From Allorhizobium sonneratiae (GTDB lineage Bacteria; Pseudomonadota; Alphaproteobacteria; Rhizobiales; Rhizobiaceae): DNA of 64,000 nt. This document shows, one piece after another, positions 1 through 64,000 of the stretch. Position 1 is the stretch's first letter. Every line of letters starts with the position of its first letter. The notes under the pieces were generated by a model that saw nothing but the letters and a program-made list of their open reading frames with translations, made no database searches and was not told the DNA's origin. The position numbers were made by a program, and so were the translations under genes. The stretch covers positions 434,001 to 498,000 of the forward strand of contig NZ_JAMKOJ010000001.1 in the NCBI RefSeq assembly GCF_023700755.1, written 5' to 3'.

Positions 1-306
1 CTTGAGGATCGCCGCCGTTATCTGGGCAAGGCCAAGACCGCGATTGCCACCCTTGCCGCCGATCAGCTTTCCGGCGTTCAGCTCTTCCCCGTGTTGCGCC
101 GTGGCATGGAAGGCGAAGCGGTGGAGCAACTGCAACGGGCCTTAGCGAGTGCCGGTTATTATCACCTGAGTATTGACGGTGATTTCGGGCCGGGCACCGA
201 AGGAGCCTTGCGCATCTATCAGGGTGACACCGGCCTGACCGTTGATGGCATTGCCGGGAAAAATACCTTCGCGTCCCTTCAGGACTATTGGCCGGAGGAG
301 GATTAA
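1..306 (+). CDS. Phage endolysin, C-terminal part (peptidoglycan-binding domain)
   Basis: The reading frame is open from the first base of the window, so this is the 3' end of a gene that begins outside it. The visible 101 residues start with an E-D-R-R-R-Y-L helix of the kind seen near the end of the GH108 muramidase domain. A peptidoglycan-binding repeat follows, with the pattern L-x-x-G-M-E-G-E-A-V-E-x-L-Q, a G-D-F-G-P-G-T motif and V-D-G-I-A-G-K-N-T-F. This is the usual layout of endolysins from Mu-like phages of Alphaproteobacteria, which cut the glycan backbone for host lysis. The membrane proteins that follow fit a lysis cassette. The family of the catalytic domain is inferred, because that part is not visible. 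Confidence 0.75.
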   Translation, partial: LEDRRRYLGKAKTAIATLAADQLSGVQLFPVLRRGMEGEAVEQLQRALASAGYYHLSIDGDFGPGTEGALRIYQGDTGLTVDGIAGKNTFASLQDYWPEED

Positions 307-363
307 GCGCCGCAGCCCTCGCAAGGCGCACTCTCTTTCTTCCAATCATCCACGGACCCGACC

Positions 364-882
364 ATGACCTTTTTGAAACGACTGCATCACCGCATCACCG
401 GCCTGTTGCTGACCGCTGCCGCCTTCCTGTTCTGCTTTGCTGTCACGGCCTTTGCAGCCACCAATGAAGCAAGCGCCCCGACAAGCTTTCTGTCAGCGAT
501 TTTGCCGCCCATCCTTGATCTTGCCGTCACCGTTCTCGCATCCGGTGGCGCTTGGCTGGCAGCCCGACTTGTGCGGCTGACGGGCGTTGATACCGAAGCC
601 AGGCGGCTTGAAGTGGAAGGCAAGTTACGCGAGGCGCTGCATTCTGCTGCCGAGAACGGTTTGCGCTTTGCGCTGACAAAGGCCGGAATGCCGACCATTG
701 CCGAACCGACAGCCGATATCATTGCCGATGCCCTGTTCTATGTGACGGATAAAAACCCCGACACGATCAGAAAACTTGGCGTCAGCGGCAATATACTCGA
801 AGACATTATTCGCGCCAAGTGGCCGATTGCCAGCCTCGGCCTGCCACTCGCCGCCAGTCTCTCCACCAATCCCGCCACCTGA
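364..882 (+). CDS. Phage membrane protein with N-terminal hydrophobic segments, possible lysis role
   Basis: This 172-residue protein has a basic N-terminus followed by a strongly hydrophobic stretch (residues about 12-32, ending A-F-A-A, signal-peptide-like). A second hydrophobic stretch (about 44-70) leads into a charged region rich in Ala, Glu and Arg. I do not recognise a named family. Its place directly after the endolysin and before another membrane protein suggests a holin- or spanin-like lysis accessory, but this is inference from context. A long helical region at about 75-115 could be a coiled coil. Confidence 0.55.
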   Translation: MTFLKRLHHRITGLLLTAAAFLFCFAVTAFAATNEASAPTSFLSAILPPILDLAVTVLASGGAWLAARLVRLTGVDTEARRLEVEGKLREALHSAAENGLRFALTKAGMPTIAEPTADIIADALFYVTDKNPDTIRKLGVSGNILEDIIRAKWPIASLGLPLAASLSTNPAT

Positions 883-948
883 TCATCACCCAGACCGGCC
901 CGCCGTGCTGACATGCACGGCGGTAACATCCAACCTGCAAGGAAACCC

Positions 949-1293
949 ATGACCGGCCCCGAAACCATTTTTGGCCTGAAGGTCGCCACGCTTGCCTCGT
1001 CGGGTGTGGCGGCTGTGTTGTCCGTTGCGCTGGACTGGCGCTCCCATGACCTGTTTACGGCCATCGGCTCGATTGTCGCGGGCGTGTTTGTCGCAACCAT
1101 TGCCACCGAACTCACGCTTGATCTGGCTGGTGTGGCCGACAATCCCGGCTCATGGGGCTATGCTGTTGCCGCCGCCTACGGCATCACCGGGCGCAATCTG
1201 ATCCTGTGGCTGAAACAGGCCTCCAGCAATCCACCGCAATTGATCAAAGACCTGCTCGGTCTTGGAAAGGGCGGTGGTAAAAATGGCCAGTGA
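949..1293 (+). CDS. Small phage membrane protein, holin candidate
   Basis: The 114-residue protein has about three hydrophobic segments (residues about 8-26, 33-55 and 65-82) and a Gly/Lys-rich C-terminus. I chose ATG 949 because AAGGAA lies six bases upstream; an in-frame ATG at 913 has no such site. Size, several membrane segments and a charged tail fit a holin or a superinfection-type membrane protein, but no family could be assigned by eye. Its 3' end overlaps the start of the DUF1804 gene. Confidence 0.55.
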   Translation: MTGPETIFGLKVATLASSGVAAVLSVALDWRSHDLFTAIGSIVAGVFVATIATELTLDLAGVADNPGSWGYAVAAAYGITGRNLILWLKQASSNPPQLIKDLLGLGKGGGKNGQ

Positions 1294-1783
1294 TCAGGAA
1301 ACGCGCCGCAAGGCCCGCTCGGATTATGTCTATCGGCGCATGTCGGCCGCCACCATATCCATGACGCTCAACATCTCGCAGGCCACCTTTGGCCGCTGGA
1401 AGAAGGCGGCCAAGGAAGCCGGTGACGATTGGGACATGGCCCGGTCTGCTTCCGTGATTGCAGGCGAAGGCATCGACACGGTTGTTTCTTCCGTGGTCGA
1501 GGATTTTGTGCTGATGGCACAGGCGCTTCTGGAAGAGGTCAAAACCGAAGACCTGAGCCTTGATCAGAAGATCAAGCACATGGTTGCCCTGGGTGACGCC
1601 ATGGTCAAGGTGACGGCCTCGGCGGGCAAGCTTGCGCCCAAGATCAGCCAGCTTGGCGTCGCTCAGGATGTGGTTCAGCACCTGATTGCCTTTGTGCAGG
1701 AACAGTTTCCGCAACATATCTCCGTCGTGCAGGAAATCCTCATTCCGTTTGGCGACCGGATTGCCACGGCTTTCGCCCCATGA
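1283..1783 (+). CDS. DUF1804 family protein, Mu gp27-like (probable small terminase partner)
   Basis: The protein has 166 residues. Its N-terminal part (K-A-R-S-D-Y-V-Y then A-T-I-S-M-T-L-N-I-S-Q-A-T-F-G-R-W-K) is a helix-turn-helix of the type found in DUF1804 proteins, which precede the large terminase in Mu-like phages and probably act as the small terminase subunit for DNA packaging. The rest is helical and acidic. ATG 1283 was chosen over the upstream TTG 1262 because it overlaps the end of the previous gene in the usual coupled manner. The stop overlaps the terminase start. Confidence 0.8.
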   Translation: MASDQETRRKARSDYVYRRMSAATISMTLNISQATFGRWKKAAKEAGDDWDMARSASVIAGEGIDTVVSSVVEDFVLMAQALLEEVKTEDLSLDQKIKHMVALGDAMVKVTASAGKLAPKISQLGVAQDVVQHLIAFVQEQFPQHISVVQEILIPFGDRIATAFAP

Positions 1784-3435
1784 AGCGCCCGAAACTCAGC
1801 CCCACAGTCAGCCCCAAGGATTTTCGGGAAAATCTCGCCCGCATGGCCGACGAGCTGGCCCGCTGGGTGGACCTCTCCGTCACGGCCTTTGCCGCCGACC
1901 CCAAGGCGAAGGCGGAACGGCTGGCCAGGGCAAAACACCCGGAAACCGGATTCCGCTTCTTTCTGGAAACCTATCTGCCCCATTATGTGAAGGGCGACCA
2001 CAGCCGGTTCCATGAAGAAATTTTTGCACGGGTGCCGCAAATCCTAACGTCTGCAAAGGGCGTTCGAGATTTGTTTATCGCCCCGCGTGGCTCGTCCAAA
2101 TCCACCCACCTGTCGCTCGGTTTTGCGCTCTATTGCCTGTGCCTTGGATACAAGCGTTATATATTGGAAGTCTGCGATGTGTATGCTCAGGCGGCACTCT
2201 TGATCGAAGCCATCAAGGCCGAGCTGACCACCAATCCGCGTCTGGCCCATGATTTCCCTGAGGCCACCGGACAAGGCCGGGTGTGGCGCGAGGGCGAGAT
2301 TGTCACCGCCAACAACATCCGTGTCGAGGGGCTTGGCGCATTGCAAAAGCTGCGTGGCCGTCGCCATGGACCTTATCGCCCAGACCTGATGTTTTTTGAC
2401 GATCTGGAAAACGACGAAGCGGTGCGCTCTCCCGATCAGCGCAAGAAACTGGAAACATGGATCAAGCGGGCGGCGCTGAAAGTCGGCCCGCCCGATGGCT
2501 CCATGGATGTGGTCTGGGTTGGCACCGTGTTACATTATGATGCCGTGCTGGTGCGGGCGGCAAAGTCGCCGGTGTGGCGGGTGGCCGAGTTTCAGGCGAT
2601 TATCCGTTTTCCTGACCGCATGGACCTTTGGGACCGCTTTGAGGAGTTCTATCACAACGACGGCGAAGACGCTGCCCGTGCATTCTACGATGCCAACAAG
2701 GCAGATATGGATGCCGGGGCTATCGTCAACTGGCCGTCGATGCAGCCGCTTGTCTGGCTGATGCTGGAACGCGCCGCCGACCATGACAGTTTCCAGACCG
2801 AATATCAGAACAAGCCAATCAGCGAAGGAAGCCCCTTCAACCGCTTGACCTTTTGGACCCTGAGGCAACCCGACCTGATCCATTTCGGTGCGCTGGACCC
2901 ATCGCTTGGCAAAAAGGGCCATGGCCGCGATCCATCCGCCATTCTGATCGGCGGCTTTAACCGGCTGACCGGCACCATGGATGTGGTGGAAGCCTCCATT
3001 CGCCGCCGTCTGCCGGACGTGATCATTGCCGACATCATCGCCCTTCAGCGCGAGTATCGTTGCCTGTTGTGGTTTGTCGAAACGGTGCAGTTTCAGGAAT
3101 TTTTGCGCACCACACTGATGGTGGAAGCAGCAAAGCAGGGTGTCGGGATTTCTGCCGTGCCGATCATTCCTCATGCCGACAAGGATTTGCGCATTGAACG
3201 TCTTCAGCCACCGATTGCCAACGGGTTGATCCGCCTGAACCAGACCCAACAGACCCTGATTGACCAGTTGCAGCAATGGCCGAACGCCGACCACGACGAC
3301 GGGCCGGATGCGCTGGATATGCTGTGGCAAAACACCCTTCAATATGCGGGCGGTGATCGATCTGCGGGCGTCAGCGCAGGAGTGATGACAGCCGGGCAAA
3401 CCGGCGCTGACAATTATGGAGATTATCGTCTGTGA
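1780..3435 (+). CDS. Terminase large subunit, Mu gp28-like
   Basis: This 551-residue ATPase-nuclease packages phage DNA into the prohead. A Walker-A-like motif A-P-R-G-S-S-K-S-T lies near residue 105 and a Walker B motif D-L-M-F-F-D-D-L-E near 205. The C-terminal RNase-H-like nuclease has its first acidic strand at A-L-D-P-S-L-G-K-K-G-H-G-R-D (about 370) and late acidic residues in D-H-D-D-G-P-D-A-L-D-M-L (about 508). ATG 1780 overlaps the stop of the preceding gene, and the portal gene starts inside the last codons, so the three are translationally coupled. Terminases of this kind are known triggers of some Avs defence proteins, which is relevant to the antisense gene at 6966. Confidence 0.92.
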   Translation: MKRPKLSPTVSPKDFRENLARMADELARWVDLSVTAFAADPKAKAERLARAKHPETGFRFFLETYLPHYVKGDHSRFHEEIFARVPQILTSAKGVRDLFIAPRGSSKSTHLSLGFALYCLCLGYKRYILEVCDVYAQAALLIEAIKAELTTNPRLAHDFPEATGQGRVWREGEIVTANNIRVEGLGALQKLRGRRHGPYRPDLMFFDDLENDEAVRSPDQRKKLETWIKRAALKVGPPDGSMDVVWVGTVLHYDAVLVRAAKSPVWRVAEFQAIIRFPDRMDLWDRFEEFYHNDGEDAARAFYDANKADMDAGAIVNWPSMQPLVWLMLERAADHDSFQTEYQNKPISEGSPFNRLTFWTLRQPDLIHFGALDPSLGKKGHGRDPSAILIGGFNRLTGTMDVVEASIRRRLPDVIIADIIALQREYRCLLWFVETVQFQEFLRTTLMVEAAKQGVGISAVPIIPHADKDLRIERLQPPIANGLIRLNQTQQTLIDQLQQWPNADHDDGPDALDMLWQNTLQYAGGDRSAGVSAGVMTAGQTGADNYGDYRL

Positions 3436-4829
3436 GCCGCAAGACCCGGAAAAAAGCAGAATCCTTTGCCGCTGAAACATCCGCAACCGAGCGAAAAAAT
3501 CTCGGTGTTGAGCAACGCAGCCTGATTGCCAATGCCGCCAATGACATCACCATTCCGTTTTATACCGGTGCGCTTCAACATGCCGATGACACGTTGATCC
3601 AGCGCGGCGGTGGCAAGGGTCTTAAAATCTATGATGAGATCAAGCGCGACACCCATGCGTCTGCCTGCCTGACCAAACGCAACAAACATCTGGTAGCGCG
3701 TGAGTGGGAGGTGAATGCTGCCTCCGAAAAGCCGCTCGATGTGGAAGCCGCCGATTTTGTGCGCGATGTGTTGAAGACCCTGCCATTTGACCGGATCTGC
3801 GAAGACCTTTCCGGGGGCGCATTGCTCAAAGGTTTTGCTGTCAGCGAAATCATCTGGCAGCGCGATGGCAACCGCATCAGGCCGGAAAGGATTGTCAGCC
3901 ACGATCAGCGCCGCTTTGCTTTTGGTCAGGATGAACGGCCACGGCTGCTCACTTGGACGAATATGAATGACGGCATCGAACTGCCAGACCGAAAATTTAT
4001 CGTTCATCGTTATGGCGTTGTCGGCAATAATCCTTACGGCCTCGGCCTTGGTCATCAATTGTTCTGGGCGGTGCTGTTCAAGCGTGAGGGCGTGGCCTTC
4101 TGGCTGCACTTCCTTGACAAGTTCGCCGGTCCCACCGTCATTGCCGAAACCCCTTACGGTATGTTGAGCGATGAGCAGCGCCGTCTGCTGAACAATCTTG
4201 CCAGCATCCGCACCAGCTCTGCCGTGACCGTGCCGGTCGGGACCGCCGTTAAATTCTTGGAAGCGGCCCGTTCCGGCTCGGTCAGCTATCAGGACTGGCT
4301 GGATTATTGGGACAAGCAAATCTCAATCTGCATCCTGGGCGAAACGCTCACCACCGACATTGGCTCTAACGGTTCTCGTGCTGCTGCCGAAACCCATGCC
4401 GATATGCTGGACCTGCTGGTGGATAGCGATGCCGATCACCTGTCCGATAGTTTGCATGAACAGCTTGTCTGCTGGCTGATCGATTATAACTTTCCGGGTG
4501 CTGCCATTCCCCATGTCTGGCGTGTGCGCCCAAGCAACGAGAAGGCCAAGGCCGAAACCCGCAAAGCCAAAGCCGACGCCGCCACCTCGGAACATGCCGC
4601 CCTGATCGACATTATCGCCAGTGCTGCCCATATTGAGGATGATGACACCGCCCGCGAATTTATCACGGCCTTCGATCTGACCCATAACTTGTCTGACGAG
4701 GCGATTGATCGGCTGGTGGAAGCACGGTTTGCCTTTATGGAGGGCAAGCGACCAAAACGGACGCCCGATCATATGCCTGCATTCTCCACCCTGTTCGGGC
4801 CGCTCGGCTCAAAAAAAAACGGCATTTGA
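3432..4829 (+). CDS. Portal protein, DUF935 family (Mu gp29-like)
   Basis: The 465-residue protein matches the DUF935 portal family: an N-terminal region with Y-T-G-A-L-Q-H-A-D-D, a central block I-H-R-Y-G-V-V-G-N-N-P-Y-G-L-G-L-G, and G-E-T-L-T-T-D near residue 305. The portal forms the dodecameric DNA gate at the capsid vertex and docks the terminase. The GTG start at 3432 overlaps the terminase stop. A Lys/Ala-rich stretch around residues 360-385 may be a flexible or coiled-coil part of the C-terminal crown. Confidence 0.9.
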   Translation: MSRKTRKKAESFAAETSATERKNLGVEQRSLIANAANDITIPFYTGALQHADDTLIQRGGGKGLKIYDEIKRDTHASACLTKRNKHLVAREWEVNAASEKPLDVEAADFVRDVLKTLPFDRICEDLSGGALLKGFAVSEIIWQRDGNRIRPERIVSHDQRRFAFGQDERPRLLTWTNMNDGIELPDRKFIVHRYGVVGNNPYGLGLGHQLFWAVLFKREGVAFWLHFLDKFAGPTVIAETPYGMLSDEQRRLLNNLASIRTSSAVTVPVGTAVKFLEAARSGSVSYQDWLDYWDKQISICILGETLTTDIGSNGSRAAAETHADMLDLLVDSDADHLSDSLHEQLVCWLIDYNFPGAAIPHVWRVRPSNEKAKAETRKAKADAATSEHAALIDIIASAAHIEDDDTAREFITAFDLTHNLSDEAIDRLVEARFAFMEGKRPKRTPDHMPAFSTLFGPLGSKKNGI

Positions 4830-6385
4830 CGGCAAGCTTTGCCGATGATGCCGACCCCGTCAGTGATCTGACGGATCAGCTCGAAGAGTTGGCCGCAAAC
4901 CTTTCCACCCGTCGCCTCAACACCATCCGCACCGCCCTTGAGGCAGCAAATGATTATCCAGACGCCGCCCGCGCCATTCTGACCCTTGGCGCAAAATGGA
5001 CGCCGGATGCGCTTGGCAAACTGTTGGGCGACGGCTTGGAGCTGGCAGCGCTTCAGGGCCGCGAGGCGGTGTTTACGGACGGCGAGGACGACGGCGCACG
5101 CTTTGCCGATGCCGACGTGTTCAACCAGCCGTTCAAGGAACAGATCGACTTCTTCACCCAGAAGCGCGGCAAGCCGACCAAAGCGTGGACCGATGCCCTG
5201 CGCGGCACCCATGACCGCGCCTTTGTCATTGCCGGAGCAACCGATCTTGCCATGCTCTCGGATTTCCAGACGGCCATTGCCAGTGCCATGCAAAACGGCA
5301 CTACCTTTGCCGATTTCCAGAAAGACTTTGACAGGATCGTTGCCAAATACGGCTGGGCCTATAAGGGCGAACGCGGCTGGCGCAGCCGGGTGATTTTTGA
5401 AACCAACCTGCGCACCAGCCACATGGCCGGTCGCCTGCAACAGATGCGCGACCCGGATGTGCTGAAACTTCGGCCCTATTGGGAATATCGCCACGGCGAA
5501 ACCCGCAAACCCAAAATTCCCCGTAGCCAGCATGTGGCGTGGCACGGCAAGGTGTTGCGCCACGATGACCCGTTCTGGCAAACCCATTTTCCGCCCAATG
5601 ACTGGCGCTGCTCCTGCGGTGTCCGCTCTCGTTCCTTGCGGGATTTGAAACGCATGGGCAAAGAAGCGCCCGATCCATCACCGGAAATTCTAACGGCACC
5701 CATGTTGGACCCCATCACCGGCCAGTTGATCGAACACCCGCAAGGTGTGGGCTATGGCTGGGATTATGCCCCCGGTGATTTGTGGGAGCGCGGCCTTGTG
5801 CCATCCAACCTGATCGAACAAGGCACCGTGCTTGATCACAACCCGCGCATGGCCGTCGAGATCGACGCGCCTGAACCGTTAGAGGATTTGCTCAAAAAGG
5901 CCAAACCCTTCAAGGCCAAGGCGCTGCCCGACGGCTTGCCCCCGGAAGATTATGTCCGCGCCTTCCTCAAACCCTTTGGCGGCGACATTGGTAAGGCCGT
6001 GCTGTTTGAGGATAAGGCCGGGACGAAAATCCCGATCTCAGATCAATTGTTCCGCGATGTATCGGGTGCGCTCAAAGTCACCAAGCGCGGGCGTCATCGG
6101 CTGGTGGCGATGATGGCAGAAGCCTTGATGGACCCGGACGAGATCTGGATGGGCGTTGCGCGAAAGCTCAATGCTGCCGACGGCGAAACCGAGGATCTCG
6201 TGTTGGATCGGCGCTATATCCGCCTTGATCCCAAAAGCGGCATTCAGATTGTCTTTGAAATCGGCGAACGTCTCTGGGAAGCCATCACCAGTTATAACCC
6301 GACCACCAAAAAGGGCGACCCGGATTTTAACGCGCTGGACCGACGCCGGGGCGGCAAGCTGCTTTACAAACGCCCGAAAGCATAA
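4826..6385 (+). CDS. Mu F-like head morphogenesis protein with C-terminal BECR-type nuclease-like domain
   Basis: The 519-residue protein starts at TTG 4826, overlapping the portal stop. Residues about 90-270 form the Mu F-like minor head domain, ending in the typical W-H-G-K-V-L-R-H-D-D-P-F-W and N-D-W-R-C-S-C-G-V-R-S signature. Residues about 372-519 are a separate domain (I-S-D-Q-L-F-R-D-V, K-R-G-R-H-R-L, P-D-E-I-W, R-R-Y-I-R-L, then S-Y-N-P-T and L-L-Y-K-R). This resembles the phage-associated barnase/EndoU/colicin/RelE-like nuclease domains (PBECR group) often fused to this head protein. Minor head proteins can be ejected with the DNA, so the domain may act in the infected cell. The nuclease assignment is from remembered family patterns. 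A hairpin terminator follows the stop at once. Confidence 0.85.
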   Translation: MTASFADDADPVSDLTDQLEELAANLSTRRLNTIRTALEAANDYPDAARAILTLGAKWTPDALGKLLGDGLELAALQGREAVFTDGEDDGARFADADVFNQPFKEQIDFFTQKRGKPTKAWTDALRGTHDRAFVIAGATDLAMLSDFQTAIASAMQNGTTFADFQKDFDRIVAKYGWAYKGERGWRSRVIFETNLRTSHMAGRLQQMRDPDVLKLRPYWEYRHGETRKPKIPRSQHVAWHGKVLRHDDPFWQTHFPPNDWRCSCGVRSRSLRDLKRMGKEAPDPSPEILTAPMLDPITGQLIEHPQGVGYGWDYAPGDLWERGLVPSNLIEQGTVLDHNPRMAVEIDAPEPLEDLLKKAKPFKAKALPDGLPPEDYVRAFLKPFGGDIGKAVLFEDKAGTKIPISDQLFRDVSGALKVTKRGRHRLVAMMAEALMDPDEIWMGVARKLNAADGETEDLVLDRRYIRLDPKSGIQIVFEIGERLWEAITSYNPTTKKGDPDFNALDRRRGGKLLYKRPKA

Positions 6386-6408
6386 AAGGCCGGGGTGATC
6401 CGGCCTTT
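6385..6408 (+). terminator. Hairpin terminator after the F-like head gene
   Basis: Perfect 9-bp stem AAAGGCCGG / CCGGCCTTT with a 6-base loop, overlapping the stop of the head gene and followed by TGTGT rather than a long T run. It probably attenuates rather than fully stops late transcription, because gpG continues 80 bases further on. Confidence 0.6.
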
Positions 6409-6490
6409 GTGTCAGGGAGCTAGCTGGACCACCACCGGTCATCGCGTGCCTGACACTGCAAATATAAGCCAATCATAAGGGAAAGTCGAT

Positions 6491-6955
6491 ATGAACGGCA
6501 TCAGCTACAAGGCCACCATTGATGACGCCGACATGCGCGAAAAGCTGGCCAGCCTGATTGCCAAGATGCAGCGGCCACAGGGCTTTTACAAAAACGTCGG
6601 CGAACACCTGCTGAATTCGGTCAAGGACAATTTTGAAGCCGAGACCGCCCCGGATGGCACCCGCTGGAAAACCCTGTCCCAAGCCACACGCGACTTGCGC
6701 TCGAAAAAATACGGCAACGCCCCCGTCACCATCCTGCGCGCCTCTGGCGATCTGATGAACTCCATCAACATGCAAGCCAGTGACACCGATGTGCGGATCG
6801 GCTCAAGTCTTGTTTACGCCGCCATCCACCAGTTTGGCGGCGATGCTGGCAGAGAAAAGAAGGTCACTATCCCGGCGCGGCCTTATCTTGGGTTGTCCTC
6901 GGTCGATGAGGGTGAGGTGGTGGCGATTGCGGAGGAGTGGTTGGCGGTTGACTAA
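6491..6955 (+). CDS. Virion morphogenesis protein, Mu gpG-like
   Basis: The 154-residue protein fits the phage virion morphogenesis (gpG / P2 gpS) family: G-x-H-L-L-N-S-V near residue 37, F-E-A-E-T-A-P-D-G-T-R-W-K-T-L (about 50-64), I-L-R-A-S-G-D-L-M-N-S-I, and Y-A-A-I-H-Q-F-G-G near 112, ending with I-P-A-R-P-Y-L-G-L-S. These proteins act in head or tail completion. The start has a clear AAGGGAAA site. In Mu, gpG is followed by the protease gene I. Here a 3.8-kb antisense gene comes between, its stop only 10 bases from the gpG stop. Confidence 0.88.
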   Translation: MNGISYKATIDDADMREKLASLIAKMQRPQGFYKNVGEHLLNSVKDNFEAETAPDGTRWKTLSQATRDLRSKKYGNAPVTILRASGDLMNSINMQASDTDVRIGSSLVYAAIHQFGGDAGREKKVTIPARPYLGLSSVDEGEVVAIAEEWLAVD

Positions 6956-6965
6956 CTACAGGACA

Positions 6966-9900
6966 CTATTCGAAACTCGCAGCAACATCTCGCTCGATTT
7001 GTCTCTCATGTTCTCGCCAAAGATCGATGTCTCCTTGTAATTGAAGTTCAGCATCGGATAAAGTCTTCGTGATTTCAGGGTCTCCATCAATTATTAAGGC
7101 TTTTAACAGAGGCTTTCGTCTCTCCAAAATATCAGCGTAGGAGCCGCTCCAGCAAGTTTGCGAAATTTTAGGTAGATATTCCTTAATAATCGCTCTTTTA
7201 TCTGGTGCGTTGTTTAATAGGTAAATCGCGATTTTTGACAATGAGGCCTGGTGATTGCCATCACTGTCAGACCTTTCAAAAAGATCACACGTTGCCGCTG
7301 CAAATGGGTATCTGTCTATCGGCGATACCTTACACCAAGCCAAAAGGGTTTCTTCTGAAATCTCCATCAACAAAGACTGCTCTTGATCAGAAAAATCACT
7401 TCCCATCATCCTACGAGCGGTCTTGTAACTTCCATCATCGTCGGGTTGATAAATTGCATTGAGTGACAGCGTTGGAAAGAACTTAAAAAACGGAGACAAT
7501 ATTTTTCCACGATCAATATTATAGTATCTTTCAGGACGTTTCTCATTATCTAAAAAATTGGTCAGAGCCTTTATTACTTCATTTTCTGAAGCGTTTTCTG
7601 AAAGGGCAAAACATAAGGCAGGATTTAATTTGTAATCAAGGCGATAAACATCCGTATTTACCGATGTCCAGTCAACTTCACCAAAAAAAATCAGTGCTAC
7701 CCTACTAAGGTCACTAATGTATTTAAGGCCCTTTGCATTCTTGCGGTGAATCACGCTGGAAAGTATCTCGAAGGATGCGGAACAGCCGTCCTTTCCATGC
7801 TTGTTTAGCTCGCTGAGCAGTGACCCGATTTGATCGGGGGAGAATGTATCTGTGACCCGGTCATTAGCAAGATTACTGAAGCGCCATATTGGCGTCCGGC
7901 CATTTTTAATAGCAAGCATAAGCCTATCAAAGGCTTCACTGCCCATGACGCCCTGAGATTGTAGTTCAATAAACCAACTTGACCAGACATCATCATAAAG
8001 AGCTCTGTCTAAAAATAGTCCCACAGCTACAGGGTCAATCTCACTCCACCCCGCGATTATGCCGCGAACGACCGTCGTTGAAATAGCCTCTTCTTTCCCG
8101 GCGGCTATCAAGATTCGAATTTTTTCTAGAAGATCAGCAACAGGAGCGGCAGACTTTCCTAGACCTCTTCCAAATGAATACTCTCCGAATCCGCCGTATT
8201 TTTCTATGAAGCATGGAATAAGCGCATTTATTGCGGCACTATTTTTCCCGACCTGCTCGCCAAGTTTTTCGGCGTATTGTTCTCTAGTTTCCCATGACAT
8301 GGGGGCATTATCATCGTCAAAATCATAATAATGTGCGCGTCCTTTGGAGAATATACGTGCCATTACTTCAGTTATAAGATCATTTGGTCTGAGAATTTTT
8401 TCAAGTTCTTCAATCTCTTTAATTGATTCAGGCTGAGGTTTTGATTTTTGAAAGTGAATTATAGATTTTGCGGCATTCCAACCTTCTGGCCAGCTTTCTA
8501 TCGAGACAATTCGTTTTGTCATTTCGGCGAGAAAAGGACGTAATTCAGCGATATTCCAAAGTCCTTGAAATTTATTGCCAAGCACAATTTTGATTTCTTC
8601 TGCATCTACACCTCCAGATTCAACAATTGACATGCATTTTGTCAGCCACGCCTTAAACCAGTTCTCCACCTCAGCAGCTGTCGCAGGACGCCACCCCGAA
8701 TTGCGAGGAAGAGATCCGATATCGAGTGGTGGATATGAGGTAAAGTGGGATGTTTTGAGTGTTGCGCCTAACGCGTTAAAACCTAGCGCCTTAATTTGGG
8801 GATCGTCACTACTCAACAATTGGTCAACAGCCGCCTGTTTTTGTACCAAAGTTGCATGTGTATAAGAGTAGCAAATATAAAAAAGAGCAAGCAATCGCTC
8901 CTTTGCCAATTTTTTATTGTAGTGCTGATCACCGAAATTGGCAAAAGTCACGAGTAAGTCTACAGATTTTTCAAAATATTTAGCATCATACGCAATATGG
9001 GCTACGAGCTTGATGAAGCGTCCGCTGTTCCTGTTCAGGATTGAGATGAAATTTGTTATGGATAGAGCTTTAGATATATGCGCGAGCGCCAAATCGGGGG
9101 CGAGTGGTGCCAACCAAACAAACATCTGTTCTTGATATTCATTTAGCCCTGCGACGTCGGATAAGCTTCCGTCTGACGACATAATGGATCGCGCTATATC
9201 GACCGCCTGTGGGCAACTCTGCAGAAAACTAAGGCGACGAGCAAACGATCGTGCCACACGCTCCGATGTATTAAAAAAGAAATGTTGCGTTACGTCCTCA
9301 ATATTCCCATTTTCTAAAGCGCGAACAGCAAGATTATTAGCGATGGCATGTGGCAATATTGCTCGCCATTCGCCACGTTCTTGTAGCAAACCACGTCTAC
9401 GGAGTTCCGCCATGTACCGGGCAAAAACTCCAACCGTGCAATCCGCAAATGATGAAAGCATGGAAAGCTCAGAGGTTTCGCTACGATCCATTCCGTTGAA
9501 TGAATAAAGTAAGCTAGCCGCTTCGGCGCTCCGTAAAAGATCATCATTCTCTTTGTTGTTTTGGTGAAACAGCCGTTTAAACAGGTCGGCGCTTTGAAGC
9601 TGCGCTAAGTCGCCTGATTGCCTAGATGTTGCCGCAAGTGCAAATGCTACACGGGCATTGCCATCTGAATAATCGGCGATACGAATAGCGTCGGCGCTGC
9701 TCAAGCCTTGGTATTTCCGCCTAAGAAGGTCGAGAATTGCGTTTGTTGACGTACCCTCCAAACGGTAAACTGAAGTGCCCTCGGTAAAATCATCCCTTAC
9801 ATCATATTCAACGGTGATAAGCTTTAATTGGCAGCCTGGACGGCGGACCAATTGTGAAAGGCGCTCGTGTTCCGCTGGACTGCAATTATCTACAATGATC

Positions 9901-10793
9901 GTGCAATCGGCTTTTTGGGACTGCAGCGCTTCAACCATGCTGCTTGGCAGTGGGTCGATCACGTTAGATAAATCGCAATAAATAACGCTTTCTGATGCGG
10001 GTACCGAATGAGAAGGGAAGACACGGGGATCGAAGAGCGCCTGAACAAAACGGGTTTTACCAACACCTGAAAGCCCGACAATTCGACTTACCGATGGCGC
10101 ATGTAAATTGCGCCTAAGAGTGTCAATTGCCTGCTCAATTGTTTTACCTTCACTTGCATCTGGCACGAAAACGCGAACTTTATCATCAACAATGTATTCT
10201 GCGTTTACATCATGTTCATTGTAAGCCCATGGGCCGTAAGGTTGCCAGCCTCGTATTGGTTCGCCAATCGCTTCTCGTACCCAAGTTACAACCGCAGGAA
10301 ATTTTTCCACCCAATCGGCTAACCGCCTCATGCAGTAAAAGTCGGCAACTATGATTTCGCCAAAACCATGTGCTTTAAGTGTTTCCTTTATTTTATCGAT
10401 GCGGTCTTTGAGATGTTTATCAGAGCAGTCGTCACGCGAAGATACAATAATGTATGCTCCATCTTCTGAATATAGCTCACTAAGAACTTCCCGAGGTTTA
10501 CCCTGCGGTGCCACTTCTCCTGGAATTTTCGATGGGGGAAAAGCCTCCGCCTTCACTTGAAATACGGCGCTCGGCCTTTTTATAAAATCTAGTCCTGTCG
10601 AGCCTTTTGCAAGTTTAACTCGAACATCAACGCCTCCGTCCTTCGCGCGCTGATCACCGCCCCACGTCACACCAGACTCCGGTAAGCCAGTTGCACGGCA
10701 TTCTGCTTTTGCCAAGCGGGCAACGAGCTCCCGAGCCTGCTCATCATTCAATTGTTTGATTTGCTTCTTATCGACGGAGAAAATTGTTCTCAT
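6966..10793 (-). CDS. PD-(D/E)XK nuclease-STAND NTPase, Avs-like anti-phage defence protein
   Basis: The protein has 1275 residues. Residues about 10-170 look like an Mrr/Cap4-type PD-(D/E)XK nuclease: E22 region, G-G-V-D-V with D56, and F-Q-V-K-A with Q79 and K81. Residues about 205-450 are a P-loop NTPase with Walker A G-L-S-G-V-G-K-T-R (240-248) and Walker B I-I-V-D-N (299-303), typical of STAND proteins. The remaining 800 residues are helical and repeat-like without transmembrane segments, as expected for a sensor region. Nuclease-STAND-sensor is the layout of Avs proteins, which in known cases sense phage terminase or portal and then cut DNA. The gene is antisense to the head operon, its stop abuts gpG, and it is visibly AT-richer than its neighbours, so it is probably acquired cargo. 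ATG at 10793 has GGGGAT upstream. The family assignment is by architecture; which Avs type it is cannot be told by eye. Confidence 0.8.
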   Translation of the reverse strand: MRTIFSVDKKQIKQLNDEQARELVARLAKAECRATGLPESGVTWGGDQRAKDGGVDVRVKLAKGSTGLDFIKRPSAVFQVKAEAFPPSKIPGEVAPQGKPREVLSELYSEDGAYIIVSSRDDCSDKHLKDRIDKIKETLKAHGFGEIIVADFYCMRRLADWVEKFPAVVTWVREAIGEPIRGWQPYGPWAYNEHDVNAEYIVDDKVRVFVPDASEGKTIEQAIDTLRRNLHAPSVSRIVGLSGVGKTRFVQALFDPRVFPSHSVPASESVIYCDLSNVIDPLPSSMVEALQSQKADCTIIVDNCSPAEHERLSQLVRRPGCQLKLITVEYDVRDDFTEGTSVYRLEGTSTNAILDLLRRKYQGLSSADAIRIADYSDGNARVAFALAATSRQSGDLAQLQSADLFKRLFHQNNKENDDLLRSAEAASLLYSFNGMDRSETSELSMLSSFADCTVGVFARYMAELRRRGLLQERGEWRAILPHAIANNLAVRALENGNIEDVTQHFFFNTSERVARSFARRLSFLQSCPQAVDIARSIMSSDGSLSDVAGLNEYQEQMFVWLAPLAPDLALAHISKALSITNFISILNRNSGRFIKLVAHIAYDAKYFEKSVDLLVTFANFGDQHYNKKLAKERLLALFYICYSYTHATLVQKQAAVDQLLSSDDPQIKALGFNALGATLKTSHFTSYPPLDIGSLPRNSGWRPATAAEVENWFKAWLTKCMSIVESGGVDAEEIKIVLGNKFQGLWNIAELRPFLAEMTKRIVSIESWPEGWNAAKSIIHFQKSKPQPESIKEIEELEKILRPNDLITEVMARIFSKGRAHYYDFDDDNAPMSWETREQYAEKLGEQVGKNSAAINALIPCFIEKYGGFGEYSFGRGLGKSAAPVADLLEKIRILIAAGKEEAISTTVVRGIIAGWSEIDPVAVGLFLDRALYDDVWSSWFIELQSQGVMGSEAFDRLMLAIKNGRTPIWRFSNLANDRVTDTFSPDQIGSLLSELNKHGKDGCSASFEILSSVIHRKNAKGLKYISDLSRVALIFFGEVDWTSVNTDVYRLDYKLNPALCFALSENASENEVIKALTNFLDNEKRPERYYNIDRGKILSPFFKFFPTLSLNAIYQPDDDGSYKTARRMMGSDFSDQEQSLLMEISEETLLAWCKVSPIDRYPFAAATCDLFERSDSDGNHQASLSKIAIYLLNNAPDKRAIIKEYLPKISQTCWSGSYADILERRKPLLKALIIDGDPEITKTLSDAELQLQGDIDLWREHERQIERDVAASFE

Positions 10794-11106
10794 TTAAAAT
10801 ACATCCCCATCGTCCGAACCGAATCAGCGCTATGAATACCCGTGCAGCTTGCAATATTAGGTTATGCAAACGAGTGGCGCTACTATTGGATCAGAGGAAA
10901 CATGGTTCTGTTTAGAATGACGGCATTGTAAACGTTTGTCCCTCCATTCAAGCAAATGATACGTGTTTTCCAATCCCCTCGCGTTAGACCCCCGTTAGAA
11001 ACCGGCTACGGCCCCATCCAGCCCGCATCCTTGCGCCACAATTGCAATGCGGGCTTGAAACTCCCCGCCAACTGTCGCATGTTGGCCTTGCGAGACGCAT
11101 TGAACT
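10794..11106. other. Intergenic junction between defence gene and head operon
   Basis: I see no convincing gene in this stretch. It should hold the promoter of the defence gene (reading left), but no clear -35/-10 pair stands out. A 9-bp inverted repeat AGCCCGCAT (11020-11028) / ATGCGGGCT (11047-11055) could form a hairpin. The composition shifts back from AT-rich to GC-rich near 10980, which probably marks the edge of the inserted block. Confidence 0.4.
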
Positions 11107-11127
11107 GACCGGACCTGACGTCCGGTC
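11107..11127 (+). terminator. Hairpin GACCGGAC-N5-GTCCGGTC with T run
   Basis: Perfect 8-bp stem with a 5-base loop (CTGAC), followed by TTTTTGTTTT, so a strong intrinsic terminator on the + strand. A copy with one loop base changed occurs at 25391, and a shorter relative with the same CGGAC-N5-GTCCG core at 17720. All three sit just before a backbone gene restarts. Confidence 0.7.
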
Positions 11128-11180
11128 TTTTTGTTTTGGGCAAGGCGGCATGGTGGCTTCAGATGATTTCTGGAGCCGAT

Positions 11181-12317
11181 ATGACCACCGCATCGAGCAC
11201 ACCCACCAAGACCACCACCGCCCGGATTGAGGTTTTCCGCCCCGGGACGTTTCAGCCGATGGAAGGCGATGCGCTCACCTATACGGCTGCCGATTTGAAG
11301 GCGGTGGCGGATGCGTATGACCCGGCAACGGCTCCGGCTCCGGTTGTGGTTGGTCATCCTTCGACTGACGCGCCAGCCTATGCCTGGGCGACGGGGTTTG
11401 ATTATGACGCCAGCGAAGGGCGGCTTTATGCCACCGTGGGCGAGATCGATCCGGCCTTTTCCGAGGCCGTGAAGGCCGGACGCTATAAAAAGGTCAGCCT
11501 GTCATTCTTCCGGCCCGATCATGCGGCCAATCCGGTTCCCGGCACCTGGTATCCCAAACATATCGGCTTTCTGGGCGGTGCGGCTCCGGCGGTGTCGGGA
11601 TTGAAGAACGTCCAGTTTTCCGCTGCTGACGCCAGCGTCACCGTGTCGGCCGATTTTGGCGAACGCGGTTTTGAAGAGACGTCCAGCCTTTTGCGCTCGC
11701 TTCGGGATTTTTTCATCGAGAAGTTTGGCATGGATGACGCCGACAAGGCTTTGCCGTCCTACCGGATTGATTGGCTCTCTGATGCCGAGATCACGCCGCC
11801 CGCGCCGCAGCCGTCATTTTCCACACATCCTAATGTTCTTCCGACCACAAAGGAGCCTGTTGTGACACAGCCGAACCCGGACTTTGCCGCCCGCGAAGCC
11901 GATCTGAACGCGCGTGAGGCGCGGCTTAAAGCCCGCGAACGCGAAGCCGCAGAGGCCGAAAACGCCGCCTTTGCCGAACAGCTCGTTGTTGATGGCCGCT
12001 TGCTGCCCGCCTCAAAAGATAAGGTGGTGTCGATCCTCAACGCCTTGCCCACGGAAACCGCCGTGAGCTTTTCCGCAGGCGAAGCCTCGGTTCCCCTTGC
12101 TGATGCCTTGCGTGATCTTTTGGCGGCACAGCCCAAAGCCGTCTCGTTCGGGGCGTTGGATCTGCCGGAAGCCGGTGCAGATGACGTCAGCGCCTCTTTT
12201 GCCACCGACGGCAAGCCGGTGGACCCCGCCGCCATGGAGCGCCACACAAAAGCGCTTGCCTATCAGAACCAGCACCCCGGCACGGATTATCTCACTGCCG
12301 TGCGGGCTGTCGGTTGA
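11181..12317 (+). CDS. Phage protease / scaffold, Mu gpI-like
   Basis: The 378-residue protein matches the Mu-type prohead protease family. The N-terminal domain (I-E-V-F-R-P-G-T-F, L-K-A-V-A-D-A-Y-D-P, then V-V-V-G-H-P-S-T-D-A-P-A-Y-A-W) is followed by L-S-F-F-R-P and a flexible region. A charged helical C-terminus (E-A-D-L-N-A-R-E-A-R-L-K-A-R-E-R-E) resembles a scaffold. It processes the head and helps assemble the capsid shell. ATG 11181 has GGAG six bases upstream; ATG 11163 and TTG 11136 are less likely starts. The ribosome site lies 44 bases after the strong hairpin at 11107, so a promoter or antitermination is needed. Confidence 0.88.
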   Translation: MTTASSTPTKTTTARIEVFRPGTFQPMEGDALTYTAADLKAVADAYDPATAPAPVVVGHPSTDAPAYAWATGFDYDASEGRLYATVGEIDPAFSEAVKAGRYKKVSLSFFRPDHAANPVPGTWYPKHIGFLGGAAPAVSGLKNVQFSAADASVTVSADFGERGFEETSSLLRSLRDFFIEKFGMDDADKALPSYRIDWLSDAEITPPAPQPSFSTHPNVLPTTKEPVVTQPNPDFAAREADLNAREARLKAREREAAEAENAAFAEQLVVDGRLLPASKDKVVSILNALPTETAVSFSAGEASVPLADALRDLLAAQPKAVSFGALDLPEAGADDVSASFATDGKPVDPAAMERHTKALAYQNQHPGTDYLTAVRAVG

Positions 12318-12334
12318 CCGGAGGAGTTTGACCC

Positions 12335-12673
12335 ATGCAGTTTTTCCACTCGGTTTATAGCGACACCATCACCGCCACCACGCTGTTCGATGCCTTCGAT
12401 CTGGTTGGTTTTGACGATGGCAAGATCATCACCGACGACGCAGCCGTGAAAGGCGTGGCGCAGCACCCGGCCACCGAGATCGGTCTTGATGTCGCCGCCA
12501 CGCTGATCGGCACGTCCCGCGTTCGCGCCCGTGGCGTCATCGCCAAAGGGACCAGGCTGATTTCCGCCGCAAACGGTGGCGTCAAGGCGGCACCCGACAA
12601 TGCGGCAAACCCGTTTGCCATAGCGCTCACCGATGCCGCCGACGGCGAATTCGTCACCATTCTCATTCGTTAA
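12335..12673 (+). CDS. Capsid decoration / cement-like protein (DUF2190-like)
   Basis: A 112-residue beta-rich protein with the features of small capsid-stabilising proteins: several short V/I-rich strands, G-V-I-A-K-G-T-R-L-I in the middle, and a C-terminal F-V-T-I-L-I-R. It sits between the protease and the major capsid gene, where a decoration protein is expected, and has a strong GGAGGAG site. The DUF2190 assignment is tentative. Confidence 0.65.
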   Translation: MQFFHSVYSDTITATTLFDAFDLVGFDDGKIITDDAAVKGVAQHPATEIGLDVAATLIGTSRVRARGVIAKGTRLISAANGGVKAAPDNAANPFAIALTDAADGEFVTILIR

Positions 12674-12686
12674 GGACTTCTCACCC

Positions 12687-13640
12687 ATGACCACCCGCGC
12701 CCTCAACCAGCGAACCGCCGCCGTTGTCGATCCGATCCTGTCCACCCATGCCCGTGGCTATCGCAACTCCACCTTTATTGCGGGGGCTTTGTTTCCCCGC
12801 GTGTCGATCCCCAACCGTTCCATGCTGGTGATCAAGTTCGGCAAGGAAGCGTTTCGCAAGCTTAACACCCGCCGCGCGCCCGGTTCCGCCACCAAGCGGG
12901 TGCAATATGGCTATGCATCCGATCCGGTCGCTCTGGTGCAGGATTCGCTTGAAGGCATTGTGCCGACCGAACACCAGCAGGAAGCGGAAAAGGTGCCGGG
13001 CATTGATCTGGGGGCCGGTGCGGTCAACATGGTGCTGGATGTGCTCGACCTCAATCTTGAGGTTGAGAGTGCCCGCCTTGCCCGCGATCCCGCCAATTAT
13101 GACGCCAACCACAAGCTGGCGCTGACAGGCACCGACCGCTGGACCGATCCGGACAGCGACCCGAAAGCGGATTTCGATGAGGCCCGGGAAATCATTCGCC
13201 GCTCGATTGGCCGCTATCCCAACACGTTGGCGCTTGGCCCCAACAGCGGCAATGCGCTCAAAAACCACCCGAAGATCAAGGAGCAGTTCAAATATACCGG
13301 GCGCGACTCGATCACGGCAGAGATGATTGCCGCCTATTTCGACATCAAAAAGGTCGTCATCGGTGCTGCTGTCTATCTGCCGGAAACGGCGGATGACGCC
13401 ACCCTTGCCAATGACGTCTGGGGCGATGATGCGATCCTCGCCTATGTGCCGGAAACGGGCGATAATTTTCAGGTGCCGTCGTTTGCTTATACCTATGAGC
13501 TGACCGGCTATCCGCAGGTCGAGCAGCCTTATTATGAGCGGCCCATCAAGTCATGGGTCTATCCGACCACAGCCGAACGCCGCCCTTATCTGGTCGGGGC
13601 CGAAGGCGGTTTCCTGTTTCAGGGGGCGGGGTCCAAATGA
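12687..13640 (+). CDS. Major capsid protein
   Basis: The 317-residue protein lies directly after the decoration protein and has the look of HK97-like major heads of Mu-related phages: an N-arm with V-V-D-P-I-L-S-T-H-A-R-G-Y, a central A-R-E-I-I-R-R-S-I-G-R-Y-P-N-T-L-A-L-G-P, and a C-terminal block with P-S-F-A-Y-T-Y-E-L-T-G-Y-P near residue 270. It builds the icosahedral shell. ATG 12687 was chosen (AAGGA upstream). It is not an obvious Mu gpT sequence and may belong to a sister family. Confidence 0.82.
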   Translation: MTTRALNQRTAAVVDPILSTHARGYRNSTFIAGALFPRVSIPNRSMLVIKFGKEAFRKLNTRRAPGSATKRVQYGYASDPVALVQDSLEGIVPTEHQQEAEKVPGIDLGAGAVNMVLDVLDLNLEVESARLARDPANYDANHKLALTGTDRWTDPDSDPKADFDEAREIIRRSIGRYPNTLALGPNSGNALKNHPKIKEQFKYTGRDSITAEMIAAYFDIKKVVIGAAVYLPETADDATLANDVWGDDAILAYVPETGDNFQVPSFAYTYELTGYPQVEQPYYERPIKSWVYPTTAERRPYLVGAEGGFLFQGAGSK

Positions 13641-14002
13641 GCGATCTTGTTTCCGTAACGCTGACCGGCCCGGCCAAGATCGGCGGTATCCGCAAGCCAG
13701 CGGGAACCACCGTTTCGGTCAGCACCATGCTCGCTCTTCAGCTGGCCGCGTCCGGTGTCATCAACCCCGAACTTGCACAATCACTCTCCGACGCGGTGAG
13801 CGCCACGCCGTTGGAACACGATTTTCAGGCGGTGGTGGATGCTGCCGTGGCTGAACGGCTGGCCGTGCTGGAGACGAAAGCGGCTGAAGACCTGAACGCC
13901 GCTCATGAGCGGATTGCGGAACTGGAGCGGCAATTGTCCGAGAAGGCCAAGCCGGAAGCCGCCAAGACTGCAAAAGCCGCCAAAGCCACCACAACCCCAT
14001 AA
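13637..14002 (+). CDS. Small head-associated protein with coiled-coil C-terminus
   Basis: The 121-residue protein starts at an ATG overlapping the capsid stop. The N-terminus (L-V-S-V-T-L-T-G-P-A-K-I-G-G-I-R-K-P-A-G-T-T-V-S-V) looks like a small beta domain. The second half (residues about 65-110) is a heptad-rich helix ending in a Lys/Ala-rich tail. I do not recognise a named family. The position between capsid and gp36 suggests a head or head-tail accessory role. Confidence 0.6.
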   Translation: MSDLVSVTLTGPAKIGGIRKPAGTTVSVSTMLALQLAASGVINPELAQSLSDAVSATPLEHDFQAVVDAAVAERLAVLETKAAEDLNAAHERIAELERQLSEKAKPEAAKTAKAAKATTTP

Positions 14003-14074
14003 GGCCCGCAGCTCACGACCTCTCAAGCAGGGCCTTATGCAGCGGGATGGTTGAGCCTCCCGACCATCCCGCTG
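13999..14074 (+). terminator. Two nested-in-series hairpins between head and connector genes
   Basis: The first hairpin is ATAAGGCCC (13999-14007) / GGGCCTTAT (14030-14038). The second has a 12-bp stem CAGCGGGATGGT (14040-14051) / ACCATCCCGCTG (14063-14074), followed by TCTTTCTCC. They separate the capsid group from the gp36 group and probably modulate read-through. Confidence 0.6.
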
Positions 14075-14098
14075 TCTTTCTCCAACAGGATCATGCCC

Positions 14099-14566
14099 AT
14101 GTCGCGTTTTCTAACGGTTGATGACTTTACCAGCGCATTTGGCCTTGCCGAGGTCGCGCAAATTGCGGGCATTGGCCATCTGAATGATCCGGCTGGCCGC
14201 AGCCTCGATACCGTCAAGATCGAAACCGCCATCACATGGGCGGAAGACATTCTGATCGGCTATGCCCGCGCCCGTTATAAAATCATCGAAACCTTGACGC
14301 CAGACACCACCCCGCCACTGGTCAAGGGTCTGATTGCCGATGTGGCGCGCTATCGTTTGCGCGACAAATCCGGTGGGCAGGGGCAAGTGTCGGAAACCGT
14401 CAAGGAACGCCATGACGCTGCCATGGCCAATATCAAGGCTGTCGCCACCGGCAAGTTCGAGCTGCCGATTGCGGGCGAAGCCGCCAATGGCGAGGCCGGT
14501 TCTGTTGGCAGCCAGGCAGTTATTCCACCATCGCCGGTGACCACCATATTGCATGGGTGGCGCTGA
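14099..14566 (+). CDS. DUF1320 family protein, Mu gp36-like
   Basis: A 155-residue protein starting M-S-R-F-L-T-V-D-D-F-T. It contains the W-A-E-D-I-L-I-G-Y-A-R-A-R-Y block and A-R-Y-R-L-R-D, matching DUF1320 (Mu gp36), a head-tail connector component. An in-frame ATG two codons upstream (14093) is possible, but AGGA is better spaced from 14099. The C-terminal third is longer and more variable than the core. The stop overlaps the next start (TGATG). Confidence 0.82.
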   Translation: MSRFLTVDDFTSAFGLAEVAQIAGIGHLNDPAGRSLDTVKIETAITWAEDILIGYARARYKIIETLTPDTTPPLVKGLIADVARYRLRDKSGGQGQVSETVKERHDAAMANIKAVATGKFELPIAGEAANGEAGSVGSQAVIPPSPVTTILHGWR

Positions 14567-15057
14567 TGGAAACCAGCCTGCGCACCGTTCGGTTGTCTTC
14601 CATCATCGAACAGGTGGAAGACGCGCTGTTGACCGTGCTGAAGGAGAATGTCTCCGGTCAGTGCAAGGTCGATGCCTTTCCCAACAATCCGGCACTTTAT
14701 GATTTTGATGGCCTGCCTGCCGCTTTGCTCATTCATTATACCGGGTCACGGTTTGCGCCTGCCAAAGGGCCAGCCAACACCACCCAAGCCCGTGCCATGG
14801 AGTTTTCGCTGGTGTTGCTGGTCCGCTCATTGCGCGGCGAAGGCGGGGCTTACGCCCATCTCGACGATATTCGCCTTGCCATTCAAGGCCGCAGCTTTGC
14901 GGGCGCTGGCCCCGCAGCACTCGCCCGCGATCAGCTGAATGAAGAGAAAGACGGCGTCTGGCGTTGGGAAATCCGTGTGTCGCTGCCGATCCCCGCTGTT
15001 GCCCGCAACTATCAACCGCCCGCACCGCTGATGCGACCGGGCTTTTCCACCCCCTGA
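14566..15057 (+). CDS. Mu gp37-like protein (DUF1834 type)
   Basis: A 163-residue protein with R-L-S-S-I-I-E-Q-V-E near the start, P-A-A-L-L-I-H-Y-T-G-S-R-F in the middle, M-E-F-S-L-V-L-L-V-R-S-L-R and a C-terminal W-R-W-E-I-R-V-S-L. These match the gp37 family found between gp36 and the sheath gene in Mu-like phages, probably a tail-completion or connector protein. ATG 14566 overlaps the previous stop; GTG 14557 is an alternative. Confidence 0.8.
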   Translation: METSLRTVRLSSIIEQVEDALLTVLKENVSGQCKVDAFPNNPALYDFDGLPAALLIHYTGSRFAPAKGPANTTQARAMEFSLVLLVRSLRGEGGAYAHLDDIRLAIQGRSFAGAGPAALARDQLNEEKDGVWRWEIRVSLPIPAVARNYQPPAPLMRPGFSTP

Positions 15058-15071
15058 AGGAGACGAAGGAC

Positions 15072-15323
15072 ATGGCAAAGACCCCGCAAGCCCCTCAACA
15101 CCCCCTCAAGCAATCCTATCGTTATTCCGGCCCGGTCACGGCGCTCGATGTTGAGGGCGAGGCCAGCCGTTTGTTGTTTCCCGGCACGTCCTATCGTGAC
15201 CTGCCGGATGACAGCATCGTGGTGCAAAACCTGATCGAACGCCGTTTGCTGGTAGCCGAGACCGGAACCAACGACGCGGCCACCGTCACCGCCGAACCAT
15301 CCACCGCAAGCGAAGGAGCCTGA
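15072..15323 (+). CDS. Small protein before tail sheath, Mu gp38-like position
   Basis: An 83-residue protein with a short conserved-looking core (L-L-F-P-G-T-S-Y-R-D-L-P and L-I-E-R-R-L-L-V-A-E) and a Thr/Ala-rich tail. It has a strong AAGGAGACGAAGGA upstream region and ends one base before the sheath start. Mu has a small gene (38) at the same place. The function is unknown and the assignment is by position. Confidence 0.65.
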   Translation: MAKTPQAPQHPLKQSYRYSGPVTALDVEGEASRLLFPGTSYRDLPDDSIVVQNLIERRLLVAETGTNDAATVTAEPSTASEGA

Positions 15324-15324
15324 T

Positions 15325-16587
15325 ATGGCCGCCACATTCCACCATGGCCCCGAGGTCATTGAACATAAGGATGGCGTTACCGTTGTGCGTGACGTCAAAT
15401 CCGCCGTCACCTATGTGAACGGCACAGCCCCGATCCATGATGTGCACGACACCGCAGACAAACGGGCCGCCTACATCAACAAGCGGGTGATTATCCGTTC
15501 CCGCGCTGAAGCTTCCGCTGCTTTTGGCCTGCATCAGGCGGGCTATACCATCCCCGCAGCCCTTGATGCCATCTTTGACCAGGGCGATGGCGGCACCATC
15601 ATCGTCAACAACGTCTTTGACCCCGACACCCATAAGGAAGGCACCACGCCCGACCCGTCGAAGGTGACAACGCAGGACATTAACGGCACGATCACGCCTG
15701 CCGGTCTCGCCACCGGCTTTTCCGGGGCCTATGAGTGCTACAACACATTCGGCTATTTCCCCAAGCTGATCATTGCGCCTGGCTATTCGCCGTCAAGCCT
15801 TGTCCGCACCGAGATGGATGTGGTCGCCTCCCGCCTGAACGCGCTGGCGATTGCCGATTTGCCATTGGGCCTTACCAAGCAACAGGCCGTGGAAACACGC
15901 GGGGCCAGCGGCATCGCCAATACGTCCAGCGCCCGCACGGTTTTGACCTATCCGCATGTGGTGATTGAAGACACGACCGGGGCGGCAGAAACCCGGCTGG
16001 ACCCGCTATCGTCCCGGCTGGCGGGCGTGATCATTGCAACAGACTTGAACGACGGTTGGCACCATTCGCCGTCCAACCGCGAGATCAAGGGTGTCGTCGA
16101 TCTGGAAACGGCCATCAACTTCTACCCGTCCGATTATCAGAACGACACCAATTTTCTGAATGAGGCTGGAATCGTTACCGCCATGCGCTCCTTTGCCACC
16201 GGGTTTCGCACGTTCGGCAATCGCTCGGCAGCGTTTCCGTCGTCGTCGCATGTCGAGAATTTCATTCACGCCCGGCGCATTCTCGATATGACCCATGAGG
16301 CCATCATCTTCTTTCTGATGAACTATGTGGACCGTCTCGGCACCCGCCAGAATATCGAAGCGGCGGAAGAAGGCGTGAATGCCTACCTGCGCACCAAGAT
16401 CGGCGACGGCGTGTTTTACGGGGCCAAATTCCGCTTTGACACGGCCAAGAACACGGCGGCGCAAATTGCCGATGGCCGGTTCTATTACAGGTTCGAGTGC
16501 CACCCGACATCGATCATGGAGCGCATCACCGTCGACAGTTACGTCGATACCAAATTCATCTCTGACGCGCTGTCACTGGCCGCATAA
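15325..16587 (+). CDS. Contractile tail sheath protein, gpL-like
   Basis: The 420-residue protein has the sheath pattern: R-V-I-I-R-S-R-A-E-A, L-D-A-I-F-D-Q-G-D-G-G-T-I-I-V-N-N-V-F-D-P, F-P-K-L-I-I-A-P-G-Y near residue 140, and late W-H-S-P-S-N-R-E-I-K-G-V-V-D. The sheath contracts to drive the tube through the envelope, so the phage is a myovirus. It is followed 15 bases later by the tube gene, the standard order. Confidence 0.92.
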   Translation: MAATFHHGPEVIEHKDGVTVVRDVKSAVTYVNGTAPIHDVHDTADKRAAYINKRVIIRSRAEASAAFGLHQAGYTIPAALDAIFDQGDGGTIIVNNVFDPDTHKEGTTPDPSKVTTQDINGTITPAGLATGFSGAYECYNTFGYFPKLIIAPGYSPSSLVRTEMDVVASRLNALAIADLPLGLTKQQAVETRGASGIANTSSARTVLTYPHVVIEDTTGAAETRLDPLSSRLAGVIIATDLNDGWHHSPSNREIKGVVDLETAINFYPSDYQNDTNFLNEAGIVTAMRSFATGFRTFGNRSAAFPSSSHVENFIHARRILDMTHEAIIFFLMNYVDRLGTRQNIEAAEEGVNAYLRTKIGDGVFYGAKFRFDTAKNTAAQIADGRFYYRFECHPTSIMERITVDSYVDTKFISDALSLAA

Positions 16588-16602
16588 GAAGGGACATACA
16601 CC

Positions 16603-17115
16603 ATGGCACGCAAAACCGGACAGATCACCCAGGCCGATTGCTATATCAACGAGGTCGATGTCTGCGGACGGGTGGCGGAACTGGATATGGGTGAGATTGC
16701 CCATACCGAGATTGAGCATAAAACCCTTGGTCAGATCGGCGTTCTCAAACTGCCGGGCCGCCCGGTCGAGGCCATTGAAGGCAAGATCAGCTTTGAATGG
16801 CTGGATGAGGAAGTCTCGCGCTCGATCCTCAACCCGACCAAGACTCACAAGCTGCAAATCCATTCCTATGTCGATATTTTCGATGCCGATGGCCTCAACT
16901 CCGATCAGTCCCACACGCTGATCACCCATATCGGTTTCCAGACGATGAAGACCGGGGGCCGCACCGCCAAGCTTGGCGAGAACCTTGCCCAGGAGCATGA
17001 CATTTCCATCACGTCATTCAAGCAATCGGTCTATGGCGGCGAAACGCCGATCATCGAATTTGACGCCTGGAACAACATTTACCGCGTCAACGGCGAGGAT
17101 GTCTGGCCGAGATAG
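16603..17115 (+). CDS. Tail tube protein, gpM / P2 FII-like
   Basis: A 170-residue protein with the FII-type features: G-R-V-A-E-L-D-M-G-E-I, I-E-G-K-I-S-F-E-W-L and L-Q-I-H-S-Y-V-D-I-F, with N-N-I-Y-R-V-N-G-E-D at the C-terminus. It forms the inner tube of the contractile tail. The start has AAGGGA upstream, and a hairpin overlaps its stop codon. Confidence 0.88.
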   Translation: MARKTGQITQADCYINEVDVCGRVAELDMGEIAHTEIEHKTLGQIGVLKLPGRPVEAIEGKISFEWLDEEVSRSILNPTKTHKLQIHSYVDIFDADGLNSDQSHTLITHIGFQTMKTGGRTAKLGENLAQEHDISITSFKQSVYGGETPIIEFDAWNNIYRVNGEDVWPR

Positions 17116-17127
17116 CGGCCAGCTTTT
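17103..17127 (+). terminator. Terminator overlapping the tail tube stop
   Basis: Stem CTGGCCG (17103-17109) / CGGCCAG (17116-17122) with a six-base loop that contains the stop codon, followed by CTTTTT. A partial terminator here would make sheath and tube more abundant than the downstream tape measure, which matches virion stoichiometry (inference). Confidence 0.6.
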
Positions 17128-17172
17128 TCCTCTCTCAGCCCCAATTTCTAACGCGCACCGAGGAATGATCTC

Positions 17173-17544
17173 ATGACAGACAAAGACACCGCCACCGAGT
17201 TCAAAGGCGTCCGCGCCAAGCTTCTGGCCAACAAGGCCGCCAAATCCGGCTCTTACGATTTCCCGCTTGCCGAATGCGGCGTTATCGCGTCCATTCCGAA
17301 TTTCATCAATCACGGCCTCTGGATGAAGGCGCAGCGCATTGCCAAGGGCGACACCACAAAGGCCCAAGCTGCCTTCATCTGCGAAACCGTGCTGTTCGAT
17401 GGCGAGAAGCTGACCATCACCGACCTGTCCGAACTGGTGCCGGCAGGCGATACGCTGTCCCTGATTGGAGAAGTGTTCGGCAAGGGCGAAGATGATGAAA
17501 CGGACGACGGACAAGGGGGAAAGGGCAAGACCAAAGCGGCCTGA
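17173..17544 (+). CDS. Tail assembly chaperone, short form (G-like)
   Basis: The 123-residue zero-frame product lies between tube and tape measure, where every long-tailed phage codes for a tail assembly chaperone. The core A-E-C-G-V-I-A-S-I-P-N-F-I-N-H-G-L-W-M-K-A-Q-R is followed by an acidic, Gly/Lys-rich tail encoded over the slippery site. It presumably binds the tape measure during tube growth. Most ribosomes would finish here. Confidence 0.8.
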   Translation: MTDKDTATEFKGVRAKLLANKAAKSGSYDFPLAECGVIASIPNFINHGLWMKAQRIAKGDTTKAQAAFICETVLFDGEKLTITDLSELVPAGDTLSLIGEVFGKGEDDETDDGQGGKGKTKAA

Positions 17545-17705
17545 TCCTCTCGGTTCCCGCCCAACACCTCTTCATGATCGAAAAGGGCTGGACGCATGAC
17601 ACGCTGAATGGCATGAGTGAGGCAGAATTCGGCTGGTGGTATGAGGAAGCCATCACGCTGGAACAGGCCAAGGCCGACGCCATCCGCGAGGCACAAAGCA
17701 AGTAA
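17173..17705 (+). CDS. Tail assembly chaperone, -1 frameshift extended form (GT-like)
   Basis: At GGGAAAG (17517-17523) the zero frame reads G GGA AAG, the same heptamer in the same phase as lambda G/GT. After a -1 slip the new frame is open from 17523 to TAA at 17703-17705. It adds 60 residues (through F-M-I-E-K-G-W-T-H-D-T-L-N-G-M-S-E-A-E-F-G-W-W-Y) to the first 117, giving about 177. The extension could also be translated separately from ATG 17574 (43 residues), but the open -1 frame back to the slip site favours the fusion. The extended form should recruit tail tube subunits. Confidence 0.75.
17517..17523 (+). promoter_or_regulatory. Programmed -1 frameshift heptamer GGGAAAG
   Basis: The heptamer sits in the X XXY YYZ phase relative to the chaperone frame, preceded by two more G and followed by GGC. 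It allows tandem slippage of the two tRNAs and matches the lambda G/GT slip site. No strong downstream pseudoknot was identified by eye. Confidence 0.75.
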
Positions 17706-17719
17706 ATCGGGCAAATAGA

Positions 17720-17734
17720 CGGACCAATCGTCCG
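17720..17734 (+). promoter_or_regulatory. Hairpin CGGAC-N5-GTCCG before tape measure
   Basis: A 5-bp stem with a 5-base loop in the gap before the tape measure gene. The core is the same as in the longer hairpins at 11107 and 25391. No T run follows, so it may be a protein or processing site rather than a terminator. Confidence 0.4.
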
Positions 17735-17792
17735 GCCATCCATCACCTTAAAATATGCGACCTCTGGCAGGTATTCCCGCCGGAGGTTTTTT

Positions 17793-20450
17793 ATGCGCTT
17801 TGCCATGATTTTCGAGGGCATTGACCGTGCCACCAAGGTCATGAACAAGATCATGGCGGCGGAAAAGGCAACGGCTGCTGCCAGCGCCGCCAACGCTCAA
17901 AAAGCAACCGCCGCCACGCAAGCCGCAACGACAGCAACAGCCAAGCAGAGAACGGCGACTGGCCGGGCATCATCCGCATTGGTCGCGATGGGGTCAGCTG
18001 CGCGTGGGGGCTATCGCACCGTCGTCTCCGGCGCCAATGCCGCCGCCCGCGCAACGGCAGCCCTTCATCGTGCCACCGTCAATCTTGCAAGCTCCGGCAT
18101 CGGCCAGATTGGCTCAGGCGGCAAGAAAGCCTTTCGTGGCTTTGCGCTGGCCGCAGCCATTGGCGCGGCGGGTGCCACCACGGCCTTCGGTGCGTCGGCA
18201 ACTGCCGCCACGCAATTGGTCGGCGTTGCCTCGCAGTTCGAGAAATTCCAGACCATTTTGGAAACCACGGAAGGCTCCAGCGCCAAGGCCAGGACGGCCA
18301 TGAACTGGGTGGCCGATTTTGCCGCCAAAACACCCTATGAGCTTTCCGAAGTCACCGACAGCTTTGTGAAGATGCGGGCCTATGGGCTTGATCCCACCAA
18401 GGGCCTGTTAAAATCGCTGGGCGATACCTCTGCCGCCATGGGCAAGCCGCTAACGCAGGCGGTGGAAGCTATGGCCGACGCCGTGACGGGCGAGAATGAG
18501 CGTCTGAAAGAATTTGGCGTCACCGCCTCCAAGACCGGCAACAAGATCACCTATTCCTATACCAATGCGGCTGGCAAGCAGATGAAAGCCTCGGTCAAAG
18601 CCAGTGACCGCATGGCAATCCAGACCAAGCTGATGGCGATCTTCAATGAGAAGTATGGCGGGGCCATGGAAAAGCTCTCCGCCACATGGGAAGGCATGAT
18701 GTCGAACATTGCCGACATCTGGAGCCAGTTCCAGCTCGCCATCATGAATGCCGGGCTGTTCGACTGGATGAAGGGCAAGCTCAAGCTTCTGCTCGATACG
18801 CTCAACCAGATGAAAGACAGCGGCACCTTTGACGCATGGGCCAAGCAGATCTCGGACAATATCCTGTTTGTCCTGCAAAACGCATGGAAGTTTGCGCAAC
18901 AGGTCTGGCAGGCGTTTCAAACCCTGTCTAGTTATCTTTCCGCCGCGTCCGATTATGTTGGCGGCTGGAAAAACCTCGCCGCCATCCTCGCAGGCCTTGC
19001 TTTTGCACCGGCGCTGGTATCCACGGCGGTGGGCCTTGTGCAAATTGCCATCGGTCTTTCCATGCTATCCGCTGCCCTGATGGCCAATCCCATCGTGTTG
19101 ATCGTTGCTGCCATCGTGGCCGCAGCCGTTGCCATCTATGTCTATTGGCAACCGATCAAAGCCTTTTTTGTCGGCGTGTGGGATGCGATTGCCAAGGGTG
19201 CCAAGGCAGCATGGGCGGCTGTCACCAGCTGGCTTGGCTTTGATCCTCTCGCCATGCTGTCTTCCGGCTGGCAGTTCTTGTCAGCCACCATTGCCGCCGC
19301 ATGGGATGCTTTGCCGCCGCTGACATGGGATAATGTCATCACGGCACTGGATTGGATCAGCTGGATATCGCCCTTGCGCTGGCTGGATTTTATTCCCGGC
19401 TTTTCATGGGCCGGAATTATCTCCGGGGCGCTGGATTGGGGCCAGTATATTGTCAGCCTTGATTGGACAAAATACCTGCCGGCCTTTTCATGGCCTGAAC
19501 TGCCGTCCTTCCATTGGCCGCAAATCCCGGTGCTGGAATTGCCGTCACTGCCCGATATTGCGGGCTGGATCGGGGCCTTTGGCGACAAGGCCATAGGTGC
19601 GATTGAGGCTTTATCCTCGCGTCTTGGCACGGCATGGGCCAAGGTCAAGTCAGCCTTCAGCTTTGGCGAGGCCAAGGCCGATATTGCGGTAACCGATCCG
19701 GCCACCATTCAGGCGGCTGCCAATGCCACGGCTGACCTGAAAGCCGATATGCAGGCCGTGGCGGCCATCGACACCGGCCCCGCCATGGAACGCTTACAAG
19801 CTCTGGACAAAGCGGCAAAGTCGATCCTGCCCGCCATCACAGCGGCAGTGCGCCAGGCGCAAACCTTCCTCGGGAACGTCTCATTCTACAATCAGGGTGC
19901 CGCCCTGATGGATACCATGGCCGCAGGCATTCGCGCCCGCGCTTCCGTTGCCGTGGCAGAGATTGCCAAGGTTGCCCAGATGATGCGCGATCATCTGCCG
20001 TCATCGCCCGCCAAGATCGGGCCGCTGTCCGACATTCACCGGCTCAAGTTTGGCGAGACCATTGCCGAATCGATCCGGCCCGCGCCCATGGTCAAAGCCA
20101 TGCGGGCGGCAGCGTTAGCGACAATGGGGGCAGCGGCGATTACCGCACCCGCTTTGGCTGGCCCCGACGTGTCACCCTCAACAGTGGCCGCAACCACTGC
20201 CGCCAGCCAGACCCAGGCCGAGGCCGCACGGGCGCAGATTGCCAGCGCCGCCCTGCAAGCCAGCCCGCAAGCCGCGTCCACAAATGCAGCACCCGTCACC
20301 CTGCAATTCAGCCCCACGATCAAATGGGACGGCCAAACGCCGCCCGCGACGATGAAGACCGAGTTTGACAAGCTGATGCGCGACAGCGCCCGCAAGCTGG
20401 CCGACCTGATGGAAGAAGAACAGCGCCGCCGCAACCGGAGAAACGTCTGA
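17793..20450 (+). CDS. Tail tape measure protein
   Basis: The 885-residue protein sets tail length and lies in the tube lumen. The N-terminal 110 residues are Ala/Thr-rich and helical. Residues about 145-260 carry the tape-measure core (F-E-K-F-Q-T-I-L-E-T-T-E-G-S-S, A-A-K-T-P-Y-E-L, L-G-D-T-S-A-A-M-G-K). Hydrophobic segments at about 390-450 fit the membrane-active part. Residues about 500-595 hold an unusual Trp-rich run (L-T-W, L-D-W, F-S-W, L-D-W, F-S-W, F-H-W spaced by 10-20 residues). The C-terminus is Ala/Gln-rich and ends in a basic R-R-R-N-R-R-N. The stop overlaps the next ATG. Confidence 0.9.
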   Translation: MRFAMIFEGIDRATKVMNKIMAAEKATAAASAANAQKATAATQAATTATAKQRTATGRASSALVAMGSAARGGYRTVVSGANAAARATAALHRATVNLASSGIGQIGSGGKKAFRGFALAAAIGAAGATTAFGASATAATQLVGVASQFEKFQTILETTEGSSAKARTAMNWVADFAAKTPYELSEVTDSFVKMRAYGLDPTKGLLKSLGDTSAAMGKPLTQAVEAMADAVTGENERLKEFGVTASKTGNKITYSYTNAAGKQMKASVKASDRMAIQTKLMAIFNEKYGGAMEKLSATWEGMMSNIADIWSQFQLAIMNAGLFDWMKGKLKLLLDTLNQMKDSGTFDAWAKQISDNILFVLQNAWKFAQQVWQAFQTLSSYLSAASDYVGGWKNLAAILAGLAFAPALVSTAVGLVQIAIGLSMLSAALMANPIVLIVAAIVAAAVAIYVYWQPIKAFFVGVWDAIAKGAKAAWAAVTSWLGFDPLAMLSSGWQFLSATIAAAWDALPPLTWDNVITALDWISWISPLRWLDFIPGFSWAGIISGALDWGQYIVSLDWTKYLPAFSWPELPSFHWPQIPVLELPSLPDIAGWIGAFGDKAIGAIEALSSRLGTAWAKVKSAFSFGEAKADIAVTDPATIQAAANATADLKADMQAVAAIDTGPAMERLQALDKAAKSILPAITAAVRQAQTFLGNVSFYNQGAALMDTMAAGIRARASVAVAEIAKVAQMMRDHLPSSPAKIGPLSDIHRLKFGETIAESIRPAPMVKAMRAAALATMGAAAITAPALAGPDVSPSTVAATTAASQTQAEAARAQIASAALQASPQAASTNAAPVTLQFSPTIKWDGQTPPATMKTEFDKLMRDSARKLADLMEEEQRRRNRRNV

Positions 20451-20926
20451 TGATCTATCTGCTTGGCTCCATTCCGCTGGGGGTCGTGCCGCTGACCGGG
20501 CCGATGGCGCATGACTTTTCCTATGCCAACACCTTTGCGCAGCACATGCCGACCAGAGGCAAGCCGGTGCTGCAGGAGATTGGCGAGGAACTGGATACGC
20601 GCAATTTTTCCTTCTTCTTTTCGGAGGAATTTTGCTCCCCCGCGACCGAGCTTGCCAAGCTGGAAGCCGCCTTTGCGTTAAAAACGCCGATGCCTCTGGT
20701 GCTTGGCAACGGGGTTTTTAACGGCAAGCGCTATGTGGTCGAGATGCTGTCCGGCCAGATCGTCAAGACCGGTCGCAACGGCGCGCCGGTGAGGATCGAG
20801 GCAAGGATCGGCCTTCTCGAAGACCCGGTTGCCGGTGGCCTGTTTGGCCTTCTGAACGCTATTGCCAAATCACGCGCACCAGCCCTTTCCGGCTCGGCGG
20901 CAACCAATCCGGAGGTGAAGAAGTGA
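20450..20926 (+). CDS. Tail protein, P2 gpU-like
   Basis: A 158-residue protein with the gpU pattern: an N-terminal F-x-Y-A-N block, a central L-D-T-R-N-F-S-F-F-F, and P-L-V-L-G-N-G-V-F-N-G-K-R-Y-V-V-E near residue 80. gpU terminates the tail tube at the head-proximal end. It directly follows the tape measure and overlaps gene X, the P2-like order. Confidence 0.85.
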   Translation: MIYLLGSIPLGVVPLTGPMAHDFSYANTFAQHMPTRGKPVLQEIGEELDTRNFSFFFSEEFCSPATELAKLEAAFALKTPMPLVLGNGVFNGKRYVVEMLSGQIVKTGRNGAPVRIEARIGLLEDPVAGGLFGLLNAIAKSRAPALSGSAATNPEVKK

Positions 20927-21189
20927 CGACATTGACCGGGGATTATTTTGAATACACCACCATCGCAGGCGACCGCTGGGACATGCTGGCCTATCGCTAT
21001 TATGGCGACCAATACAAGCAAACGGTGCTGATTGAGGCCAACCGCCATCTTTATCTCGATGCGCTCACCGTACCGCCGTTGGTGTTGCCGCAAGGGGTAA
21101 AGCTCAAAATCCCGGTGATCACCGAGACCGCCAGCAACATCGACCTGTTGCCGCCTTGGAAGCGCGATAACCCCAGTTATGGAGCCTGA
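20923..21189 (+). CDS. Tail protein X (LysM-like)
   Basis: An 88-residue protein starting at GTG 20923 inside the end of the gpU-like gene. It has the X-family pattern G-D-R-W-D-M-L-A-Y-R-Y-Y-G-D, I-E-A-N-R-H-L and L-P-Q-G-V-K-L-K-I-P, a LysM-type fold. In P2-like phages X is a small baseplate-hub-associated tail protein. Confidence 0.88.
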   Translation: MTTLTGDYFEYTTIAGDRWDMLAYRYYGDQYKQTVLIEANRHLYLDALTVPPLVLPQGVKLKIPVITETASNIDLLPPWKRDNPSYGA

Positions 21190-21191
21190 TC

Positions 21192-22190
21192 ATGGCCTCA
21201 AAACCCTACTTTTCGTTGATCTATCAGGGCGTGGACATATCCAGCGAACTCGACCCGGAAACCACCGCCATTCGCTACACCGACAATCACCACGGCAAGG
21301 TCGATGAGATTGACGTGACCGTGCAGGACAAAGACGGACGCTGGAAAGGATCATGGAAGCCCGAACCCGGCGACACCATGAGCCTGACCATCTTTGACGG
21401 CAATGGCGGCATTCTGCCCTGCGGTGATTTCGAGATGGACGAGCCGGAAGCCTCTGGCGACCGGGGTGGCGACATCATGACCATTCGCGGGCTGGCAGCA
21501 CCCATCTCCAAACCCTTGCGCACATCCAAGACCCGCGCCTTTGAAAAGCAAAGCCTTCGCGCCATTGTTTCCAAAGTTGCCAGCGAAAACGGCCTGACGC
21601 TCGAAGGCGAGATTGACAATCTGACCTTTGAGCGTGTCACCCAACGGCGCGAACGCGATCTGGAATTTCTAACGCGCTTGGCCGAGGACACCGGTCATTA
21701 TTTTACCGTGCGCGGCAAACGCGCCGTGTTTACCTCCATCAAATCCGTGGATGGCAGAGCGGCAGCGCTCACCATTAGCCACACGCAAGTCGGCACGACT
21801 TTGACCCATTACCGCCTGAAGGAACAGACGGCAGAGACCTATTCCAAGGCCAGGGTCAAACACATGCACGACCGCGATAAAAAGCTGATCGACGAGGAAG
21901 AGGAAGACGGCGACGTCAAAACCGGCGATACGCTCAACATCACGGGTGAGCGGGTCGAAACGCCCGCCCATGCCAAGGCGCTGGCCCGATCGCGGATGCA
22001 TTTCAAAAACCGCAAACGCCGCTCCGGCTCCATCACCCTGATTGGCGATGTGCGGGCTTTGGCGGGTGTGGTGGTGGATATGACCGATTTTGGCAAATAT
22101 TCGGGCCGCTATCTGATTGACCGCTCCACCCACGACATGAGCCGTTCCGGCTATACCACGGAGGCCGAGCTGGTCGATGCGCGCAAGTAA
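21192..22190 (+). CDS. Late control / baseplate hub protein, P2 gpD-like
   Basis: A 332-residue protein of the gpD family: G-V-D-I-S-S-E-L near the start, the D-K-D-G-R-W-K-G-S-W-K-P-E-P-G-D block, and the R-E-R-D-L-E-F-L-T-R-L-A-E-D-T-G motif at residues about 152-168. It closes the tail tube and carries the spike. The 3' end overlaps the spike gene. Confidence 0.9.
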   Translation: MASKPYFSLIYQGVDISSELDPETTAIRYTDNHHGKVDEIDVTVQDKDGRWKGSWKPEPGDTMSLTIFDGNGGILPCGDFEMDEPEASGDRGGDIMTIRGLAAPISKPLRTSKTRAFEKQSLRAIVSKVASENGLTLEGEIDNLTFERVTQRRERDLEFLTRLAEDTGHYFTVRGKRAVFTSIKSVDGRAAALTISHTQVGTTLTHYRLKEQTAETYSKARVKHMHDRDKKLIDEEEEDGDVKTGDTLNITGERVETPAHAKALARSRMHFKNRKRRSGSITLIGDVRALAGVVVDMTDFGKYSGRYLIDRSTHDMSRSGYTTEAELVDARK

Positions 22191-22698
22191 CGAATACGCC
22201 CAAAACCCCACCATCCGCCGTGGCGTTGTGGTGGACCGCGACCCCTCCACGATGCGCGTCAAGGTGCGATTTGAAGACGAAGACGACGTGGTCACCCAAT
22301 GGATCGACGTCACCGCCAAATCCGCCACTGGCACCTCCGCTTTCCAGATGCCCGGCCACAATGACGAGGTCTGGTGCGCCATGGATGCCAAGGGCGAAGC
22401 GGGATGCTTGCTTGGCTCTCGCTATAATTCCAAGGACGCCCCGCCCGCCAACAGCAATGATTTGGTGACGATGACATTTGAAGGCGGCTTTATCCAGCTT
22501 GATACCGCTAGCGGCAACGTCACCCTGAAATCACCCGGCAGTGTGACCATTGAGGCGGCAGGGGATGTGAAGATCACTGCCTCTAATATTGTATTGGAGA
22601 GTGGCAAGCTGACCCACAATGGTAAGAATGTGGGCCATGATCATGTGCATAGCGGGGTGGTTCCCGGTGGTGGGGTGTCGGGAACCCCACCTTCGTAA
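22177..22698 (+). CDS. Baseplate spike protein, gpV-like
   Basis: A 173-residue protein with an OB-fold N-terminus (R-G-V-V-V-D-R-D-P-S-T-M-R-V-K-V-R-F-E-D-E-D-D-V). It ends in regular beta-helix repeats (S-G-N-V-T-L-K-S-P-G-S-V-T-I-E-A-A-G-D-V-K-I-T) and a His/Gly-rich tip (H-D-H-V-H-S-G-V-V-P-G-G), typical of the membrane-piercing spike with a metal-binding tip. ATG 22177 lies within gpD. In P2 the next gene is W; here a 2.7-kb cargo block intervenes. Confidence 0.88.
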   Translation: MRASNEYAQNPTIRRGVVVDRDPSTMRVKVRFEDEDDVVTQWIDVTAKSATGTSAFQMPGHNDEVWCAMDAKGEAGCLLGSRYNSKDAPPANSNDLVTMTFEGGFIQLDTASGNVTLKSPGSVTIEAAGDVKITASNIVLESGKLTHNGKNVGHDHVHSGVVPGGGVSGTPPS

Positions 22699-22725
22699 AT
22701 CAGATATTCGATTTCATTTAGAATG

Positions 22726-23025
22726 CTAATCAGACTTTTTGCGCCGCCCACCCCTTGGCTTCCCGTCCTCCCAGCTTAGATCAGCACGAACAGGAAAGCT
22801 GGCGTTCGTGTAGCTTAAAATGAGCGGCCTTATAGGGAAAATGCCAAGCTCCTTCCCTAATTCAAGAGGGGTCAGAATGCGCGTCTTCAGGCATTGGATC
22901 CGGTCCGTACCCTTTTGCGCGTTCAAGGCTTTGATTAACTTGAAATCCATCGTTAGGAAGCAAAACAAGTTGTGGATCTCAGCAGTACGAATGTGCCATG
23001 CGTCTTGACTGTTTTTCGGCCCCAT
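22726..23025 (-). pseudogene. PIN-domain protein remnant
   Basis: The frame codes for A-W-H-I-R-T-A-E-I and F-L-T-M-D-F-K-L-I-K, the second half of a PIN nuclease domain (the D-A-x-H...F-L-T-x-D pattern with late acidic residues). It stays open upstream to 23112 (K-A-Y-A-Q-R-D-P-E-Y-A-S-L-V-R) but has no start codon there, and the N-terminal strands with the first catalytic Asp are missing. It looks like the 3' half of a toxin-type PIN gene cut off by the AT-rich stretch next to it. A separate small protein starting at the ATG at 23025 is possible but less likely. Confidence 0.5.
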
Positions 23026-23104
23026 AATCCTGACTAAGGAAGCGTATTCAGGATCTCGCTGCGCATAAGCTTTTAATATTTCTGCTTGTTGAGTGCTATA
23101 GATG

Positions 23105-23260
23105 CCAGTTATTTATTTTAAAATCTTATTTATAATTAAATTTTTAAATTTTAATCAAAATAAGAATTTTTCGATATTTGGTGATTTTATTAATTTTATT
23201 TGAGAAATATTATTTTTAAGTTTTTCGCTTTATAACGGTTCATTTTTACTCTGTTCTAAA
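23105..23260. other. Extremely AT-rich island
   Basis: Roughly 150 bases consisting almost wholly of A and T (runs such as TTATTTATTTTAAAATC), very unlike the surrounding 60% GC phage backbone. No ORF of note. It may be foreign DNA, a silencer-bound region or a decayed promoter area of the PIN fragment. Confidence 0.6.
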
Positions 23261-23419
23261 ACTGTATATGTTGCCGCAATATATCCTTTAATCAAGTCTA
23301 CTTGCAGGAAATATTTGAATGCGTGCAGAAGTGATTTTGAAACCAACGGTTCAAGCTCCTTACGGCTTGGCCAGCCGACCAATCATTTTTATCTCTAATC
23401 CCCTTCTCTATCACAGGTA

Positions 23420-23446
23420 CTCCGCGCCTCCTGGCGCGGAGTTTTC
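23420..23446 (+). terminator. Intrinsic terminator in cargo block 2
   Basis: Perfect 9-bp stem CTCCGCGCC / GGCGCGGAG with loop TCCT followed by TTTTCCTT. It ends + strand transcription coming from the spike gene side, just before the 3' end of the antisense propeller gene. Confidence 0.7.
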
Positions 23447-23473
23447 CTTCCAAGGGTGTGGAACCCGTCGCCC

Positions 23474-24430
23474 TCAACTGGCGGCCGGATAGGCGGCGAT
23501 ATGGGCCATGCTCGCCACATAAAGAGTGTCTCCACCGCCAAACATCCAATAGATCTGCGTCACGCCGGGAAGATCGGGGATCACCGTCCAGGCACCGTCG
23601 CTCGCCACCGCCACCTGATTGCCCATACCGGCATATACCGTGCCGTTGACCGCCGCCGCCACGACACCGGACGCGCCCGCCGACGTGATCCCGGTGGACA
23701 CGACGGTGCTGCCTTTACCGATCACCGATTGCAAAGTCTCGGTCGAGGTTGCTGTCATGTAGACGAGATGAGGCACGCCTGAGCCGTTAAAGGCCGCCGC
23801 GGTTCGAGAGGCGTTGCCGCTTCCGTGCGACACCAGGGTGAAGTCGAGCGAGGATGGAGAGGTCCACTCACCCAACCATGCCGGTCCGTTCATGTTCACC
23901 GTGTCGCAGATGGCGGCGTATAGATTGTCTTCGCCGTCGAGCAGGCAGGAAAAATCCCAGCCGATAATTGGCCCGTAATTTGATGAGCCGAGGGGCATCG
24001 TCATTATTTCTTCCCAGGATTGCGTTCCGACCGGACTTCCACTGAATTTATAAACCGTGAGATTGCTGTCATATACCTGGACATAAGGAGCGCCGTCCGA
24101 ACCGATGAACAAGCCTGTGCAAGTCACGTTGCTCCAGCTTCCTATCTTAATCCACGACGTATAATAATAAATATAGACAGTATTATCGACACAAAGATAC
24201 AGCTGCCTCCCGGCCGTGGCAATAAAAACAAAAACAGCGGACGAAGGCACTCCAATGCCTTGGCCGATGTCGCTCCAACTCCCATTCATATACATCTGAA
24301 CGCTCACTTGAGATGTATTTTTGCTTGTGTCTTGAGAGAAACAAGCGGAGAACAGAATGCCATCTTCGTTGGCGGTGATCGCCATCATCATCCCTGCGGG
24401 AACCGGAATGGAAGTCCACTTGGAAGTCAT
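23474..24430 (-). CDS. Seven-repeat beta-propeller-like protein, cargo gene
   Basis: The 318-residue protein has no signal peptide. It shows about seven repeats of 40-48 residues, each starting with a W-x-x-I or similar strand (K-W-T-S-I, S-W-S-D-I-G, S-W-I-K-I-G, S-W-E-E-I, A-W-L-G-E-W, A-W-T-V-I) and ending in a G-x-L-Y/Y-V-x strand. That is the pattern of a seven-bladed propeller of lectin or sialidase-like fold. No catalytic motif is recognised. It is antisense to the tail operon, so it is not a normal tail part. A sugar-binding receptor or exclusion role is conceivable but unproven. Codon use is closer to the backbone than that of the flanking DNA. Confidence 0.6.
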   Translation of the reverse strand: MTSKWTSIPVPAGMMMAITANEDGILFSACFSQDTSKNTSQVSVQMYMNGSWSDIGQGIGVPSSAVFVFIATAGRQLYLCVDNTVYIYYYTSWIKIGSWSNVTCTGLFIGSDGAPYVQVYDSNLTVYKFSGSPVGTQSWEEIMTMPLGSSNYGPIIGWDFSCLLDGEDNLYAAICDTVNMNGPAWLGEWTSPSSLDFTLVSHGSGNASRTAAAFNGSGVPHLVYMTATSTETLQSVIGKGSTVVSTGITSAGASGVVAAAVNGTVYAGMGNQVAVASDGAWTVIPDLPGVTQIYWMFGGGDTLYVASMAHIAAYPAAS

Positions 24431-24528
24431 CGTCGAATGATCCTTAATTTAAGAGCCGGTTTGAAAAGTAATTCAACGATATTAATCAGTTGTTATTCTC
24501 CTTTGTTGTTTAGGCAAATGGAGAGGCA

Positions 24529-24810
24529 CATGACTTAGACTGATATCGCCCGGCGGGATCATAGCCAGATTGGCTTGATATATCCAAGCGACTTGACGGA
24601 TGGGGAATAGGCTTTAATTGGGCCGATTCTTCCTGCGTCGAAATCGGGCGGCAGGCCCCGTACGACGGATTTGCGCGCGGCGATGAATGCAATCCTCTAT
24701 CTGGCGAAAGGTGGTTGCCAGTGGCGGATGTTTCCGAAAGACTTTCCGCCGCTATTGACGGTGCAGGGCTATTTCTATGACTGGCGCAACAGGGGCTTGT
24801 TTCAGGTGAT
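24529..24810 (+). pseudogene. IS5-family (IS427-type) transposase remnant
   Basis: The frame from ATG 24529 reads M-T-stop-T-D-I-A-R-R and then L-T-D-G-E-stop-A-L-I-G-P-I-L-P. It continues as G-G-R-P-R-T-T-D-L-R, A-M-N-A-I-L-Y-L-A-K-G-G-C-Q-W-R-M-F-P-K-D-F-P-P and Y-F-Y-D-W-R. This is the N-terminal DUF4096 region of IS5/IS427 transposases. Both stops are TAG where Trp (TGG) is expected. The homology stops near 24805, so only the first third is left. Confidence 0.8.
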
Positions 24811-24945
24811 CCATCTCGACATCAAGCTACCGGGCCGTTTCGATCGCGTTGGTCATCACATTACCGCCGAGCGCAAAGGGCAGAGCAATTCACGCGGTAT
24901 CGGCTTGTAGTATGCGCACGTCTCAGTCGACGATGCCTCGGGTAT
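24805..24945 (+). pseudogene. IS481-family transposase fragment fused to the IS5 remnant
   Basis: In the same frame the sequence switches to H-L-D-I-K-L-P-G-R-F-D-R-V-G-H-H-I-T-A-E-R, then R-G-I-G-L-stop-Y-A-H-V-S-V-D-D-A-S. This matches the DDE core start of IS481-type transposases (H-I-D-I-K-K-L-G-R..., V-H-V-x-I-D-D-x-S-R). One stop replaces Trp or a neighbouring residue, and both ends are lost. The join of two IS families within a few bases points to an old recombination. Confidence 0.7.
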
Positions 24946-25123
24946 CTGGGGAATCCGGGTTTACATATACGGGAGTACGGGGTGGGACATTCCCATTTTT
25001 CAGAAATCGTTTAAATTTTTCGCCGTCACTTGCTTGTATTAAAAAACCATATGCGTTGATGCAAAAATGGCCATCGAAAAATTCCTCCATGGGTGTTTGT
25101 GGCTCAGTATGCTCAAACTGCAT
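24923..25123 (-). CDS. Small protein, 3' end replaced by IS remnant
   Basis: A 66-residue frame with a good AGGAG site six bases before ATG 25123. Residues 1-50 (F-E-H-T-E-P-Q-T-P-M-E-E-F-F-D-G-H-F...) look like a real acidic small protein of unknown family. The last residues (D-T-R-G-I-V-D) are read through the antisense strand of the IS481 fragment, so the original C-terminus is probably gone. Confidence 0.45.
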   Translation of the reverse strand: MQFEHTEPQTPMEEFFDGHFCINAYGFLIQASDGEKFKRFLKNGNVPPRTPVYVNPDSPDTRGIVD

Positions 25124-25390
25124 TAGGCACTCCTAGGAGAAATTTGGCTTCTGTTATTTGGAAGGACGCATAACGGAGTCAAATCGAAACTACATACGGT
25201 ATGAAGATACGTTGAGGATGAAGGCTGTTGTCACAAGCTTGATATCACCGGAATCATAAATTGATATTTCCATCAAGTGTATTTGCAATAACAAAAGATT
25301 CACAATAAGCTGATTTTCATATATCTTATTGCCTATTTTTCACTTTTTGATTGCAGAGAAAAAAGAAGTATCTAGGTTGTTCTGGTCCTA
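25124..25390. other. AT-rich gap at the end of cargo block 2
   Basis: About 270 bases, AT-rich and without a convincing ORF. It should contain the promoter of the small gene at 25123 (reading left). Composition returns to backbone level exactly at the hairpin at 25391. Confidence 0.4.
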
Positions 25391-25411
25391 GACCGGACCT
25401 AACGTCCGGTC
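25391..25411 (+). terminator. Hairpin GACCGGAC-N5-GTCCGGTC before gpW
   Basis: The same 8-bp stem as at 11107, differing by one base in the loop (CTAAC versus CTGAC). It is followed by ATCTCC and not by a T run. It sits 34 bases before the gpW-like start, at the right edge of cargo block 2. Confidence 0.55.
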
Positions 25412-25444
25412 ATCTCCACCTCTGCCGGTAGTTATCCTACCGGC

Positions 25445-25849
25445 ATGATCGACAAAGACACCATCACCCACCGCCATTGGTCCTTGAAAGTGGGCCGCTT
25501 GAACCCGGAAACGGGCGTGAGCGCTGACGTGTTTGGCGCGGTGGTGCTGGCGGTGGATGATCTGCACCAGTCGATTGCCAATATTATTCTAACGCCCAAA
25601 GGTTCGGTTACGACCGAGCCGGAGAAGGGTTGCGATGTGCTGGCCGCCATCGACAAGCACCCGGATGTGGGCATTCCGATCCTGACCCGCGAGATCACCG
25701 ATGCGCTGACCATCTGGGAGCCGCGCATTGTGGTGCAGCAGGTCACCGTGGTGATGACGGCGTTTTCCCGGTTCAAGACGCAAGTGTTCTGGCGTCCGAT
25801 TGAAAGCGTGATGGATGACCTGTTGATGACGGAGGTCACCTATGGCTGA
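25445..25849 (+). CDS. Baseplate wedge protein, gpW/gp25-like
   Basis: The 134-residue protein has the gp25/W features: I-A-N-I-I-L-T-P-K-G-S near residue 45, P-D-V-G-I-P-I-L in the centre and I-T-D-A-L-T-I-W-E-P-R-I near 85. It is a lysozyme-like wedge subunit of the baseplate that contacts the sheath. The next ATG overlaps its end. The usual P2 order V-W-J-I is kept once the cargo block is removed. Confidence 0.85.
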   Translation: MIDKDTITHRHWSLKVGRLNPETGVSADVFGAVVLAVDDLHQSIANIILTPKGSVTTEPEKGCDVLAAIDKHPDVGIPILTREITDALTIWEPRIVVQQVTVVMTAFSRFKTQVFWRPIESVMDDLLMTEVTYG

Positions 25850-26975
25850 TCCCGTCAAGCGCACAATTGAAGAATTGCGGGCCAATGGTGCGCCGGAATT
25901 TTTTGAGCGTGATACCTCGGTGCTGAAGGGGCTGTATAAAGCCAAGTTCGAGGCGGTCAGTGGCCGCACGCTGTATCCTGCGCAAACAGAGATGTTTCTA
26001 ATTGAGCTGATGGCCTATGCCCATGCGCTGCTGGCCGAAGCCGCCCAAACCGCTACCCTGCAAAACACCGCTGTGTTTGCCGAAGGGGTGCATCTGGAAA
26101 ACTGTGGCGCGTCGGTTTCCACCTTCCGGCTTTTGGCGCAAGCAGCCAGCACCACGCTGCGGTTTACGCTATCAGCGGTGCGGGATGTAGACACCCCCAT
26201 TGCGGCGGGAACCCGCGTGGGCGCTGGCAATGCGGTGATCTTTGCCACCGATACCGATCTGATCATTCCAGCCGGAGCGTTGAACGGCGATGTTACGGCC
26301 ACGGCGCAAACCACGGGCGCAAGCTGGAACGGCCTTGGCACTGGCACGGTGAGCGATGTTCTCGACCCCATCGCCTATGTTGCCAGTGCATCCAATATCA
26401 CCGAGGTTTCGGGCGGGTCTGACATTGAAGACCCGGAACGCTTCCGGCTTCGCGTGGTCAATGCGCTCTTCACCATTGCCAAGACCGGGCCGAAGAATGG
26501 CTACCGCGAACATGTGTTGGCCGTCGATCCGCAGATTGTCGATGTGGCGGTGATCCGGCCAGAGCCGGGTTCTATTCATATCTATCCGCTGATGCAGATC
26601 GGCCTGCCATCTGCTGAACTGAAGGCAGCAATCCTTGCCTATCTCGACCCGGAAACATTGCGCCCCATGGGTGACGATGTGGCGGTTTTATCGCCAGAGC
26701 CGGTCGCGATCGATATGGCGCTGACCATCCGCTGCCTTTCCGCCGTGCCGGGGCTGGAGGCTGCCTGCCGGGCGGCGGCGGTCGATGCCTTTGACCGTTA
26801 CACGAAAGCGCTGGGCGCGCAGCTTGCGCCTTCCGTCATCATCTCTGCCGTCAAGGCGGTTGCGGGGGTGAGCGATGTGGCCGTGCAGGGCTTTGGCTTT
26901 ACCGATCTTGCCGCCCATCAGTTTGCGGTTCTGGCGTCGCTGACCGTCACAATCGAGGTGCGCGCCGATGGCTGA
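25842..26975 (+). CDS. Baseplate wedge protein, gpJ-like
   Basis: A 377-residue Baseplate_J protein. It shows T-L-Y-P-A-Q-T-E near residue 43, the H-L-E-N-C-G block, G-G-S-D-I-E-D-P-E-R-F-R-L-R (about 190) and G-P-K-N-G-Y-R-E-H-V near 215. It forms the wedge arms around the tail hub. It overlaps both neighbours, as expected for a coupled operon. Confidence 0.9.
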   Translation: MADPVKRTIEELRANGAPEFFERDTSVLKGLYKAKFEAVSGRTLYPAQTEMFLIELMAYAHALLAEAAQTATLQNTAVFAEGVHLENCGASVSTFRLLAQAASTTLRFTLSAVRDVDTPIAAGTRVGAGNAVIFATDTDLIIPAGALNGDVTATAQTTGASWNGLGTGTVSDVLDPIAYVASASNITEVSGGSDIEDPERFRLRVVNALFTIAKTGPKNGYREHVLAVDPQIVDVAVIRPEPGSIHIYPLMQIGLPSAELKAAILAYLDPETLRPMGDDVAVLSPEPVAIDMALTIRCLSAVPGLEAACRAAAVDAFDRYTKALGAQLAPSVIISAVKAVAGVSDVAVQGFGFTDLAAHQFAVLASLTVTIEVRADG

Positions 26976-27711
26976 TCTGATCCCTGCCGCACTGGTCACA
27001 CCCGGCATCAATGACGAACGCGCCCGCGCTTTCGCCGCCACGCTCTCCGATATTCTTGGCACTTTCCAGACCTCGGCGCTGCTCATTCAGGACCCGCTGG
27101 CGGTGGATGCGAAACTGCTGCCGATCATGACCATCGAGCTTGGCATGAGCGCTTTCATGACACCCGGCCTTCTGGAAACCCATGTACGGCGTTTGCTTGC
27201 CCGCGCCCCGGATATTCACGCCATGACCGGAACGGTGGCCGGTGTGCGCCGGGCTCTTGGAGCCTTGGGCGTGACTGTCGACTGGCTGCAATGGTGGCAG
27301 AAACAGCCGCCCGGTCCGCACGACACCCATGAGGTGACCGCCTATATCAACGAGCATCTTTTGGACGGGCAGGAGGCGCTTTTGACCGCCGAGACCCAAT
27401 ATGCGGTCTTGCGGGTGATCCGCGCCGTGCAGCGCTGGTCGCAGGAGATCAGCTTTACCCTCGGCGTCGGCTTTTCCTCTTCGGCAAGCCTTGCCGCCGA
27501 TGGTCAGGCCGCAACCCTGATCAAGCCATCGGCCCGCACGGTCACCGCCATGCCGCAGGCGCGGACCGGCGCGGCCACCGCCGCCGCTGCACTCTCTGTC
27601 GTGCGGCCTTCGGCCATGACCGTCTCACAGCACCCGCTCACCGCTCTGGCCGCGTCCATCGGCCTAGCCAGCGTTCAACTCATCACAGCCAGCATGGAAG
27701 TGCGCCCATGA
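26968..27711 (+). CDS. Tail protein I (P2 gpI-like)
   Basis: A 247-residue protein. The first 150 residues match P2 tail protein I (D-P-L-A-V-D-A-K-L-L-P, then V-A-G-V-R-R-A-L and V-D-W-L-Q-W-W). The C-terminal 80 residues are low-complexity Ala/Thr-rich with a repeated pattern (I-K-P-S-A-R-T-V-T-A-M-P-Q, V-R-P-S-A-M-T-V-S-Q-H-P) and look like an added fibre-like extension. It connects baseplate and fibres. Confidence 0.85.
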   Translation: MADLIPAALVTPGINDERARAFAATLSDILGTFQTSALLIQDPLAVDAKLLPIMTIELGMSAFMTPGLLETHVRRLLARAPDIHAMTGTVAGVRRALGALGVTVDWLQWWQKQPPGPHDTHEVTAYINEHLLDGQEALLTAETQYAVLRVIRAVQRWSQEISFTLGVGFSSSASLAADGQAATLIKPSARTVTAMPQARTGAATAAAALSVVRPSAMTVSQHPLTALAASIGLASVQLITASMEVRP

Positions 27712-28256
27712 AAGCTCTCGTTCCCGTTCTCACCCGCGCCGGAATGCGCGCCGTCTTTAACGCCAGCCGCGACGGGCTTTCCGCCAGGGTGTCGCATCTT
27801 GCCTTCGGTGACAGCGCCTATACGCCAAGCGGCGAGGAAACGGCGCTGAAATCGGAAAAGCTGCGCATTCCGATTGCGGGTGGCAGCTGGGTCGGTGATT
27901 TCACCATCCACATGACCGGCTTGCTCGACGCCGGGCCGAGCTTCTGGATCCGCGAATGCGGCATGATCCTGTCCGATGGCACATTGCTGGCCGTCTGGTC
28001 CGATCCGGCGACGCCGCTTGCCTATAAGACGGACGGCGTTCCCATCGTCACCGCCTTCGATCTGACCCTTGAAGCCCTGCCGCAAGGGGCCGTCACGGTT
28101 CAGGCCGGAAACGTCGATCTGTCGCTGTTCTTCGGCGTGGAGTTTTCCCGGCTGGCAACGGCCATCACCGACAATTTCAACCGGCATATGGCGCAGGCGG
28201 CAGAGCTTGCCGAGCTGAAGCGGCAGGTTGCTTCTCTCAATTATCGCCTTTCCTGA
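27708..28256 (+). CDS. Tail-collar fibre protein, N-terminal type (DUF3751-like)
   Basis: A 182-residue protein starting L-V-P-V-L-T-R-A-G, with V-S-H-L-A-F-G-D and F-W-I-R-E-C-G-M-I-L-S-D-G-T-L-L-A-V-W. This is the pattern of the conserved N-terminal domain of P2 gpH-like fibres, here as a free-standing protein. A helical C-terminus (about 150-182) may trimerise or dock the next protein. It overlaps the gpI stop. Confidence 0.8.
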   Translation: MKALVPVLTRAGMRAVFNASRDGLSARVSHLAFGDSAYTPSGEETALKSEKLRIPIAGGSWVGDFTIHMTGLLDAGPSFWIRECGMILSDGTLLAVWSDPATPLAYKTDGVPIVTAFDLTLEALPQGAVTVQAGNVDLSLFFGVEFSRLATAITDNFNRHMAQAAELAELKRQVASLNYRLS

Positions 28257-28268
28257 TGGAGACAAATC

Positions 28269-29012
28269 ATGAGCTTGACTGAAGATATTGCCGGGCTGGT
28301 CAGCCGGGTCAACACGCTTCTCAACACCTTCGAGACCAAGGAGGCGGCCATCAATGCGGCGGTTGCCGCCGCTGTTGCCGCCGCCCCCGGCGCATCGCGC
28401 ACCGTCTGGGTGGACCCGGTCAATGGCAATGACAGCAATAGCGGCCTGAGCGTGGCTGCGGCCTTCATGACGTTTGAACGGGCGATAGAAGCGACAGCGC
28501 ATGTCTCCGTGGTCAACATCAATCTCCTGGGAGATGTGACCATTCGAAAACGGGTCGGGAGCAATGCCGGGACGATCTCGATCAATGGCAGGAGCAGTAA
28601 CGGTGACCGGACCGTGCCGAAACGCAAGCTCGGTTTTACCGCCATGGCCAGCAATGCGCCGAACATTTATGGAGAGACGTTCCCGGGTGGGCTTGAGCTT
28701 CTTTCCCGCGCTGCCCTGCGGTTCGACAATATCGAGATTGTCATGCCCGATATTCCGTCCACAACCACGGCATTCAATCTTTTTGCCGTTTATGGCGGTC
28801 TGGCGGTCACCATGTGGGCCGGAGGCATTTACGCCGAAAATGCCAGCACGAAAGCCGTTCTCTATGGGCTGTGGCACACCAACCCGGTTGATCTGTGGTT
28901 CGATGGAACCGTGATCGATTCAACGGCGCGCGGCCATATTCTGCCCGGCGTTGCCGCAAGCGCTGATCCGAATGCCATCAAGAATTTCCGCTCCAACGTG
29001 ACAGCGCTTTGA
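28269..29012 (+). CDS. Tail fibre / spike protein with beta-helix-like core
   Basis: A 247-residue protein. A helical N-terminus (1-45) is followed by V-W-V-D-P-V-N-G-N-D-S-N-S-G-L-S, then A-F-M-T-F-E-R-A-I-E. This D-P-x-N-G-x-D-x-x-S-G-L-S motif starts many phage beta-helix spikes. The rest has regular short strands and no catalytic motif that I recognise. It is the likely receptor-binding tip and would set host range. Confidence 0.7.
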   Translation: MSLTEDIAGLVSRVNTLLNTFETKEAAINAAVAAAVAAAPGASRTVWVDPVNGNDSNSGLSVAAAFMTFERAIEATAHVSVVNINLLGDVTIRKRVGSNAGTISINGRSSNGDRTVPKRKLGFTAMASNAPNIYGETFPGGLELLSRAALRFDNIEIVMPDIPSTTTAFNLFAVYGGLAVTMWAGGIYAENASTKAVLYGLWHTNPVDLWFDGTVIDSTARGHILPGVAASADPNAIKNFRSNVTAL

Positions 29013-29022
29013 GGAGAGACCG

Positions 29023-29463
29023 ATGACCGATATGCTTTTGCCCACATCCCCATCATCTTCGCCGCGCTACACCTTGACGCATGAGGGACGTCTTTATGCC
29101 GCCTTCACCGCCGAGGCGCTGGCGACTGCCGGTGTGCCTGCGGACGCAATCGAAACGGCGCAGGCCATCGCGCACCGCGAAGCCGTCAAGGCCGAATGCC
29201 GCCGCCGCATTTATGCGGTCGGTTCGGCGGAAGCGCAGATGAATGTCACCTCCATCACCGCCACGATCAGCGCCAAAACGGCCTCCAGCCGCAGCGATGC
29301 GGAAAAGGCAATTCTCGATGCGGCCAGCCAGTCCATCGAATGGGTGACGGCGATGCGGCAACGGTTCACCGAACTGGCCGATGACATGAGCGCCGATTAT
29401 CTCGGCGACGCAAGCTGGCCGGAATGCCCTGAAGCCGTGATCGATCTCTATGCGCAGTTCTAA
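29023..29463 (+). CDS. Tail fibre assembly / chaperone-like protein
   Basis: A 146-residue mostly helical protein directly after the spike gene, where fibre assembly chaperones normally lie. It has a basic helix (A-E-C-R-R-R-I-Y-A-V) and W-V-T-A-M-R-Q-R-F in the second half. The family is not certain; the role is inferred from position and size. Confidence 0.55.
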   Translation: MTDMLLPTSPSSSPRYTLTHEGRLYAAFTAEALATAGVPADAIETAQAIAHREAVKAECRRRIYAVGSAEAQMNVTSITATISAKTASSRSDAEKAILDAASQSIEWVTAMRQRFTELADDMSADYLGDASWPECPEAVIDLYAQF

Positions 29464-29501
29464 CGCCGGTCGCGGAACCAACCACGCATAGCTACCGGGT
29501 G

Positions 29502-29518
29502 CCGGGGCAACGCCCCGG
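29502..29518 (+). terminator. Hairpin after the tail operon
   Basis: 7-bp GC stem CCGGGGC / GCCCCGG with loop AAC, no T run. It separates the tail operon from the com cassette. A second short hairpin TCTGCC-CGAA-GGCAGA lies at 29584-29599 just before com. Confidence 0.4.
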
Positions 29519-29633
29519 AAGACGGGTGTAAGTTTGGCGACCAACCCCGTCCGACATCAAGAAACGCTCAACTGTCCACCCGTTCTGCCCGAAGGCAGAG
29601 CGCGGTCATAATCGGAATCATGAGCGTTAGAAA

Positions 29634-29831
29634 ATGAAAAATATCCGTTGCGGCACATGCACCGCCCTTTTGTTCAAGGCGGGGCGGGCATTTGCCGGTG
29701 ACCTCGAAATCAAATGCCGCCGTTGCGGCACCATCAATCACATGAGGCCAGCCGAGCCCGAACATGACCGCCTAAAACAACAAGAGCGGCAGAGAAAAAC
29801 GGCATCCCATGACGAAGCACAAGGCCGGTGA
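29634..29831 (+). CDS. com: Com-like zinc-finger translational regulator
   Basis: A 65-residue protein starting M-K-N-I-R-C-G-T-C-T-A-L-L-F-K-A. It has two CxxC knuckles, C6-C9 and C28-C31, and a basic tail. Mu Com has the same start (M-K-S-I-R-C, then L-L-F-K-A) and the same knuckles. In Mu, Com binds the mRNA and opens the start region of the DNA modification gene mom. Here the next genes code for a ParB/methyltransferase protein and a CmoA-like enzyme rather than Mom. A five-codon frame (ATG 29620) ends in TGA overlapping the com ATG, which may couple translation. The 3' end overlaps the next gene. Confidence 0.85.
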   Translation: MKNIRCGTCTALLFKAGRAFAGDLEIKCRRCGTINHMRPAEPEHDRLKQQERQRKTASHDEAQGR

Positions 29832-30006
29832 TCCGGCCGATTTTCCCGAAAAGACCAGAGAGCCCGACGCCACCTTGCGCGTGGGGCCGCATGGTCTCCT
29901 GATCCCGCGCCAGACCTTTGAGGCTTGGGAAGCACGGCTCACTGCAGAGGTCGGCTTTTCCAAAGCGGCCATCGCCGCCGAACTTTGCCGGAGGTTGGGA
30001 CTGTGA
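29809..30006 (+). CDS. Small protein of the modification cassette, unknown family
   Basis: A 65-residue protein whose ATG lies inside the end of com and whose stop overlaps the GTG of the ParB/methyltransferase gene. The C-terminal half (L-L-I-P-R-Q-T-F-E-A-W-E-A-R-L-T, then F-S-K-A-A-I-A-A-E-L-C-R-R-L-G) looks like a small helix-turn-helix-like unit. The full overlap on both sides implies a stoichiometric partner or regulator of the modification enzymes. I do not recognise the family. Confidence 0.6.
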   Translation: MTKHKAGDPADFPEKTREPDATLRVGPHGLLIPRQTFEAWEARLTAEVGFSKAAIAAELCRRLGL

Positions 30007-31484
30007 GCGATCTCTATCCTCCCTGCGCGTTTCATCACGATCCGATCAATCCGCGCCAGCGTGACGAGGCGCGTTTTGCCCTCGTGCTGCGTTCCTTGCG
30101 CAAATTCGGTTTTCTCCTGCCGCTTTATGCCCGCCAGGACGGTCTCTTGCTGTCCGGTCATCAGCGTTCAGACGCGGCGGCGCGTCTGGGCTGGTCCATT
30201 CCTGTTCATGTGGTGGCAAAACATATCCGCGACACGGCAGGGCTTAACCTGACCTTTAACCGCGCCACCAACGATTTTACCCTGATGGATGTTCATCATG
30301 ACCGGATGGATGCAGAGGCACTGCGCCATCTGCTGGAAAGCCTGCCTGATGCGGATGATCCCTATCCCTGTCGCAATCCGGTTGATGTCGCGATTGCTCC
30401 ACTGCTTGCGGCAAACCTTCATGGCTTCAACCGCTATGCCTGTAACGCCGCCCGCCAGCTGGGGGAATATGGCATTCGAATGCCGATCGTCATGGATGAA
30501 GACGGGACTGTTCTGAACGGGATCGGACGCCTGCAATATGCGTCCGAACGGGGTGAGGCCACTCTTCCCGCAGTGGTCGTCTCACGCGAAAAGGGCGAGG
30601 CGATCCGACGTGTCATGAACGGGCTGAGTATGGATTTCCGTCTGAATGACGGCTTCAGGGATGTGCTGCGGACCAATGCCTTTCGCCGCGCCCGACAGCG
30701 GCGAAAGGCGCTTGGCAGCGGTTATCTGTTTCCTTTGCGCGAAAGCGGCAAGGAGCGTTGCAGAGATTTCTCGATCAGCGCCAATGCCGGGCGTCTGAAG
30801 GCGACCTTTGGTCCGCGCATCCTCGACTTCGGTTGCGGCCATGGCGATGAGGCGCGGATGCTGCGCAAGATCGGCATTGGTGTGACCACATTCGAGCCTT
30901 TCCGTTCAACAGGCGGTGTGCCGTCGCGAAAGCGAGGGCGGTATTCCGCTTCTGCTTTTCTGCGCGCTGTCAAGGACGGGCAGCGCTTCACATCCATTCT
31001 GCTGTCGAGCGTGCTCAACAGCGTGCCTTTTGACGCTGACCGGCGTCACATTCTGACGATCTGCGCGGCATTGTGCGACCCGGAAACCACGCTGTTTGCT
31101 GCGGCCCGCTCGCGGCATGATCCGAACTGGGTGGAAACCTCGCAGGGTATCGGCCTTGGGAAAACGGCGGCCCGTTCAGCCCGCTTCATCCTGCTCGATG
31201 AGCCGGGCATGTCGGTGTCGGAGCTGAACGCAAATCCCAAGGTGCAACGATATTTCCAGCCCTCCGAATTCCGCAGTCTCTTCGAAGATTTGTTCGAAGA
31301 TGTGTCTATCGGCCTGCACATTAATAACGTCACGGCCACTTGCCGCAGGCCGAAGCCTATCGATCTTGACCGGTTGCGCCAGGCGCTTCGGTTCGAGTTT
31401 GATTTGCCCTATCCCGAAGGCCGCATGGGCTTTGCCGACAAGGCGCTCTCGGCCTTCTCGCAGCGTCTGGGGGTGTCGCTGTGA
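30003..31484 (+). CDS. Double ParB-like domain fused to SAM methyltransferase-like domain (DNA modification candidate)
   Basis: The 493-residue protein starts at GTG 30003, overlapping the previous stop. Residues about 13-72 are a ParB/Spo0J-type domain (I-N-P-R-Q, S-L-R-K-F-G-F-L-L-P-L, S-G-H-Q-R-S-D-A-A-A-R-L-G, I-P-V-H-V-V). Residues about 145-195 repeat the pattern (Y-G-I-R-M-P-I-V-M, T-V-L-N-G-I-G-R-L-Q-Y-A, L-P-A-V-V-V). Residues about 268-445 are a Rossmann methyltransferase with motif I L-D-F-G-C-G-H-G-D-E-A (274-284) and L-L-S-S-V-L-N-S-V-P (333-342). From memory this last part resembles the putative methyltransferase associated with DNA phosphorothioation clusters. The N-P-P-Y/D-P-P-Y motif of adenine-N6 methylases is absent. 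It is presumably the DNA-acting component of the cassette. Confidence 0.75.
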   Translation: MSDLYPPCAFHHDPINPRQRDEARFALVLRSLRKFGFLLPLYARQDGLLLSGHQRSDAAARLGWSIPVHVVAKHIRDTAGLNLTFNRATNDFTLMDVHHDRMDAEALRHLLESLPDADDPYPCRNPVDVAIAPLLAANLHGFNRYACNAARQLGEYGIRMPIVMDEDGTVLNGIGRLQYASERGEATLPAVVVSREKGEAIRRVMNGLSMDFRLNDGFRDVLRTNAFRRARQRRKALGSGYLFPLRESGKERCRDFSISANAGRLKATFGPRILDFGCGHGDEARMLRKIGIGVTTFEPFRSTGGVPSRKRGRYSASAFLRAVKDGQRFTSILLSSVLNSVPFDADRRHILTICAALCDPETTLFAAARSRHDPNWVETSQGIGLGKTAARSARFILLDEPGMSVSELNANPKVQRYFQPSEFRSLFEDLFEDVSIGLHINNVTATCRRPKPIDLDRLRQALRFEFDLPYPEGRMGFADKALSAFSQRLGVSL

Positions 31485-32113
31485 AAGACTGGACCTTTAA
31501 CGGATTGGAGCGCGAATTCGACAGCCATGTGCGCCAGCATCTGCCCTGGTATGATGTGGCTGCCGACGCTGTGGCCCTGATTGCCAGACACTATATCCCC
31601 CAGCGCGGCCTCATCTACGATATCGGCTGTTCGACGGGCAATGTGGGCCGCTCCCTCGGCGACATCATCGAAGCCCGTGAAGCGCGCCTGATCGGCATCG
31701 ACAATTGCGCGGATATGGCAAAGGCCTATCAGGCTCCCGGAGAGCTGGTCATTGCTGACGCTGGCAGTTTCGAGTTTGAGCGGTTCGATGTGGCAGTGAT
31801 GTTTCTGACGCTGATGTTCATGCCGGTGGCTGAGCGGTCAGACTTCATGCGCCGCCTGCGGTCACGTCTCAAACCGGGCGGGGCTATCGTCATCTTCGAC
31901 AGATGCGTGGCGGCAACCGGCTATGAGGCAACGGTGATGATGCGCATGATCTGGAACGGCAAGTTACAGGCTGGTGTGTCATTCGCTGAGGTGGCGGAAA
32001 AGGAAATGCGCCTTGCCGGTATTCAACGGCCCATCGAACCGCACGAACTTGGAGGGGAAGCGCTCGAAATATTCCGCTTCGCCGATTTCGCCGGATGGAT
32101 CATTCGCGGGTGA
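31481..32113 (+). CDS. CmoA-like SAM-modifying enzyme (carboxy-SAM synthase homologue)
   Basis: The 210-residue protein starts at GTG 31481 inside the previous stop. Compared with E. coli CmoA as I remember it, the N-terminus D-W-T-F, the L-P-W-Y versus V-P-G-Y turn, motif I Y-D-I-G-C-S-T-G-N (46-54) and I-G-I-D-N (71-75) align without large gaps. So do L-T-L-M-F-M-P-V-A-E-R (109-119), L-K-P-G-G-A-I-V and the C-terminal F-R-F-A-D-F. CmoA converts SAM and prephenate to carboxy-SAM, used by CmoB on tRNA. This copy lies in a phage modification operon without cmoB, so it probably feeds the upstream enzyme. The Arg199 of E. coli CmoA that holds the carboxyl group appears to align with Glu175, so the donor or product may differ. 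A plain methyltransferase is the alternative. Confidence 0.75.
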   Translation: MKDWTFNGLEREFDSHVRQHLPWYDVAADAVALIARHYIPQRGLIYDIGCSTGNVGRSLGDIIEAREARLIGIDNCADMAKAYQAPGELVIADAGSFEFERFDVAVMFLTLMFMPVAERSDFMRRLRSRLKPGGAIVIFDRCVAATGYEATVMMRMIWNGKLQAGVSFAEVAEKEMRLAGIQRPIEPHELGGEALEIFRFADFAGWIIRG

Positions 32114-32133
32114 GAGAGACGCTTGACACAGAT

Positions 32134-32153
32134 GGGCGGCGACTTGGCCGCCC
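32134..32153 (+). terminator. Terminator after the modification operon
   Basis: Stem GGGCGGC (32134-32140) / GCCGCCC (32147-32153), six-base loop, followed by TT. It closes the last prophage operon 20 bases after its final stop. Confidence 0.55.
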
Positions 32154-32172
32154 TTCGCACTTCATATTCTGG

Positions 32173-32214
32173 TGTCCAGAAGCTAACGCCAATTTGTCCA
32201 GAAGCTTCCGCCGC
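32173..32214. repeat. Two transposase-site-like direct repeats at the prophage right end
   Basis: TGTCCAGAAGCT occurs at 32173 and again at 32195, exactly 22 bases apart. The similarity extends to CGCC further on, so two 22-bp units lie side by side. Mu R1 and R2 MuA-binding sites have this size and arrangement. The prophage end should follow within a few tens of bases, possibly at the CA ending at 32220; the exact base is not provable without the left end. Confidence 0.6.
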
Positions 32215-32304
32215 GCCACAAAAACTGTTGATCATCTTTGACAAAGGGACAATCTCGCTACAGTAAGCGCAAGGCTAAAAATCGAAAAAATCTAATGATT
32301 TTAA

Positions 32305-32381
32305 TGGCGCACCCGACAGGATTCGAACCTGTGACCTTTGGAATCGGAATCCAACACTCTATCCAGCTGAGCTACGGGTGC
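32305..32381 (-). tRNA. tRNA-Arg (anticodon CCG)
   Basis: The reverse complement folds as a full 77-nt cloverleaf with encoded CCA. The acceptor GCACCCG pairs with CGGGTGC, the D-arm has A-G-C-T-C-A-G, the anticodon loop is TTCCGAT between TTGGA and TCCAA, and the T-loop is GGTTCGAATCC. It reads CGG codons. It is the first clearly chromosomal gene beyond the prophage end. Confidence 0.95.
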
Positions 32382-32816
32382 AGTCATAGGCATCAGATTC
32401 TATCAGTCGTCCGCCTGCAACGCTATGAGCCGTACATAGCCTAGTCTTCGATCTGCATCAATGGTCAAAATGGCAATCGTACACAGGAAGTTGTTTATGC
32501 TTGAACCGGGAAACAAACGTCCGGCTCAGCCTGTGAGGCTTTGTGCAGAATATGCGGCTCTTCCGTCTAATGGCATGTTTTATATAATTTTTTTATTTTC
32601 TTTTGCAGGTGACGCCTTTTTGGAAGCTTTAGGTTTTCAGAATGATCTCATTCAGGGGTTGCTAAATCGTTTTGTTCTAGAATAATTTCCTGAGAGACGG
32701 ATCTTGTGCAGTTTTGTAAAGAAGGGTAAAGTTTTCTGGAAGGATCAGGGGGTGTATCGCGTGCAATGATTCGATCCTGTGTGGGGCAGGGAATCAATGG
32801 AATTGGAAAAGGGGCA
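32382..32816. other. Intergenic gap without supported gene
   Basis: No convincing gene. A short frame at 32461-32685 has no ribosome site and unlikely composition. The stretch includes an AT-rich piece around 32580-32610 and must hold the tRNA promoter and the promoter of the MarR gene. Confidence 0.4.
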
Positions 32817-33290
32817 ATGACAGATCATTTTCATATGGAAGACGGAGCCGGGCTCAGAGGCGGCCTCCCGGAATATTCGGCTCTTTCGCAGTCTCTGGGT
32901 TTCAGGGTTCGGCGGGCGCAGTTGGCGATCATGCAGGATTTCAATGATGTCCTGGGAGGCATGAGGATAAAGCCTGCCGATTTTTCGGTTTTGTCGTTGA
33001 TTGCGGAGAATTCCGGGCTCAAGCAAAGTGATGTGGCTGCGGCCCTTTCCATCCAGCGGGCAAATTTCGTGGCGATTGTCGATGGCCTTGAAAATCGTGG
33101 GCTGATCGAACGCCGTCGCTCCGAGGTCGATCGTCGTGTCTATTATCTGCACCTGACAGATGCAGGGCATGAATTTCTCGAATCGCTTCTGCCGAAATGG
33201 CGTGAGCATGAGGACAAGTTCATCGGTCGCCTGGGTGGTGAAGGCAAGCGGGATGAACTGATCGCCCTGTTGAAGTCTATTGCCGATTGA
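32817..33290 (+). CDS. MarR family transcriptional regulator
   Basis: A 157-residue winged-helix protein. The recognition region is L-K-Q-S-D-V-A-A-A-L-S-I-Q-R-A-N-F-V-A-I-V-D-G-L-E-N-R-G-L-I-E-R, followed by the wing R-S-E-V-D-R-R-V-Y-Y-L-H-L-T-D-A-G. Terminal helices serve dimerisation. It would repress genes in response to a small phenolic or oxidant, but no target is visible next to it. ATG 32817 was chosen because AAGGGG lies six bases upstream; ATG 32766 has none. Confidence 0.88.
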   Translation: MTDHFHMEDGAGLRGGLPEYSALSQSLGFRVRRAQLAIMQDFNDVLGGMRIKPADFSVLSLIAENSGLKQSDVAAALSIQRANFVAIVDGLENRGLIERRRSEVDRRVYYLHLTDAGHEFLESLLPKWREHEDKFIGRLGGEGKRDELIALLKSIAD

Positions 33291-33364
33291 GGAAGGTTGC
33301 CCCTCGGTTTTGCCATTCATCTGGAGGTTCGTCCTGTGCCGCTATAATGCCGGCTTGGTTGACC

Positions 33365-33841
33365 TCAGCGTGACAGGCGTTTGAGAGCCCTGTCTATCAT
33401 CTGGTTGGCAAGGGTCATTCGATGATGGGCTGCGGCGTGAAAGGCGGGATGTACTCTGTCTGGATGGTTGTGCAAGGCATAGGCGCGGCGTTTGGCGTGA
33501 AGGTTTTCACTGGTGTCGTTGTCGCTCAGGCCAAGGTCCTCAGCAATCTCGGCTGCTGAGAGTCGCTTGAGATGTGCAGGCATGTCGGGGATGGCGTCCT
33601 GTTGCCGGTTCTGCGTGGCAGGGTGGGGGAGGTCCGCTCGATCCGGCATGAAATCCAGATAATGGTCCTCAGCCCAGCGGCCGCCAGGTGCTGCAGAATT
33701 TTCCGTTGGTTTAACGAAGCTGGAATTGAGGCCGCGGATACGAAAGCCAGTTTCCGCTGTGCTCGGCTCTGGTGTTTCGGTGTTTTCCCGAGTGAGCCGA
33801 TCCACGACGGACTGAAAAAGCGATTGACCTAGCAACATCAA
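33365..33841 (-). CDS. DnaJ-like (J-domain-like) small protein
   Basis: A 158-residue protein. The first 90 residues are polar and probably disordered. The C-terminal 65 carry a J-like unit (S-A-A-E-I-A-E-D-L-G-L, A-K-R-R-A-Y-A-L-H-N-H-P-D-R-V, M-T-L-A-N-Q-M-I-D-R-A-L) with the H-P-D tripeptide of Hsp40 co-chaperones. The role is unknown; it may recruit DnaK to a specific client. It is a lone gene between regulators. Confidence 0.65.
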   Translation of the reverse strand: MMLLGQSLFQSVVDRLTRENTETPEPSTAETGFRIRGLNSSFVKPTENSAAPGGRWAEDHYLDFMPDRADLPHPATQNRQQDAIPDMPAHLKRLSAAEIAEDLGLSDNDTSENLHAKRRAYALHNHPDRVHPAFHAAAHHRMTLANQMIDRALKRLSR

Positions 33842-33871
33842 GATGTCCGTTTTGCTTTGCGGCAGCCTGTT

Positions 33872-34258
33872 AGAGCATCATATTGATCGCATGATGCTCT
33901 AAATCTGCTGCATCACTTTGTCATTGAATCGATATTGATTTAAGCATTTGTGCAGTAAATTTGCCACGCAACCTTACCCTTAATCCGGTTTCGGCTTAAG
34001 GCGTTTGTCCTGACGCTCATGGAGGTTATCTCGCCTTGTCATGGCAAGAATGCCGCGCTGACCAAATTTATGGTCCATGCGATTCGGTCCTTAGCCCTGA
34101 AAGCATACTGTATAAGTGTTGAAACAGGAATCGCTTACTGTACAATTTTGTAGGATGAGAGCATCGGCCGAAAAGTGGGCGCCGGTTTTCGGAAAACCCG
34201 ATGCGGAAACAAAATCTGAGAGCATCGTGCCGAAAATCAGAATCGGCACGATGCTCTA
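33872..34258. repeat. Rhizobial intergenic palindromes (GAGCATC family)
   Basis: Several inverted repeats share AGAGCATC / GATGCTCT arms. One is a short hairpin at about 33872-33901 (GAGCATCAT ... ATGATGCTC). Another unit at 34215-34258 has arms AGCATCGTGCCGA and TCGGCACGATGCT, preceded by a related piece at 34158-34200. Such elements are scattered through Rhizobiaceae genomes. No gene is supported in this stretch. Confidence 0.55.
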
Positions 34259-34491
34259 AATCGGTTCGATGAGGAAAGGCTGCAGCGTTACTGCGAACAT
34301 TGGTCAGCGATATATGGCGCGCGCCGCTGGTAAGCGATTCCGGTTTGAGCACGCCTGCTGTAAAGATTGTGTTAAGAAATGCTTTTGCGGTTGATCTCGA
34401 ACTTGGTTTTGTCGGACTGGCAATGGTAACCTTTCAGGAAGACGTGGTGAACGTAAGAGGGGTTGCCTGTCACCAGAAGAAGCTGTCGCAG

Positions 34492-34599
34492 TAAAGCATG
34501 TCGCGTTTTATTTTTCTCAAGGAAATTCTAATGGACATGCGAAAAAACAAACACTTAAAGCACGTTGACTGAGGCTGATAAGCCGCAATGTGCTTTAAG
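34492..34599 (+). repeat. Intergenic repeat, copy 1
   Basis: About 108 bases beginning TAAAGCATGTCGCG and ending in a long inverted repeat (CTTAAAGCACGTTG ... CGCAATGTGCTTTAAG). The same unit occurs in opposite orientation at 50697-50802. It probably forms a long hairpin in RNA. The stretch 34600-34698 holds nothing else I recognise. Confidence 0.65.
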
Positions 34600-34698
34600 T
34601 TGCCAGGGTGGGGATTTAGATGCGCCCTGCCAGCAAGGTTATGGTCGGTTCACCGGATCGCCCGACTGGAATGAGAAACGAGTGATGTATGCCGGGCA

Positions 34699-37600
34699 AT
34701 GATTCCGGTTGAAAGGGGTCTGTGTTTGCAAGCTGAGGCGGGGCTTCTTGCAATTGCCTGTCGCAAAATCGAAGACTTGACCATTCCAGCCTTCGTCAAG
34801 GACGATCAATTGCGCTTTATGGCCGTGAATGCGGCCTTTGAACAGTTTTTTGGTCAGCCCGCGGAATGTCTGCGCGGGCGGCGGATCAGCGATGTGACGA
34901 GACGACCGGAGGATCAGGCCTGGGAGGAGGTCGAGCGGCGCTGCCTGACCTCTGGTGAAGAGCAGCTTGCTTTATGCTTCGGACAGCAGTCCTGGTCGAT
35001 TGAGCGGTTGCAGATCGAGCGTTTTCTTGACGAAGAGGGCAGCGCCTATATTTTCGGCCTTTCTCGTAAAGCCGATGGCAGTGTGCAACGGTCGGGGCGG
35101 ACCATGCGCGATGGTGGTTACCAGCCTGGACGGATTCTTTCCCGGACCCTTGCGACAGAAGAGGCGGCACTGAAACCCTCCTGGAGAATGATGGTCGATC
35201 ATCTGCCGATGGCGGGCCTGCATATTGGGGCCGATGGACGGATCATGCATGCCAATCCGGAGGCGCAAAGTCTTCTGGCCGGTTGGCAGATCGACCTGAC
35301 TGTGTCGACGCATATTCAGACCTTTCTAACGCGTTTGCAGCCTCTGGATGAAACGGGTGTCGCCCTTGAAGGCAAGCATGTTGGTCTGGACGATCTCTGC
35401 CGGGATCAGGGCAGGATGTTTTCCGATCGGCTTCGGCAGGCGCCGTGTCTTTGCCTTTGGGCGCGTCGTTTGCCGCAGGCCGATTATCTGATCTTTGCAA
35501 CGGCTGCACCCCGGCGCGCTCACGCCGATGACAGCCGAGAGGACGATCTTTACCGGATTGCTCTCGAACATGTGCCAGAGCCTGTTTTTCTGCGTGACAG
35601 CCAGCGCCGTCTGATCTTTGCCAACGCGGCCTACGAAACCTATCTCGGCAAGGAACGCAGCCTGTTTTACGGAATGCGCGAAGACGAGATGTTTCCCGAG
35701 ACGGGCGAGATCATGCGCGAGGAAAATATCGGCGTGCTCAAAACCGGCAACAGCCTGGAAATCGAGCAGGTCGTCAGCTTGCCAAACGGAGAGGTTCTGC
35801 CGGTTCTGACCAGTCTCAAGCGGATCCAAACTGCTGCAGGCGAGCCCTTCATCGTTGGCACTTTTGCCGATCTGAGCCTCGTCAAGGTGCGTGAACGCGA
35901 GATGGAGCAGGCAAGGCAGGAAGCAGAGCATCTCTGCCAGGACATGGACACCATTTTGCGGGACATGCCGACAGGCGTGATGATCCTGAATGAAGATCTG
36001 ATCGTCAGTTTTTCCAACGATCGCGCCAGAAACATGTTGAAATGGCCGGAAGGCCTTGACTTGAACGGCGTCGGCCTACGCGATTTTCTCGACATCGCCT
36101 ATACCAATGGCTGGCCACTGATCGATGGGCTGGATCAGGCGGGCAGTGTCGCGCGTCGGTCTGAGGATTATGAAAAACTTCAGGGGGCCGATTTCCGCAC
36201 GGTCGAATTTGTCGATGGCCGTCAATATGTGCTCAATCTCAGCCGTTTGAGTGATCGCAAGATCGTCGTCGTCATGACCGATTTCAGCGAAAGTCGCCAG
36301 TATCGTCGGGAAATAGATGATGCAAAAGCGCAGTTGAGCGCACTTGGTGCTCTGCTGCAGGACGCGACCGCAGGCATGGCGCAGGGCCTGTGTGTTCTGG
36401 AAAAGGCAAGGGTGGTGTTCACCAACGGCAAATATGCCGACTTGATGGATATTCCTCCCGAACTGTTGATGAAGGGTGTTCCTCTCCAGGATATCTACGA
36501 TTACTGTGGGCGCAGAGGCGATTTCGGCAGCGATCCGGAGACATTGCGGCTGTCTCTCCTCAGGCAGCTTGACGTGGATGGGCATGTGTCTTTCGAGTTT
36601 CAGTGTGGAGAGGCGCAATGGCTGCGACTGGACATTACGGGCAATTATCGGGAGCGTCTTCTCATTCTGGCAACCGATATTTCCTCTGACAAGCGCCGTG
36701 AGACGGAACTGACCGAACTTGCCCACCAGGCAAAGGCTGCAGACCGGACGAAAAGCCGCTTTCTGGCCAATATGGGCCATGAGTTCCGCACCCCGATGAA
36801 TGGGGTTCTCGGCATGGCGGAATTGCTGGCTGCTTCGAATCTCGATGCGCGGCAGAAGACATTCGTCGATGTGATCCTGAAATCGGGCCGGTCGATCCTG
36901 ACCATGATCAATGACATTATCGAATTTTCCCGCATCGATGGCGGACAGATCACCCTGTCTGCCACCCCTTTCGATCCCGTGGAGGCGGTGGAGGAGGTGG
37001 TGAGTTTCATGGCGGGGGAAGCCCGACAGTCCGGTTCGCAGATCATAGCGCGGGGCTCCACACGGCTCAGGCATATGCTTAAGGGCGATGTTGGCCGCTT
37101 TCGTCAGATTCTGACCGTGCTTCTCGGCGCTTCGCTTCAGGCAACCCAGGAAGGGCATGTGCTGATCGATCTCAATGAGGATGTCCAGGCTGAAGAGAGC
37201 ATGGTTAATCTTCGCATCGAGATTGTCGATAACGGCCATGGCCTGACACGCGAGCAGATCGGTCAGGCCTTTAGCCGTTTTGCGCCGATGGAGGAGGAGG
37301 GAAGCCACTGGCGAGGCGGTGCGGGATTGTCGTTCAACATCGCCACGGGTCTGGTCAAGGCATTTGGCGGCGAGATCGCCTTGAACAGCGAGGTGGACAG
37401 GGGCGTGACTGTCCGTGTGACGCTGCCCTTTGCCATGTCAGGCGAGCGACAGGATAGGATTGCGTCCGCTGCCTTGCAGGGGGCGAGGGTTCTGGCCTTC
37501 GATAGTCACCCGCTGGCATGCGATAGTCTTCTCGAACATCTTCTGCAATGGCAGTTCGATGCAGCTGCGGTGAATGACTGGCACATGGCCTGCTCCATTC

Positions 37601-38004
37601 TGGAAGCGGCGGCTGATGCTGGCGATCCTATCGAGGTGTTGATTGTCGATCTTTTCGCGCCGCATAAGGGCGGTGCAGCACTTCTGGCCTGGCTTCGCGG
37701 TGATCCGCGGTTTGCCGATCTTGCCGTTCTTCTGATCACGGCGGATGGCGTCGGTCATGGCCGGATGACGGATCTGGGCGGGGGCCTGCGTGCAGAACTC
37801 ATCAAACCGGTGTTGGCAAGACCGATGCTGTCTGCCGTTAGCGATCTTCTGCGACAGCGCCGGCGTATCGTGCGGATGAATGCGAAAGACCAGATCGGCA
37901 CGGGCGGCGCGGACAACGAGGTGACACCACTGTCGGAAGACACCAATCAAGGCTGCGATGAAGAGGATATGGAACTCGGTTCACGGCGACAGCGGATGAG
38001 TTGA
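34699..38004 (+). CDS. Hybrid sensor histidine kinase with several PAS domains and receiver
   Basis: A 1101-residue cytoplasmic protein without transmembrane segments. PAS-like domains occupy roughly residues 20-130, 165-270, 285-400, 415-540 and 555-675. The dimerisation/phosphoacceptor part has F-L-A-N-M-G-H-E-F-R-T-P-M-N-G-V-L-G-M with His694. The ATPase domain has D-N-G-H-G-L and G-G-A-G-L-S-F-N-I boxes. In the N-box region (about 802-820) L-L-G-A-S-L-Q-A-T lacks the usual Asn. A receiver domain (about 925-1060) has Asp984 and a late Lys (L-I-K-P). It would sense a cytoplasmic signal; no response regulator is adjacent. Close relatives exist in rhizobia and Caulobacter as cell-cycle or stress kinases, but I cannot name this one. 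Confidence 0.85.
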   Translation: MIPVERGLCLQAEAGLLAIACRKIEDLTIPAFVKDDQLRFMAVNAAFEQFFGQPAECLRGRRISDVTRRPEDQAWEEVERRCLTSGEEQLALCFGQQSWSIERLQIERFLDEEGSAYIFGLSRKADGSVQRSGRTMRDGGYQPGRILSRTLATEEAALKPSWRMMVDHLPMAGLHIGADGRIMHANPEAQSLLAGWQIDLTVSTHIQTFLTRLQPLDETGVALEGKHVGLDDLCRDQGRMFSDRLRQAPCLCLWARRLPQADYLIFATAAPRRAHADDSREDDLYRIALEHVPEPVFLRDSQRRLIFANAAYETYLGKERSLFYGMREDEMFPETGEIMREENIGVLKTGNSLEIEQVVSLPNGEVLPVLTSLKRIQTAAGEPFIVGTFADLSLVKVREREMEQARQEAEHLCQDMDTILRDMPTGVMILNEDLIVSFSNDRARNMLKWPEGLDLNGVGLRDFLDIAYTNGWPLIDGLDQAGSVARRSEDYEKLQGADFRTVEFVDGRQYVLNLSRLSDRKIVVVMTDFSESRQYRREIDDAKAQLSALGALLQDATAGMAQGLCVLEKARVVFTNGKYADLMDIPPELLMKGVPLQDIYDYCGRRGDFGSDPETLRLSLLRQLDVDGHVSFEFQCGEAQWLRLDITGNYRERLLILATDISSDKRRETELTELAHQAKAADRTKSRFLANMGHEFRTPMNGVLGMAELLAASNLDARQKTFVDVILKSGRSILTMINDIIEFSRIDGGQITLSATPFDPVEAVEEVVSFMAGEARQSGSQIIARGSTRLRHMLKGDVGRFRQILTVLLGASLQATQEGHVLIDLNEDVQAEESMVNLRIEIVDNGHGLTREQIGQAFSRFAPMEEEGSHWRGGAGLSFNIATGLVKAFGGEIALNSEVDRGVTVRVTLPFAMSGERQDRIASAALQGARVLAFDSHPLACDSLLEHLLQWQFDAAAVNDWHMACSILEAAADAGDPIEVLIVDLFAPHKGGAALLAWLRGDPRFADLAVLLITADGVGHGRMTDLGGGLRAELIKPVLARPMLSAVSDLLRQRRRIVRMNAKDQIGTGGADNEVTPLSEDTNQGCDEEDMELGSRRQRMS

Positions 38005-38142
38005 TGGTTTCAACCTTGCATCGGCTGCGTGCGTCTGCCCGTTATGGTTTCATTGAAGACAATGAAACGCAATATGCAGCATATTGAAAGCGTTACAGCG
38101 TCCTTTTTGCCATATTGGGTGCACAAAGGACGCTCTCAAGGA

Positions 38143-38907
38143 TCAGGCGATCGGTTTTTCGCCGCAAAGCATTTCCCGTTTCCCGGCAAAGCCCGGTTTT
38201 CTTTCCACCTTGAAACCTGCCTCTGCCAGATTACGGCGGACGAAACCGGCTGCGGCATAGGTGGCAAAACGACCGCTGGGCCGGGTGAGGTCAAAAAGGC
38301 GGCGCATCAGATCGAGTGACCACATGGCCGGGTTGCGGGACGGAGCAAAGCCGTCGAGATACCAGGCATCGAAGGGCGTGTTCATCTGCGACAGTGTGGT
38401 CAGCGCATCGCCGCAGATCACGACGAGCCGGGTGGCCTCGTCGAGTTCGCATTCGATCCGGCCTTGCGGATCGGCGGGCCAGAGCCTGAGCAGCGCCTGC
38501 CGCTCCGCCTCGATCTCCGGCCAGCGCGACAGCGCCCGTCCGATGGCCTCTGCCTGCATCGGGTAAAGCTCGAAAGAGGTAAAGGTCAGCCGGTCGCCGG
38601 GCCTGCGGGTCGCCTTGAACTGCCGCCAGCTCTCCATGGCATTGAGGCCGGTGCCGAAGCCAAGCTCGCCGATACGGAAGTCGCTTCTTCCGATCCAGCG
38701 CTCCGGAAGGCCGTTGCCGGTGAGGAACACATGGCCGCATTCAGCCCGACCGTCGCTGCGACAGTAAAAATGGTCGCCAAAAGCGGTCGAATAGGGCATA
38801 TCGCCCTCATGCCAGACAAGAGGTGGCAAGACAGGGGACGGTTCCACCGAGGATGCCTGTGCCGTGTCAAGGTCCGTATGGTGCGGATCAAACGTGGAAT
38901 GGGTCAT
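38143..38907 (-). CDS. mnmD: tRNA mnm5s2U34 methyltransferase, MnmD-type
   Basis: The 254-residue protein matches the methyltransferase half of MnmC (DUF752). The SAM site is G-E-L-G-F-G-T-G-L-N-A-M-E-S-W near residue 80 and the family signature W-Y-L-D-G-F-A-P-S-R-N-P-A-M-W-S near 180. It methylates 5-aminomethyl-2-thiouridine at the wobble position. In E. coli it is fused to an FAD domain. Here the FAD partner is the divergent gene next door, and the two start codons overlap (CATG at 38905-38908). Confidence 0.9.
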   Translation of the reverse strand: MTHSTFDPHHTDLDTAQASSVEPSPVLPPLVWHEGDMPYSTAFGDHFYCRSDGRAECGHVFLTGNGLPERWIGRSDFRIGELGFGTGLNAMESWRQFKATRRPGDRLTFTSFELYPMQAEAIGRALSRWPEIEAERQALLRLWPADPQGRIECELDEATRLVVICGDALTTLSQMNTPFDAWYLDGFAPSRNPAMWSLDLMRRLFDLTRPSGRFATYAAAGFVRRNLAEAGFKVERKPGFAGKREMLCGEKPIA

Positions 38908-40153
38908 GACAACAGCCGATAATGCGATGCGTAAGCCGGGTCAATTGCCTGATGCGGCCAAAGGGGTGGGGGGCGGTACTGATCTTCTGATTGTCGGTGG
39001 CGGTATCATGGGCCTGTGGGCGGCCTGGTTTGCCGCGCGCGCCGGACTGAGAACCGTGCTGGTCGAGAAAGAGCGCCTTGGGGCGGGTGCAAGCGGCGGG
39101 TTACTCGGCGCGCTGATGCCGCATATGCCGGACAAATGGTCGGAGAAAAAACAGTTCCAGTTCGATGCGCTGGTGTCTCTGGAGGAGGAGATTGCCGCGC
39201 TGGAGGCGCAGACCGGCCTTTCCACCGGGTATCGCCGCAGCGGGCGGCTGATTGCCCTGCCGAAAGACCATTTACGCGCCATTGCCGAACGGCACAGCCG
39301 CGATGCCGAAACGGTGTGGCAGAGTGAGAGCCGGTCGTTTCACTGGCAGGTCATGGACCATTCGCCCTATGGTTCAGACTGGCCCGATCCCTCCTTTACC
39401 GCGGGCGGGCTGGTTCACGATACGCTGGCTGCAAGGCTGTTTCCACGCCATCTTCTGACGGCTCTCAGAAGGGCGCTGGAGGATCACCCGGCTGTGACGC
39501 TTCTGGAGGGGGTGTTTTTGACGCGGCTTGACCCACATACCGGATCGGCACAGCTGTCGGATGGACGTGAGCTTGCTTTCGCGCATGTCGTGCTGGCTGC
39601 CGGGGTGGAGAGTTTTGCCCTTTTGTCGCAGTGGGCCGCGCCGGGATCGGACAGCCCGCGCCTTGGAACGGGCGTGAAGGGGCAGGCGGCCTTGCTGAAG
39701 GCGGATATCGATCCGTCCTGGCCGCTTTTATATCTCGACGGGCTTTATGTCGTGCCGCAGGAGGGTGGGGTTGTCGCCATCGGCAGCACCAGCGAAAACC
39801 GCTATGACGATCCTGTCTCGACCGATGCGCAACTGGATGATCTTCTGCAGCGGGCAGTAGCGCTTGTCCCGTCTTTCCGGAATGCCCCCGTGCTGGAGCG
39901 TTGGGCCGGGGTCAGGCCGAAAGCCGTCGAGCGTGATCCGATGGTCGGCCCGCATCCCGATCTGCCGCGGCTGATTGCGCTGACCGGTGGTTTCAAGGTC
40001 AGTTTCGGTCTTGCGCACCGGCTGGCACAGGCAGCACTTTTGCCTCTCCTCGGATCGGGGCCGGTTCTACCGGCCTCGTTTACGCTGGCGCATCATCTGC
40101 AATGTGCCGGGCATCGGCACACATCTGACAAAAAAAATTCACGAAATAGTTGA
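38906..40153 (+). CDS. FAD-dependent oxidoreductase, MnmC C-terminal-like
   Basis: A 415-residue DAO-family protein with the FAD motif L-I-V-G-G-G-I-M-G-L-W-A-A-W near residue 27, E-K and G-A-S-G-G-L-L-G-A-L-M-P-H near 60, and a C-terminal R-P-K-A-V-E-R-D-P-M-V-G-P. The G-L-L-G-A-L-M-P-H stretch is like that of MnmC, whose FAD domain oxidises the cmnm5 side chain. Divergent overlap with mnmD supports a tRNA modification role, but glycine/D-amino-acid oxidation remains possible. ATG 38906 or 38927 could be the start. Confidence 0.8.
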   Translation: MTTADNAMRKPGQLPDAAKGVGGGTDLLIVGGGIMGLWAAWFAARAGLRTVLVEKERLGAGASGGLLGALMPHMPDKWSEKKQFQFDALVSLEEEIAALEAQTGLSTGYRRSGRLIALPKDHLRAIAERHSRDAETVWQSESRSFHWQVMDHSPYGSDWPDPSFTAGGLVHDTLAARLFPRHLLTALRRALEDHPAVTLLEGVFLTRLDPHTGSAQLSDGRELAFAHVVLAAGVESFALLSQWAAPGSDSPRLGTGVKGQAALLKADIDPSWPLLYLDGLYVVPQEGGVVAIGSTSENRYDDPVSTDAQLDDLLQRAVALVPSFRNAPVLERWAGVRPKAVERDPMVGPHPDLPRLIALTGGFKVSFGLAHRLAQAALLPLLGSGPVLPASFTLAHHLQCAGHRHTSDKKNSRNS

Positions 40154-40258
40154 AGACAGCATTTGCCACTTCGTCATAGTGTCATGCAAATCGCCTATTT
40201 CCCATCGCCAACAAGCGGCAGAAGGACCTGATTCTGTCGCTTTCCGGGAGATGGCGGC

Positions 40259-40966
40259 ATGAGATACTCGATTTGCTATACACCTTCAGCGCGAGAGCCG
40301 CTGGCTCAGGCCGCGGCAAGCTGGCTGGGTCGTAGCGTCTATTCCGGCGAGGCGGTCGAGCATCCGCAGGTGAAGGGGCTCGGTCTGCAGGAGATTGCCT
40401 TTCACACCGCGCTGCCGCGCCGCAACGGGTTTCACGGCTGTCTGAAGGCGCCTTTCCATCTGCATCCGGAAGTGAGCGAGGCGATGCTTTTGCGCGAGCT
40501 GATGCAGTTTGCCGGCATGATCGAGCCGTTTTCCCTGCCGCCCCTGGAGATTGGCCGTCTCGGCGATCATTGCGGGTTGATGCTGGCCGAACCCTCTCCG
40601 GCGCTCGACCGGCTGGCGGGGCTGGTGGTGCAGGCCTTCGACCGTTTTCGCGCGCCGCTGACGGAAGACGAAATCGACCGCATGGTGCCCGAGCGGCTGA
40701 GCGCGCCGCAATTTGCCAATCTCTACCGCTGGGGCGATCCGCATGTTCTCGATGAATTCCGCTTCTCCATGCCGCTGACCGGGCCTTTGCCGTTGCATGA
40801 GCGGGAGCGGTTCCTGTCGGTTTTGCGCGGTTATTTTGCCTCCTGCCTTGAGATGTCGCCGGTATTTTCCAGTCTTGCCCTGTTTGTCGAGCGGGAGGCG
40901 GGTGCGCCGCTGGTCGTGCATTCCCTGCATCCGATGGGCCGGGTGTCGGCGCGGCGCATCGCCTGA
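40259..40966 (+). CDS. DUF1045 family protein (2H phosphoesterase-like), purine-linked
   Basis: A 235-residue protein. The start R-Y-S-I-C-Y-T-P, the R-N-G-F-H-G-C-L-K-A-P-F block near residue 60 and the later F-R-F-S-M-P-L-T-G-P-L match DUF1045. The family normally has two H-x-T/S motifs. Here the first is H-G-C and the second has Ser instead of His (S-M-P), so catalysis may be lost or changed. It is followed 60 bases later by puuE, a frequent neighbour, which hints at a purine or ureide-related task. Confidence 0.75.
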   Translation: MRYSICYTPSAREPLAQAAASWLGRSVYSGEAVEHPQVKGLGLQEIAFHTALPRRNGFHGCLKAPFHLHPEVSEAMLLRELMQFAGMIEPFSLPPLEIGRLGDHCGLMLAEPSPALDRLAGLVVQAFDRFRAPLTEDEIDRMVPERLSAPQFANLYRWGDPHVLDEFRFSMPLTGPLPLHERERFLSVLRGYFASCLEMSPVFSSLALFVEREAGAPLVVHSLHPMGRVSARRIA

Positions 40967-41028
40967 ATTGCCCCCTCGACAAGTGGCTTGCGGCTTTATA
41001 CCGTCAGCGGCAAAACGAGGGTGTAACG

Positions 41029-41946
41029 ATGCAAAACAACCACTATCCCCGCAATCTCGTCGGTTATGGCCGCAATGCGCCCGATCCACGCTGGCCAGGT
41101 GACGCACGTATCGCCGTGCAATTCGTCATCAATTACGAGGAAGGCGGCGAAAGCTGCATTCTCGATGGCGATCCGGCTTCCGAATGCCTGCTGTCGGAGA
41201 TTGTCGGGGCGCAGCCCTGGCCGGGCCAGCGCAATCTCAATATGGAATCGCTCTATGAATACGGCTCACGGGCTGGCTTCTGGCGGCTTCACCGGCTGTT
41301 CACCGGGCTTGATGTGCCGGTCACGGTCTATGGCGTCACGCTGGCCATGGCGAGGAACCCGGAAGCTGTCGCGGCAATGAACGAGGCAGGCTGGGAGATT
41401 GCCAGCCATGGCTATCGCTGGCTGGAATACAAGGATGTTCCCGAAGAGACAGAGCGCCAGCACATTCTGGACGCCGTGCGGCTGCACACGGAAGTGGCCG
41501 GTGAACGGCCTTACGGCATGTATCAGGGCAAGCCGTCTGACAATACGCTGCGGCTGGTGATGGAGGAGGGCGGTTTTCTCTATTCCTCCGACAATTATTC
41601 CGACGATCTGCCCTTCTGGGTGCCGGATCTTCAGGGCAGGCCTTTCCTGATCATTCCCTATACGCTCGATACCAATGACATGCGGTTTGCCACGGCGCAG
41701 GGTTTTAACAGCGGCGATCAGTTTTTCACCTACCTTAAGGATGCCTTCGACACGCTCTATGCCGAAGGGGCGGATGGTCAGGCAAAGATGATGTCCATCG
41801 GGCTGCATTGCCGTCTGGTCGGGCGTCCGGGCCGTATTGCCGGTCTCAAGCGCTTTATCGAGTATGTTCTCTCCCATGATAGGGTGTGGATCCCGAAGCG
41901 CATCGATATTGCCCACCATTGGCACGCGCATCACAAACCTGTGTAG
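41029..41946 (+). CDS. puuE: Allantoinase PuuE (polysaccharide-deacetylase fold)
   Basis: A 305-residue protein that opens allantoin to allantoate in a metal-independent manner in this family. Typical parts are N-L-V-G-Y-G-R-N-A-P-D-P-R-W-P, F-V-I-N-Y-E-E-G-G-E near residue 35, S-E-I-V-G-A, E-Y-G-S-R-A-G-F-W-R-L and I-A-S-H-G-Y-R-W near 125. The C-terminus has H-C-R-L-V-G-R-P-G-R. It works with uraD, uraH, allA, puuD and guaD elsewhere in the window. Confidence 0.92.
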   Translation: MQNNHYPRNLVGYGRNAPDPRWPGDARIAVQFVINYEEGGESCILDGDPASECLLSEIVGAQPWPGQRNLNMESLYEYGSRAGFWRLHRLFTGLDVPVTVYGVTLAMARNPEAVAAMNEAGWEIASHGYRWLEYKDVPEETERQHILDAVRLHTEVAGERPYGMYQGKPSDNTLRLVMEEGGFLYSSDNYSDDLPFWVPDLQGRPFLIIPYTLDTNDMRFATAQGFNSGDQFFTYLKDAFDTLYAEGADGQAKMMSIGLHCRLVGRPGRIAGLKRFIEYVLSHDRVWIPKRIDIAHHWHAHHKPV

Positions 41947-42101
41947 TGAGGGCGAGCGCAGCAGCGGGCGGCAGACAGCCTCGCATCAGTTTCGCGGCTT
42001 ACGCTTGTTCGGGATAAGAAGGGCGACCTGTGCCTTCAGTGTGAAGGGTGCAGGTTTTTGTCCTCAGCCATCCGTCCCGTTTCCTCGATAAGCGATATGT
42101 C

Positions 42102-43919
42102 ATGACCGCCTTAGCATCATCCTTGCCCATGATTTCCACTCTTGATGAGCTTTTGGGGGCGGTTTCCACCCTTCTCGATCGGGATCGGCGGGATGTCGCC
42201 ATGGGCCTCCTCATCGATAACGAGCGCCTGACGGCCTCGCATCCGGTCATGGCCAAGACGTTGGCCTTTCTTCTGCTCGACTGTGAGCGCTGGCAGGAGG
42301 CGGTCGGCTGGTTCGACAGAGTGCTGGCCGTTCTGCCGGACGATCCGTCTGCGCTGGATGGGCTCGGCATGGCGCTGATCAAGTCAGGCGGCGCTGGCGA
42401 GCGGGCGCTTGCCTGTTTTGAAAAAGTGGTGGTGCTGAAGCCCGCCGATGCCAGCGCCTGGTATCATCGCGGCGTGCTCCTGGCCGATCAGGGCCAGACC
42501 GGGCTGGCGCTGATCAGCCTGGAACGGGCAATCCAGCTTGACCCCGATTATGCGCTGGCGATCATCAAGAAGGGCAATCTGCTCGATGCAACGGGCGATC
42601 TGCAAGGCGCGCTGCACGCTGCCGCACGTGCGCTGGAGCTTGCGCCCGAAGAAGCCTCTGCCTGGTGTCTGTTTGCCGATGTGATGCAGAAGCGCGGCCA
42701 GTTCGACAAGGCGATCGAGGGCTATGATCAGGGCCTGTCTCTCTCGCCGGACGATTTCTACTGCCTGTGCAACAAGGCGCAGGCGCTGGAAAAGACCGAG
42801 CGTCTCGACGAGGCCCTGCAGCTTGCCCGCCGCGCACTTGCGCAAAAACCGGACAATGTCGATGCGCTGCTTTTATGCGGCCATTTGGAAAAGGCGACGG
42901 GCAATGAAGAGGCGGCCTATCGCCATTTCCTTGCCGCCAGCAGGCAGGGCGTGGTGCGCCGTTACCGGGCAGCCGGGCCGGGTGAGAAACTGAAGGCGCT
43001 GATGCTGTTTGCCCCCTTTGCCGGCAATACGCCCTACGAGGATATGGTCGAAGGCGCCAGTTTCGATGCTGACCTCATTCTGGTGTTGCCGGGGGCGGAG
43101 TATGATGTGGAGAGCCTGCGTGCGAGCGCCGATGTCGTGGTCAATCTCGTGTCCGATGTCGATCTGTCTGCCGCTATTCTTGAGCCTGTCAGGGCACTGG
43201 TCGATGCGCTCGCGCTGCCAGTGGTCAATCCGCCCCTGAAGATTGCCGGAACCGACCGCGAAGCGATTGCCGCCCGCCTTAAGGATATTCCCGCCACCGT
43301 GCTGCCTGAGACCCGCCGCGTCACGGCAGACGAACTGGAAAAGGCCGTTGAACAGAAGAGCGGCTTGCATTTCCCGCTGATCCTGCGTCATGCCGGCACC
43401 CATGGCGGCGATCTGATGGAGAAGATCGACGATGAAAACGCCATGCTCGCCTTTTCGCGCGAGGCTGGCGGTCAGGATCTCTATCTGACGGATTATGTCG
43501 ATTACGCCTCAGCCGACGGCCTTTATCGCAAATATCGCTGGGTTTTCGTCGGGGAGGAAATTCTGCCCTATCATCTGGCGATCGGTTATGGCTGGAAGGT
43601 GCATCACGCCTCGACCCGCATGGCCGAGGTGGAGTGGATGCGTGACGAGGAAAAGGATTTTCTCGACGATCCGCGTGCCTTTTTCGAGCCCGATGTGATG
43701 GCGGCGCTGGAAACCATTCGAAACCGCATCGGGCTTGATTATTTCGGCATCGATTGCGGTCTCGATCGTCAGGGTCGATTGGTGGTTTTCGAGGTTAATG
43801 CCTCCATGCTGGTGCATCTGAGAAATTACGGCTTTGAATATAAGAATCCCTATGTTTTGCGGATAAAGCAAGCCTTTGCCCGGATGCTGGCCGAGGTGGC
43901 GAAGACCTCGGCCCGTTGA
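42102..43919 (+). CDS. TPR protein fused to ATP-grasp-like domain
   Basis: A 605-residue protein. Residues about 35-285 are TPR repeats (e.g. A-S-A-W-Y-H-R-G-V-L-L-A-D-Q-G, A-L-A-I-I-K-K-G-N-L-L-D-A-T-G-D). Residues about 300-600 look like an ATP-grasp module: F-P-L-I-L-R-H-A-G-T-H-G-G-D near 430, Y-L-T-D-Y-V-D-Y and K-Y-R-W-V-F-V-G. Near the end are I-G-L-D-Y-F-G-I-D-C-G and V-F-E-V-N-A-S, the D and E-x-N metal ligands. Such enzymes ligate a carboxylate to an amine or thiol, but the substrate is unknown. The start is uncertain (ATG 42102 or 42129; weak ribosome sites). Confidence 0.7.
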   Translation: MTALASSLPMISTLDELLGAVSTLLDRDRRDVAMGLLIDNERLTASHPVMAKTLAFLLLDCERWQEAVGWFDRVLAVLPDDPSALDGLGMALIKSGGAGERALACFEKVVVLKPADASAWYHRGVLLADQGQTGLALISLERAIQLDPDYALAIIKKGNLLDATGDLQGALHAAARALELAPEEASAWCLFADVMQKRGQFDKAIEGYDQGLSLSPDDFYCLCNKAQALEKTERLDEALQLARRALAQKPDNVDALLLCGHLEKATGNEEAAYRHFLAASRQGVVRRYRAAGPGEKLKALMLFAPFAGNTPYEDMVEGASFDADLILVLPGAEYDVESLRASADVVVNLVSDVDLSAAILEPVRALVDALALPVVNPPLKIAGTDREAIAARLKDIPATVLPETRRVTADELEKAVEQKSGLHFPLILRHAGTHGGDLMEKIDDENAMLAFSREAGGQDLYLTDYVDYASADGLYRKYRWVFVGEEILPYHLAIGYGWKVHHASTRMAEVEWMRDEEKDFLDDPRAFFEPDVMAALETIRNRIGLDYFGIDCGLDRQGRLVVFEVNASMLVHLRNYGFEYKNPYVLRIKQAFARMLAEVAKTSAR

Positions 43920-43962
43920 AAAGGTGCAGCGATTGACGCTGATCCGGCTATAATCTTCGGTT

Positions 43963-45669
43963 TCAGGCCGCCTGTCCCATCATGCTGCGGGCGGGTCTGC
44001 CGGCCAGACGCCCATGCGTGACCTCGCCAAGATTGAACTGGCCGATCATGCTCTTCAGCTTGTCGCTTTCTCTGGCAAGAGTTGCGGCTGCGGCACTGCT
44101 TTCCTCGACCATGGCGGCATTCTGCTGGGTGGCCTGATCCATGCTGTTGACGGCGGCATTGACCTCCGACAGGCCGGTGGACTGCTCGCGCGCGGCGGTG
44201 GAAATGGCCACGACATGATCATTGATCTCGACGATCAGCGTGCTGATCGATTTCAGCGCCTCACCGGTGTCACTGACCAGCTTGACGCCGCCGGCCACTT
44301 CCTGGGTGGAATTGTGGATCAGATCCTTGATTTCCTTGGCGGCTTTGGCCGAGCGCTGGGCAAGCTCTCGCACTTCCTGCGCAACGACGGCAAAGCCGCG
44401 TCCCGCTTCACCGGCTCGGGCTGCCTCAACGCCGGCATTGAGCGCCAGAAGATTGGTCTGGAAGGCAATTTCATCGATCACGCCGATGATGTTGGAAATC
44501 TTGCCGGAAGATTCCTCGATGCGGCTCATGGCATTGACGGCCTGCGCCACCACGTGACCGGAGGTTTCGGCGCTGTCCTTGGCGCGGCCGGCGACTTCTC
44601 TCGCATCCTGGGCGCGTTGTGATGAGGCCGTCACATTGGCGGTGATTTCTTCCAGGGCTGCGGCGGTTTCCTCAAGGCTCGATGCCTGAGTTTCGGTACG
44701 GCGGGAGAGATCATTGACCCCCTGGCTGATTTCCTGTGTGCCGTCGCCCATGACGCGCACGCTGTCGGTAATCAACTGGAATGTATCGCGCAACTGGCTG
44801 ACCGAGCGGTTGAGATCGTGACGCAGAAACTCGAATTCCGGCGAGAAGGGTTCGTTCAGCTGAAAACCGAAATCGCCCGAACATAGCCGTTTCAGGCTTT
44901 CGCCCAGGGATGACACCGTTTGGACGCGTTGGGTGACATCGGTGGCAAATTTCACCACCTTGACCACCTTGCCGTTCTGATCGAGGATCGGATTGTAGGA
45001 GGCCGAAATGATAATCTGACGGCCATCCTTGGTCACCCGTTTGAATTCTGCCGCCTGATATTTGCCGTCATTGAGCAGTCTCCAGAATTCGCGATATTCG
45101 GGAGAACTGGCATAGTCCTTTTCCACGAACATGCTGTGATGCTTGCCTTTTATCTCGTCCAGACCATATCCCATGGTTTTGAGAAAATTGGCATTGGCCG
45201 TCAGGATCGTGCCATCGATATTGAATTCGATAATAGCCTGTGAGCGGCTGATGGCGGCAATTTGCGCGGCATAATCCAGATTGAGCAGCCGCGCCTTGGC
45301 ATCGGCCCATTCGACGACGAAACCGTGAAGCTTGCCTTTCTGTTTGAGCGGCGTCACCACCAGATCGAAGAGACGGTTGCCGACCTTGATCGTGGCGCTG
45401 TGCTGGCTGGTGAGTGCCGCCAGCATCCCGCGCTGATGGGCCGGGTTCTTGTGGAAGACATCGATATTGCTGCCAATCAAAGTGTCGACGCTGAAGCGTG
45501 GCAGTTCCTTTTTCAGATCAGCTTCCGCTTCCCGCAGCAGGTGGATGACGGCTGGATTCATATAGGTGATGTTCAGTTTGGCGTCCGCCACCATTACATT
45601 TGCCTGCAAGGCTTCCAGAGCCAGGATCTTGTCCGTTATCTTTTTGCCAACCAATGCCCCAAGCGCCAT
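43963..45669 (-). CDS. Cytoplasmic methyl-accepting chemotaxis protein with two PAS domains
   Basis: A 568-residue protein without transmembrane segments. PAS domains are at about 15-125 (N-I-T-Y-M-N-P-A-V) and 135-250 (I-E-F-N-I-D-G-T-I-L-T-A-N-A-N-F, ending F-A-T-D-V-T). The signalling hairpin follows, with the tip I-I-G-V-I-D-E-I-A-F-Q-T-N-L-L-A-L-N-A-G-V-E-A-A-R near 400. It probably binds haem, flavin or a small ligand and feeds CheA. Like many Agrobacterium/Rhizobium receptors of this type it lacks a periplasmic domain. Confidence 0.9.
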   Translation of the reverse strand: MALGALVGKKITDKILALEALQANVMVADAKLNITYMNPAVIHLLREAEADLKKELPRFSVDTLIGSNIDVFHKNPAHQRGMLAALTSQHSATIKVGNRLFDLVVTPLKQKGKLHGFVVEWADAKARLLNLDYAAQIAAISRSQAIIEFNIDGTILTANANFLKTMGYGLDEIKGKHHSMFVEKDYASSPEYREFWRLLNDGKYQAAEFKRVTKDGRQIIISASYNPILDQNGKVVKVVKFATDVTQRVQTVSSLGESLKRLCSGDFGFQLNEPFSPEFEFLRHDLNRSVSQLRDTFQLITDSVRVMGDGTQEISQGVNDLSRRTETQASSLEETAAALEEITANVTASSQRAQDAREVAGRAKDSAETSGHVVAQAVNAMSRIEESSGKISNIIGVIDEIAFQTNLLALNAGVEAARAGEAGRGFAVVAQEVRELAQRSAKAAKEIKDLIHNSTQEVAGGVKLVSDTGEALKSISTLIVEINDHVVAISTAAREQSTGLSEVNAAVNSMDQATQQNAAMVEESSAAAATLARESDKLKSMIGQFNLGEVTHGRLAGRPARSMMGQAA

Positions 45670-46180
45670 CTGTCCTCTCCCATGAGTTTCTGGATGGGAA
45701 GATATATATGGGTATTTAAAAAATGCCTAATTAAGTTTATAATTGTATACTTTTCCTGTAAATATATGCTGTTTTTGGAAGTGTTACGGTTGGTTTTGCA
45801 TTTTCTGTCGATATTTTCAGAACGATGACCACAGATCGCTTCTGTCGTGTCCCGTTCGTTTGAACGAGATATGAAAACCGGCTTTCATTTTTCCTCGGAC
45901 CCAAACTCTATCATGTGCCTGTCCGGCCTTGTGAGAGCATGAAATGCGCGCGGATTGTTATCTTTGTTGCCTAAATTTTAGGCATTAATCCCTGGTCATT
46001 CGGTTCATCTCTTCGTTTTGCGGGGAGAGATGGCTAAACAGAGCGATGCTCTCGTCCTTTCTACAAGCGCAGCCCGGGTAGAACCGGCTGCGGCAGGTAC
46101 CGCTATGATGGCTGCGGACAATTGTGCACGCTTCTTGCATTGGACCCTGTGTTGTATTCTTATGCTGTAAAACAACGGGG
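45670..46180. other. Intergenic region with 17-bp inverted repeat
   Basis: No gene supported. TGCCTAAA-T-TTTAGGCA at 45968-45984 is a perfect inverted repeat that could be an operator for the operon at 46181. A related half-site ATGCCTAA lies at 45723 near the chemotaxis gene promoter. Confidence 0.4.
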
Positions 46181-47599
46181 ATGGCGCACTTGGCATTTGA
46201 TGAAATGATGACGGCGGACGGCAGTCCGCGTGAGCCCTATGAAAAATACTGGGAGTGGTATTCCAGCCAGGATCCGAAGCACCTGATTGCCAAATCGCGG
46301 GATGCCGAAACCATCTTCCGCAAGACTGGCATTACCTTCGCCGTTTACGGTCATGCCGATTCCTCCGAAAAGCTCATTCCTTTCGATCTCATTCCGCGAA
46401 TCATCTCCGGTCAGGAATGGCGCAAGCTGGCGCAGGGAATCGAGCAACGGGTGCTGGCGCTCAACGCCTTTCTCGACGACATCTATCACAAGCAGGAAAT
46501 CATCAAGGCCGGGCGCATTCCCCGCGAACTGATCGAGAAAAACGAGGCATTTCTGCCGGAAATGATCGGTTTCAGGCCGCCGGGCGGCGTCTACACCCAT
46601 ATTGTCGGCACCGATATCGTGCGCACTGGCGAAGGCCAGTTCTATGTGCTGGAGGACAATGCCCGCACCCCGTCGGGTGTCTCCTACATGCTGGAAAACC
46701 GGGAAACCATGATGCAGATGTTCCCGGAGCTGTTTCAGCTCAACAAGGTACAACGGGTGGAGGATTATCCTCATCTGCTGCGCCAATCGCTGGCGTCGCT
46801 GGCGCCGAAGGGCTGCAAGGGCAAGCCACGCGTGGCGGTACTGACCCCCGGCATATACAATTCCGCTTATTACGAACATTCCTTCCTTGCCGACATGATG
46901 GGCGTGGAACTGGTGGAAGGCTCGGATCTGCGTGTCATCGATGGCAAGGTGAAGATGCGCACCACCCGCGGCTATGAAGCGATTGATGTGCTTTATCGCC
47001 GTGTCGACGATGATTTTCTCGATCCTTTGACCTTCCGGCCTGACAGCTATCTTGGCGTGCCCGGCATCATGGATGTCTACCGCGCTGGCAATATCACCAT
47101 CGCCAATGCGCCGGGCACGGGCATTTCCGACGACAAGGCGATCTATTCCTATATGCCCGAGATCGTGGAATTCTATACCGGGCGTAAGGCGATCCTCGAA
47201 AACGTGCCGACCTGGCGCTGTTCGGAAGCGGGCAGCCTGGCCTATGTTCTGGCCCATCTGGAGGAACTGGTGGTCAAGGAGGTGCATGGCTCTGGCGGCT
47301 ATGGGATGCTGGTCGGTCCGACGGCGACGAAGCGCGAGCGTGCCGCCTTTGCCGAGAAGCTGAAGGCCAAGCCGAACAATTACATCGCCCAGCCGACGCT
47401 GTCGCTGTCCACCGTGCCGATCCTGGTCAACAAGGGGGTGGCACCCCGCCATGTCGATCTTCGGCCTTATGTGCTCGTCTCCGACAAAGTGCAGATCATT
47501 CCCGGCGGTCTGACCCGCGTGGCTCTGAAACAGGGCTCGCTGGTGGTCAATTCCAGCCAGGGCGGCGGCACCAAGGACACATGGGTACTGGAGGACTGA
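46181..47599 (+). CDS. Circularly permuted ATP-grasp protein
   Basis: A 472-residue protein of the CP-ATP-grasp (DUF404/407) type: P-Y-E-K-Y-W-E-W-Y near the start, the F-R-P-P-G-G-V-Y-T-H-I-V-G-T-D-I-V-R-T block, V-L-E-D-N-A-R-T-P-S-G-V-S-Y and K-E-V-H-G-S-G-G-Y-G-M near 370. It is predicted to form peptide-like bonds. It begins a three-gene operon with the alpha-E and transglutaminase genes (gaps of 4 and 9 bases), a widespread set proposed to make and handle a short peptide modification. ATG 46181 has GGGG close upstream. Confidence 0.88.
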   Translation: MAHLAFDEMMTADGSPREPYEKYWEWYSSQDPKHLIAKSRDAETIFRKTGITFAVYGHADSSEKLIPFDLIPRIISGQEWRKLAQGIEQRVLALNAFLDDIYHKQEIIKAGRIPRELIEKNEAFLPEMIGFRPPGGVYTHIVGTDIVRTGEGQFYVLEDNARTPSGVSYMLENRETMMQMFPELFQLNKVQRVEDYPHLLRQSLASLAPKGCKGKPRVAVLTPGIYNSAYYEHSFLADMMGVELVEGSDLRVIDGKVKMRTTRGYEAIDVLYRRVDDDFLDPLTFRPDSYLGVPGIMDVYRAGNITIANAPGTGISDDKAIYSYMPEIVEFYTGRKAILENVPTWRCSEAGSLAYVLAHLEELVVKEVHGSGGYGMLVGPTATKRERAAFAEKLKAKPNNYIAQPTLSLSTVPILVNKGVAPRHVDLRPYVLVSDKVQIIPGGLTRVALKQGSLVVNSSQGGGTKDTWVLED

Positions 47600-47603
47600 G
47601 ATC

Positions 47604-48545
47604 ATGCTGGGAAGAACCGCAAACGGTCTCTTTTGGATGTTTCGTTACATTGAGCGCGCCGAAAACATCGCTCGTCTGGTCGATGCGGGCCTGCGCGTGT
47701 CGTTGACGCGCACCGGCGCCACCGATGACGACTGGACCGGCGTTTTGCAAAGCGCCGATGTGCTGGACATCTATCAACAGAGCAATGACAAGGTAACGGC
47801 GGCTGACGCCGTGAATTTTCTGTTGCGTGACAAGGCCAATGCCTCAAGCGTCATGTCCTGCATCGAGGCGGCGCGCAACAATGCCCGCATGGTGCGCACG
47901 GCGCTGACGCGGGAGACCTGGGAAGCGACCAATGAATGCTGGATCGAACTGACGCAGATATTGGCGCGTCGGCTGAAATCCGCCGACCTGCCGGAGGTGA
48001 TTGATACGATCAAACGCCGCGCTGGCCTCATTCGCGGCGCGTTTCATGGCTCGATGCTGCGCAACGAGATCTATAACTTCGCCCGCATCGGAACCTTTAT
48101 CGAACGGGCGGACAATACCAGCCGCATTCTCGATGTGAAATATTATGTGCTGCTGCCCTCGGTGACGCAGGTCGGCTCCTCGCTCGACAATATCCAGTGG
48201 GAATCGATACTGCGATCGGTTTCGGCGCACCGCTCCTATCGCTGGATTTATGACGGGGATTATGTGGCAAGCAATATTGCCGAATTCCTGATCCTCAAGG
48301 GGGAAATGCCGCGCTCGCTCGCCTATTGCTACGAAAAGATTGTCAGCAATCTCGGCTATATCGGCAAGGACTATGGCGAACGCCTTGCCGCCCATGAGAC
48401 GGCAGACAGCATTCGCTCAACCCTGCTTTCCACCAGCATCGCCCGCATCATGGATCAGGGACTGCATGAATTCCTCGACAATTTCATTCACCGCAACAAT
48501 CAACTCGGCAATGAAATTTCCGAGGGCTACCGGTTTTACAGGTGA
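47604..48545 (+). CDS. Alpha-E domain protein
   Basis: A 313-residue all-helical protein with the alpha-E pattern: L-G-R-T-A-N-G-L-F-W-M-F-R-Y-I-E-R-A-E-N near the start, and F-A-R-I-G-T-F-I-E-R-A-D-N-T-S-R-I-L-D-V-K near residue 165. The helical Arg/Glu-rich surface is conserved in the family, whose function is tied to the adjacent ATP-grasp protein but not biochemically settled. Confidence 0.9.
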   Translation: MLGRTANGLFWMFRYIERAENIARLVDAGLRVSLTRTGATDDDWTGVLQSADVLDIYQQSNDKVTAADAVNFLLRDKANASSVMSCIEAARNNARMVRTALTRETWEATNECWIELTQILARRLKSADLPEVIDTIKRRAGLIRGAFHGSMLRNEIYNFARIGTFIERADNTSRILDVKYYVLLPSVTQVGSSLDNIQWESILRSVSAHRSYRWIYDGDYVASNIAEFLILKGEMPRSLAYCYEKIVSNLGYIGKDYGERLAAHETADSIRSTLLSTSIARIMDQGLHEFLDNFIHRNNQLGNEISEGYRFYR

Positions 48546-48554
48546 GGGGCTCGC

Positions 48555-49358
48555 ATGCGTCTGAATATCCAGCATGTTACCGAATATCGTTACGATGAAC
48601 CGGTGCCGTTTTTTCTGCAACGTCTGCGGCTGACCCCGCTTGAGGGGCCGGGCCTGCATGTGCTGTCGTGGAATATTTCCGTGACCGGCGCCAGCGTCGA
48701 GGCCGGTTTCAACGACCAGTATGGCAATCATACCCATCTCGTCTCGGTGAATGGTGAAAGCCAAAGCATTCGCGTTGTTGCCGGTGGCAAGGTTGATACC
48801 CATGACCGGGCCGGCGTCTATGGCCCGCATCTGAGCTTTGCCCCGCTCTGGCTCTATCTGCGTGAGACGCCGCGGACCAAACCGGGCAAGACAATCCGGG
48901 AGCTAGGCAAAAGCCTGGAAGGGGAAAACGAACTGGCGAAAATGCATGACCTGATGGGCAAGCTCCACGCTCTGATGCAGTTCCAGCCGGATGCGACTTC
49001 GACCGCGACCACGGCGGAGGAGGCGTTGGAGGCCAGAGCCGGGGTCTGTCAGGATTACGCCCATATCTTCATCGCCGCCGCCCGCGTGATGGGCATTCCG
49101 GCCCGCTATGTCTCTGGCTATCTGATGATGGAAGGGCGAACAGAGCAGACGGCAACGCATGCCTGGGCCGAGGTGTTTCTGCAGGGGCTGGGCTGGGTCG
49201 GCTTTGACGCCGCCAACAATATCTGCCCCAACGAACACTATGTCCGCCTGGCCTCCGGCCTCTGCTATAGCGATGCCGCGCCGATCTCCGGCATGCGCAT
49301 CGGCGACGCCGGTGAAAGCATGAGCGTCAGCGTGCATGTGTCCGCTGAGGAGCTGTGA
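48555..49358 (+). CDS. Transglutaminase-like cysteine protease
   Basis: A 267-residue protein with the catalytic Cys in R-A-G-V-C-Q-D-Y-A-H near residue 160, His in T-H-A-W-A-E-V-F near 200 and Asp in G-F-D-A-A-N. The N-terminal beta domain starts L-N-I-Q-H-V-T-E-Y-R-Y. In this operon type it may cut or transfer peptides made by the ATP-grasp enzyme. A proteasome-type protease often follows in related loci but is absent here; a strong terminator and a convergent gene come next. Confidence 0.88.
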   Translation: MRLNIQHVTEYRYDEPVPFFLQRLRLTPLEGPGLHVLSWNISVTGASVEAGFNDQYGNHTHLVSVNGESQSIRVVAGGKVDTHDRAGVYGPHLSFAPLWLYLRETPRTKPGKTIRELGKSLEGENELAKMHDLMGKLHALMQFQPDATSTATTAEEALEARAGVCQDYAHIFIAAARVMGIPARYVSGYLMMEGRTEQTATHAWAEVFLQGLGWVGFDAANNICPNEHYVRLASGLCYSDAAPISGMRIGDAGESMSVSVHVSAEEL

Positions 49359-49405
49359 GGCTGAAGCTGCGTCTTGCGCCGTAGCAGAATGATCGCTGAA
49401 CGATA

Positions 49406-49438
49406 AAAACACCGTGCGGGCTGCCCGCACGGTGTTTT
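49406..49438. terminator. Bidirectional terminator
   Basis: 15-bp perfect stem (AAAACACCGTGCGGG and its complement) with loop CTG, A-rich on the left and TTTT on the right. It serves both the transglutaminase operon and the converging alcohol dehydrogenase gene. Confidence 0.85.
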
Positions 49439-49445
49439 CTTGCGA

Positions 49446-50486
49446 TCAGAGCGTGGCCATGTCGATGACGAAGCGGTAGCGGACGTCGCTCTTCATCACG
49501 CGCTCATAGGCCTTGTTGATGTCCTTGATGTCGATGGTCTCGATATCGGCGGTGATGTTGTGTTTGCCGCAGAAATCCAGCATCTCCTGGGTTTCCTTGA
49601 TCGAGCCGATCATCGAGCCGGCAAGGTTGCGGCGGGCAGGGATCAGGGAAAAGGCATGAACCGGAACCGGATGTTCCGGTGCGCCGACCAGAACCATGGT
49701 GCCGTCCACCTTCAGCAGGCTCAGATAGGCATTCCAGTCGATGCCAGTGCTGACCGTGCAGACGATCAGATCGAAGGTATTCGCCAGTGTCTTGAAGGTT
49801 TCTACGTCGGAGGTGGCGTAATAGTCCTTTGCGCCAAATTTCAGCCCGTCTTCCTTCTTTGAGAGCGACTGGCTGAGCACGGTGACGTCCGCGCCCATGG
49901 CTGCGGCAATCTTCACGCCCATATGGCCGAGGCCGCCCATGCCGAGAATGGCGACCTTCTTGCCAGGACCCGCTTTCCAGTGCGACAGGGGCGAATAGAG
50001 TGTGATGCCGGCGCACAGCAGCGGCGCTGCCTTGTCGAGCGGCAGATTGTCCGGGATGGACAGAACATAGCCTTCCTTGACAACGATGCTGTCGGAATAG
50101 CCGCCTTGAGTTGGCGTTTTGCCATCGGCCTCAACGGAATTATAGGTCTGCACCAGACCTGGCAGATATTGCTCGATATCGACATCCCGGCTTTGGCAAT
50201 GCACGCAGGAATCGACAAAACAGCCGACGCCGACATGGTCGCCGACCTTGTATTTCGTCACTTTGGAGCCGACGGCGGTGACGATCCCGGCAATCTCATG
50301 GCCAGGCACCATGGGATAGGTGGAAAAGCCCCATTCATTGCGGGCCTGATGGATGTCCGAATGACAGACACCGCAATATTTGATCGAGATGACGACATCG
50401 TCTTCATTCGGCTCACGACGCTCGAATGTAAAAGGCTCCAGCGGCTTGCTGGCGTCGGTTGCGGCATAACCCTTGGCGATCGGCAT
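49446..50486 (-). CDS. Zinc-type alcohol dehydrogenase, YahK/CAD-like
   Basis: A 346-residue NAD(P)-dependent enzyme that reduces aldehydes. It has the catalytic zinc Cys in [10 protein letters not shown], then P-G-H-E-I-A-G near residue 65 and the dinucleotide motif G-M-G-G-L-G-H-M near 185. The structural zinc lobe is unusual: D-S-C-V-H-C is kept, but the third and fourth Cys positions are Arg and Leu ([11 protein letters not shown]). ATG 50486 was chosen (AAAGGA upstream); the longer frame to 50600 has no support. Confidence 0.88.
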
Positions 50487-50696
50487 GGGAAATCCTTTCG
50501 GAATAAGAGGGGCGACGTTTATGGCAACGGATAGGCAAAACGCCGCCGGGAGGATGGCGTTCACCTGCATCATCAAGCAATGCAGAAAACGCCGGAACAT
50601 GATGGTGTGAGGTTCCGCAAACCTTTCAGGTCACGGAACCGGATGATAGTGACGTGAGCCTGACAGCCGCAGATCTGCGGAGAGGCCGGTTCACCT

Positions 50697-50802
50697 TAAA
50701 GCACATTGCGGCTCATCAGCCTCATGCAACGTGCTTTAAGTCTTTGATTTATCGCATGTACGTTATCACTTCATTGAGGACAATGAAACGCGACATGCTT
50801 TA
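50697..50802 (-). repeat. Intergenic repeat, copy 2 (inverted relative to copy 1)
   Basis: On the - strand this reads TAAAGCATGTCGCG ... CTTAAAGCACGTTG ... CGCAATGTGCTTTAA, the same unit as at 34492-34599. A part of the family (TTTCATTG ... CAATGAAACGC) also occurs near 38046. The rest of the gap 50487-51149 has no supported gene. Confidence 0.65.
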
Positions 50803-51149
50803 GGATGGGTGCAATGTCAAAGAGACCAGGGCCTTGTCTTCCACCTCTCTTTGCTTATGCGAAACGTTATGTAGGGTATTCTTGCTCAATCTCAAGATGC
50901 TTCTTGATCTTGTCGAAGCGGCATGAACCGGTCTCATTGCTTTTCGGCAATCATTCACGGCACGATATGGCTTGAAAAAAAAGCGCGGAGCTATAACGCG
51001 CTCAATCCTATGCATAATTTTCTTCTCACAGTCTGCCCGGCTGCGCGAATTATGAGAGGAGCAGGCTTTGACAAATCGATGATTTCATGGTCGATGATGG
51101 GCAGCTTCTGCGGTTTCGGCGTGGGGCTGGATTGTGAAAGGGCGTTCGG

Positions 51150-51641
51150 GTGGAACAGGATGTGTTTGTGGAGCGGTTCGGCGGCGTATTCGAACATTCG
51201 CCGTTTATTGCCGCGCGGGCATATGAAGCCGGTCTGATTGATGAGCCTTTGACGGTCGAAAGTGTTCACGACGCTTTATCTGCCATTTTCCGAACCGCCA
51301 GCCCTGATGAAAAACTTGGGGTGCTGCGCGCCCATCCGGATCTTGCTGGCAAGCTTGCCATCGCTGGCGAACTGACCGAAGACAGCCGCAATGAACAGGC
51401 CGGTGCCGGCCTTGATCGGTTGAGTGCGGATGAGCATGGCAGGTTCACCGCATTGAACAGTGCCTATACCGAAAAATTCGGCTTTCCGTTCATTATCGCC
51501 GTCAGGGGGCTGACCAAGGACGATATTTTGTCGGCTTTTGAAAGCCGCATTGGCAATGCGGCCGAAACTGAGTTTGCCACAGCTTGCCGTGAGGTCGAAA
51601 AGATCGCTCGTCTCCGATTGACGAGCCTTCTTCCCGGCTGA
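51150..51641 (+). CDS. uraD: OHCU decarboxylase
   Basis: A 163-residue protein starting at GTG 51150 (AAAGGG upstream). It has the family motifs F-G-G-V-F-E-H-S-P-F with the catalytic His, L-R-A-H-P-D-L-A-G-K near 62 and F-G-F-P-F-I-I-A-V-R-G near 115. It makes (S)-allantoin from OHCU after urate oxidation. Its stop directly abuts the stop of the convergent DUF2735 gene (TGATCA). Confidence 0.92.
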   Translation: MEQDVFVERFGGVFEHSPFIAARAYEAGLIDEPLTVESVHDALSAIFRTASPDEKLGVLRAHPDLAGKLAIAGELTEDSRNEQAGAGLDRLSADEHGRFTALNSAYTEKFGFPFIIAVRGLTKDDILSAFESRIGNAAETEFATACREVEKIARLRLTSLLPG

Positions 51642-51830
51642 TCACTGTTTGGGCTCGTTTTCCGCCTCGCGGATTGCGTCTTCATGATACCAGCTAGCCG
51701 AGCCGCTTTCATAAATGACGGGCGTGACCTTATTCATGCGCTCGCGCATCTGGCGCAGCTTTTCCGGATTCTGAATAGGGAACTGGTATATTTTTGCCTC
51801 GACCCGACCAAGGCTTGTCGTCGTTGCCAT
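51642..51830 (-). CDS. DUF2735 family protein
   Basis: A 62-residue protein with the core A-K-I-Y-Q-F-P, P-V-I-Y-E-S-G-S-A-S-W-Y-H-E-D-A-I. It matches the small rhizobial DUF2735 family, often found next to glnII as here (divergent). It may be a nitrogen-stress protein; function unknown. ATG 51830 fits AGAGG upstream. An NtrC-like site lies between the two genes. Confidence 0.75.
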   Translation of the reverse strand: MATTTSLGRVEAKIYQFPIQNPEKLRQMRERMNKVTPVIYESGSASWYHEDAIREAENEPKQ

Positions 51831-51900
51831 CGCCTCTGCCTTCCTCATGTTGCCGAGCTCCTCCGCCCGGATCATCACTCTGCCATGAAATGCCGATGTT

Positions 51901-51917
51901 TGCACATCAAAAGTGCA
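51901..51917. promoter_or_regulatory. NtrC-like binding site
   Basis: TGCAC-N7-GTGCA inverted repeat, close to the NtrC consensus. It lies about 220 bases upstream of the glnII sigma-54 promoter and 70 bases from the DUF2735 start, so it could serve both genes. Confidence 0.6.
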
Positions 51918-52134
51918 GCTTGCTTAAAAAAAGAACATTTCCTGCGGTTCAATTTGCTGTGCAAACGGGCAGTCATGACTTTGTCGCCCACATTTCTGTC
52001 GATTGCCTCCAACGGGCGCCGATAGAATTCGTTCCTTTAGCATGTTATAAAAGCGTTAAAAAGCTGTCCTTTTCAGGCGCTAGAGGCGGAATGACTGCCG
52101 TTGTCTGTTAAAAAAACCGAGTTGGATGCGGGTT

Positions 52135-52150
52135 TGGCACGCTTCCTGCT
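52135..52150 (+). promoter_or_regulatory. Sigma-54 promoter of glnII
   Basis: TGGCACGCTTCCTGCT has GG (52136-52137) and GC (52148-52149) with exactly ten bases between, matching the -24/-12 sigma-54 consensus. Transcription would start near 52161, 70 bases before the glnII ATG. Confidence 0.75.
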
Positions 52151-52232
52151 TTTCATATATCGATCGCCGGGCTGCCGGAGAATCACCATCAGGTTGCCTC
52201 CCTTTGGGGGCTGGACTTATGAGAGATCGACA

Positions 52233-53267
52233 ATGACGAAGTACAAGCTCGAGTATATCTGGTTGGACGGTTACAAGCCGGTTCCCAACCTGCGCGGCAA
52301 GACCCAGGTCAAGGAATTTGCAGAATTCCCGACGCTGGAACAGCTCCCTCTCTGGGGCTTTGACGGCAGCTCCACCATGCAGGCCGAAGGCCACAGCTCC
52401 GATTGCGTGCTGAAGCCGGTTGCCTGCTATCCTGATCCGGCCCGCACCAATGGCGTTCTCGTCATGTGCGAAGTCATGATGCCCGATGGCGTTACCCCGC
52501 ACTCCTCCAACAGCCGTGCAACCATCCTCGACGACGAAGATGCATGGTTCGGCTTCGAGCAGGAATATTTCTTCTACGAAAACGGCCGCCCGCTCGGTTT
52601 CCCGGAACAGGGTTATCCGGCGCCTCAGGGTCCGTATTACACCGGCGTCGGCTTCAAGAATGTCGGCTCGATCGCTCGCGAAATCGTTGAAGAGCATCTC
52701 GACCTCTGCCTCGCTGCCGGTATCAACCACGAAGGCATCAATGCCGAAGTGGCCAAGGGTCAGTGGGAATTCCAGGTGTTCGGCAAGGGTTCCAAGAAGG
52801 CTGCCGACCAGATCTGGATGGCACGCTATCTGCTGCTGCGTCTTTGCGAAAAATACGGCATCGATGTTGAGTTCCACTGCAAGCCGCTCGGCGACACCGA
52901 CTGGAACGGCTCGGGCATGCACTGCAACTTCTCGACGAAATATATGCGTGAAGTTGGCGGCAAGGAATATTTCGAAGCCCTCATGGCTGCTTTCGCCAAG
53001 AACTGGAAAGAGCATATCGACGTTTACGGCCCGGACAACCACCTGCGCCTGACCGGCAAACACGAAACCGCTCCGTGGAACAAGTTCTCCTATGGCGTGG
53101 CCGACCGTGGCGCTTCGATCCGCGTTCCGCATTCCTTCGTCAATAACGGTTATCGCGGTTACCTCGAAGACCGTCGTCCGAACTCCCAGGGCGACCCCTA
53201 CGCCATCGCTTCGCGCGTTCTGGCAACGATTGCCGAAGTGCCTGCAGCCGCTTCTGCTGCCGCTTGA
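52233..53267 (+). CDS. glnII: Glutamine synthetase type II
   Basis: The 344-residue eukaryote-type glutamine synthetase forms glutamine from glutamate and ammonia. Motifs are W-G-F-D-G-S-S-T-M-Q-A-E-G near 35-48, F-G-F-E-Q-E-Y-F-F-Y near 110, N-G-S-G-M-H-C-N-F-S-T-K near 228 and the ATP-site region N-H-L-R-L-T-G-K-H-E-T-A. Type II enzymes are typical of Rhizobiaceae beside GlnA. The sigma-54/NtrC sites upstream fit its known nitrogen control. ATG 52233 starts the conserved protein; a long upstream open frame is spurious. Confidence 0.95.
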   Translation: MTKYKLEYIWLDGYKPVPNLRGKTQVKEFAEFPTLEQLPLWGFDGSSTMQAEGHSSDCVLKPVACYPDPARTNGVLVMCEVMMPDGVTPHSSNSRATILDDEDAWFGFEQEYFFYENGRPLGFPEQGYPAPQGPYYTGVGFKNVGSIAREIVEEHLDLCLAAGINHEGINAEVAKGQWEFQVFGKGSKKAADQIWMARYLLLRLCEKYGIDVEFHCKPLGDTDWNGSGMHCNFSTKYMREVGGKEYFEALMAAFAKNWKEHIDVYGPDNHLRLTGKHETAPWNKFSYGVADRGASIRVPHSFVNNGYRGYLEDRRPNSQGDPYAIASRVLATIAEVPAAASAAA

Positions 53268-53290
53268 GGCATCGATATCTTGTGAATCTC

Positions 53291-53318
53291 AACGCCAGCG
53301 TTTGACGCTGGCGTTTTT
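53291..53318 (+). terminator. glnII terminator
   Basis: 10-bp perfect stem AACGCCAGCG / CGCTGGCGTT, loop TTTGA, followed by TTT. Confidence 0.85.
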
Positions 53319-53629
53319 GCGTCTTGAAAATGGCGCTTGATGCTTTTGATGCATCTGTATGAAGTGATGTTTCAGTGCATTATCCCGAGAAAAGGGTGGA
53401 GCAATTTTCCGTCCGCAAATACGTAAAAACAAACAGTTAGAATGTTTCAGCGTTTCCGTGACGTGCTGAGGCAGTCTAAATCTTTATTTTTACATAATAA
53501 TTTTATCGTCCCGTTTCATTCCTGTCGAATTATGCTCTATGATCGCGATTTTGGACGTGTCTGCAAAAGCCTGCTTCCTGATCTTCCGTTTTGCTTATGA
53601 AGATTGAAGCAAACCTCTCTGATTTGAAG
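53319..53629. other. Intergenic gap with rhizobial repeat
   Basis: No gene supported. Part of it (about 53386-53450, with GAGAAAAGGGTGGAGC and TTTTCCGTCCGC) looks like a degenerate rhizobial intergenic palindrome related to that at 58079. The allA promoter should lie near 53500-53600. Confidence 0.4.
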
Positions 53630-54142
53630 ATGTCACTCATCATGATTGAAACCCTGCCCATCCGCCCCCTGACAGCAGAAGCCTTTGCGCCATTTGGCGA
53701 GGTCATCGAAGCCGATCCTTCGCGGATGCGGTTGATCAATGGTGGCACAACCGAACGGTTTCATGCACTGGCAAGCCCTGATATCGTGGGCGAGGGCGCC
53801 CGGATCATTCTCAATATCTTTCGCGGCCAGCCGCGCCGGTTTCCCTATCAGATCACCATGATGGAACGGCACCCGTTGGGCAGCCAGAGTTTTTCGCCGC
53901 TGTCTGGCCGTCCCTTTCTGGTGGCAGTGTCGCCGGATGAGGAGGGCCGTCCCGGTCGGCCGCTTGTCTTTCTGGCCGGGCCGCATCAGGGGGTGAATTA
54001 CGGTCGCAATGTCTGGCATCATCCGCTGATGGCCCTTTGTGAAACCAGCGATTTTCTGGTTGCCGACCGGGATGGACCGGGTAACAATCTGGAAGAGTTT
54101 TTCTTCGATCAGCCCTTTATTGTTCAGGAGCCGTCCATATGA
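53630..54142 (+). CDS. allA: Ureidoglycolate lyase
   Basis: A 170-residue cupin-fold protein with [27 protein letters not shown] and [15 protein letters not shown] near residue 125. It splits ureidoglycolate to glyoxylate and urea, the end of allantoin breakdown. The start could be 53630 or 53642. The stop overlaps uraH. Confidence 0.9.
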
Positions 54143-54495
54143 CCGGTCTGACGACACATGTTCTCGATACAGCCCTCGGCAAGCCCGCTGAAGGCTTACG
54201 CATCCAGTTGATGCGGATGACCGGCGAGGCGGCGCAACTGATCAGCACCGTTTTCACCAATGAAGATGGCCGCATTGATGGTGGCCCGCTTTTGTCCGGC
54301 GACAGTTTTCGCGCCGGGGAATATCAGCTGCTGTTTTATGCGGGGGATTATCTGAAAGCCAAGGGGTTTCCGCTGCCGGACCCGGCCTTTCTCGATATCA
54401 TTCCCATCCGTTTCGGTATTGCCGATGAAAGCGCGCATTATCATGTGCCTCTGCTTCTGTCGCCTTATGGCTATTCGACCTATCGGGGCAGTTGA
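54139..54495 (+). CDS. uraH: 5-hydroxyisourate hydrolase
   Basis: A 118-residue transthyretin-like protein with [13 protein letters not shown] near the start, D-G-R near residue 45 and the signature C-terminal Y-R-G-S. It hydrolyses 5-hydroxyisourate to OHCU, the substrate of UraD. Coupled to allA by a four-base overlap. Confidence 0.95.
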
Positions 54496-54497
54496 TC

Positions 54498-55244
54498 ATG
54501 CGATTTGCTGCGATTGCCGATATTCATGGAAATTGCCTCGCTCTTGAAGCGGTGCTGGCCGATATTCTGGCTGCGGGTATAGCTTATGATCATATCGTCA
54601 ATCTCGGAGACTGTTTTTCCGGGCCGTTGGAGGCGGGGCGCTGTGGCGATCTCCTGCTATCGCTTGAACTTGTCACCGTGCGTGGCAACCATGATCGTTA
54701 TCTGATCGAGCAGAACCGGAGCGCCATGCATGAGTCCGATGCCGAGGCTTACGATCAGTTGTCGCCTCGGCATCTGACATGGCTGAAAACTCTGCCAATA
54801 ACGGCAGTCTGGCGCGATACGGCGTTTCTCTGCCATGCAACACCGGGAAAAGATGATCTCTATTGGCTGGAGAGCGTCAGCCAAGAGGGGTTGGTGCATC
54901 TTAAACCGCAGGCCGAGATTGAGGCTTTGGCGAAAGGTGTTGAGCAGGAGCTGATCCTCTGTGCCCATTCCCATCTGCCACGTGCAGTCCGCTTGGCCGA
55001 TGGGCGGCTGATCGTCAATCCCGGCAGCGTCGGTTGTCCGGCCTATGATGATGACGTTCCCCTTTATCATAAGGTGGAGACGGGAACGCCGATGGCTTCT
55101 TACGCGCTTGTGGAAAAGCAAGAGGATCAATGGACAGTGACTTTCCGCCTCGTGCCTTACCATCATCTCGACATGGCAAGGCTTGCCGCCGGGCGTGGCC
55201 GCAAGGATTGGGCCAGCGGCCTCGCAACGGGTTGGCTTTCCTGA
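54498..55244 (+). CDS. Metallophosphoesterase family phosphodiesterase
   Basis: A 248-residue protein of the calcineurin-like YfcE/MJ0936 type with D-I-H-G-N near the start, L-G-D-C-F-S-G, R-G-N-H-D near 65, C-A-H-S-H-L-P-R and N-P-G-S-V-G-C-P near 170. The substrate is unknown. It starts two bases after uraH and is probably co-transcribed, though a direct purine role is not established. Confidence 0.85.
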   Translation: MRFAAIADIHGNCLALEAVLADILAAGIAYDHIVNLGDCFSGPLEAGRCGDLLLSLELVTVRGNHDRYLIEQNRSAMHESDAEAYDQLSPRHLTWLKTLPITAVWRDTAFLCHATPGKDDLYWLESVSQEGLVHLKPQAEIEALAKGVEQELILCAHSHLPRAVRLADGRLIVNPGSVGCPAYDDDVPLYHKVETGTPMASYALVEKQEDQWTVTFRLVPYHHLDMARLAAGRGRKDWASGLATGWLS

Positions 55245-55344
55245 TCGTCTCGTTTCAAAGCTTTGCAATGACGCAGGCGCGCTTTGCACATTGCCCACAG
55301 GATGCTGTAAAACCCATGGGGCAAAAGGGGACGACTGAGGCATC

Positions 55345-56010
55345 ATGCGACTGCTGATCGTGGAAGACAATCATGAACTGGCCGACTGGCTGGCCAAGGC
55401 GTTGACGCAGGCGCATTATCAGGTTGACCTTGCCCATGATGGCGAAGAGGCCGATCATCTTCTGGCGGTGGCCGATTATGCCGCTGTGGTGCTTGATCTG
55501 TCCTTGCCGAAAATCGATGGGATGACGCTTTTGAAACGCATCCGGCGGGCCGGGCGCAAGGTGCCGGTGATCATCCTGACCGCCAACGCCTCGCTCGACG
55601 GGCGGGTGGCGGGGCTTGATTCCGGGGCAGACGATTATCTCGCCAAGCCCTTCGAGCTGGCTGAGCTTGAGGCGCGTCTCAGGGCTGTGATCCGCCGCGG
55701 TCACGATCTCGCCAGCCCCGAAATCGCTGTCGGCGATCTGACGCTGGACAGCGCCACGCGGCAGTTTTCCCTGAAAAACGAGGTCTTGTCTCTCACCCCG
55801 CGTGAACAATCTGTGCTGGAACATCTGATGCTGAAGGCGGGCAGCACCGTCACCAAGGCCAGTCTGATGGATAGTGTCTTCGGCTTCGATGCCGAGACCG
55901 ATCCGGGCGCCATCGAGATCTATGTGCACCGGCTGCGCAAGAAGCTGGAAGGTGGCAATGTCGAGATCGCTACCCTGCGCGGGCTCGGTTACCTGCTCAG
56001 GGCGGTTTAA
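55345..56010 (+). CDS. OmpR-family response regulator
   Basis: A 221-residue protein with a receiver domain (V-E-D-N-H-E near the start, phospho-Asp in V-V-L-D-L-S-L-P, Lys in A-K-P-F) and a winged-helix output (L-T-P-R-E-Q-S-V-L-E-H-L, I-Y-V-H-R-L-R-K-K-L). It is of the TctD/QseB type and paired with the kinase five bases downstream. Confidence 0.92.
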   Translation: MRLLIVEDNHELADWLAKALTQAHYQVDLAHDGEEADHLLAVADYAAVVLDLSLPKIDGMTLLKRIRRAGRKVPVIILTANASLDGRVAGLDSGADDYLAKPFELAELEARLRAVIRRGHDLASPEIAVGDLTLDSATRQFSLKNEVLSLTPREQSVLEHLMLKAGSTVTKASLMDSVFGFDAETDPGAIEIYVHRLRKKLEGGNVEIATLRGLGYLLRAV

Positions 56011-56015
56011 GGCGG

Positions 56016-57416
56016 ATGACGGCGCTGATGCTTGCTCTGCGGCAAACGCTTTACCGGCTGCGCCACAGTCTCAGAGTGCAATTGCTGGCGATGATCATGG
56101 TGACGCTGCTCGGCGTCGTTGCCTTCAATCTGTACAGTGCGCTCATCCAGGCGCGGGCAACGGCCAGTCTGGTCAGCGACAACATGCTGCTGAGCTCTGC
56201 CCGGATGATTGCCGAGGCGGTGCGCACCGATGCCGATGGTCATGTTGCGGTGGATATTCCGCCTGCTGCGCTGGAAATCTTCGATACCGGCTATGGCGAC
56301 CGGGTCTATTATCGGGTCACCACTGTCTGGGGTACGCTGGTTGCAGGCTATGCCGAGCTGAAAGAGCCGCAAAAGCCGGGGCATGGCGAGACCATGTTGT
56401 TTCGCAACGTCAATGTGCGCGCCTTGAGCCTTGAACATCCGCTGGCGGGGCTGGGGGCATCGGCCTCCGTCACCGTGACAGTGGCGGTGACGCGGCTCGG
56501 TGAAGAGGCGATGCGCAACCGGCTCTGGCTGGCAGACCTCAAGGGACAGATCCTGCTGGTCATCGTTGCCGGCATCGTCACGGTCTTCGGGCTGCAATTC
56601 GGTCTCTCCCCGGTTTTCAGACTGCGCGATGCCGTGCGCGCCCGCCGCCGCGATCAGCTTGAACCTTTCGATGACCATCTCGTTCAAGGTGAATTGCGCC
56701 CACTGGTTCAGGCGTTGAACGATTATATGACGCGGGTGCAGCGGCAGATGGCGGCACAGCGCCGTTTCGTCGCCAATGCAGCGCATCAGCTGCGCACGCC
56801 GTTGACGCTTTTATCCACCCAGGCCAGCTATGCCGCGCGCGAAACCGATGCGGATCGGCGAGACGAGGCGTTGCAGGCGCTGATCCGTTCCACACGACAG
56901 GTGACGCGGCTGGCCGAACAGCTTCTGACCCTGACGCGCGCCGAACCCGGCAGCCGCGCGCCTCGCGCCGAACGGGTTGATATGGCCGATGTGGCGCGTC
57001 AGGTGCTCGAAGCCCGCGCCGAAGAGGCGCTGAGGGCCGGCATCGATATCGGCCTTGATGCCGATGAGGCCGCGTTCGTCACGGGTGACGGCACCATGCT
57101 GAAGGAAATGCTGGTCAATCTGGTCGATAATGCGCTGCGCTACACGCCTGCGCCCGGTACGGTAACGGTGGTGGTGGCTCCGCTTGGATCGGAGGTGGTG
57201 CTCAAGGTGGAAGACAGCGGCCCCGGTATTGCCGAGGCAGAACGCGAACAGGTGTTCGAGCGCTTTTACCGCATCATCGGCACCAAAGCCGAAGGCAGCG
57301 GCCTTGGCCTTGCCATCGTCAAGGAAGTGGTGGATGGCGCAGGCGGCACGGTATCGCTCGGCACGTCGGGCGAGGGCGGGCTGAAGGTGGAGGTGAGGTT
57401 GCCGAAAGCGGTGTGA
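56016..57416 (+). CDS. Sensor histidine kinase, TctE/QseC-like
   Basis: A 466-residue membrane kinase. Transmembrane segments are at about 22-45 and 170-192, with a periplasmic sensor between. The phosphoacceptor is in A-A-H-Q-L-R-T-P-L-T-L-L near 250. The ATPase has the N-box L-V-D-N-A-L-R-Y-T-P, D-S-G-P-G-I and G-L-G-L-A-I-V. In TctE-type systems tricarboxylates are sensed; the ligand here is unknown because no transporter is adjacent. Confidence 0.92.
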   Translation: MTALMLALRQTLYRLRHSLRVQLLAMIMVTLLGVVAFNLYSALIQARATASLVSDNMLLSSARMIAEAVRTDADGHVAVDIPPAALEIFDTGYGDRVYYRVTTVWGTLVAGYAELKEPQKPGHGETMLFRNVNVRALSLEHPLAGLGASASVTVTVAVTRLGEEAMRNRLWLADLKGQILLVIVAGIVTVFGLQFGLSPVFRLRDAVRARRRDQLEPFDDHLVQGELRPLVQALNDYMTRVQRQMAAQRRFVANAAHQLRTPLTLLSTQASYAARETDADRRDEALQALIRSTRQVTRLAEQLLTLTRAEPGSRAPRAERVDMADVARQVLEARAEEALRAGIDIGLDADEAAFVTGDGTMLKEMLVNLVDNALRYTPAPGTVTVVVAPLGSEVVLKVEDSGPGIAEAEREQVFERFYRIIGTKAEGSGLGLAIVKEVVDGAGGTVSLGTSGEGGLKVEVRLPKAV

Positions 57417-57478
57417 GTTAACAACAGTCATTCAAACGCCATCATTTTATCTATCGGCAAAGGATCTGGGTGTGAAAA

Positions 57479-57859
57479 TGAAAGGCGATGATATTTTTTG
57501 CCGTATTGCCAAAAGGCAGTCTTCAGCCTCGATCGTGCTGGAGACCGAGCACTTCATCTGCATTTTCCACTCAAGCCTGATGTTTACGGCCATAGCCTGA
57601 TCGTCAGTAAGGAACATTACAGGGATATTCGAGATTGCCCGCGGAACTGGATTTTGATCTGCTGGCGACCATCCAGACGCTTTTCGAGCATTATACTGCG
57701 CGGCTTGAAGCAAGAGGGTTCAACCTTCTTAATGCAAATGGTCAATCGGCTGAGCAATCCGTTGATCATCTGCATTTTCATTTTCTGCCACGCTTTCCAG
57801 AGGATGGGATCAAGGCATGGCCAATTCTATCGAGCGTGGATTTTGATTCTGTCGCATAG
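57479..57859 (+). pseudogene. HIT-family hydrolase gene broken by two frameshifts
   Basis: Three frames join into one HIT protein. From ATG 57479 the first gives D-D-I-F-C-R-I-A-K and E-T-E-H-F-I-C-I-F. A shifted frame gives P-L-K-P-D-V-Y-G-H-S-L-I-V-S-K-E-H-Y near 57565-57630. A third from about 57635 gives the catalytic H-L-H-F-H-F-L-P. HIT proteins hydrolyse nucleotide phosphoramidates or diadenosine compounds. Either the gene is dead or the sequence has two indel errors. Confidence 0.8.
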
Positions 57860-58078
57860 TTTAAACGACTGGTTGGTACACAGGAGTGAAGCGTGATGTC
57901 GATTGTTCGTTCAATCGATAACATATGCGGCTTGGCAAAAGTCAAAAGCAATATCGATAACTGTATCGCAGAGTGTCGATCCTAAACGCGGTTAAGTTTT
58001 TGTAGAATTGCGTCCGTAAGCGTTTAGCTTTGGCTTACGATGAAGATTCATGCTCATTTGTATCTTTTATGTTTTTAC

Positions 58079-58122
58079 GCATTTCCGGACGGAAAACCGC
58101 TATGCATTTTTCCTGGAAATGC
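58079..58122. repeat. Rhizobial intergenic palindrome
   Basis: GCATTTCC ... GGAAATGC arms with GACGGAAAACCGC inside, a type common between rhizobial genes. The gap 57860-58162 holds no other supported feature. Confidence 0.55.
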
Positions 58123-58162
58123 TCTAACTGGCATTACCAAATACTGAACGCTGTCGGTGATT

Positions 58163-58756
58163 ATGACGATGCAAGCTTTGAACATAATTGACATGATCAA
58201 GCTGGAACTTCAGCCTGGTGAAACCATAAGATGGGCTGGGAAGCCAAAATTCGGACCGGTCTTGAGGTGGGGCTTGGGGCCAATCATGATAAGTTTTATT
58301 CCAATTGGAATCACGTCTCGGGAAGTTTTTCAGCTTTTAGAGCGTATAAGCATCGGCAAAGGTCCACGCGTTGGAGAGTCTTACAACGAAATTGTAACTC
58401 ATGTGGTTGCTTGTTTTTTCTTCTTTTTCGGCTGCTACTCTATTGCAACGGCCATATTAAAAATCATAGAAATGTCGCAGGCTGCTTACGCTGTTACGGA
58501 CCGACGGGTTCTTATTGTTTCTCATCTGTTTCATAAACGGGTGCGGGCCTTTGCTCCCACAAGCATCAACACTGTTGAAATTTTACAGAAATCCGATGGT
58601 TCCGGGACAGTTACTTTTCGTCGGGATGTCGTAAGTGGCGACGATGGGCATGTTGTCGTCAAGTTGGATTTAGTCGGTGTCGATGATGTTGCAAACGTAG
58701 CGCGAGAGATTGAAAGACTGAGGTTATCAGTGCAGCAAAGCTCGTCCCTTCGTTGA
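58163..58756 (+). CDS. Membrane protein with bacterial PH-like domain
   Basis: A 197-residue protein beginning with L-E-L-Q-P-G-E-T-I-R-W-A-G-K-P. Two hydrophobic segments (about 35-52 and 82-105) follow, then A-Y-A-V-T-D-R-R-V-L-I-V-S and a beta-rich C-terminal domain. This matches the bacterial PH / YdbS-like group. Role unknown. The start may be GTG 58157, ATG 58163 or ATG 58169. A terminator follows. Confidence 0.7.
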   Translation: MTMQALNIIDMIKLELQPGETIRWAGKPKFGPVLRWGLGPIMISFIPIGITSREVFQLLERISIGKGPRVGESYNEIVTHVVACFFFFFGCYSIATAILKIIEMSQAAYAVTDRRVLIVSHLFHKRVRAFAPTSINTVEILQKSDGSGTVTFRRDVVSGDDGHVVVKLDLVGVDDVANVAREIERLRLSVQQSSSLR

Positions 58757-58758
58757 TA

Positions 58759-58792
58759 AAAACCGCCCGCAACATCTGTTGCGAACGGTTTT
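58759..58792. terminator. Bidirectional terminator
   Basis: Outer stem AAAACCG / CGGTTTT and inner stem CGCAAC / GTTGCG separated by a small bulge. It lies between convergent genes (PH-like protein and ABC permease). Confidence 0.75.
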
Positions 58793-58830
58793 CTTATTGC
58801 CGACCAGAAGCAAGTTGCGGACAACTTACC

Positions 58831-59712
58831 TCAATGCGTATCGAGGCTCTGCTGCGGGCGCCATTTGGCCAGACGATTTTCGACGATCGTCATCACATAT
58901 TCGGCGGCGAGCGTGACCACCATGACCAGCACGATGGCGGCGAACATGCCGGCGGCGTCGAAGGTGCCCTTGGCAATCGAGATCAACTGGCCGATGCCGA
59001 AGCGGGCGCCGACGAATTCACCGACGATGGCGCCGATGATGGCGAAGCCGAAGGAGACGTGCAGACTGGCGAAAATCCAGCTCATGGCCGAGGGAATGAC
59101 CACGGTGCGCGTCACCTGCCAGTCGGAGGCGCCGAGAATACGGGCGTTGGCAATCATGTCGCGGTCGGCTTCACGCACGCCCTGAAAGGCATTGGCGAAA
59201 ACGACGAAGAAAACCATGATGAAGGCGAGCGCCACTTTCGAGGCAAGGCCAAGGCCCATAATCATGATGAAGATCGGCGCCAGAACCACGCGCGGGATCG
59301 AGTTGATCGCCTTGATATAGACGGAGAAAACATCCGACAGCATCTGGTTGCGGCCAAGGCCGATGCCGATGACCACACCGGCGATCGAACCGGTAAAGAA
59401 GCCGATCAGCGCCTCTTCCAGCGTGATGCCGAGATTATACCAGAGCGAGCCTTCCGTGGTGCCATTGAGCGCCCAGTCATAGAGGCGCTCGGCCACCGCT
59501 GTGGGGCTGGCATAGAAGAAGGGATCGATCCACTGCTGGTCTGAGGCGATCTGCCAGAGTCCGAGGGTGAGGACCAGAATGGCGATCTGCCAGAACAGCA
59601 CCATCTGTTTGCGCCGCTTGATCGCTTTCAGTGCTGCAGCCTCGATTTCCTTGTCGGATGTGCCGGCGCGGAAGGTGGTGGCGGTGGGGTTTTGCAAGGT
59701 AACGTCTGCCAT
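58831..59712 (-). CDS. ABC transporter permease, SsuC/TauC type
   Basis: A 293-residue permease with about six membrane segments and the EAA-like loop (D-R-D-M-I-A-N-A-R-I-L-G-A-S-D-W-Q) near residue 180. It is the last gene of a three-gene importer read as binding protein, ATPase, permease. The type imports sulfonates, nitrate, pyrimidine precursors or similar small molecules. Substrate unknown; the next operon upstream is purine degradation. Confidence 0.88.
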   Translation of the reverse strand: MADVTLQNPTATTFRAGTSDKEIEAAALKAIKRRKQMVLFWQIAILVLTLGLWQIASDQQWIDPFFYASPTAVAERLYDWALNGTTEGSLWYNLGITLEEALIGFFTGSIAGVVIGIGLGRNQMLSDVFSVYIKAINSIPRVVLAPIFIMIMGLGLASKVALAFIMVFFVVFANAFQGVREADRDMIANARILGASDWQVTRTVVIPSAMSWIFASLHVSFGFAIIGAIVGEFVGARFGIGQLISIAKGTFDAAGMFAAIVLVMVVTLAAEYVMTIVENRLAKWRPQQSLDTH

Positions 59713-59723
59713 GTTCTCCTCCC

Positions 59724-60542
59724 TCAGGCCGCTTCGCTGGCGCGGCGATAGCTGGTTTCAACCTCCTGACGGAGATCCTCCCAGATGGTCTTGCAATGCT
59801 CGATAAAGGCCTGTTCGTAACGGATTTCCGAGACGACGCGCGGACGCGGCAGGTCGATCTTGTAGACCGATTTTACCGTTGCCGGACCGGCTGTCAGCAC
59901 ATAGATCTTGTCGGCCAGCGCCACGGCTTCCTCAAGGTCATGGGTGACGAAGACGACCGAGGCCTGACGCTCTGCCCAGAGCTTCAGAAGCTCCTCATGC
60001 ATCACCGTGCGGGTCTGCACGTCGAGCGCCGAGAAAGGCTCGTCCATCAACAGGATTTCCGGCTCGTTGATGAAGGTCTGGGCCAGCGCCACGCGCTTTC
60101 TCATGCCGCCGGAAAGCTGGTGTGGATAGTGATGCAGGAACTTGCTCAAGCCGACGCGGGCGAGCCAGTCCTTGGCGGATTTTTCCGCCTCAGCCTTCGA
60201 CTTGCCGCGAAACAGCGGGCCGGCCATGACATTGTCGATGACATTCTTCCACGGAAACAGCGCATCCTTCTGGAAGGCGAAGCCGACGCGGCGGTCGATG
60301 CCGTTGACCGGGCCGCCCATCAGCCGCACTTCGCCGGCGCTGGGCTTGGCAAGGCCGGTGACGAGGTTGAGCGTGGTGGACTTGCCACAGCCGGTCGGGC
60401 CGACGACAGCGACGAATTCGCCGCGCTCCACCGTCATGTTGAAATCTTTCAGCGCCGTCAGCGTCTTGCCGGTCGGAGAGACGAAGCGGCGGGTCACATT
60501 GATGAGTTCGATAGCCGGGCTACGGCTCTGTTCCATGGCCAT
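59724..60542 (-). CDS. ABC transporter ATP-binding protein, SsuB/TauB type
   Basis: A 272-residue ATPase with Walker [10 protein letters not shown] near 50, Q-loop F-Q-K-D-A-L-F-P-W, signature L-S-G-G-M-R-K-R near 142, Walker B I-L-L-M-D-E-P-F and switch His in F-V-T-H-D. It energises the adjacent permease. ATG 60542 has AAGGA six bases upstream. Confidence 0.92.
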
Positions 60543-60633
60543 AGGTCATCCTTTCGGCGGGAACGCCCGCAGAGGAAAAATAAGGATCGAAATGAAGGAT
60601 GGGCCACCGCTTGTTCTGCGGCGGCCCTGTGTC

Positions 60634-61650
60634 TTACTTGGCGTTCTTGACGAATGCGGTCGTATAGGTCTTGGCAAGGTCGATCTGCTTGCCCTTGACG
60701 TTTTTCGAGAATTCGGAAAGCACGGCAAGAACCGTCTTCGGGCCATCTTCCGGCATCACGCCGTCGGGCGTGAACATGCCTTTGCCCGCGTCAAGCGCCT
60801 TGATATAACCTTCCTTGTCGCCGACATAGAAATCCTTGGGCATCTTGTCGGCGATTTCGGCAGCCGAATGCGTGTGGATATAGTGCAGCGTCTTGACGAA
60901 GGCGTTGGCGAGCTTCTGGACCTCGTCCTTATGGGCGTTGACCCATGAGGTTTCCATATAAAGCGAAGCGGCCGGATAGGTGCCGCCCAGAGCTTCGCGG
61001 GTCTTGTCCACGGTGCGCAGATCGACCAGAACCTTGGCTTCGCCGGTTTTCACCATGCGCGAAATCGTCGGTTCCGTGGTCATGCCGCCCTGAATCTGGC
61101 CCTGCTGCATGGCAGCGATGAAGGTGCCGCCCGCGCCAACCGGAAGGGTGACGATGTCGCCGGGCTTCAGGCCCGCCTTGGCGGCCATGTAAAGCGTCAG
61201 AAAATTGGTCGAAGAGCCGAGGCCGGTGACGCCGAGCGTCTTGCCCTTGAAATCGGCAAAGGTCTTGATGTCCGGGTTTTTCGCCGAGACCAGCTCAACC
61301 TCGCCCGGGGCCTGGCTGAATTGCACGACGGATTCGACATATTTACCCTTGGCCTGCAGATCGACGCAGTGATCGTAAAAACCGACAACGCCCTGAACCG
61401 CGCCGGCCAGCAGCTGGTTTTCCGCATCAACACCGGCCGCTTCGTTCAGAAGCTCGACATCAAGGCCTTCTTCCTTGAAATAGCCGAGGCTTTCGGCAAG
61501 CTTTGCCGGCAGATAGATCTGCTTCTCATAACCGCCGACCATGATTGTGATCTTGTCGGCAGCGTGCGACAGGGTGGTCGTCGCCATCAGGCTTGCGGCT
61601 GCGGCAAGGGTCAGGGACATCGAACGCAGGATTGCGCGTCTGGAACGCAT
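60634..61650 (-). CDS. ABC transporter substrate-binding protein, NMT1/SsuA-like
   Basis: A 338-residue periplasmic protein with a basic, hydrophobic signal peptide (R-S-R-R-A-I-L-R-S..., cleaved near A-S/H-A-A at 31). It has the NMT1 pattern (L-A-E-S-L-G-Y-F-K-E-E-G-L-D-V-E-L, T-L-G-V-T-G-L-G-S-S-T). It begins the importer operon with a strong GAGGAGG site. Ligand not deducible by eye. Confidence 0.88.
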   Translation of the reverse strand: MRSRRAILRSMSLTLAAAASLMATTTLSHAADKITIMVGGYEKQIYLPAKLAESLGYFKEEGLDVELLNEAAGVDAENQLLAGAVQGVVGFYDHCVDLQAKGKYVESVVQFSQAPGEVELVSAKNPDIKTFADFKGKTLGVTGLGSSTNFLTLYMAAKAGLKPGDIVTLPVGAGGTFIAAMQQGQIQGGMTTEPTISRMVKTGEAKVLVDLRTVDKTREALGGTYPAASLYMETSWVNAHKDEVQKLANAFVKTLHYIHTHSAAEIADKMPKDFYVGDKEGYIKALDAGKGMFTPDGVMPEDGPKTVLAVLSEFSKNVKGKQIDLAKTYTTAFVKNAK

Positions 61651-61846
61651 GAAGAGCCTCCTCTTGTTGTCTTGCAGTGTCTTGCCATCATCTCTGCCAG
61701 AATTGGCAGCACAGGCTCGACATGCCTCTCTCTCAAACAGTATGCATGGCGCCAGCCTCTGCTGGCGTCTCCTCCACGATACGTGAATGCAAGATTAACA
61801 AGGCAAGCTTTCAGTCAGCTTTCAGTCAGCCGTCTTCCCTCAATTT
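61651..61846. other. Intergenic region between guaD and the importer, with hairpin
   Basis: Contains CGCCAGC (61750-61756) / GCTGGCG (61761-61767) with loop CTCT. On the - strand it lacks a clear T run, so it may be a weak terminator for guaD or an attenuator before the importer. A tandem CAGCTTTCAGT-like repeat lies near 61810-61825. Confidence 0.45.
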
Positions 61847-63148
61847 TTAAGGCTTGCTGGCCACACCCGCCACATAGGTTTCCACCACTGAGCGGTCGTC
61901 GCCCAATGTTTGCATCAGAAACAGCTCTTCCGTCAGGCTGTTCACGGCCTCCATTTTCAAGGCCATGGCAGGCGTTGCCGCAGCGTTAAGCACCACGAGA
62001 TCGGCCTCGGTTCCAGCCTCCAGCGTGCCGATACGGTCAGAGAGCGAAAGTGCTTCGGCATTACCGAGGGTCATATGATAGAAGCTTTCCAGCGGGTTCA
62101 GCCGTTCTCCCAGCAATTGCTGGATCTTGTAGGCTTCATCCAGCGTTTTCAGCATGGAATAGCTGGTGCCGCCGCCGATATCGGTGGCAAGTGCCACGCG
62201 CACCGGCTTTTCGCGTCTCTGGATCGCTTTCAGCGGAAACAGGCCGGAGCCGAGGAAAAGGTTTGATGTCGGGCAATGCACCGCGACCGAACCCGTCTCC
62301 GACAATGCATCCGCCTCCCGCGCCGAAAGATGGATGGCGTGCCCGAAGAGGGTTTTCGCCCCCAGGAGGCCGTAACGGGCATAAACATCCGTATAGTCGA
62401 TTGACTCCGGGTAAAGGCTGGCGGTGAAGTCGATTTCCTCACGGTTTTCGGAAAGATGCGTCTGGATGTGCAAGTCCGGGTATTCGTAAGCCAGTGCCTG
62501 CGCACGCTCCATCTGTTCCGGCGTCGAGGTGATGGCGAAACGTGGCGTGATCGCCACCATGTTGCGCCCGCGCCCATGCCAGCTTTCGATCAGTTCCTTC
62601 GTCTCGTCATAGCCGGATTGCGGCGTATCGAGCAGGCCTTGCGGCGCGTTGCGGTCCATCATCACCTTGCCGGCGATCATGCGGGTGCCGCGTCTGGCGC
62701 TTTCGGCAAAGAAGGCATCGGCAGAGGTCTTGTGCACCGAGCAATAGGCCACCGCCGTCGTCGTGCCCTGTCGCAGGAACTCGTCGAAGAAATGGCGGGC
62801 AATACGCTCGGCATGGGCGGTTTCGACGAACCGGCATTCCTCGGGAAAGGTGTAGGTGTTCAGCCATTCCAGCAGATTGGCGGCATAGGAGCCGATCACC
62901 TGCATCTGCGGAAAATGCACATGGCAGTCGATGAAGCCGGGCAGGATCAGATGCGGGCGATGATCGATCTCGTTGACGGCCTCTCCGGCCTCGGCTTTCA
63001 CCGCGTCATAGGCGCCGGATGCGAGGATCAACCCGTTTTCCATCAGCACCGCACCGTCGCTTTCATAAAGATAGCTGTCGCAGTCATCGAGGCCAAGCGG
63101 GGCGCGGCGGAAGGAGAGGAGGCGGCCGCGAACAAGGGTTTTGGTCAT
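61847..63148 (-). CDS. guaD: Guanine deaminase
   Basis: The 433-residue amidohydrolase converts guanine to xanthine. Metal ligands are in G-F-I-D-C-H-V-H-F-P-Q near residue 75, Q-T-H-L-S-E-N near 235, F-G-H-A-I-H-L near 270 and A-T-D-I-G-G-G-T-S near 325. It lies one base after puuD and is thus co-transcribed with urate oxidation, feeding guanine into the same pathway. Confidence 0.93.
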   Translation of the reverse strand: MTKTLVRGRLLSFRRAPLGLDDCDSYLYESDGAVLMENGLILASGAYDAVKAEAGEAVNEIDHRPHLILPGFIDCHVHFPQMQVIGSYAANLLEWLNTYTFPEECRFVETAHAERIARHFFDEFLRQGTTTAVAYCSVHKTSADAFFAESARRGTRMIAGKVMMDRNAPQGLLDTPQSGYDETKELIESWHGRGRNMVAITPRFAITSTPEQMERAQALAYEYPDLHIQTHLSENREEIDFTASLYPESIDYTDVYARYGLLGAKTLFGHAIHLSAREADALSETGSVAVHCPTSNLFLGSGLFPLKAIQRREKPVRVALATDIGGGTSYSMLKTLDEAYKIQQLLGERLNPLESFYHMTLGNAEALSLSDRIGTLEAGTEADLVVLNAAATPAMALKMEAVNSLTEELFLMQTLGDDRSVVETYVAGVASKP

Positions 63149-63149
63149 T

Positions 63150-64000
63150 CTATCTTGCCTTTATGGCGCTCTCATACCAAGCGGTGAGAAGGGCGCGGTC
63201 TTTCGGGGTGACATCGGTGACATTGCCGGGCGGCATGGCGTGGCTCAATCCTGCTTCCAGATAGATCTCGCGGGCATGGGCGGCAATCTCTTTATCGGTG
63301 TCGAATTTGACGTTTTTCGGCGGGAAGGTCAGCCCCTCCCAGACAGGATCTGCCGCATGGCACATGGAGCAGCGCGCCTGAACCACGCTTTTGGCCGCAG
63401 CAAAATGCGGATCGGCGAGGAATTTCTCCTGCATTGGCGAAAGCGAAGAGAACGTGCCTTCATCCGGGCGTTTTGCCGTCGACAGCCACATGATGGCGAT
63501 GAAGATGACCACCGTCACCATCCAGGTCCACAGCGGACGGCCCTTGCGGGCATGCACGGTGTTGAACCAGTGGCGGATGGTGACGCCCATCAGGAAGACC
63601 AGCGCGGCGATGATCCAGTTGTACATCGTGGCAAAAGCCAGCGGATAGTGGTTCGACAACATGAAGAACACCACCGGCAGCGTCAGGTAATTGTTGTGCA
63701 GCGAGCGCTGCTTGGCGATGCGGCCATATTTCGGGTCGGGCGTGCGGCCCGCGATCAGATCGGCCACCACTACGCGCTGGTTCGGCATGATGATGAAGAA
63801 GACGTTGCCCGTCATGATCGTCGCGGTAAAGGCGCCGAGATGGAGAAAGGCGGCGCGACCGGTAAACACATGGGTATAGCCCCAGGCCATGGCGACCAGC
63901 AGGATATACAGCAGGATCATCAGCCCCCAGGTGTTGCGGCCAAGCGGGGATTTGCACAAAAGATCATAAATGATCCAGCCGATGGCAAGCGAGGCCAGCG
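63150..64000 (-). CDS. puuD: Urate hydroxylase PuuD, C-terminal part (cut by window end)
   Basis: The frame remains open to base 64000, so the N-terminus lies outside the window. The visible 283 residues contain several membrane segments (W-G-L-M-I-L-L-Y-I-L-L-V-A-M-A-W-G and others), N-Q-R-V-V-V-A-D and L-H-N-N-Y-L-T-L-P-V. The C-terminal cytochrome c domain has C-S-M-C-H for haem and M-P-P-G-N-V as axial ligand region. PuuD oxidises urate to 5-hydroxyisourate in the membrane and passes electrons to the respiratory chain. Confidence 0.92.
   Translation of the reverse strand, partial: LASLAIGWIIYDLLCKSPLGRNTWGLMILLYILLVAMAWGYTHVFTGRAAFLHLGAFTATIMTGNVFFIIMPNQRVVVADLIAGRTPDPKYGRIAKQRSLHNNYLTLPVVFFMLSNHYPLAFATMYNWIIAALVFLMGVTIRHWFNTVHARKGRPLWTWMVTVVIFIAIMWLSTAKRPDEGTFSSLSPMQEKFLADPHFAAAKSVVQARCSMCHAADPVWEGLTFPPKNVKFDTDKEIAAHAREIYLEAGLSHAMPPGNVTDVTPKDRALLTAWYESAIKAR

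Follow-up and report, generated by a model that had tools for sequence, protein, structure and literature searches.

A Mu-like prophage of Allorhizobium sonneratiae probably carries a DNA carboxymethylation cassette, with a transferase that works like CmoX but is not CmoX. The cassette lies in a contiguous stretch of 64,000 nucleotides, which we refer to as the window, and comprises four overlapping genes at 29634–32113: Com, a 65-residue protein, a double-ParB/methyltransferase (493 amino acids, ParB-methyltransferase hereafter) and a CmoA relative (210 amino acids). An open reading frame check confirmed this arrangement, which had first been proposed in a sequence-only reading of this DNA, and the overlaps of starts with preceding stops (29809, 30003 and 31481). 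A neighborhood search suggested in the same reading recovered Com, ParB-methyltransferase and CmoA-like genes in Roseibium sediminis and Stappia stellulata. Since both genomes repeat the four-gene order and the 4-base overlap of the last two genes identically, the cassette is not a chance arrangement.

The first gene (29634–29831, forward strand) codes for a Com-like zinc-ribbon protein of 65 residues that matches PF10122 (E 2.3e-14, 53 bits, cut-off 22.9), phrog_6417 ("translational regulator") and phrog_13819 ("gpCom"). The surrounding window contains Mu-like structural genes, among others those for a Mu portal protein (3432–4829, forward strand; Portal_Mu, PF06074, E 1.3e-98), Phage_Mu_F (PF04233) and Baseplate_J (PF04865), and a Mu-type transposase (PF09299, PF02316) is encoded 5' of the window. 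A repeat search found GTCCAGAAGC twice at the right prophage end (32174–32205, forward strand); a related end-type sequence occurs, inverted, at its left end 5' of the window. With at most one mismatch, GTCCAGAAGC is found nine times in the window versus 4.05 times expected. We searched for the exact prophage ends and a target duplication and found neither. The transposase, the head and tail genes and the PF10122 match bear out the earlier claim that a Com-like gene sits at the right end of a Mu-like prophage. Com of Mu is a translational activator of the modification gene, and this control acts through an mRNA hairpin. RNA folds around the starts of the cassette genes were not clearly better than those of shuffled sequences (five stretches, z −1.53 to 0.49), and no fold fitting Com control was found among them. 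In related phages, Com precedes other DNA-modification genes.

The pairing of CmoA with ParB-methyltransferase is strongly conserved. Locus entries retrieved by the ParB-methyltransferase alone contain a CmoA-like gene in 92 of 96 cases, in a set that counts the window twice (WIN, L003) and includes many close relatives. Three of the four exceptions are contigs that break off within the gene or just where it ends; the fourth, from Nostoc (L018), is a true miss with no CmoA within about 6 kb on each side and a CmoA-like gene elsewhere in the genome. Among representatives grouped by identity, from which L012 and L017 were left out, the linkage holds for 14 of 15 under 70% identity and for 8 of 9 under 50%. 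The threshold of 300 bits kept L001, L002 and L004 out of the 96 entries; no CmoA was seen with L001, a weaker ParB-methyltransferase relative (91.6 bits). Control loci of one ordinary ParB-N6/N4 DNA methylase, from a Wolbachia phage, contained CmoA in none of 12 cases, in a small set of mostly near-identical Wolbachia loci. The ParB-methyltransferase family occurs in Mu-like prophages, in contigs of uncultivated viruses and in phages in culture, among them Evaa, SM1 and HJ05; the phage hosts include Gordonia, Pseudomonas, Aeromonas and Alphaproteobacteria. Depletion of SAM by phage CmoA has been raised as a possibility (PMC12783734, section 14). A CmoA that drains SAM or blocks signaling to counter SAM-dependent host defense, next to an independent ParB-methyltransferase, is nevertheless very improbable, given that CmoA is tightly paired with one of two transferases and that the 4-base gene overlap is present in all five Mu-type cassettes compared.

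The CmoA-like protein (31481–32113, forward strand, GTG start) is the proposed carboxy-SAM synthase. Its best NCBIfam family is CmoA (TIGR00740, E 3.4e-17), although the 62.9 bits fall far under the cut-off of 193.3. It also matches phrog_4752 (E 9.1e-44), and its nearest PDB sequences are CmoA from E. coli (4gek, 4iwn) and the H. influenzae entry 1im8. Structural comparison of an AF2 model (pLDDT 88.1) ranks three CmoA entries first, in a tie with other proteins: 4gek (Z 22.9, rmsd 2.8, 210 aligned residues) is level with the non-CmoA methyltransferases 3dtn, BelI and CysG (Z 22.5 to about 22). On this profile and these PDB neighbors, the earlier assignment of the last gene as CmoA-related stands, with the structural ranking first but tied; a plain methyltransferase without CmoA similarity was set aside on the same grounds. 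TIGR00740 matches all 22 sampled CmoA-like proteins linked to ParB-methyltransferases (best E 5.2e-51), as does a corrinoid-methyltransferase model, at best with 1.6e-10.

Alignment with E. coli CmoA maps the SAM-site residues Tyr39, Asp62, Gly64, Ser66 and Asp89 onto Y24, D47, G49, S51 and D74 (numbering mapped by hand), while Asn132 is replaced by Phe108 and Glu164 by Asp140. Arg199 of CmoA, described in PMC3663124 as contacting the carboxylate, aligns with a Glu in the window protein; this Arg is kept in 10 of 21 aligned ParB-methyltransferase-linked CmoAs and missing in 11. We rejected the idea that loss of Arg199 means loss of carboxy-SAM synthesis, because SpCmoA, a proven carboxy-SAM maker (PMC12783734), aligns with a Glu in the same column.

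Phage CmoA has a published partner, the C5-cytosine carboxymethyltransferase CmoX (December 2025, PMC12783734), R350 of which binds carboxylate in the crystal structure (PMC12783734). A reverse scan with the CmoA subfamily of the window returned 80 loci, of which 35 contain ParB-methyltransferase, 41 CmoX, none both and four neither. All 41 CmoX proteins have this Arg, at the motif position that is held by Asn in ordinary C5 enzymes. Two CmoA-linked C5 enzymes of Staphylococcus phages (L106, L107) are without the diagnostic Arg motif. The two transferases occur together in 0 of 172 CmoA-bearing entries scanned for both. The closest relative of the window CmoA-like protein from a phage record (47%), that of Moraxella phage Mcat8, is paired with a CmoX ortholog (8yf3, E 6.3e-81, Arg aligned). 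These results bear on the possibility that the ParB-methyltransferase is an ordinary SAM-dependent DNA methyltransferase, with the CmoA-like protein serving the same pathway as another plain methyltransferase. Such plain methylation would agree with a CmoA-like protein that scores below the CmoA cut-off, has no Arg199 and ties in fold with plain methyltransferases, and with the generic class I fold of the ParB-methyltransferase's methyltransferase half. We consider it unlikely, since the same CmoA subfamily partners a CmoX with the carboxylate-binding Arg in about half of the loci, and since the linked CmoAs match TIGR00740 throughout and keep Arg199 in almost half of the cases.

The partners of CmoA appear to have been swapped several times, as judged from sequence trees. 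A tree of 65 CmoA rows requires 8 partner changes, versus 18.6 in shuffles, and its starred branches force at least 5; this tree was computed by a quick method, has long branches and includes five rows (L105, L106, L107, L109, L110) labeled as CmoX by hand and unscanned for ParB-methyltransferase. The subfamily tree of 37 rows gives 5 changes (4–5 in 90% of bootstrap trees), of which starred branches alone force only one. Transfer by a CmoX encoded elsewhere in the host was rejected because the single C5 methyltransferase found in the host genome has an ordinary GNAV motif. The C5 methyltransferases in a few ParB-methyltransferase loci were likewise rejected as CmoX, with GNAV in L010, L022 and L026 and GNGV in L150/L151; the enzyme of L011 matched no motif, and that of L030 is unread, with a score and position equal to L026.

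The ParB-methyltransferase itself (30003–31484, forward strand; phrog_5475 family, E 1.3e-91) has a GTG start at 30003, in a mechanical reading frame that begins upstream at 29925. ParB-like phrogs cover residues 11–118 (about 30033–30356, forward strand; phrog_498, 620 and 8071) and 149–219 (about 30447–30659, forward strand; best stretch of phrog_15396), followed by a methyltransferase domain at residues 264–428 (30792–31286, forward strand; Methyltransf_23, PF13489, E 2.8e-7) with the conserved motifs DFG.G, EP and NS.PF..DR (24–27 sequences). DNA-methylase Pfam models gave no match: at E up to 1, neither the N6/N4 amino-methyltransferase models PF01555, PF02086 and PF02384 nor the C5-methyltransferase model PF00145 recognized the protein, in contrast to CmoX, which has a C5-methyltransferase domain with SPPC and a motif-X Arg. 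In the AF2 model (pLDDT 86.8, pTM 0.84), the methyltransferase half looks like a generic class I enzyme, with METTL6 as the best structural match (Z 14.2) ahead of other class I methyltransferases, mostly over residues 217–452. Conservation alone (24/24) makes R223, R229, R347 and K413 candidate carboxylate-binding residues. A target base was sought in both fold and motif, and neither gave one. A search of 397 genomes of the order (E up to 1e-20) turned up the copy in the window and no other.

The 65-residue protein (29809–30006, forward strand) matches the end of gp1 from Gordonia phage Evaa (47% over 43 residues) and a 66-residue protein from Roseibium (43% over 65 residues). By this sequence likeness, it is not an unrelated extra but the C-terminal tail domain, here free-standing, of a small ParB protein whose gene comes before that of the ParB-methyltransferase in other phages. 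A tail profile built from this and four other proteins matches in 90 of 96 and in 29 of 35 ParB-methyltransferase locus entries, and in 0 of 42 CmoX loci. The ParB-methyltransferase and CmoX types each have their own helper genes: the helpers of ParB-methyltransferase cassettes, the ParB tail and phrog_32036, were both absent when 42 CmoX loci were scanned for them. In the dereplicated partner counts, 5 of 22 CmoX rows (L105, L106, L107, L109, L110) are unscanned and scored as lacking both partners. The phrog_32036 protein of related cassettes gave no match in a Pfam search, and phrog_32036 itself has no match in the host genome or in 14 control genomes. An asparagine-synthase-type ligase was found neither in the prophage nor in 126 scanned ParB-methyltransferase/CmoA entries, which also lack ligases of the CmoY or TurkishDelight-gp124 type. 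Of the ParB-methyltransferase loci, that of Nostoc is the only one with some asparagine-synthase-type ligase genes. On the CmoX side, S-B43, PaBG and TurkishDelight have an asparagine-synthase or amidotransferase gene by annotation.

Carboxy-SAM might also be made for an acceptor other than DNA, either tRNA or a nucleotide that receives its modification prior to polymerization. METTL6, the nearest fold, is a tRNA base methyltransferase, and the phrog_32036 partner, which by eye, from a motif, looks HAD phosphatase-like, would suit a nucleotide step. Against such an acceptor, which we regard as about as improbable as plain methylation or slightly more so, speak the two ParB-like domains and the ParB partner, the common fusion of phage DNA methyltransferases to ParB noted in PMC6536676, the mutual exclusion with the DNA-acting CmoX, and the DNA-modification genes that occupy the Com slot of related phages.

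Because the ParB-methyltransferase stands where CmoX stands, synthesis of carboxy-SAM by the phage and transfer of its group to DNA is the best reading of the cassette. With a conserved pairing in which the ParB-methyltransferase replaces CmoX, this central proposal of the sequence-only reading is supported. First, the CmoA-like protein would convert SAM and host prephenate to carboxy-SAM, as its family and partners suggest. The host genome contains a prephenate dehydratase, so prephenate is presumably available. In line with the earlier remark that cmoB is not nearby, a search of this genome (94% complete) gave no CmoB that reached its cut-off, and the CmoA-like protein has no further match there. 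Second, the ParB-methyltransferase, which probably has the ParB-tail protein for a partner subunit, may use carboxy-SAM to carboxymethylate bases of phage DNA, as the gene context implies. Third, by analogy with Mu, Com could confine expression to late infection, so that progeny DNA would carry the mark and withstand host nucleases.

The general idea of carboxy-SAM-dependent DNA modification by phages is strongly supported by gene context and is no longer wholly new. The claim that no DNA-modifying pair of this type had been described is superseded by CmoA/CmoX/CmoY of Synechococcus phage S-B43, which make 5-carboxymethylcytosine and its glycine amide (PMC12783734). Before that report, 5-carboxymethylcytosine was known solely as an engineered, unnatural base; the report covers one enzyme class acting on cytosine C5, and a preliminary search by its authors for CmoA-linked enzymes of the N6-adenine or N4-cytosine type gave no candidate (PMC12783734, section 14). 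Among the papers listed in searches of open-access PubMed Central, none describes a ParB-methyltransferase/CmoA pair in its title or abstract. The ParB-methyltransferase is most likely a second, unrelated carboxy-SAM-dependent DNA carboxymethyltransferase. The proposed mark close to momylation, with carbamoylmethyl on adenine N6, goes too far, also in view of the negative search for an asparagine-synthase-type ligase in the prophage and in the 126 scanned entries. We tentatively suggest, at somewhat less than even chance, that the phrog_5475 ParB-methyltransferases form a second natural class of such enzymes whose target is a base nitrogen, most likely adenine N6 or cytosine N4, instead of cytosine C5, with the ParB tail and the phrog_32036 protein as dedicated partners; the Mu-like product could then be the free-acid counterpart of the carbamoylmethyl-adenine of Mu, made along an entirely separate path. 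The ParB-methyltransferase family is a concrete candidate for a second class. DNA carboxymethylation by it would extend a kind of base modification that was first reported from phages in 2025, and would provide an enzyme for tagging DNA with a carboxylate handle at another choice of base or sequence.

The cassette shares features with several known systems. As in Mu Com/Mom, the right end of this Mu-like prophage has a Com-like zinc ribbon encoded directly upstream, but two methyltransferase-fold enzymes stand where Mu has mom. The E. coli CmoA/CmoB pathway to tRNA cmo5U likewise has a CmoA relative as the proposed source of carboxy-SAM. In contrast to that pathway, the host has no CmoB over the cut-off, the partner in the window has ParB domains, and the CmoA-like protein is shorter than E. 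coli CmoA and has no Arg199. M.MpeI N374K is also a DNA transferase that uses carboxy-SAM, but is an engineered C5 enzyme (PMC12783734). With CmoA-CmoX-CmoY of S-B43, the cassette has in common a phage CmoA relative adjoining a DNA-targeting transferase, the absence of CmoB and nearby ParB genes, and the CmoA subfamily of the window partners CmoX in other phages. Unlike the S-B43 system, the transferase in the window is a double-ParB/class I methyltransferase instead of a C5-cytosine methyltransferase, and the 126 scanned ParB-methyltransferase/CmoA entries are without a CmoY-type ligase. The ParB-methyltransferase type also has helpers of its own, the ParB tail and phrog_32036. What is new here is a transferase that is unrelated to CmoX, yet travels with CmoA.

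At its right end, the Mu-like prophage is closed by four overlapping genes (window 29634-32113) that code, in this order, for Com (PF10122), a 65-aa protein, a 493-aa protein (P0001) that joins two ParB-like stretches to a class I methyltransferase domain, and a 210-aa relative (P0002) of the carboxy-SAM synthase CmoA. Because of its gene context, the best reading of this cassette is carboxy-SAM-dependent DNA modification by a new class of transferase, which we consider probable. A tRNA-Arg (CCG) gene lies on the minus strand immediately beyond this end of the prophage (32305-32381). Elsewhere in the window, a PBECR2 nuclease domain is fused to a Mu gpF-like head protein (4826-6385), and a 1275-aa open reading frame on the minus strand (6966-10793), which has no Pfam match at E values up to 0.001, runs opposite to the late genes and is flanked by phage morphogenesis and head genes.

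A tblastn search of phage records with the ParB-methyltransferase returned 14 records covering at least 80% of the query length: Gordonia phage Evaa, twelve records of SM1/PaMx31-type Pseudomonas phages, and Aeromonas phage HJ05. A CmoA-like gene is located directly next to the ParB-methyltransferase in SM1 and HJ05, and three genes downstream in Evaa (E values against TIGR00740: 5.7e-26, 7.1e-35 and 3.7e-30). Locus scans with the ParB-methyltransferase alignment as the sole query covered 11 loci in genome_contigs and 80 of 218 relatives in viral_contigs. Combined with loci from earlier searches, these scans gave 96 entries above 300 bits (the window counted twice), and 92 of them contain a CmoA-like gene. 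Three of the exceptions (L017, L019 and L020) are contig ends; the fourth is the Nostoc locus L018. This set is redundant, with 27 sequences at less than 90% identity, 15 at less than 70% and 9 at less than 50%; among the 15 and the 9 representatives, L018 alone lacks an adjacent CmoA. In five phage records (OQ383211, OL343755, OL473897, OL622073 and PP869205), the cassette is hidden because its ParB-methyltransferase or CmoA-like matches are annotated as proteins of DNA replication, of tail assembly or of the tail fiber.

When the P0002 subfamily was used as query in the opposite direction, the best 80 of 589 relatives divided into 35 loci with the ParB-methyltransferase, 41 with the C5-cytosine DNA carboxymethyltransferase CmoX, and 4 with neither. 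A lax threshold marked two of these 35 loci as having both partners; CmoX was rejected in each, as the C5 enzyme is weak (52 bits) and its motif ordinary. A CmoA tree of 65 rows, built by a quick method and containing long branches, requires eight partner changes, five of them forced by starred branches. A more careful tree of the P0002 subfamily (37 rows) requires five, with four to five in 90% of bootstrap trees; its starred branches alone force one. Since partner changes are required on both trees, several swaps of the transferase that accompanies CmoA are likely rather than proven. In Staphylococcus phages, C5 methyltransferases without the CmoX motif-X Arg adjoin CmoA (L106, 4994-6001; L107, 4181-5179) and perhaps represent another way of reading carboxy-SAM.

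The two transferase types also keep different company. A protein of about 160 residues occurs near 118 of 126 ParB-methyltransferase/CmoA entries and none of 42 CmoX entries, while ligases accompany 18 of 42 CmoX entries versus none of 126 (some contigs appear in both scans). After dereplication, the counts are 36/43 versus 0/22 for the small protein and 0/43 versus 8/22 for the ligases, with five CmoX rows unscanned. All three scanned members of the small protein match phrog_32036, and the protein at L057 (7422-7916) and its kin share the motifs LLDLNYT, TARP and ESNP.TR. The phrog_32036 protein regularly belongs to the module built around the ParB-methyltransferase; it is absent within the locus stretches of the window, Roseibium, Stappia, SM1, HJ05, L013, L116 and L118. 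The 65-aa protein of the window matches the tail of a small ParB protein that precedes the ParB-methyltransferase in other phages. A profile of five such tails, the window's own included, finds 90/96 and 29/35 ParB-methyltransferase entries versus 0/42 CmoX loci; SM1 and HJ05 are not among the matches listed. The Mu-like phages seem to have lost the ParB core and retained the tail.

Com loci were taken as the best 80 of 315 relatives on viral contigs (L217-L296), and their downstream genes were clustered. One representative per named cluster was scanned by Pfam, and the ParB-methyltransferase and CmoX were counted by purpose-built profiles. Among the 80 loci, the downstream genes that could be assigned are a C5 methylase (25 loci), N6/N4 methylases (7 and 6), a D12 methylase (5), an ABC-GNAT protein (8) and the ParB-methyltransferase (3); the CmoX profile matched in none. 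Given this variety, at least some of these phages use the position after Com for DNA-modification genes, as if Com were a general switch for such a slot. This supports DNA as the target of the ParB-methyltransferase cassette.

The AF2 models of P0001 and P0002 have pLDDT values of 86.8 and 88.1. The nearest fold to the modeled methyltransferase half of P0001 is METTL6 (Z 14.2, rmsd 3.5, 193 aligned), followed by other class I enzymes; this predicted fold is uninformative as to the target base. Residue roles for CmoA and CmoB were taken from excerpts of PMC3663124 and PMC4482062. The SAM-surrounding residues are mostly conserved in P0002, and the alignment places Glu175 at the position of CmoA Arg199 and Phe108 at that of Asn132. 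SpCmoA, which is proven to make carboxy-SAM, also has Glu at the Arg199 position, and Arg199 is retained in 10 of 21 aligned ParB-methyltransferase-linked CmoAs. The host genome encodes a prephenate dehydratase and, outside the cassette, an ordinary C5 DNA methyltransferase; searches of it gave no match for a second copy of the CmoA-like protein and no CmoB above the cut-off. Three weak asparagine-synthase-family matches (22.7-29.6 bits) all lie outside the prophage.

Phage m6A/m4C methyltransferases fused to ParB and encoded upstream of terminase genes are described in excerpts of PMC6536676. PMC12783734 reports CmoA, CmoX and the ligase CmoY from Synechococcus phage S-B43, where CmoX acts as a C5-cytosine carboxymethyltransferase that binds the carboxylate through Arg350. 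The paper also points out ParB-domain genes near CmoX, and states that the authors' preliminary search gave no adenine-N6 or cytosine-N4 candidates. In Nostoc linckia L018 (4763-11641), PF00733 asparagine-synthase homologs flank the ParB-methyltransferase on both sides, and a CmoA-like gene (166.8 bits) is found elsewhere in the same genome. The ParB-methyltransferase of this organism stands beside asparagine-synthase-family genes much as CmoX often stands beside CmoY.
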